Positions 1-6,137 of a stretch of DNA of 6,137 nt are shown here, piece by piece (positions within the stretch are counted from its first letter, which is position 1; each line of letters opens with the position of its first letter). The translations under genes and the position numbers were made by a program. This stretch comes from Candidatus Eiseniibacteriota bacterium (GTDB taxonomy: Bacteria; JAFGKV01). The notes below the pieces were generated by a model that was not told the origin of the DNA, made no database searches, and saw only the letters and a program-made list of their open reading frames with translations. Where the stretch lies: the NCBI GenBank assembly GCA_025453925.1, contig JALOPK010000203.1:1-6137 (forward strand). Reading direction: 5' to 3'.

Positions 1-2136
1 GTTGACGCCAACGGCCTGATCTGCGATGCCAAGAACCTCAACCCGGCTCCAGCGAGCACGGGCGTGGCCTGCACCGAGGTCGCTCTGAACCCGGCCGAAG
101 TGGCCGCCGCTCTGGACGACCCGACGATCTTCCCCACGCCGATTCCGGGAACCGAGGGCCCTTCCTGGATCGCCATCGGCACCGAGGGCGGCTTCCTGCC
201 TGCCCCTGTCGTGGTCCCGGCCCACCCCACCACCTGGGTCAACGACCCGACGGTGTTCAACGCCGGAAACGTCGACCAGCATTCTCTGCTGACCGCCCCG
301 GCCGAGCGGCACGATGTGATCGTCGACTTCTCACAGTTTGCCGGCCAGACCCTGATCCTCTACAACGACGCTCCAGCGGCCTTCCCGGCACGCGACCCGC
401 GCTACGACTACTACACCGGCAACGGGGACTACCGCGATACCGGCGGCGCCCCTTCGACGCTTCCCGGCTACGGGCCCAACACCCGCACCATCATGCAGAT
501 CAAAGTGGCAGGGGCTCCCGCTTCTCCATTTGACATCGGCAAGCTGCAAGCGGCATTCGCCCACAATGCTGCCGAGTCCGGCGTGTTCGAGAGCGGGCAG
601 CACCCGATCATCGTCGGGCAGGGCGAGTACAACTCGGCCTACGGCACCACGTTCCAGACCAACGGCCCCCGGAACGGGACCGTGCAAATCTTCGATACCT
701 CGTTGACCTTCGAGACCCTGTTATCCATCAAGAGTCCGGCTGATGACGCGCTCACCATCAACCTCAAGCCGAAGATGATCCAGGACGAGATGGGGGAGGC
801 GTTCGAGCTGGAATACGGGCGCATGAGCGGCTTCCTCGGCGTCGAGACGCCCAACGCCCAGGCGGGCCTGCAGAACATGATCCTGCACCCGTACACCTAC
901 CCGCCGGATGAGATCCTGGACGGCATCGAACTGCCGCCCGGCGTGGAAGTGAGTCCCATCGCTGCAGCGGACGACGGCACGCAGATCTGGAAAATCACCC
1001 ACAACGGGGTGGACACGCATCCCATCCACTGGCACCTCTATGACGTGCAACTGCTGAACCGGGTGGGCTGGGACGGCATCATCCGCAAGCCCCATCCGAC
1101 CGAACTGGGCTGGAAGGACACCGTCCGCGTCAGCCCGCTTGAGGACACCATCGTCGCCCTGCGGCCCATCATCCCTCAGCTGCCGCCTGAATGGGGCGGG
1201 CTGCCCAACAGCATCCGGCTGCTCGACCCGTCGATGCCCGAAGGCGAATACCTGATGGGCGCCAACACGACGCAGCGTGAGGCACTGGGCCTGCCGCTCC
1301 TCGCCTTCAACCCCGACGGCGAGCCGGTGGACATCGTCAACCACTACGTCAACTACGGCTGGGAGTACGTGTACCACTGCCACATCCTCAGTCACGAGGA
1401 GATGGACATGATGCACTCCCAGGCGGTCGGGGTGGCGCCACCAGCACCGACCTTCGTGAGTGCGGTCCGATCCGGAAGCGGGCGGACCCGGCAATACCTG
1501 GTGACCTGGATCGACAACTCGAAAAATGAGACCGCGTTCGTCGTCGAACGGCGCGTGGCCGGCTCGACCGGCGGGTGGACGATCATCGCGACCGTGCAGT
1601 CCTCGCAGCTTGGCGTGGTGCCCTACATCGACACCGGCGTCGGGCCGGGAACCGGGACGAGGACTTACATCGATCGCATCGGCAACACGAACACGCTCTA
1701 CGAGTACCGGGTGTATGCCATCAACGTGGTGGGCGACGTCTGGGATTACTCGGATCCAGCCTTCAACAACATCCCGCCCGGCGGCGGCTGGCCGACCTTG
1801 ACGCTCGCCTCGGGCGGAGGGGGCGGGGCTGTAACCCCACCGGTCGTGATAGCCCCTCCCAGCAACCTGGCGGGCAGCGCCGTGGTCAAGACCCAGAATT
1901 CAGCGACCGTCTCCCTCTCCTGGACGGACAACGCCAACAACGAAACGGGCTTCCTGGTCCAGCGCGCCTATGACGCCGGCTTCACCAGCGGCGTGGTGAA
2001 CACGACCCTCGGAGCCAATGCCACGGCACTCTCCCAGACAGTGGCGCGCCGCACGACCTTCTACTACAGGGTCCATGCCTTCAACGACACCACCCAGTCG
2101 GGCTGGTCGAACACCGTCATAGTGACCACGCCGTAA
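1..2136 (+). CDS. MofA/OmpB-like multicopper oxidase with two C-terminal fibronectin III domains (5' partial)
   Basis: The frame is open from base 1 and ends at TAA (2134-2136), so 711 C-terminal residues are visible; the start, any signal peptide and the first copper motifs lie outside the window. Residues are numbered from base 1. A cupredoxin stretch carries the typical APAERHDVIVDFS motif (about 99-111). The C-terminal cupredoxin has HPIHWH (H340, H343, H345) and HCHILSHEEMDMM with H459, C460, H461, H465 and M470. This matches the spacing of type 1, 2 and 3 copper ligands in CotA-type enzymes, with Met as axial ligand. The segment between them (NRVGWDG, ELGWKDTVRVSPLEDTIVALRP) looks like the MofA/OmpB group. 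Two fibronectin III modules follow (about 480-600 and 616-711), joined by a Gly-rich linker. Family knowledge: such proteins are exported; MofA is linked to Mn(II) oxidation and Geobacter OmpB to use of insoluble Fe(III). The substrate here is unknown. The copper ligands in view are intact, so it is probably active. The family is confident, the exact role is not. Confidence 0.9.
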   Translation, partial: VDANGLICDAKNLNPAPASTGVACTEVALNPAEVAAALDDPTIFPTPIPGTEGPSWIAIGTEGGFLPAPVVVPAHPTTWVNDPTVFNAGNVDQHSLLTAPAERHDVIVDFSQFAGQTLILYNDAPAAFPARDPRYDYYTGNGDYRDTGGAPSTLPGYGPNTRTIMQIKVAGAPASPFDIGKLQAAFAHNAAESGVFESGQHPIIVGQGEYNSAYGTTFQTNGPRNGTVQIFDTSLTFETLLSIKSPADDALTINLKPKMIQDEMGEAFELEYGRMSGFLGVETPNAQAGLQNMILHPYTYPPDEILDGIELPPGVEVSPIAAADDGTQIWKITHNGVDTHPIHWHLYDVQLLNRVGWDGIIRKPHPTELGWKDTVRVSPLEDTIVALRPIIPQLPPEWGGLPNSIRLLDPSMPEGEYLMGANTTQREALGLPLLAFNPDGEPVDIVNHYVNYGWEYVYHCHILSHEEMDMMHSQAVGVAPPAPTFVSAVRSGSGRTRQYLVTWIDNSKNETAFVVERRVAGSTGGWTIIATVQSSQLGVVPYIDTGVGPGTGTRTYIDRIGNTNTLYEYRVYAINVVGDVWDYSDPAFNNIPPGGGWPTLTLASGGGGGAVTPPVVIAPPSNLAGSAVVKTQNSATVSLSWTDNANNETGFLVQRAYDAGFTSGVVNTTLGANATALSQTVARRTTFYYRVHAFNDTTQSGWSNTVIVTTP
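1438..2133 (+). repeat. Two fibronectin type III modules at the C-terminus of the oxidase
   Basis: Two related modules follow the copper domain. Each contains a W-x-D-N-x-x-N-E-T-x-F-x-V-x-R motif (bases 1507-1551 and 1921-1965; 9 of 15 residues identical) and a later tyrosine-rich YxYRVxAxN-like strand (EYRVYAIN, YYRVHAFN). They are separated by a Gly/Pro-rich linker around 1804-1860. Codons differ at many shared residues, so this is not a recent DNA duplication. The motif is common among bacterial fibronectin III domains, so the likeness may simply be family conservation. Such modules usually serve as spacers or for binding to surfaces or polymers. Confidence 0.8.
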
Positions 2137-2285
2137 TCTCTGACTTCAACCAACGACCACGGGGGAGGAGGGGCTGCCCCCCTCCCCCGATCTCCCCGAT
2201 TCAAAACCCCGTGCGGAACCCCATATCCCGTCTCCCGGGGTATTCCAGGCAAAGAAGTGAGGTTTCGTGCAGTTTCGGCTGTCGG
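2137..2285. other. Convergent intergenic region
   Basis: These 149 bases separate the stops of the multicopper oxidase gene and the hdrA-like gene, which face each other. Apart from the GC hairpin at 2161-2188, nothing coding or regulatory is recognisable. No promoter is expected because both neighbours end here. Confidence 0.7.
2161..2188. terminator. GC-rich hairpin, possible bidirectional terminator
   Basis: An 8-bp perfect outer stem (GGGGGAGG at 2161-2168 with CCTCCCCC at 2181-2188) continues, after one bulged A (2169), into a 4-bp inner stem (GGGG 2170-2173 with CCCC 2177-2180) closed by a CTG loop. It lies 24 bases after the oxidase stop and about 97 bases after the hdrA stop, where a shared terminator between converging genes is expected. 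Neither side has a proper T-tract, so it may act as a weak or factor-assisted terminator, or as a 3'-end stabiliser. Confidence 0.5.
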
Positions 2286-5200
2286 TCACGAAGTCGCGGC
2301 ATCCCTGGGAGCATGAGCCGCAGCGCCGGCATGAGCGCCCAGCTGGGCGTCGGTGTAGTGCTTCATGGAGATGGCTTTGGCGGGGCATTCGGCGACGCAT
2401 ATTCCGCAGCCCTGGCAGCCCCGTGGATCGATGACCGAAATGCCGTGTTCGTCCATGCGGGGCACATGATAGGGGCAGACGTGGACACAGGTGAGGCAGG
2501 CGCTGCAGCGGTCCCGGATGACAGCCGCCACGGTGCCGCTCACCCGGATTTCGCTCTGCACCAGCAGCCCCGCCGCACGGCCGGCGGCTCCCCGGGCCTG
2601 AGCCAGGCTTTCCTCGATGAACCGCGGGCTGTGAGCCAGACCGCACAGAAAGACTCCCTGGGTATGGGCATCGAGGGGGCTCAGCTTGGGATGGGACTCC
2701 ATGAAGAAGCCCTCCTGCCCCGTCGACAGCTTGAGCATGGAAGCTACCGGTTCAGCGCCGGGATGAGGACGAATGCCGCTGCTCAGGACCAGAGCGTCCG
2801 GGCTGATGCGAAGATCCATGCGGCTCGACGGGTCGAAAATGGAGACCTGAATCCTGCCGTTTTCGATCTGGACGTCCGGGGGAGCGTCCGGTTCGAAACG
2901 GACAAACACGGCGCCCAGGTCCCGAGCCTCACGATAATACTCTTCCTTAAACCCGAAGGTCCGGATGTCCCGATACAGGACATATACCGTGGCGTCCGGC
3001 TTCTTTTCAAGGAGCCGCAGGGCATTTTTGACCGCAGCCGAGCAGCACACCCGACTGCACATGGGGAATTCGTCCGAACGCGAGCCGACGCACTGAATCA
3101 TGACGGTGACATCGGGAAGCGAAAGTGAGCCGCCAAAGAAGCGCTCTTCGAATTCCAGCTGGGTCATGATCCCCGGATGATTCCCGTAAAGGTACTCCGT
3201 CGGCTCGTAGGGACGCCCACCCGTCGCGACGATGACGGCGCCGGCATCGACGGGAACAATGCGGCCGTTCTGAGCGATCCGCCCCTTGAAATCGCCCACC
3301 CCGCCTTCCAGTTGCCGGACCTCGGAGCCCAGAAAACATGTGATGTTTCGGTGGCTCCTGACGCGGAGCACCGTCTGCTCCACCAGTTTGCGGGGAGAGC
3401 CGCTCCCCGGGTTGTGGACGATCCGCCGTGCCACCCCCCCGAGCTGCAACTCCTTCTCGACCAGGGTCACGGGGATGTCCCGATCGGCCAGGGCGAGCGC
3501 GGCCGTCATGCCCGCAAGCCCCCCGCCGATGACGAGGGCCTTCTGAACCACCTGGACGGCCACGTCCTCCACGGGCTCGAGAAGCGCCGCGCGTGCGACG
3601 GCGGCTTCCACCAGGGCTTTGGCCTTCCGGGTCGCAGCCTCCGGTTCCCCGCCGTGCACCCATGAGCACTGGTCGCGGATGTTGGCCATTTCGAACAGGT
3701 AGGGATTGAGGCCTTTCTGCCTGAGGGTTTCACGAAAGAGGGGCTCGTGGGTGCGCGGGGAGCAGGCCGCCACCACCACCCGGTTGAGACCGTGGGCTTC
3801 GATGAGCTCCTTCATGCGCTCCTGAGTCTGGGTCGAGCACGAGAACTGAAAATCCTCCGCAACCACCACATGGGGCAATGCGGCCGCATGATCACGCACG
3901 GCAGCCACATCGACGACACCGGCAATGTTCCGTCCGCAGTGGCAGACGAAGACCCCCACCCGAGGCGTTTCCTCCACTTTGAAACCATCGGCTGCCAGGG
4001 CCTCCAACAGTTCCCTCGAGGTCTCAGACGCCAGATCCGTCTCCTCTGCGGCGCCGTCAGGCAGAGCCCCACCCGCCTGCACAGGCTCTGCGCCCCAGCC
4101 CACAGCATCACCGGCCGTCATTCGAAGGCAGGCTGCGGCACTGGCCGCGGCAGCACTCGCCCCCGTCACCGACTCGGGAATGTCCTTGGGACCGTCCAAG
4201 ACCCCGGCCACAAAGACTCCCTCCCGGGAAGTCAGGGTCGGCTGCTCGAGATCCGGCTCGATGAACCCGTACCGGTTCAGCTCGAGCCCGAGTTTCGACA
4301 ACAGCGGCGCCATGGCATCCGACGGCTTCATCCCGGCGGAAAGCACCACCAGGTCAAATTCCTCTTCCCGGTGCCCCATGGTGTGATGATCGTAACAGGC
4401 AATCACCAGGTTGCGGTTTTCGGGGTTTTCCACAATCTGCGACAGCATGCTCCGAACGAAGCGGACGTGCTGAATGTCGCGGGCGCGGTTCACATATCGG
4501 TCAAAATCCTTCCCCTGGGCGCGAATGTCCATGTAGTAGATGGTGGCTTCACTCCGGGCATCGTGCTCGCGCACCAGCATGGCCTGTTTCACAGCCGCCA
4601 TGCAGCAGACCGAGGAACAGAAGTTGCGGTTCCTTGCGCTGTCCCGCGAAGCGACACACTGAATCCACGCGATGCGACGCGGAATCTCCCCGTCCGAAGG
4701 CCGGCGGGGATGTCCGGCAAAAGGCCCGGCAGCCGACAGCATGCGCTCAAAATCCAGGCTGGTCACCACGTTGGGGTATCGGCCGAGGCCGTACTCTCCC
4801 GCCTGGGGCACCAGCGCCAGCTCGTACCCACCGGCCAGGATCACGGCGCCCACCGCGAGGTCCAGCTCTTCTCCCGGATCCTCGAACCGGATGGCGCCGG
4901 TGGGGCAGATCTTTTCGCAGAGCCTGCACCGCCCCTTCTGGAAGTAGATGCACGAAGCCGTGTCGATGACCGGCACCATGGGGATGGCCTGGGAATGGAC
5001 CAGGTAGACCGCCTTTCGCTTGTCCAGGGCGGCGTTGTATGGATTGGGAACGCTCTTGGGGCATCGGTCCGCGCATTGCCGGCAGCCGATGCAGAGCTTC
5101 TCGTCCACATGCCTCGGGTGGCGGCGTATGCGAGCCCTGAACCGCCCCGGCTCCCCGTCGAGATCCACGAGCTCGGACAGGGTCATGATGTGGATGTTGG

Positions 5201-5426
5201 GATGGCGTGCGCAGGCCACCATCCGGGGTGCGATCATGCAGGTCGAGCAGTCGTTGGTCGGAAAGGTCTTGTCCAGTCGTCCCATGTTGCCGCCAATGGA
5301 CTCGGAACGCTCCAGCAGATGCACGGTGATCCCCATGGCGGCAAGGTCGAGGGCTGCCTGCATTCCGGCGATGCCCCCTCCCGCCACCAGGACGGTCTCA
5401 CGGGTTGGAGTGCTCTTGTCAGGCAT
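2286..5426 (-). CDS. hdrA: Tandem HdrA-like iron-sulfur flavoprotein (two FAD modules)
   Basis: This 1046-residue protein is the FAD/Fe-S core subunit of a heterodisulfide-reductase-like complex; a canonical HdrA has about 650 residues. ATG at 5426 is preferred because GAGGGAG lies 6 bases upstream; a GTG at 5441 would add five residues but overlaps that site. Module 1 (about 11-435) has an FAD fold (GGGIAG at 16), FPTNDCSTC (C60, C63), an inserted two-cluster ferredoxin (C112, C115, C118, C122; C159, C167, C170, C174), and IQCVASRD plus CSSVCC (C257, C270, C274, C275). An Ala/Gly-rich linker spans about 436-487. Module 2 starts with the domain normally at the HdrA N-terminus (about 488-620: CHCGRN C495/C497, C530, C555 in ACSPRTHEPLF, C587). 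A second FAD fold follows (GGGLAG at 634), with IQCVGSR and CSRVCC (C779, C790, C794, C795) but no inserted ferredoxin. A two-cluster ferredoxin ends the protein (C974, C977, C980, C984; C1004, C1007, C1010, C1014). No signal peptide or membrane segment is seen, so it is cytoplasmic. Possible relatives are the long HdrA forms of deltaproteobacteria and BamE-like proteins; its electron donor and acceptor are unknown. Confidence 0.93.
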   Translation of the reverse strand: MPDKSTPTRETVLVAGGGIAGMQAALDLAAMGITVHLLERSESIGGNMGRLDKTFPTNDCSTCMIAPRMVACARHPNIHIMTLSELVDLDGEPGRFRARIRRHPRHVDEKLCIGCRQCADRCPKSVPNPYNAALDKRKAVYLVHSQAIPMVPVIDTASCIYFQKGRCRLCEKICPTGAIRFEDPGEELDLAVGAVILAGGYELALVPQAGEYGLGRYPNVVTSLDFERMLSAAGPFAGHPRRPSDGEIPRRIAWIQCVASRDSARNRNFCSSVCCMAAVKQAMLVREHDARSEATIYYMDIRAQGKDFDRYVNRARDIQHVRFVRSMLSQIVENPENRNLVIACYDHHTMGHREEEFDLVVLSAGMKPSDAMAPLLSKLGLELNRYGFIEPDLEQPTLTSREGVFVAGVLDGPKDIPESVTGASAAAASAAACLRMTAGDAVGWGAEPVQAGGALPDGAAEETDLASETSRELLEALAADGFKVEETPRVGVFVCHCGRNIAGVVDVAAVRDHAAALPHVVVAEDFQFSCSTQTQERMKELIEAHGLNRVVVAACSPRTHEPLFRETLRQKGLNPYLFEMANIRDQCSWVHGGEPEAATRKAKALVEAAVARAALLEPVEDVAVQVVQKALVIGGGLAGMTAALALADRDIPVTLVEKELQLGGVARRIVHNPGSGSPRKLVEQTVLRVRSHRNITCFLGSEVRQLEGGVGDFKGRIAQNGRIVPVDAGAVIVATGGRPYEPTEYLYGNHPGIMTQLEFEERFFGGSLSLPDVTVMIQCVGSRSDEFPMCSRVCCSAAVKNALRLLEKKPDATVYVLYRDIRTFGFKEEYYREARDLGAVFVRFEPDAPPDVQIENGRIQVSIFDPSSRMDLRISPDALVLSSGIRPHPGAEPVASMLKLSTGQEGFFMESHPKLSPLDAHTQGVFLCGLAHSPRFIEESLAQARGAAGRAAGLLVQSEIRVSGTVAAVIRDRCSACLTCVHVCPYHVPRMDEHGISVIDPRGCQGCGICVAECPAKAISMKHYTDAQLGAHAGAAAHAPRDAATS

Positions 5427-6137
5427 GATCCACTCCCTCACCGGAATCGGCTCGGTCGGTCGAAGTGGCCGGGTGCAGACTGCTCAGCCCGTCCAGCAGC
5501 GGGGCAGGATCCACCAGATGGCTCTTGAGACCTTTTCGAACGGACGCCAGCCCGAAAGCGACGGCCAGGAGCTCCGTGTAATAGAGGATGGGGATTGCGG
5601 GCGACCCGCCGGGAATCGACGATCGCCTGGAGAGCTCCGCACCCAGCAGGTCCAGATTGCCCTGACAGAGCGGACAGCACACCACGACGGCCTGGGCCCC
5701 GCTCATGCGCGCCCCTCGCAGAAGGCGTTCCACCAGCGCCAGTCCAATGTCCCGCCTGGGGATCCCGACGCTGGCCCCGCAACAGGTGGCTTTGAAGGAC
5801 CAGTCGATGGACGTGGCCCCGACAGCGCTCACGAGGCGATCCAGGTGCTGCGGATTCTCGTAGTCCTCGTAACCGGTGATCCTGGGCGAGCGAACCACCT
5901 GACAGCCGTAGTAGCAGACCACCCGGAGACCGGAAAGGTCTACAGAAACCCTTTCCGCAACGCGGACCAGCCAGGTTTCCGACGCCAGCAGTCTCGCCAG
6001 GTCCAGGACCTCGAGTTCGGGGGCGATGGACCAGGGAACGTCCACCTGCTTTTCCTCGAGCACGAGACGTGAAGTTCTCAGCCGTTTGAAGCACATGGGG
6101 CACGCCACCACCAGATCGCGACCCAGAGCCTCGGCCC
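5419..6137 (-). CDS. hdrB: HdrB-like CCG-domain subunit (5' partial)
   Basis: The reading frame is open to the window edge, so only the last 238 residues are visible. The GTG at 6111 is internal and not a real start, because the codons before it (AEALGRDLVVACPMC) continue the conserved domain. The CPMC motif (C12, C15 of the visible part) closes the first CCG domain. The second CCG domain is complete: YYGC (C78), CCGAS (C118, C119) and CPLCQGNLD (C154, C157). In HdrB these CCG domains bind the non-cubane [4Fe-4S] clusters that carry out disulfide-type reduction in the cytoplasm. Additional cysteines sit at C74 and C153. The last 40 or so residues are poorly conserved-looking and rich in Ser, Ala and Asp. 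The TGA stop overlaps the hdrA start by 8 bases, which indicates an operon with translational coupling. An HdrC partner is not in the window and could lie upstream. Related CCG subunits (BamD, glycolate or lactate oxidase Fe-S subunits) are possible, but the HdrA neighbour favours HdrB. Confidence 0.9.
   Translation of the reverse strand, partial: AEALGRDLVVACPMCFKRLRTSRLVLEEKQVDVPWSIAPELEVLDLARLLASETWLVRVAERVSVDLSGLRVVCYYGCQVVRSPRITGYEDYENPQHLDRLVSAVGATSIDWSFKATCCGASVGIPRRDIGLALVERLLRGARMSGAQAVVVCCPLCQGNLDLLGAELSRRSSIPGGSPAIPILYYTELLAVAFGLASVRKGLKSHLVDPAPLLDGLSSLHPATSTDRADSGEGVDHA
5433..5439 (-). promoter_or_regulatory. Ribosome binding site of the hdrA-like gene
   Basis: GAGGGAG on the minus strand ends 6 bases before the ATG at 5426 and lies inside the 3' end of the hdrB coding sequence. 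It decides the start: the alternative GTG at 5441-5439 shares a base with this site and so cannot use it. Its position within hdrB, together with the 8-base gene overlap, suggests coupled translation of the two subunits. Confidence 0.7.

Follow-up and report, generated by a model that had tools for sequence, protein, structure and literature searches.

A bacterial type II HdrA with iron-sulfur domains divided between two flavin modules

The hdrA locus and its provenance

The window, by which we mean the whole 6,137-nucleotide stretch of DNA analysed, is contig C221 (1-6137) in a MAG of 502 contigs (G000). It carries a gene for a double-length HdrA, an electron-bifurcating flavoprotein subunit found in anaerobes, on the reverse strand, preceded by the C-terminal part of hdrB, and a multicopper oxidase gene. 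The original prediction had the hdrA gene ending at 2367; its actual end is at 2286, and the ATG at 5426 is its likely start. This ATG lies 8 nt inside hdrB, so that the hdrB stop and the hdrA start overlap. A GTG at 5441 opens a frame of 1051 aa, and residue numbers of the double HdrA are counted from this GTG. The contig edge truncates the 5' end of hdrB, in which a single CCG motif is visible.

1-2136, forward strand: multicopper oxidase, convergent with hdrA
2286..5426, reverse strand: hdrA type II (double HdrA), likely ATG at 5426, 1046 aa
4122..5402, reverse strand: module 1, residues 14-440, TrxR-like FAD domain with inserted dicluster ferredoxin
5238..5240, reverse strand: C68 of module 1, Cys197 equivalent by alignment (role from PMC9012536)
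4872..5114, reverse strand: inserted ferredoxin of module 1, residues 110-190, 8 cysteines
2289..3965, reverse strand: module 2, residues 493-1051, CHCG domain, TrxR-like FAD domain without insert and C-terminal ferredoxin
2346..2534, reverse strand: C-terminal dicluster ferredoxin of module 2, residues 970-1032, C979-989 and C1009-1019
5419..6135, reverse strand: C-terminal part of hdrB (TIGR03288 at 96 bits, below its cut-off; PF02754)

Full-length relatives of the double HdrA were found in two Syntrophobacteraceae MAGs (82-85% identity), in Desulfoferrobacter suflitae DRH4, which has two copies (61-63%), and in a Desulfobacteraceae MAG (63%), with more distant ones in Desulfobacterales. The recurrence of the full-length frame at these identities in the Syntrophobacteraceae MAGs and in Desulfoferrobacter rules out an assembly or frameshift artefact. 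In a sample of 60 genomes taken around this assembly, fused forms also occurred in several unrelated members. No second copy of the fusion was found in the same assembly, where the only other HdrA is on C462.

Both complete proteins of the contig were 82-85% identical to Syntrophobacteraceae proteins (83% for the multicopper oxidase), and at one related locus (L026) the oxidase gene was likewise convergent with and downstream of hdrA. Close relatives of hdrA and of the oxidase gene were absent from the two compared genomes of the same genus and family, and the assembly's rpoB was just 54% identical to that of a Syntrophobacteraceae MAG. Taken together, these identities, the gene order and the absence of both genes from close relatives make it probable that the contig comes from a Syntrophobacteraceae genome and was misbinned; the alternative is a recent transfer of the whole segment. 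A plasmid origin was rejected after a PLSDB search gave no near match. It is unusual to find a large multicopper oxidase next to an electron-bifurcating operon of anaerobes; the one here has C-terminal extensions that appeared fibronectin-type by eye, and in relatives it is an open frame of ~1,600 aa.

Domain anatomy and origin of the fusion

We split the double HdrA into domains by phmmer comparison with solved HdrA chains. Residues 16-384 matched HdrA 147-508, covering the FAD domain with its inserted ferredoxin, residues 489-650 matched HdrA 1-168, the N-terminal CHCG domain, and residues 882-1046 matched HdrA 494-657, the end of the FAD domain and the C-terminal ferredoxin. On alignment to the solved chains, all HdrA parts are used, in altered order, and identity to canonical HdrA was 36-42% over the aligned parts.

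Both modules of eight double HdrAs, the window protein and seven homologues, were then aligned residue by residue with HdrA of 5ODC. In module 1 the eight cysteines of the inserted ferredoxin (C117/120/123/127 and C164/172/175/179) were present in all eight proteins. This module also has C65 and C68 as equivalents of Cys194 and Cys197, and the FAD-domain cluster cysteines C262/275/279/280; the N-terminal Fe-S domain and the C-terminal ferredoxin are both absent from it. Module 2 has the N-domain cysteines C500, C502, C535, C560 and C592, FAD-domain cluster cysteines C784/795/799/800, and both clusters of the C-terminal ferredoxin; it has no inserted ferredoxin, and the Cys197 position is gapped. 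The alignments with phmmer and 5ODC thus agree with the original prediction of a first module with FAD and insert alone, without end domains, and a second module with the CHCG domain, FAD and C-terminal ferredoxin, without insert. This division of the Fe-S domains and of Cys197 was common to 8/8 of the aligned proteins, in one of which (L011) a C-terminal ferredoxin cysteine is missing. The prediction had further held that the two modules add up to exactly one canonical set of Fe-S domains; this stood for the domains and failed for the clusters. Since the [4Fe-4S] site of the TrxR-like FAD domain is present twice, seven [4Fe-4S] clusters are predicted per double HdrA, compared to six per canonical HdrA chain. 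Equivalents of E356 and K409, the residues used as markers of bifurcating flavins, were found as E232/K285 in module 1 and E765/K805 in module 2, and were kept in both modules of all eight proteins.

An AlphaFold2 model of the double HdrA, built on an alignment of 10 rows only, had a mean pLDDT of 72 and a pTM of 0.75. In a fold search that aligned the modules singly, module 1 matched residues 149-576 of HdrA in 8RWN (Z 44.9, rmsd 2.5) and module 2 matched residues 2-640 of 5ODC (Z 42.1, rmsd 5.5-5.7 over ~536-539 residues). Both modules are therefore predicted by the model to take the HdrA fold, the higher rmsd of module 2 indicating domains positioned somewhat differently from those of 5ODC. 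Collapse of an FAD site was half of the refutation by structure prediction originally proposed; both flavin domains were uncollapsed in the model.

In HdrA dimers, Cys197 of one subunit is the fourth ligand for the N-terminal cluster of its partner (PMC9012536). In the double HdrA, module 1 alone has the Cys197 equivalent, and module 2 alone has the N-terminal domain. This complementarity, and the occurrence of the modules as adjacent separate genes in archaea, support the suggestion made from the DNA alone that the chain is a covalent, asymmetric pseudo-dimer. The reading is not new, as the same idea for fused HdrAs was published in 2022 (PMC9012536). One double HdrA chain could dimerise further.

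A hand count of the match table for 196 genomes sampled from one archaeal phylum gave 21 genomes with both modules in a single open frame, module 1 preceding module 2 in every case, and 8 with the two modules in neighbouring but separate frames, ordered likewise. Such unfused adjacent pairs lie at L031:2275-5486, L034:1-2837, G110:C14:13144-16090 and G082:C2:110852-113795. In a tree built from 48 FAD-domain core regions, one group (92/100) united the module-2 cores of every fused protein with those of the unfused archaeal genes; the module-1 cores fell outside this group and did not form one clade. This tree matches the independent origins of types II_N and II_C reported earlier (PMC12054007). 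As the halves lie in different parts of the tree, local duplication of a single HdrA is ruled out, and the separation of the module-2 group from the module-1 cores argues that two HdrA classes were joined long ago, the conclusion reached for archaea in the same survey.

Electron path and the roles of the two flavins

In the Elp-Hdr structure, both terminal domains of HdrA belong to a mobile arm, and the next stop of the electrons is presumed to be the bifurcating FAD' of HdrA', the partner subunit (PMC12350162). In solved complexes, electrons are expected to leave through the inserted ferredoxin. Mapped on the fusion, this scheme leaves the FAD of module 1 as the only one with both an opposing arm and an inserted-ferredoxin exit. 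We consider it likely that the protein is an ancient fusion of two HdrA classes that serves as its own asymmetric dimer in HdrCBA, with module 2 as the input and the module 1 FAD as the bifurcating site. From this mapping we infer the following path. The N-terminal cluster domain and C-terminal ferredoxin of module 2 would form the input arm, the N-terminal cluster being completed by C68 of module 1, and would pass electrons to the module 1 FAD much as a canonical subunit feeds its partner in the homodimer. From there, low-potential electrons would pass by way of the inserted ferredoxin of module 1 to a soluble ferredoxin, and those of high potential would travel via HdrC and the CCG clusters of HdrB to a disulfide- or trisulfide-type acceptor. 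The module 2 FAD, which has neither an opposite arm nor a low-potential exit, would probably be a relay or secondary site.

That the two flavins do different jobs, as was originally proposed, is plausible. The main rival reading is a second bifurcating site, such that both flavins bifurcate, in parallel or in series, across a larger potential drop than in a single HdrA. The E356/K409 equivalents in each module of all eight double HdrAs speak for it, and a 2025 survey has suggested two bifurcation sites (PMC12054007). Because the flavin site of module 2 is as conserved as that of module 1, including the glutamate and the lysine, two bifurcating flavins fit the residues equally well. In the known scheme, however, the second circuit would be incomplete, since module 2 is without an inserted ferredoxin as low-potential acceptor and module 1 is without an N- or C-terminal arm to feed the module 2 FAD; we regard two bifurcating flavins as unlikely. 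It is also conceivable that the enzyme does not bifurcate and, as HdrA-like proteins do in sulfur oxidisers, only serves as a conduit linking HdrCB with a carrier. Non-bifurcating HdrA homologues are known (PMC9430772), and the bare operon of Desulfoferrobacter, described below, would suit such a role. Against this, both modules retain an intact E/K pair, by which bifurcating HdrA is told apart from other forms, and the inserted ferredoxin has all its cysteines, which makes a conduit quite improbable. We favour bifurcation at the module 1 FAD with input from module 2.

In Desulfoferrobacter the operon order is hdrC-hdrB-hdrA(II), with hdrC and hdrB directly upstream, and we recognised no MvhD, hydrogenase, NADH or F420 module next to hdrA(II). 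At other loci in these genomes, MvhD-type proteins were numerous. It is a tentative suggestion that, in some Syntrophobacteraceae sulfate reducers, the bare hdrC-hdrB-hdrA(II) is a stand-alone bifurcating enzyme with divided flavin roles and a donor new for HdrABC. In sulfate reducers, DsrC would be the foremost candidate for the partner of HdrB.

Three genomes (G060, G061 and G062) had 12-19 MvhD-like matches each, often with one TGA within the match, which may reflect neighbouring genes or selenocysteine. In a Desulfobacterales MAG (L032:5441-11814), we observed a double HdrA with diverged modules and no CHCG motif, a gene that looked MetF-like by eye upstream of it, and mvhD with a MetF-like gene on the other side; a MetF-HdrA-MvhD complex is possible at this locus.

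As most working parts of the fused HdrA are single, it offers a clean test of which flavin bifurcates, and also allows electron crossing between HdrAs to be tested, which is hard in a symmetric homodimer. Desulfoferrobacter suflitae DRH4 is a named strain with two type II copies.

Comparison with known HdrA systems

All domains of the window protein are also represented in the canonical HdrA homodimer (5ODC for HdrABC-MvhAGD, 8RVU for Elp-Hdr), which consists of two identical complete chains, whereas the window protein is one chain with two incomplete halves. Fused HdrAs had been described before. Chadwick et al. (2022) reported HdrA3/HdrA4 fusions of ANME archaea with complementary loss of the N-terminal domain and Cys197, some of more than 1,000 aa and among the largest HdrA homologues, and proposed them to be their own heterodimeric partners, noting the like in Moorella (PMC9012536). 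The window protein shares the two fused HdrAs and the complementary N-terminal domain and Cys197. According to their text, the first half bears the N-terminal domain and the second bears Cys197. The window protein instead has the N-terminal domain in its second half, and so does every one of the 21 archaeal fusions of the match table (L065, L067-L085), the reverse of that text; these fusions and the ANME proteins may be different sets.

The 2025 survey named 'type II HdrA' (A3 and related classes), derived from a fusion of classes A6 and A12, in methane-metabolising archaea, with E356 and K409 both conserved in 75% of the sequences (PMC12054007). Archaeal type II HdrA has two TrxR-like FAD domains in one chain with E356/K409 in each half, the N-terminal half resembling A6 and the C-terminal half A12; the window protein shares the two FAD domains, the A6-like N-terminal half and the E356/K409 equivalents in each half. 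Class A6 has the inserted ferredoxin, no N-terminal Fe-S domain and no C-terminal ferredoxin, and cysteine by cysteine module 1 is A6-like; compared with A12, the C-terminal half has the N-domain and C-terminal ferredoxin and is without the insert. The window protein shows those defining features of type II HdrA that are open to checking. The published set is archaeal, and 14% of its genes lie in clusters adding HdrBC, MvhD, FdhB and a molybdopterin-family protein (PMC12054007); the last three are not beside the Desulfoferrobacter operons. No MvhD region appeared in our alignments, the chain ending ~20-30 residues past the C-terminal ferredoxin, and the GltD domain of type III HdrA was absent, the inserted ferredoxin carrying just a 5-residue insertion.

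Bacterial two-flavin HdrAs are known from acetogens, in the MetVF-HdrCBA-MvhD methylene-THF reductases of Sporomusa ovata and Moorella thermoacetica (PMC9430772). Like the window protein, they have an extra N-terminal TrxR-like domain and a C-terminal half without inserted ferredoxin. The Sporomusa HdrA has five predicted [4Fe-4S] clusters and the E/K pair in one flavin site only, whereas the window protein has it in both; the Moorella HdrA has an added GltD domain and three FADs, and the window protein is without GltD. A benzene-degradation paper mentioning 'two FAD' was dropped, as it concerned a different flavoprotein. The original suspicion that the architecture might not be unique was right: the double-HdrA architecture is real and already known (2022, 2025), and what is new is this bacterial member of type II HdrA.
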